Origin: Deltaproteobacteria bacterium
GTDB taxonomy: Bacteria > Desulfobacterota > Anaeroferrophillalia > Anaeroferrophillales > Tharpellaceae
NCBI GenBank assembly: GCA_030595135.1
Contig: JAUVDU010000010.1
Coordinates: forward strand, 1 to 12,465
Length of the DNA: 12,465 nt
Direction: 5' to 3'
Made by a program: the position numbers and the translations under genes. Shown here piece after piece: positions 1-12,465 of the stretch. The stretch's first letter is position 1. The number at the start of each line of letters is the position of its first letter. Below the pieces are notes generated by a model. It did no database searches, was not told the DNA's origin, and worked only from the letters and a program-made list of their open reading frames with translations.

Positions 1-20
1 CCGTGGTGCCGGGTGGTCCG

Positions 21-61
21 GTTGGTGTCTCTTTAAAAAGAGAGCGGAGGTTTAAACCAAC
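21..61 (+). promoter_or_regulatory. Possible structured 5' leader of rpsB
   Basis: An inner inverted repeat, TCTCTTT at 28-34 with AAAGAGA at 37-43, lies inside an outer pair, GTTGGT at 21-26 with ACCAAC at 56-61. Together they could form a two-layer hairpin ending just ahead of the rpsB ribosome binding site (AAGGAG, 72-77). Autogenous control of rpsB through its leader is known in other proteobacteria, but I cannot match this leader to a described S2-binding motif. No promoter is visible in the 85 bases before the gene, so transcription probably starts upstream of the window. Confidence 0.3.
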
Positions 62-85
62 ATCTTACATGAAGGAGAAAGACAA

Positions 86-895
86 ATGGCAATGGTAACA
101 ATGCGACAGTTGCTTGAGTCCGGTGTTCATTTTGGTCATCAAACCAAGCGCTGGAATCCCAAAATGAAAAAATATATTTTCGGGGCTCGTAACGGAATTT
201 ACATCATTGATCTGCAGAAAACTATCAAACTCTACCGGAAGGCCTACAAAACTATTGTCGATACGGTTGCCGATGGTGGCGATGTTCTTTTTGTCGGAAC
301 TAAAAAACAGGCTCAGGAGAGCATTAAGGAAGCTGCCGTAAATAGTGGTATGTATTGGGTTAACAATCGTTGGCTTGGCGGCATGATGACCAATTTTAAT
401 ACGATTAAAAAAAGTATCAACCGGTTGAAAAAACTGGAAACTATGAAAGAGGATGGAACCTACGAGCTCTTGCCGAAAAAAGAGGTTCTCAAGTTAGAGA
501 AAAAACGTGAAAAACTCGAAAAGAACCTGGGCGGGGTCAAGCATATGAAAAAGAACCCGGCCTGTATCTTTGTTATTGATACCAAGCGTGAATCGATTGC
601 CGTAGCGGAAGCCAACAAACTCGGTATTCCGGTAATGGCAATTGTTGATACCAACTGTGATCCTGATATGGTTGACTATGTAGTTCCGGGGAATGACGAT
701 GCCATCCGTGCAATCAAACTCTTCTGTACCAGTATTTCCGAAGCTTGTATTGAAGGTAAAGCTTTAAGAGATGAGAGAATGCTGGCTCGTGAGCAAGAGG
801 ATGTCGAAGTTATAGTTGATGATGGCAAAATGCCGATTGTTGAAAGAGTCGGCGAAGAAGAAGCTGCGGCGGCAACGACCGAAGCAAAATCTTAA
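86..895 (+). CDS. rpsB: 30S ribosomal protein S2
   Basis: Structural protein of the small ribosomal subunit, located at the head-body junction and needed for S1 binding and initiation. The 269-residue product is full length for the family plus a short acidic/alanine-rich tail. Visible family signatures are [15 protein letters not shown] (13-27), FVGTKKQA (69-76) and [10 protein letters not shown] (95-104). The ATG at 86 is preceded by AAGGAG at 8 nt spacing, and the start [19 protein letters not shown] lines up with the usual S2 N-terminus, so it is preferred over the ATG two codons later. It is the first gene of the rpsB-tsf-pyrH-frr order that is common in bacteria. Its TAA stop lies in TAATGGTGTCGTAAAA, which resembles the left end of the repeats at 5102 and 12284. 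Confidence 0.99.
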
Positions 896-911
896 TGGTG
901 TCGTAAAAAAA
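893..911 (+). repeat. Left-end remnant of the stop-codon repeat family
   Basis: The rpsB stop and the bases after it read TTAATGGTGTCGTAAAAA. This differs at only a few positions from TTGATGGCGTCGCAAAAA at the lysC stop and TTGATGGCTTCGTAAAAT at the YciO-like stop. No matching right end (GCCATC) follows, so this would be a truncated or decayed copy. The match is short; chance similarity is possible but less likely given the identical placement on a stop codon. Confidence 0.45.
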
Positions 912-920
912 TTAATTTGT

Positions 921-969
921 CCTGAAACCGTCTACCGGCTTTGGTCGGCATGACGGTTATGGGGCAGGT
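921..969 (+). promoter_or_regulatory. Hairpin between rpsB and tsf
   Basis: AACCGT (926-931) pairs with ACGGTT (953-958), with a CCG/CGG pair inside and CCTG (921-924) able to pair with CAGG further out (964-967). There is no U-tract after it, so it is unlikely to stop transcription fully. It may set mRNA processing or stability between the two genes, or be the interior of a decayed repeat whose left end sits on the rpsB stop codon. The 127-base gap is otherwise empty apart from the tsf ribosome binding site. Confidence 0.4.
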
Positions 970-1022
970 TACGAGTTCATCAATAAATTAATAGAATATT
1001 GCAAATAGATGGAGATAAGATA

Positions 1023-1673
1023 ATGGCTCAAATTACAGCGGCAATGGTCAAGGAGCTTCGCGAGAAGACCGGTGCCGGAATTATGGATTGTAAGGGTGCT
1101 TTGAAAGAAAAAGAGGGCAACCTTGAAGAGGCTTTGGTCTTCTTGCGTGAGAAAGGATTGGCTTCAGCTTCGAAAAAGGGCGGCCGGATTACTTCGGAAG
1201 GGCTGGTCGCTTCCTATATTCACGCCGGCGGAAAAATCGGGGTTATGGTTGAAGTCAACTGTGAGACCGATTTTGTTGCTCGGACTGATGGTTTTATCGA
1301 TTTCGTTAACGACATCGCTATGCATATCGCCGCCGCCGCTCCGGTCGCTTTAGCCCGCGAAGATGTGCCGGCTGAGGTTGTTGAAACCGAGCGCGGTATT
1401 TTTCGTACCCAGGCTTTAGATAGCGGCAAGCCGGAAAAGATCATTGACAAAATCATTGTTGGAAAAATCGAAAAATTCTTCAAGGAAAGTTGCCTGATGG
1501 AACAGGCCTTTGTTAAGGATACTGATATTTCAATCGAAGATTTTGTTAAAGCTATGATCACTAAAACTGGTGAGAATATTAGTATTCGTCGCTATACCCG
1601 CTTTGTCATGGGCGAAGGCCTCGAAAAAAGAAGTTGTGACTTGGCCCAGGAAGTAGCCGACCAACTTAAGTAA
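1023..1673 (+). CDS. tsf: Translation elongation factor Ts (short form)
   Basis: Guanine nucleotide exchange factor that regenerates EF-Tu-GTP during translation. The N-terminal UBA-like domain (about 1-50) is clear from [23 protein letters not shown] and the following ALxExxGNLEEA pattern. The TDFVA motif that contacts EF-Tu is present in [12 protein letters not shown]. At 216 residues it is the short form, with a single reduced core rather than the ~280-residue gammaproteobacterial type. The ATG at 1023 has GGAG (1011-1014) at 8 nt. A TTG 24 bases upstream is in frame but would add eight residues not expected in the family and lacks its own site. The gap of 20 bases to pyrH implies co-transcription. 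Confidence 0.98.
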
Positions 1674-1693
1674 CCTGTAAAGGAATCAATATA

Positions 1694-2413
1694 TTGGGCT
1701 CTAAACTCGCATTTAAACGGGTTCTGCTGAAACTTTCCGGTGAAGCCCTGATGGGCTCTGGTGAGTATGGTATTGAGCCCTCGGCGATTTCCGGATTTGC
1801 TGAGGAGATTGTCGAAATTCATAAACTTGGTCTGCAGACAGCAGTTGTCATCGGCGGCGGTAATATTTTTCGTGGTATAACCGCTTCCGCCAAGGGTATG
1901 GATCGCTCTACCGCTGATCATATGGGTATGTTGGCCACGGTAATCAACGGTCTCGCCTTACAGGATGCAATTGAGCGTTTAGGGGTGAAGGTCAGGGTTA
2001 TGACGGCGATCTCCATGCATGAGGTTGCCGAACCCTATATTCGCCGCCGGGCTGTCCGACATCTGGAAAAAGATCGGATTGTTATCTTTGTTGCCGGAAC
2101 CGGCAACCCTTTCTTCTCAACCGATACGGCGGCAGCCTTAAGGGCGATGGAGATTCAGGCTGATATTATTCTTAAGGCGACTAAAGTCGATGGTATCTAT
2201 GACAGCGACCCGGTTACCAACCCTGAGGCGAAGCGTTTTGACCAGCTAACCTACCTCGATGTGTTACAGAAAGGTTTAAAAGTTATGGATGCGGCGGCCA
2301 TCTCGGTCTGTATGGATAACAACCTGCCTATTCTTGTCTTTAATCTGACTGAACGAGGTAATATCAAGCGCGCAGTCTGTGGTGAAGAGATTGGCACACG
2401 GGTCGGCAATTAA
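1694..2413 (+). CDS. pyrH: UMP kinase (uridylate kinase)
   Basis: Phosphorylates UMP to UDP with ATP in pyrimidine nucleotide synthesis; a cytosolic hexamer of the amino acid kinase fold, usually activated by GTP and inhibited by UTP. At 239 residues it has family length. Visible motifs are KLSGEALMG (13-21), the glycine-rich GGGNIFRG (54-61), DHMGMLAT, and [13 protein letters not shown] (135-147). The start is a TTG at 1694, with AGGA (1681-1684) at 9 nt. It places [12 protein letters not shown] at the expected distance from the N-terminus, and the next in-frame ATG (residue 20) falls inside the nucleotide-binding motif. The non-ATG start may lower its translation relative to tsf and frr. 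Confidence 0.97.
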
Positions 2414-2449
2414 TTATTTTTAAGGCAACCTTCAAAATAGGAGTGAGAG

Positions 2450-3019
2450 ATGAGCCAGGAAATGGTTACTGAAGTTCTCGACGATTGTAAAGAAGGCATG
2501 CAGAAAGCAATAGAGGCTTTGAAGCGTGATTTAGGCCGGGTTCGTACCGGCAGAGCTTCTCTATCCCTGCTTGACGGTATCAAAATTGATTATTTCGGTA
2601 CTCAGACTCCGCTAAACCAGGTTGCATCACTGGCTATACCGGAAAGTCGTATGATCTCTATACAGCCTTGGGATAACACGGTCATCCCGCTCATTGAAAA
2701 AGCCATCAATAAATCTGATTTAGGTATTAATCCCAGTAACGATGGGAAGCAGATTCGCCTGGCAATTCCCCGGCCCACCGAAGAGCGTCGCAAAGAGTTG
2801 GTGAAAGTCGTTAAGAAAATTGGTGAAACCAGTAAGATCTCGTTGCGTTCAAATCGTCGAGATGGTATCGAAATGCTCAAATCTTTGGAAAAAGATAAAG
2901 ATATCACCGAAGATGAAAATAAAAAAGGGCAGGGTGAGATTCAGAAACTGACTGATGACTTTGTCAAACAGGTTGATGCTGTTATTGCTGATAAAGAGAA
3001 AGAAGTAATGTCAATCTAA
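2450..3019 (+). CDS. frr: Ribosome recycling factor
   Basis: Splits post-termination ribosomes together with EF-G. The 189-residue product has the two-domain family layout. A long-helix domain I contains the conserved RVRTGRAS (30-37), and the inserted domain II starts near residue 31-105 with YFGTQTPLNQVASL and QPWD. The chain then returns to helices with RPTEERRKELVK and a charged C-terminal helix. The ATG is preceded by AGGAG (2439-2443) at 6 nt. It lies 36 bases after pyrH and 21 bases before the ferredoxin gene, so it is probably read on the same transcript. Confidence 0.98.
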   Translation: MSQEMVTEVLDDCKEGMQKAIEALKRDLGRVRTGRASLSLLDGIKIDYFGTQTPLNQVASLAIPESRMISIQPWDNTVIPLIEKAINKSDLGINPSNDGKQIRLAIPRPTEERRKELVKVVKKIGETSKISLRSNRRDGIEMLKSLEKDKDITEDENKKGQGEIQKLTDDFVKQVDAVIADKEKEVMSI

Positions 3020-3040
3020 AAAACTAGAATGGAGGAAAGA

Positions 3041-3208
3041 ATGTACGTAATTAATGATGAATGTGTTGCTTGTGGTACATGTGCGGAAGAGTGTCCTGAA
3101 GATGCAATCAGCGAATCTGGTGATGTTTATGTAATCGACCAGGAGAAATGTATTGAGTGCGGCGCTTGTGTTGACGTTTGTCCGACTGATGCCATTGATG
3201 AAAAGTAA
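3041..3208 (+). CDS. 2[4Fe-4S] bacterial-type ferredoxin
   Basis: A 55-residue cytosolic electron carrier, complete but small. Two CxxCxxCxxxCP motifs are visible: Cys8, 11, 14, 18 followed by Pro19, and Cys37, 40, 43, 47 followed by Pro48. These bind two low-potential [4Fe-4S] clusters. The two halves show the internal pseudo-duplication of clostridial-type ferredoxins ([18 protein letters not shown] and [18 protein letters not shown]). The ATG at 3041 follows a strong GGAGG (3031-3035) at 5 nt. It starts 21 bases after frr and ends just ahead of a strong terminator, so it is the last gene of the translation operon. The redox partner cannot be read from this window. Such carriers are abundant in strict anaerobes. 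Confidence 0.95.
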
Positions 3209-3228
3209 AAGTTTTTCATTTGTCTCAT

Positions 3229-3265
3229 AAAAAAAGGGGCTGTCATAATGACAGCCCCTTTTTTT
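3229..3265 (+). terminator. Rho-independent terminator after the ferredoxin gene
   Basis: A 10-bp perfect stem, GGGGCTGTCA (3236-3245) with TGACAGCCCC (3249-3258), closes a TAA loop and is followed by seven T residues. A run of A residues lies on the other side, so it could also work on the opposite strand. It ends the rpsB-tsf-pyrH-frr-ferredoxin unit. Confidence 0.95.
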
Positions 3266-3307
3266 ATGTTTTTTAATATTACTGAACATCCTCCGAGAAC
3301 ATTTAAG

Positions 3308-3336
3308 TTGACTTTTCTTTTCGGTAAACGTAAATA
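3308..3336 (+). promoter_or_regulatory. Candidate promoter of the tat genes
   Basis: TTGACT (3308-3313) and TAAATA (3331-3336) are separated by 17 bases, giving a good -35 and a weak -10. The location fits: it is downstream of the terminator and about 50 bases before the first tat gene. An imperfect inverted repeat, CGGT (3322-3325) with ACCG (3342-3345) and ACG with CGT inside, covers the -10 and could be an operator. The rest of the gap 3266-3384 shows nothing else. Confidence 0.35.
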
Positions 3337-3384
3337 TCGTCACCGTTGTTAACTAGTTTGGGAAAGTATATTTAAAGGTTTAAA

Positions 3385-3720
3385 ATGTTTGGTATCGGCA
3401 TTACGGAAATAATCATTATTCTGGTCGTGGCTCTACTAGTTGTCGGCCCCAAGAAACTACCGGAACTCGCCAAAACACTAGGTCGCGGCCTGGCTGAATT
3501 TCGGCGGACGGCGGATGATTTTAAAGCAAGTGTCTATCAAGATGATGACTCTGTGGCTAAGGATCGACAAAAAAGTGAACAGCAGCGACAGATCAGTAAA
3601 ATTCAGTATCCTGAAGATCCTCCGGCTCCTGGATCCGACCTGCCCGATAAAAGCCCGGAAACCGAAAACAGTTTTGCCGAAGATCGTGGTGAGAAGGAAA
3701 TAACTGAAACCAAATCATGA
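3385..3720 (+). CDS. tatB: Twin-arginine translocase subunit, TatA/TatB family (TatB-like)
   Basis: Inner-membrane component of the Tat pathway, which exports folded proteins, often cofactor-bearing redox enzymes. The 111-residue product has one N-terminal transmembrane helix (about 4-20), the hinge GPKKLPELAKTLG (from 21), an amphipathic helix to about residue 50, and a charged disordered tail. Glu8 and Gly21-Pro22 fall at the positions typical of TatB, whereas proteobacterial TatA usually has Gln8 and Phe-Gly. However, some single TatA proteins also carry the Gly-Pro hinge, so a dual TatA/TatB role is possible. No second small Tat subunit is in the window. AAAGG (3374-3378) precedes the ATG by 6 nt, and the stop overlaps the tatC start. 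Confidence 0.88.
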   Translation: MFGIGITEIIIILVVALLVVGPKKLPELAKTLGRGLAEFRRTADDFKASVYQDDDSVAKDRQKSEQQRQISKIQYPEDPPAPGSDLPDKSPETENSFAEDRGEKEITETKS

Positions 3721-4493
3721 CTTCGAGCAAAGCCGAAAACTCTGAAAAACAAGATAGTGAGATGCATCTCACCGACCATCTTGAGGAACTTCGTAAACGT
3801 CTTATTGTTGCGTTCATAGCAATTGCCGTAGCTACGGTTGGGGCCTACTATTTTTCCGAAGATCTCTTCCGCTTGCTCATGGCGCCTTTACTTAACGTCA
3901 TGCCGGCTGATAGCGGTTTGATCTTTACCAGTCTGACGGAAACTTTTTTTACTTACCTTAAGATTTCACTCCTGGCCGGTTTTTTCATTGCTTCGCCGGT
4001 TGTTATCTACCAAATTTGGCGGTTTTCGGCTCCCGGGCTTTACGCTAAAGAAAAACGTTATGTTTTTCCCTTTGTTTTTTTTGCCACCATCTTTTTTGTC
4101 GGTGGGGCTATGTTCGGCTATTTTGTCGTTTTTCCTTTTGGCTTTAAATTCTTTATGGGTTTTGCCACTGACTTCATAACACCGATGCCTACAGTCAAAG
4201 AGTATTTCTCTTTTGCCGTGCGCCTCCTGTTTGCTTTCGGAGTTGTTTTTGAACTGCCGGTGGTGACCGCATTCCTGGCACTATTCGGCTTAGTTACGGC
4301 CAAATCTTTGGCTGACAAACGTAAATATGCAGTTCTTGGATCATTTGTTATCTCTGCAATTTTAACTCCGCCCGATGTGGTCAGCCAACTGATGATGGCC
4401 GGTCCAATTATAATTCTCTACGAAATAAGTATTATTGTTGCCCGTATTTGTGGACGCAAAAAAAAGGCTGACATCGAGGAGGAGGGGAGTTGA
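3717..4493 (+). CDS. tatC: Twin-arginine translocase subunit TatC
   Basis: Polytopic inner-membrane receptor for twin-arginine signal peptides. The 258-residue product has the six-helix TatC pattern. The signature HLEELRKRL occurs at residues 21-29, before the first membrane segment. The conserved periplasmic/helix region VIYQIWRFSAPGLYAKEKR follows, and then repeated Phe-rich hydrophobic segments. Its ATG overlaps the stop of the upstream tat gene as ATGA, which indicates translational coupling. The N-terminus is about 10-15 residues longer and more charged than in E. coli TatC. An internal ATG at residue 16 is possible but has no clear ribosome binding site. The C-terminal tail ends in a lysine/glutamate-rich cytosolic stretch. 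Confidence 0.97.
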   Translation: MTSSKAENSEKQDSEMHLTDHLEELRKRLIVAFIAIAVATVGAYYFSEDLFRLLMAPLLNVMPADSGLIFTSLTETFFTYLKISLLAGFFIASPVVIYQIWRFSAPGLYAKEKRYVFPFVFFATIFFVGGAMFGYFVVFPFGFKFFMGFATDFITPMPTVKEYFSFAVRLLFAFGVVFELPVVTAFLALFGLVTAKSLADKRKYAVLGSFVISAILTPPDVVSQLMMAGPIIILYEISIIVARICGRKKKADIEEEGS

Positions 4494-4503
4494 TTGTTTT
4501 AAA

Positions 4504-5103
4504 ATGAATATTCTCCCGCTTTATGACGGTCTGCCTAAAGCCCGCCAGCTACGTCAGTTGCTGACGGCCTTGAGTAATGGTGAATTGGCAATAATTCCGA
4601 CTGATACCAACTATGCCGCAGTCTGTTCTTTGGGTAGTAAGAAGGGGATAAATCGTCTTTATGCCTTGGAAACCGGCCGCCACGAAAAAAAAATCACTCT
4701 TTTGTGCGCTGATTTAAAAGATATCAGTCTCTATGCTGATATCAGCAACCCGGCCTACCGTTTGATGAAAAGCTTGCTTCCCGGCCCCTATACATTTATT
4801 CTGCCGGCTTCACGTCTGGTTCCGAAAATGGTATTGACCAAACGTCGCACCATTGGTGTCCGGTCTCCGGATCATGCCGCCTGTCTGACGATCCCGGCTG
4901 AGCTCGGTACCGCCCTGCTCGCTGTTAGTGTCAAAGATATTGCAACTGGGGGAGAAAATTCGATCTTATCTTTGGAGAGTGCCCTGCAAAATCAAGTTAG
5001 TTATCTGTTTGATGCCGGAAATATCGATTCTGAATCCTCAACAATTATTGATATGACTGGTAGTGAGTATGAAGTTATACGTCAAGGTAAAGGAAAAATT
5101 TGA
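4504..5103 (+). CDS. YciO-type Sua5/YrdC-fold protein, probably not an active threonylcarbamoyl-AMP synthase
   Basis: A 199-residue YrdC-fold protein, closest in pattern to E. coli YciO. Recognisable elements are IPTDTNYA (31-38), LLPGPYTFIL (91-100), TIGVR (116-120) and the C-terminal STIIDMTG...VIRQGKG (179-197). Two active-site signatures of TsaC/Sua5 are altered. The lysine of the KxR motif is replaced in LETGRHEKK (55-63), and the SAN(x)SG motif is absent (VSVKDIATGG at 141-150). This matches the YciO branch, whose role is uncertain, and argues against it being the main t6A enzyme. The ATG at 4504 lies 10 bases after tatC. GGAGGGGAG (4481-4489), inside the tatC end, is the only ribosome binding site, at a long 14 nt spacing. 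A longer start would run into tatC and lacks support. Confidence 0.85.
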   Translation: MNILPLYDGLPKARQLRQLLTALSNGELAIIPTDTNYAAVCSLGSKKGINRLYALETGRHEKKITLLCADLKDISLYADISNPAYRLMKSLLPGPYTFILPASRLVPKMVLTKRRTIGVRSPDHAACLTIPAELGTALLAVSVKDIATGGENSILSLESALQNQVSYLFDAGNIDSESSTIIDMTGSEYEVIRQGKGKI

Positions 5104-5224
5104 TGGCTTCGTAAAATGTCCACCTGCTTCGTTTTGCTTCAACCTTCGTCACTGCGACGTACTATCGTACGCCTCATTCCTCAGGTTTCGCACGCCTCGC
5201 ATCTGAACATTTTACTTTGCCATC
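5102..5224 (+). repeat. Structured repeat, full copy 1 (GATGGC...GCCATC ends)
   Basis: A 123-bp element starts inside the TGA stop of the YciO-like gene. Its left end GATGGCTTCGTAAAATGT pairs at 15 of 18 positions with the right end ACATTTTACTTTGCCATC. The centre holds CGTAC (5158-5162) and GTACG (5167-5171) around a TATC loop, with further broken pairing outward, so the whole element can fold as one long imperfect hairpin. The ends match those of the element after lysC (12284-12437). It has no coding potential and no U-tract. It could act as an mRNA 3' stabiliser or be a non-autonomous mobile repeat. Confidence 0.8.
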
Positions 5225-5275
5225 CGGAAATTGATGTTTTTGTGGATGGATTAAGCTGAAATATACGTGAAAAGG

Positions 5276-5304
5276 TTGACGAAAGCCGGGATGATTTGCT
5301 AAGA
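5276..5304 (+). promoter_or_regulatory. Weak candidate promoter before the SPFH gene
   Basis: TTGACG (5276-5281) is a good -35. At 17-18 bases lies only CTAAGA/TAAGAA, a poor -10. The location 40-70 bases ahead of the start codon is sensible, and the gene needs its own promoter because a structured repeat separates it from the tat unit. Nothing else is seen in 5225-5344. Confidence 0.25.
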
Positions 5305-5344
5305 AGGTTTAGACTCTTCAAAATTTATCAAGGATTATACGATT

Positions 5345-6406
5345 ATGAGCAGATTAATTAAAGCACTGGTGGTTATTGTTCTCATTTTTGGTGGTGCGGG
5401 TCTGATTGCGGCAAGCTACTATTTTGCTCCGGTTATAGAAGCTAATCAACGTGGCGTTGTCATGACCGGTGATGCCGACCAAGGTGAAAATCTAACCGTT
5501 TTGGCTCCAGGTAAACATTATTGGTTTATTTCCGGATATAATCCGATTACGACGACGCTGGCCTGCATTGAGATCAGCGAGAAAGAACTCTCTTTAGTTG
5601 GTTCTGCCGACGAAGAAAAATCCGGATTATTGTTAACCAGTAAAGATGGCGATTCAATCAAAGCTGAGTTTGTGGCTTGGTTTAAAGTGGTTCCAGCCCA
5701 GGCCGGGCTTTATTTAGCCTCTTTAGGTGGCAGCGATGCAGATAAAATGGTGACTGAGATCATCACGACAACTGCTCGGGAGCAAGCCGCATACCATGAT
5801 GCCGGAACTTTTTATGATGGCAAGGTTCAGACTGACTATCTTGAAACAGTCAAAAAAGATATCAATCAACAGTTGGCAAGCAGAGGACTGGAGCTGACTA
5901 TTTTTAAATGTAACAAATTCCATTTTTCAGACAATTTACTGAAAAAATTTGCCGAGATTAAAAAAGCTGAAGAGACCATTGAAATCAATAAAGTCAAGGT
6001 GAAAGCTGCAGCGGTGGCCGCTCAGGAAACGGAAGAGGCTGCCAAAGGCCGTAAAATGGCCGCATTACAAGAGGCGCAAGCTCGTAGAGAGAGTGTTATA
6101 ATGGCCTCTGAGGCCCAGATAATTGCGGCCAAGAATTGGGTGACGGCAGAAAAGATAAAAGCTGAAGTGATGTTGGTACGGAGCCAGACCAAAGCGCAAG
6201 CGATGCAGATTGAAGCGGCGGCAAAAGTTTTTGCCGGTCCGGAAGGGGAACGTTTCTTACGTTACCGAATCGCTGATTCTCTGGCTGACGCATGGTCGCA
6301 GCGCAACCAGGTCAACCCGGCTTCCGGTGAGATGGGCTTGGACGGTATAGCCGCTGGTATCACTTCACTTTCCACACCACCAAGTGAAGCTCTCATGAAA
6401 GAGTAA
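5345..6406 (+). CDS. Membrane-anchored SPFH/band 7 domain protein
   Basis: A 353-residue protein of the stomatin/prohibitin/flotillin/HflK superfamily, whose members oligomerise at membranes and often scaffold proteases or microdomains. An N-terminal hydrophobic segment (about 5-29) is the anchor, with little sign of signal peptidase cleavage. The SPFH core (about 32-200) begins at the typical EANQRGVVMTGD and contains APGKHYWFI. It leads into an Ala/Lys/Glu-rich helical region (about 200-300), probably coiled coil, and a Gly/Ser-rich tail. No partner such as an NfeD-type or HflC-type gene is adjacent, so the specific role is unknown. The ATG is preceded by AGGA (5331-5334) at 10 nt. It stands alone between a structured repeat and a terminator, facing a convergent gene. 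Confidence 0.88.
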   Translation: MSRLIKALVVIVLIFGGAGLIAASYYFAPVIEANQRGVVMTGDADQGENLTVLAPGKHYWFISGYNPITTTLACIEISEKELSLVGSADEEKSGLLLTSKDGDSIKAEFVAWFKVVPAQAGLYLASLGGSDADKMVTEIITTTAREQAAYHDAGTFYDGKVQTDYLETVKKDINQQLASRGLELTIFKCNKFHFSDNLLKKFAEIKKAEETIEINKVKVKAAAVAAQETEEAAKGRKMAALQEAQARRESVIMASEAQIIAAKNWVTAEKIKAEVMLVRSQTKAQAMQIEAAAKVFAGPEGERFLRYRIADSLADAWSQRNQVNPASGEMGLDGIAAGITSLSTPPSEALMKE

Positions 6407-6454
6407 AAAGCAAACAGTAAATTGATAGTTGTAACGGTAAAAAATGAAAATCAG

Positions 6455-6494
6455 GAGGCAAAGTAGGTTGACAGGTCTACTTTGCCTCTATTTT
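6455..6494 (+). terminator. Convergent terminator hairpin
   Basis: A 12-bp perfect stem, GAGGCAAAGTAG (6455-6466) with CTACTTTGCCTC (6477-6488), has a 10-base loop and is followed by TATTTTGTT. Read from the other strand the stem is followed by T-rich sequence a few bases on, so it may work both ways. Its last base is the first base of the complement of the TAG stop codon (6488-6490) of the zinc-ribbon gene, so the two convergent transcription units share it. Confidence 0.75.
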
Positions 6495-7237
6495 GTTGAA
6501 TTGTCGTTTGTCTCAAGGCCCTCTAGAATTTGATCCAGACTTTCCTCATCATCCATATCAAGTTCCAGTTCTATCATATCTGTATCAGGAGTATCAGTTG
6601 GCGAATTAAGGCTGATATCACTTTCAAGATCATCCTCTGAAAATTCAAATGGGGTATTGCTTTCTAACTGATTTTCGATCACAGGCTTATCATCATTCGA
6701 AAATAGAGCGAAATCGGTTTCCTTGTCCACCTCTTCTTCTAGAGAGTTAGCCATGTCATTTAGTTCTAACCCTTTTAGAGGGACGTCTGCATCGTTAAGT
6801 TCCACCCCCCCAACTTCAATTCTATTAGGCAACTCCAACTTAGTCTCTGATGAGTCATCCAGAGTTACTTTTCCACGAGGTTGCATTTTATCCATGCTGC
6901 CAAGGGATCCGAGTTCTGAAGAGATTTCCTCGGATAAATCTGTAGCATTTAGCTCCCCTGGAGTTGGAATCTTTTGAGAATCCGGTAGAGGATCGAAGAG
7001 CGACGACGAAGAAAAATCGGCTTCAGAAGAAGATAGCGCTACGGCCGCTGGCGGCGCACTCTCGACAATCTCTTCCGTTTTATCTACATCATTTGGCTCA
7101 TCATTTAATCCGACAAAAAGGGTTGGCTCACTCATCTTAAGATTGAGAGCTTTACGGCTGTCATCAAGAATTTCGCCACATTTTTTGCACTCCCGCAGGT
7201 AGTCAAAACTGGTATATCCACATTTAGGACACTTCAC
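6488..7237 (-). CDS. Acidic protein with N-terminal zinc ribbon, unknown function
   Basis: A 249-residue protein with a four-cysteine zinc ribbon at its N-terminus (Cys3, Cys6, Cys17, Cys20; MKCPKCGYTSFDYLRECKKCG). A long region follows that is very rich in Asp, Glu, Ser, Leu and Asn, with no obvious fold or membrane segment. Short hydrophobic-acidic stretches such as MIELELDMDDEE recur towards the C-terminus. No further function can be read. Related zinc-ribbon proteins with acidic tails occur in deltaproteobacteria and are usually unnamed. The start is GTG at 7237, with GGGAGG (7243-7248) 5 nt upstream, and it puts the first CxxC at residue 3. It lies 29 bases after rsmE on the same strand and is the last gene of that unit. 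Confidence 0.8.
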   Translation of the reverse strand: MKCPKCGYTSFDYLRECKKCGEILDDSRKALNLKMSEPTLFVGLNDEPNDVDKTEEIVESAPPAAVALSSSEADFSSSSLFDPLPDSQKIPTPGELNATDLSEEISSELGSLGSMDKMQPRGKVTLDDSSETKLELPNRIEVGGVELNDADVPLKGLELNDMANSLEEEVDKETDFALFSNDDKPVIENQLESNTPFEFSEDDLESDISLNSPTDTPDTDMIELELDMDDEESLDQILEGLETNDNSTK

Positions 7238-7253
7238 AAAAACCTCCCGATTC

Positions 7254-7269
7254 GGTTATGAAACCATCA
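7254..7269 (-). repeat. Possible left-end remnant of the repeat on the rsmE stop codon
   Basis: Read on the - strand, the rsmE stop and its flank are TGATGGTTTCATAACC. This resembles TGATGGCTTCGTAAAA at the YciO-like stop and TGATGGCGTCGCAAAA at the lysC stop. The similarity is short and ends at the ribosome binding site of the next gene, so it may be a remnant or chance. Confidence 0.3.
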
Positions 7270-8010
7270 AATATTACCTTTTATAAATTGTACTAAAGTC
7301 AGGGCTGAAACGACAGCCGTTTCCAGGCGCATAATCCGTTTCCCTAAACTGCTAATCATATAGTTGCGTGAGCGCAGAAAATCTATCTCATCCGTACTGA
7401 AACCACCTTCAGGGCCCAGAACCAGTCTCGTCGCAATATCTTTGTTGAGCCCTAATGCTTTAATCGGCTGGGCGTCATAAGCCGGCGGATGGAATACGAT
7501 CCGGTCAATCGGGGAAGTCCTATCTTTAAAGTTCTCTTCCAGATCAATAAGGGCGGTTGGCCGGTCGATTCTCAGTTGGTACGGGTTGCCGGACTGTTTG
7601 AGGCTGGCAATCGCAATGCGTTGCCAATGTTGGTACCTTTTTTCGATCTTATCATCAGAATCGATACGTACAACCGTTCTGGAGGTCAGCAGCGGAGTAA
7701 ATTCAGTAACTCCGAGTTCGACGGCCTTTTGGATAATAGCGTCCAGTTTACCGCTTTTGGGTATAGCCACCAGAAGTTGTAAGGGCAAAGGTTGAGGGGC
7801 AGTTTCAGATTTTATGATTTCAACCTGTAACTCCTTTTTTAGGTTGTCAACCGCCGTAATCCTGCCCTGACATGATTGCCCCCGGCCATCAAGAAAATCG
7901 ATGTAATCACCAATTCGCCGACGCAATACTTTTATCTGGTGCCTAAATTCATCTCCCGCAAAAACTGCTTTGCGGTGATCTATAGATTCAGTATAAGCAA
8001 ACTTTGACAT
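7267..8010 (-). CDS. rsmE: 16S rRNA m3U1498 methyltransferase RsmE
   Basis: SAM-dependent SPOUT-class enzyme that methylates N3 of U1498 in 16S rRNA of the assembled 30S subunit. The 247-residue product has a PUA-like N-terminal domain (DFLDGRGQSCQGRI). The trefoil-knot catalytic domain contains KLDAIIQKAVELGVTEFTPL, LVLGPEGGFSTDEI and the C-terminal LGKRIMRLETAVVSAL, the family's cofactor-binding signatures. I chose the ATG at 8010 because it gives the usual N-terminal length. An in-frame TTG three codons upstream (8019) is the alternative, and neither has a convincing ribosome binding site. Translation may therefore depend on readthrough from rimO, whose stop is 38 bases upstream. Confidence 0.95.
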   Translation of the reverse strand: MSKFAYTESIDHRKAVFAGDEFRHQIKVLRRRIGDYIDFLDGRGQSCQGRITAVDNLKKELQVEIIKSETAPQPLPLQLLVAIPKSGKLDAIIQKAVELGVTEFTPLLTSRTVVRIDSDDKIEKRYQHWQRIAIASLKQSGNPYQLRIDRPTALIDLEENFKDRTSPIDRIVFHPPAYDAQPIKALGLNKDIATRLVLGPEGGFSTDEIDFLRSRNYMISSLGKRIMRLETAVVSALTLVQFIKGNI

Positions 8011-8048
8011 TTTCAGCAAGCTATTTTTATGCCAGGAGAAAGATCAGG

Positions 8049-9386
8049 CTATTTTATACGAGCAAAAAGGTCGAACTCATGGCAATCATGAATCTCGACA
8101 TCGACGATTGAACCAGGTTCGGCGTCACCTTCAGTAATATAGGTTAAACCATCAATTTCCGGGGCCTGGAAAGCGGTTCTTCCTTGCAGAAGAAGATCGC
8201 TTTCCTGACTGAGTCCTTCGATCAACACTTTCCTGGTTTGCCCGATCTCGGCCCGCAAACGTTTTTCAGTGAGGCTCTGTTGGATGTCCAGTATAGCCTG
8301 CAGACGTTCCTCTTTCAAGTCCTGCGGAATTTGCTGGGGAAATTTGGCAGCTCGACTGCCCTCTTCCGGCCAGTAAGCAAAGGCGCCGAGATAAGCAAAA
8401 AAACCTTCCTCTATAAAATTGAGTAGTTTTTTGAAATCGTCTTCACTCTCTCCGGGAAAACCGACTATCACCGTACTGCGCAGGTAAATGTCGGGAACTC
8501 TGTTTTTAATCGTTTCTAAAGTTCGACGAATATCTAAAGCTCGATCATGGCGGCCCATGCTTGCTAAGATGGTGTCACTAATGTGTTGGATCGGGATATC
8601 AATATAGTTGCAAATCTTGCTCTCTTTGGCTATTAGCTCAATCAACTCAGCCGATATCCGATGGGGATAGGCGTAGAGCAGTCGCAGGCGACCAAGTGAA
8701 GGAATCCGGCTTAAGGCTTTGAGCAGATCGTTAAGCTGGGTGTTTTCGACAAGGTCATTACCGTAGGCGGTAATATCCTGGGCGACTAAGTTAATCTCCC
8801 GAACCCCGGCTGTCACCATCTGCTGAGCCTGGGCAACAAGGATCTCAAGCGGTACGCTTTGCTGCGGCCCCTTGATGCTTGGAATCATGCAGTATGAACA
8901 GCGATTATCACAGCCTTCAGCAATTTTAAGATAACTATAAGCCAAAGGCGGCGAGATTTGTTGAGGGACAGAGTGGAGCTCGCCGTAGTTTAAGGGGCCG
9001 ATTTCACAACTGGTTTTATCCTGACCGGGATTGGCCAGAAATTTTTTGATAGCGGTTGGTATTTTATGAAAATCAGCCGTCCCGAAAAGCAGATCAATTT
9101 CGGGAATCTCTTGTCCGATTGCGGCTCCGTATCTTTGCGGCAGACACCCGGTCACCACCAGAAGACGGCAACAACCCTCTTTTTTGAATCCGGCCAGATA
9201 CAAAATAGTGTCGACCGCTTCCTCAACTGCCGGCTGAATGAAGGCACAAGTATTAACAATGATTACTTCAGCTTCATCAGGCTCGGCCAGCAATTGAAAA
9301 TTATTCTTTAAAAGGAGGTAGACCAATTTTTCTGCATCAACTTCATTTTTGGGACAACCCAGATTAACAACAGCGGTTTTCAACAT
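8049..9386 (-). CDS. rimO: Ribosomal protein S12 methylthiotransferase RimO
   Basis: Radical SAM enzyme that adds a methylthio group to the conserved aspartate of ribosomal protein S12. The 445-residue product has all three domains. The N-terminal UPF0004 domain supplies cluster ligands Cys11 (NLGCPKN), Cys47 (NTCAF) and Cys81 (TGCLPQRY). The radical SAM core carries Cys159, Cys163 and Cys166 in CDNRCSYCMIPSIKG. A C-terminal TRAM domain (about 380-445) ends in VDVEIHDCHEFDLFARI. The start NLGCPKNEVDAE and the SIKGPQ motif favour RimO over the tRNA enzyme MiaB. It heads a probable operon rimO-rsmE-zinc-ribbon gene, so two ribosome-modifying enzymes are linked. Confidence 0.97.
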   Translation of the reverse strand: MLKTAVVNLGCPKNEVDAEKLVYLLLKNNFQLLAEPDEAEVIIVNTCAFIQPAVEEAVDTILYLAGFKKEGCCRLLVVTGCLPQRYGAAIGQEIPEIDLLFGTADFHKIPTAIKKFLANPGQDKTSCEIGPLNYGELHSVPQQISPPLAYSYLKIAEGCDNRCSYCMIPSIKGPQQSVPLEILVAQAQQMVTAGVREINLVAQDITAYGNDLVENTQLNDLLKALSRIPSLGRLRLLYAYPHRISAELIELIAKESKICNYIDIPIQHISDTILASMGRHDRALDIRRTLETIKNRVPDIYLRSTVIVGFPGESEDDFKKLLNFIEEGFFAYLGAFAYWPEEGSRAAKFPQQIPQDLKEERLQAILDIQQSLTEKRLRAEIGQTRKVLIEGLSQESDLLLQGRTAFQAPEIDGLTYITEGDAEPGSIVDVEIHDCHEFDLFARIK

Positions 9387-9391
9387 AGATT

Positions 9392-9523
9392 GTAACTATT
9401 CAGTGATAGGGTGTTTTGTATCTTATTTGAGATGAATTTCAGGATAATCTGGGGACATAACCAGATTCTCCGTAGGAAATCGAGATTGTGTCCCCAGATT
9501 ATCCGGGTTTGCTGAATAGTTAC
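9392..9523 (+). repeat. Nested inverted repeat with GGGGACA core between ilvE and rimO
   Basis: An outer perfect 12-bp pair, GTAACTATTCAG (9392-9403) with CTGAATAGTTAC (9512-9523), encloses an inner perfect 16-bp pair, GGATAATCTGGGGACA (9442-9457) with TGTCCCCAGATTATCC (9489-9504). The 132-bp span fills nearly all of the 143-bp gap and has no coding potential. Palindromes with GGGGACA/TGTCCCC borders are familiar to me as REP-like elements moved by Y1 (RAYT) transposases in proteobacteria; that link is inference here, as no transposase is in the window. There is no U-tract on either side, so it is not a standard terminator, though the stem could shape both neighbouring transcripts. Confidence 0.85.
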
Positions 9524-9529
9524 CATAAA

Positions 9530-10600
9530 TTAAACTTTAACGGTATCAATCCAGTTATTATCATCAGGCTGGGTACCGTATTGAATCCCGGTTATTTCAT
9601 CAAAAAGTTTTTGTGAAAGTTCACCGACCTCACCATTGTTGATGACTGAGTTGTTCTCTTTGTATTGAATGGAGCCCACCGGCGAAATGACGGCAGCGGT
9701 TCCGGTGCCGAACATCTCTTGCAAATGGCCATTGCCGGCGGCCTGCATGACTTCGTCAATACTGATCTGTTTTTCAACGACCGGAATATTCCATTTACTA
9801 AGGATCTTAATCGTTGAATCTCTGGTCATACCCGGCAGAATGCTGCCATTTAACGGAGGCGTGATGACCTCGCCGTCGATCTTGACCATGATATTCATGG
9901 TGCCGACCTCTTCCAACCATTTCAATTCGTGGGCATCGAGCCAGAGAACCTGGGTAAACCCCTTTTTTTGGGCATTTACAGCCGCCAGCAGGCTGGCGGC
10001 ATAGTTGCCGGGGGTTTTGATTTCGCCGATGCCGCCGCGAACGGCCCGCACATATTTATCTTCAACCATGATTTTTACCGGATTGAAACCTTCGGCATAG
10101 TAGGCTCCGACCGGCGAGAGAATAATCATCAATTTATAGGTATGCGAAGGGCGAACACCGAGAAATTCATCGGTGGCAAAAATAAAAGGCCGGATATAGA
10201 GGGCCGTTCCATGGGCTGAAGGCACCCATTGATTATCAACCTCTAGAAGTTTTTCCAAACCGGCAAAGAGCTCTTCAATATCAATCTCAGGGATACAAAC
10301 TCTTCTGGCGGAATCATTAAAACGGCGAAAATGATCACGGGCCCGGAAGAGGTTGATATTGCCGTCATTGGCCCGAAAAGCTTTCATTCCTTCAAATATC
10401 GCCTGGCCGTAGTGGAGAGCCATCATCGACGGGTCGATTTGAATGGGACCGTAGGGCTCGATACGGGTACCATGCCAGCCCTTTTCCAGATTATAATCCA
10501 TGACCAACATGTGATCACTGAAATGAACCCCGAAACCAAGCTCGTCGGTAGTTGGAATAGTTTTGCGATTTTTACATAAATTGATAGCTATGTCCGCCAT
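9530..10600 (-). CDS. ilvE: Branched-chain amino acid aminotransferase (long, fold-type IV)
   Basis: PLP enzyme that interconverts leucine, isoleucine and valine with their 2-oxo acids, using glutamate/2-oxoglutarate. At 356 residues it belongs to the longer BCAT branch seen in Bacillus and eukaryotes, not the ~300-residue E. coli type. Visible landmarks are LHYGQAIFEGMKAFR (62-76), YIRPFIFATDEFLGV (135-149), the Schiff-base lysine predicted as Lys195 in EIKTPGNYAAS, and LEEVGTMNI. LPGMTRDS and FGTGTAAVISPVG follow further on. The ATG has AAGGAT at 7 nt upstream on its strand. It follows the CooT-like gene by 30 bases. A stable inverted repeat separates it from rimO. Confidence 0.97.
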   Translation of the reverse strand: MADIAINLCKNRKTIPTTDELGFGVHFSDHMLVMDYNLEKGWHGTRIEPYGPIQIDPSMMALHYGQAIFEGMKAFRANDGNINLFRARDHFRRFNDSARRVCIPEIDIEELFAGLEKLLEVDNQWVPSAHGTALYIRPFIFATDEFLGVRPSHTYKLMIILSPVGAYYAEGFNPVKIMVEDKYVRAVRGGIGEIKTPGNYAASLLAAVNAQKKGFTQVLWLDAHELKWLEEVGTMNIMVKIDGEVITPPLNGSILPGMTRDSTIKILSKWNIPVVEKQISIDEVMQAAGNGHLQEMFGTGTAAVISPVGSIQYKENNSVINNGEVGELSQKLFDEITGIQYGTQPDDNNWIDTVKV

Positions 10601-10630
10601 TTTTTTAATCCTTTTTTTCAGTTTATTAAA

Positions 10631-10831
10631 TTATTCGTTTGATTCTATCATGACAATTCGGTGTTTAAGTAAATCCATCTCTTTGATGGTTGCCTGAACC
10701 GTTAGGCGATCACCAAAAAGTCCAATCAACTCAACTCCGCCCTCATCAAGAGGGGTGATGAGGGAGACATCTTCCATCAGAAGTTTTTCGCCGCCCGCTT
10801 GGTCAAGCAGGTAAGCATTTGATTGACACAT
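10631..10831 (-). CDS. CooT-family small protein
   Basis: A 66-residue protein whose pattern MCQSNAYLL...LLMEDVSLITP...VELIGLFGDRLTVQATIKEMDLLKHRIVMIE fits the CooT family. The member studied, CooT of Rhodospirillum rubrum, is a dimer that binds Ni(II) through the cysteine at position 2 and is tied to CO dehydrogenase maturation. Cys2 is present here. Most family members, like this one, are not next to CO dehydrogenase genes, so the nickel role is an inference from the family only. The ATG has GGAG (10840-10843) at 8 nt. It lies 30 bases upstream of ilvE on the same strand and is probably co-transcribed with it. Confidence 0.8.
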   Translation of the reverse strand: MCQSNAYLLDQAGGEKLLMEDVSLITPLDEGGVELIGLFGDRLTVQATIKEMDLLKHRIVMIESNE

Positions 10832-10972
10832 GATATTGACTCCGTTACAGTAGTTCCAGTTAGGCTATAATGTGTTAGTAGGAATATCTGAATTTTCTTT
10901 AACACAAGGGGTCACTTTAGTGCAAGTCTTGAAGAGTAACAATTAAATATTTATTATTAGTAGTGTTTGAAG

Positions 10973-11001
10973 TTGACAGTATCGCCATAATCAAATAAAA
11001 C
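10973..11001 (+). promoter_or_regulatory. Candidate lysC promoter
   Basis: A perfect -35 TTGACA (10973-10978) is followed at 17 bases by TAAAAC (10996-11001), which matches four of six -10 positions. The upstream stretch 10940-10965 is almost all A and T and could act as an UP element. Transcription would start near 11008 and leave a leader of about 45 bases, too short for a lysine riboswitch. An isolated TATAAT at 10866-10871 lacks a matching -35. No other signal is clear in the 221-base divergent gap 10832-11052. Confidence 0.5.
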
Positions 11002-11052
11002 GACGCTTTTAACTGATTTTTACAACCAGGGTGAGGGAGACAGGCTTTAAAG

Positions 11053-12285
11053 ATGGGATTAATAGTACAAAAATATGGTGGAACCTCCGTCGGTTCAATT
11101 GAACGAATCAAGAATGTGGCCCGGCGGGCGGTGGCCACGAAAAAAAGTGGTCACCAGGTTGTGGTTGTACTTTCAGCTATGTCCGGCGAAACTGATCGCT
11201 TGATTAATTTGGCCAATGAAATAGATCCTGAGCATAATCGCCGCGAGCATGATGTCCTGGTCTCTTCAGGAGAGCAGGTTTCCGTAGCCTTGTTAGCTAT
11301 GGCAGTAGAGACTTTGGGTGAAAAAGCGATCTCTTATTTAGGCTCTCAGATCATAATCAGAACCGACAGTGATCACAGCCGGGCTCGGATCATGGATATC
11401 GATGGCAGCCGGATCAAAAAGGCCTTGGACAACGATCATATTGTTGTGGTTGCCGGTTTTCAGGGGATTGATGCGTCTGGAAATATTACAACTTTGGGTC
11501 GTGGCGGTTCGGATACCAGTGCTGTAGCTGTGGCTACGGCTCTGTCGGCTGATGTTTGTGAAATCTATACAGATGTCGATGGAATCTATACAACCGATCC
11601 CAACATCTGTAACGAGGCTCGCAAGCTGGATCGAATCTCTTATGATGAGATGCTTGAACTGGCCAGTCTTGGGGCTAAAGTTTTACAGATTCGCTCAGTT
11701 GAATTTGCCCAAAAATATGGCATGCCGATTCACGTCCGTTCGAGTTTTACTGATTGTCAAGGAACTATTGTCTGCAAGGAGGAAGAGGGTATGGAAAAAG
11801 CCATCGTTTCCGGTGTCGCATATAACAAAAATGAAGCTAAAGTTACAATTTGCGGAATTCCTGACCGACCCGGAGTCGCGGCTTCTATCTTTTCCGCGAT
11901 ATCAGCTCAAGGAATTGTTGTTGATATGATTATCCAGAATATCTCGGATGAAGGGCTGACCGATTTAACCTTTACCGTGCCGAAACTTGATTACGATCAC
12001 GCTCTGACTGCATTGCAAAATATCAATCAGGAGATCGGTGCCCGAAACATTAATGGTGATAAAAATATCGCCAAGGTCTCAATTGTCGGAATCGGTATGC
12101 GAACCCATGCTGATGTCGCCAGCCGCATGTTTGCAACTTTGGCTCGGGAAAATATTAATATTATGATGATCAGTACCTCCGAGATCAAGGTCTCCTGCGT
12201 AATTGCGGAAAAATATACGGAATTGGCAGTGCGGGTTTTACATCAGGAGTTTGAGCTAGCCGAAGAAACCAAAATCGAGAATTGA
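11053..12285 (+). CDS. lysC: Aspartate kinase (alpha subunit), monofunctional
   Basis: Phosphorylates aspartate in the first step towards lysine, threonine, methionine and diaminopimelate. The 410-residue product has a catalytic amino acid kinase domain with KYGGTSVGS (7-15), SSGEQVS (71-77), [12 protein letters not shown] (146-157) and [12 protein letters not shown] (172-183). Two ACT domains follow (about 260-400), the usual sites for lysine and/or threonine feedback. Length and layout match the Bacillus/Corynebacterium type that also makes a separate beta subunit from an internal start. The ATG at 11053 follows GAGGGAG (11033-11039) at a long spacing, with CAGG nearer. The gene is divergent from the CooT-like gene, and its TGA stop is the first part of a structured repeat. 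Confidence 0.97.
11776..11793 (+). promoter_or_regulatory. Internal ribosome binding site in lysC
   Basis: AAGGAGG (11776-11782) is a near-perfect Shine-Dalgarno sequence, 8 bases before the in-frame ATG at 11791. It is stronger and better spaced than the site before the main lysC start. It encodes CKEEEG in a linker between the kinase and ACT domains, where coding constraint is low. Confidence 0.75.
11791..12285 (+). CDS. Aspartate kinase beta subunit from an in-frame internal start
   Basis: Translation from the ATG at codon 247 of lysC would give a 164-residue protein made of the two ACT regulatory domains only. Bacillus subtilis aspartokinase II and the Corynebacterium enzyme have beta subunits of almost this size, produced from an equivalent internal start and assembling as alpha2beta2. 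Here the start follows a strong Shine-Dalgarno sequence and sits at the domain boundary ([20 protein letters not shown]). This supports a nested gene; expression is inferred, not shown. Confidence 0.7.
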
Positions 12286-12437
12286 TGGCGTCGCAAAAAG
12301 TCCGATCTCCTGCGCACCCCAAGGGCACTTCCTGCGGGGCGTCGTAGTGATTTTTCAGACACTCGACATACTACTTGTATGGTCTCGCGCCTGAAAAATC
12401 ACTACTCCTTGGATATCGAAATTTTTGCTTAGCCATC
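12284..12437 (+). repeat. Structured repeat, full copy 2 (GATGGC...GCCATC ends)
   Basis: A 154-bp element begins within the lysC TGA stop. Its ends, GATGGCGTCGCAAAAA and TTTTTGCTTAGCCATC, are imperfect inverted repeats and match those of copy 1. Inside is a perfect 15-bp pair, GTAGTGATTTTTCAG (12344-12358) with CTGAAAAATCACTAC (12391-12405). Nested in it is CATAC (12367-12371) with GTATG (12377-12381). A further CCCC/GGGG pairing occupies the left half. The centre aligns with that of copy 1 (CGAC[G/A]TACTA...GTA[C/T]G), but the flanking interior does not. No coding potential; the last 28 bases of the window after it show no feature. Confidence 0.8.
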
Positions 12438-12465
12438 CTATGACTTTTACAGTGTTAATAATCGA

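Follow-up and report, generated by a model that had tools for sequence, protein, structure and literature searches.

Short mobile hairpin elements of the Tharpella clade that often begin, in one orientation, on the stop codons of upstream genes

The elements that begin on the stop codons of the YciO-like gene and of lysC in the window (the whole stretch of 12,465 nucleotides analysed here) represent two subfamilies, A and B, of a phylum-wide family of mobile non-autonomous transposons (MITEs) with the ends GATGNNNTCGTAAAA. In the source genome and its relatives, the left end (GATGGC) was found exactly between the T and the RR of the upstream stop codon in 39 of 103 distinct insertions (26 B and 13 A), whereas the right end was at a stop codon in only one of 20 right-facing copies (39 versus 1, binomial p 7e-11). 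We propose, as the account that we hold to be somewhat probable on balance, that these MITEs are inserted at a palindrome by a transposase and that the stop-codon bias mostly arises at insertion through an asymmetric recognition of gene ends, with purifying selection acting in addition.

The source is a metagenome-assembled genome (2.18 Mb, 415 contigs, about 71% complete; G000) of a poorly known bacterium of the seafloor whose genus appears to be Candidatus Tharpella; for the Tharpella clade the phylum name Tharpellota has been proposed by its authors in the text of PMC9213671 that concerns it. The main sample comprised 1,243,480 bases in 81 stretches, drawn from the genome of the window and from eight congeneric relatives. 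Profile searches gave 123 matches (92 B and 31 A), 111 of which had a resolved end, and 103 remained (84 B and 19 A) after orthologous duplicates were removed. The contigs were picked for carrying matches, so the density is not representative; the position relative to a stop codon was no criterion, the window excepted. Genes in the sample were called with a custom caller based on open reading frames and codon usage.

A reading of the window from its sequence only had described a structured repeat starting on the TGA of the YciO-like gene and closing with an inverted terminus, and this was borne out: the stop codon consists of T5101 and GA5102-5103, GATGGC starts at 5102 and GCCATC ends at 5224 (Table 1). 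The arms of this copy 1 (5102-5127 and 5199-5224) are 26 nt each and 77% complementary, and the element folds as a single long hairpin, at -53.8 kcal/mol on the minus strand versus -34.7 kcal/mol on the plus strand. It was aligned with 20 relatives. The gene that ends in it (4504-5103) matches TIGR00057 and PF01300 (Sua5/YciO/YrdC). That copy 1 is a repeat was equally confirmed, as a search of its own genome found 10 places, self included, 8 of them longer than 120 bp. The same reading had noticed a like terminus on the lysC stop codon, which indeed carries a family element, of subfamily B, whose degenerate right extension reaches the end of the window; this copy as query gave 77 matching pieces in its own genome (several per copy; 40 of 67 candidates were scored). 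Two shorter look-alikes had been pointed out as well. The one on the rpsB stop codon TAA proved to be an element-like sequence of 88 bp which, since it is matched by neither the A nor the B profile within the window, is less certain. At rsmE just a 13-bp left end is present, and it can be called a remnant in view of the elements found in orthologues. No match to the Rfam models was obtained in the window at the gathering score.

Table 1. Positions in the window of family elements, look-alike and remnant sequences, and the stop codon completed by copy 1
Feature	Position	Strand	Remarks
Subfamily A element, 123 bp (copy 1)	5102..5224	+	Initial GA supplies the last two bases of the upstream gene's TGA
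TGA of the Sua5/YciO-like gene	5101..5103	+	T from the host, GA from the element
Subfamily B element at the lysC stop codon	12284..12437	+	154 bp to the inner right end; contains a nested 27-bp hairpin
Nested hairpin, 27 bp, CACCCCAAGGGCACTTCCTGCGGGGCG, within the lysC B copy	12315..12341	+	
Look-alike, 88 bp, at the rpsB stop codon TAA (893-895)	894..981	+	Right end TTACGAGTTCATC; less certain
Left-end remnant, 13 bp, GATGGTTTCATAA, at the rsmE stop codon	7256..7268	-	

Two other inverted repeats were seen in the window. Between rimO and a gene at 9530-10600 that by eye is aminotransferase-like, positions 9391-9523 hold a distinct inverted repeat with ends GTAACTATTCAG and inner arms GGATAATCTGGGGACA. 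Since its 13-base end pattern occurs 34 times in the 1.24 Mb of Tharpella contigs and shuffled letters 0 times, it probably represents another MITE family. A perfect 21-bp inverted repeat with a T run at its end (3226-3268), 3' of a small open reading frame (3041-3208) that by eye is ferredoxin-like, looks like an ordinary intrinsic terminator.

Subfamily A, the copy 1 type, is 123 bp long. Subfamily B, the lysC type, has an inner length of 128 bp and usually a 23-bp right extension that brings it to about 151 bp; short forms of 77-87 bp are also present. In the 2.18-Mb genome 42 matches to the terminus pattern TRATGGYKTCRYAA were counted, and none to the reversed pattern. Among 40 genomes, copy 1 matched 26 (its own included), some from other families of the phylum, and the B query matched 16 (its own included), namely 12 of the 13 of the genus and, weakly, 4 others. 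Four genomes of the wider phylum contain 2, 17, 44 and 70 occurrences of the bare ends GATGNNNTCGTAAAA and none of the reversed control, and a search of the genome collection with the 18-base left end gave at least 118 stretches. Among the 80 matches listed for this end, 77 are labelled as Deltaproteobacteria, Desulfo- groups, Thermodesulfobacteriota or Tharpella and 3 just as Proteobacteria or Pseudomonadota. Elsewhere in the phylum, three loci (L203, L224 and L227, from G029 and G037) have the same ends around quite different bodies, as if the family ends carried interchangeable inserts; some of these bodies resemble widespread repeats (GGTCATTCCGGCGAAAGCCGGAATCC; CACGCAGAGTGCGCAGAG).

The nested hairpin of the lysC copy and its variants were seen at varied positions inside B elements (also L044, L052, L062, L424 and L425). 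It is missing from the orthologous lysC B copy in G011, and a 20-base part of it has 20 matches in the 1.24 Mb, 13 of them at most 60 bp from an A or B element. It appears to be a mobile hairpin inside a mobile hairpin. The ends of A and B spell G-ATG-NNN-TCG-TAA, so that after a T they read TGATG and open a mini-ORF of three codons with the variable triplet as codon 2; this triplet is possibly a mere gap in a protein-binding site.

Several features identify the elements as MITEs. A and B carry terminal inverted repeats, they are short (77 to about 180 bp) and encode no transposase (no stop-free run of A, B or the lysC element exceeds 48 codons), and the family shows both target site duplications and empty orthologous sites. 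At 129 distinct sites over all genomes the duplication was 6 bp in 96 cases, 7 bp in 28, 8 bp in 3 and 5 bp in 2, in a set obtained from 221 elements by removing duplicates and those with no recognisable duplication, in which a small number of sites may be counted twice, once from each end. Copy 1 has no target duplication that passes the acceptance criterion. The consensus of the target, from 50 sites away from gene ends and on both strands, is the palindrome TCAANNTTGA, which contains TTGA and of which AANNTT is duplicated. In the genome-collection sample (80 of the at least 118 stretches, with 3 ends of short upstream sequence dropped), T precedes GATGG in 81 of 87 left ends. Since target duplications of 6-7 bp occur and orthologues exist with no element, the family is mobile, in agreement with the earlier idea that the element spreads.

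We looked for an autonomous element with the family ends and obtained no convincing end pair in the examined loci, the viral contigs or the 1.24 Mb. The 73 viral stretches yielded two opposed end pairs, both MITE-sized, and otherwise single ends. In the 1.24 Mb of Tharpella contigs there were 17 opposed pairs, many formed by ends of known A or B copies; their flanks agree at best in 5 of 6 positions, in two pairs, and the genes that they enclose include one of 485 aa in L442. In seven genomes, PF01609 gave 5 matches (none in G000 or G011) and PF00665 gave 9 (none in G000), none with a convincing end pair. One locus with a transposase domain (L545) has one look-alike end, and the interval between two B copies at 700-2050 of L430 holds open reading frames of 120 aa at most. 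Since no transposase was found in these searches, the mechanism of movement is one that we infer.

Comparison of orthologous loci shows what an insertion does to its gene. The YciO-like protein ends ...GKI at the same codon in genomes with the element (G000 and G011) and in genomes that lack it (G001, G003, G005 and G007), where the stop is TGA in G003, G005 and G007 and TAA in G001. At lysC, G000 and G011 have a B element, G001 has another B form, G010 and perhaps G007 have a remnant-like sequence, and G003 and G009 have no element. At the rsmE stop codon, G011 has an element of 87 bp and G003 a degraded one of A type, where the window has the short remnant; given these elements at the same stop codon, the remnant is probably the scar of a former element. 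The rpsB gene of G003 ends in TAA with no look-alike. The C-termini are unchanged in the orthologues compared. When the element and one duplicate were removed in silico, the rejoined sequence had an in-frame stop in 17 of 19 testable Tharpella sites (9 TGA, 5 TAG and 3 TAA) and no stop in the other 2, and over all genomes an in-frame stop was present at 18 of 23 rejoined sites. The in-frame stops at most rejoined sites, together with the orthologues that lack the element and stop at the same codon, indicate that at left-end insertions any of the stops became T+GA with no change of the protein.

The excess at stop codons far exceeds that expected of the target motif. Our null combined the motif with neutral insertion from the stop codon to 100 bp downstream at 863 element-free gene ends, and it predicts 8.5% at the stop; among left-facing insertions 39 of 53 were there (binomial p about 1e-30), versus 1 of 12 right-facing insertions of the same set (Fisher p 5e-5 for the difference between orientations). 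Loci L041-L070, retrieved by a pattern requiring T before the element, were excluded from the 103-insertion stop counts and included in the duplication, all-genome rejoined and age-bin sets, and the motif of the null was built from sites of the duplication type. An earlier run on 373 gene ends had given 28 of 38 left-facing and 0 of 9 right-facing insertions at the stop for 10.3% expected, but it double-counted at least three orthologous at-stop pairs and the 103-insertion run is preferred. The claim that the element begins on a stop codon therefore holds for 39 of the 103 distinct insertions, not all, and the excess on stop codons that the sequence-only reading had made its test was found in this sample, along with abundant other copies. 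The orientation bias, the palindromic target with its TTGA and the weakness of the bias in the wider sample go beyond that reading. Left ends into which a gene reads number 42 in the genome-collection sample, and only 6 of these, two from Tharpella genomes, are at a stop codon, a share near that of the null although the ends look alike.

Most insertions (67 of 103) sit between tandem genes. There, the left-facing copies are at the stop codon in 29 cases, within about 10 nt of it in 14 and farther away in 4, and the reversed copies are at the stop in 1 case, within about 10 nt in none and farther away in 11. The at-stop insertions divide between tandem and convergent gene ends as 29:5, much as all gene ends do (752:168, p 0.82), so no downstream gene is needed for the bias; polarity as its sole cause is rejected, as convergent gene ends do not fit it. 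When B-length copies are grouped by age, 10 of 30 are at a stop codon at 97-100% identity (0 by the right end), followed by 10 of 31, 9 of 23 and 9 of 19 in the older bins; some A copies fall in the lowest age bin.

We propose that a cut-and-insert transposase would place A and B at the palindrome TCAANNTTGA and duplicate its central 6-7 bp. As T^GA, one half of the target, already reads as a stop triplet, and as other stops would also fit, gene ends would be attractive sites. Insertion between T and RR would then set the GA of the element after the T, so that TGA replaces whichever stop was there and the protein stays intact, and the original stop would persist in the right-hand duplicate. 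In Tharpella the insertion would almost always occur with the left end towards the gene, a bias set mostly at insertion by asymmetric recognition of gene ends, and purifying selection would clear other insertions. Later decay would spare the left end since the stop codon lies there, leaving scars such as that suggested by the orthologues at rsmE. The motif makes stop triplets acceptable but does not explain the size of the excess, and since the target palindrome is symmetric it cannot account for the orientation. We favour a bias at insertion because near-identical copies are already biased and the downstream neighbour is irrelevant. The earlier suggestion that the element supplies or targets stop codons stands in so far as it gives two bases of the stop and leaves the protein unchanged, and as also suggested there it might reset the 3' ends of mRNAs; targeting, rather than survival by selection, is argued from these two observations, which are not proof, and fast selection would give the same picture. 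The at-stop share near the null in the wider sample, the lack of a transposase in our searches and the two rejoined sites with no stop count against our explanation. A narrower form of it, in which the system recognises gene ends as such and inserts, strand-specifically, a hairpin with a conserved bottom-strand fold at T^RR in the stop codons of many genes, native and harmless targets of which the left end becomes a permanent part, seems to us rather doubtful.

A possible alternative, which we rate as less than probable, is that insertion is guided by the palindrome and free of orientation and that most intergenic insertions are harmful and lost, the copies with their left end on a stop codon being the survivors. 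The terminating ribosome might cover the left arm and block the hairpin, or the RNA of that strand might fold more weakly. When folded as RNA the bottom strand is indeed the tighter one in all 19 A and all 136 B-length sequences (copies related by descent) and in 50 of 62 genome-collection sequences that overlap these sets; at stop-codon sites, given the left-facing orientation, the mRNA therefore carries the more weakly folding strand, and the commoner orientation is that of the weaker mRNA hairpin. Loss of harmful copies also agrees with the scarcity of left-facing copies more than 10 nt from the stop between tandem genes (4 of 47) and the mostly distant position of reversed ones (11 of 12). 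Moreover, A, the more diverged subfamily, has 13 of 19 insertions at a stop codon and B 26 of 84, and within the B-length copies the share climbs slightly with age; both trends are expected of selection and count against targeting. On the other side, the bias is already present in near-identical copies, its independence of a co-directional next gene is contrary to polarity, and the ends of A are almost alike, so that an effect adjacent to the stop codon should not tell them apart. The strand-specific fold itself would fit selection against tight mRNA hairpins as well as a use of the folded bottom strand in movement.

We consider it improbable that the element is a domesticated 3' UTR, retained at gene ends for a hairpin that would end transcription or shield the mRNA. 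The hairpins are strong and significant on both strands (z -5.7 to -12.2), and in A compensatory two-sided changes are seen on the bottom strand in 12 of 37 predicted pairs and on the top strand in 10 of 33, as such a role would have it. The one-sided changes in A, however, are mostly G.U on the bottom strand and hence A.C on the top strand, and the rare one-sided changes in 66 B copies go in the same direction (13 versus 4, with 14 other mismatches), so that it is the strand absent from the mRNA at stop sites whose pairing is better preserved; the many copies between tandem genes, where termination would be polar, also speak against it. Very improbable is mere coincidence, in which a palindromic target containing TTGA meets stop codons often enough unaided: 34 of 80 rejoined sites away from stops still show a stop triplet at that place, but the share expected of the null and equal orientations are far from the 39 of 53 and the 39 versus 1 observed.

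Mobile elements need harmless sites, and a palindrome that contains a stop triplet, combined with ends that start with GA, is a simple solution. Since the target motif is symmetric, the fixed orientation needs a further cause, and the candidates are a recognition of gene ends that is itself asymmetric and a very rapid selection acting on mRNA hairpins next to the terminating ribosome. Scars of the kind proposed would explain shared bases after the stop codons of unrelated genes and are relevant to annotation and to studies of 3' ends.

The attC sites of integrons are imperfect hairpins of about 120 bp located just after stop codons in a fixed orientation, and it is their folded bottom strand that is active. 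A and B are like them in hairpin size, in their position after stops and in orientation, but are scattered at ordinary chromosomal genes and make target duplications. Membership was rejected, as both strands of A, of B and of the lysC copy lack RYYYAAC and GTTRRRY cores. At attTn7, Tn7 inserts in one orientation at the 3' end of a gene, beyond the stop codon, with a dedicated protein recognising one target gene. It resembles A and B in this one-way landing at a gene 3' end, and differs in that their landing sites are spread over dozens of genes and lie within the stop codon. Caulobacter repeats have reportedly been described by Chen and Shapiro. In a 2024 review of prokaryotic MITEs (PMC10969869), Tn7 is named with a single specific site where it is treated, and a word search did not find the words 'stop codon' in the main text. 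YPAL repeats are cited in PMC2229807, in the part that bears on such repeats. Many GTAG-tagged REPs lie near the 3' ends of upstream genes and they can supply stop codons (Di Nocera et al. 2013, PMC3733652, in its account of genome distribution, which gives no target-duplication or orientation analysis). These REPs are palindromes of 20-40 bp, whereas the present elements measure 123-151 bp, make duplications of 6-7 bp, have GATG/CATC ends and supply TGA; membership of the REPs (20-40 bp, GTAG or CGTC tag) was rejected on length and on the ends GATG...CATC. The pneumococcal BOX element encodes a stop codon in 36 of 58 overlapping coding sequences, with truncation not strongly evidenced; it is a modular boxA/B/C repeat of a firmicute for which the passages concerned describe no fixed orientation or stop-codon target (Croucher et al. 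2011, PMC3049150). QMITE1 and QMITE2 of Coxiella burnetii are MITEs of about 150-400 bp with terminal inverted repeats, and QMITE1 overlaps of 2 and 3 bp give ubiB and CBU_2020 just their stop codon; as presented in the relevant part of PMC5896051 these are single cases, with short variable repeats of 2-3 nt for QMITE1 and no systematic stop bias. Our search of the open-licence literature yielded no description of this family or of orientation-specific insertion at stop codons, and as far as the literature searched shows, the novelty lies in the family itself, in the palindrome that it targets and in its 39:1 orientation at stop codons. That repeats can supply stop codons is already known from the GTAG REPs, BOX and QMITE; the present case is a sharper form of it, and the precision and one-way orientation of its insertion at stop codons look unusual.
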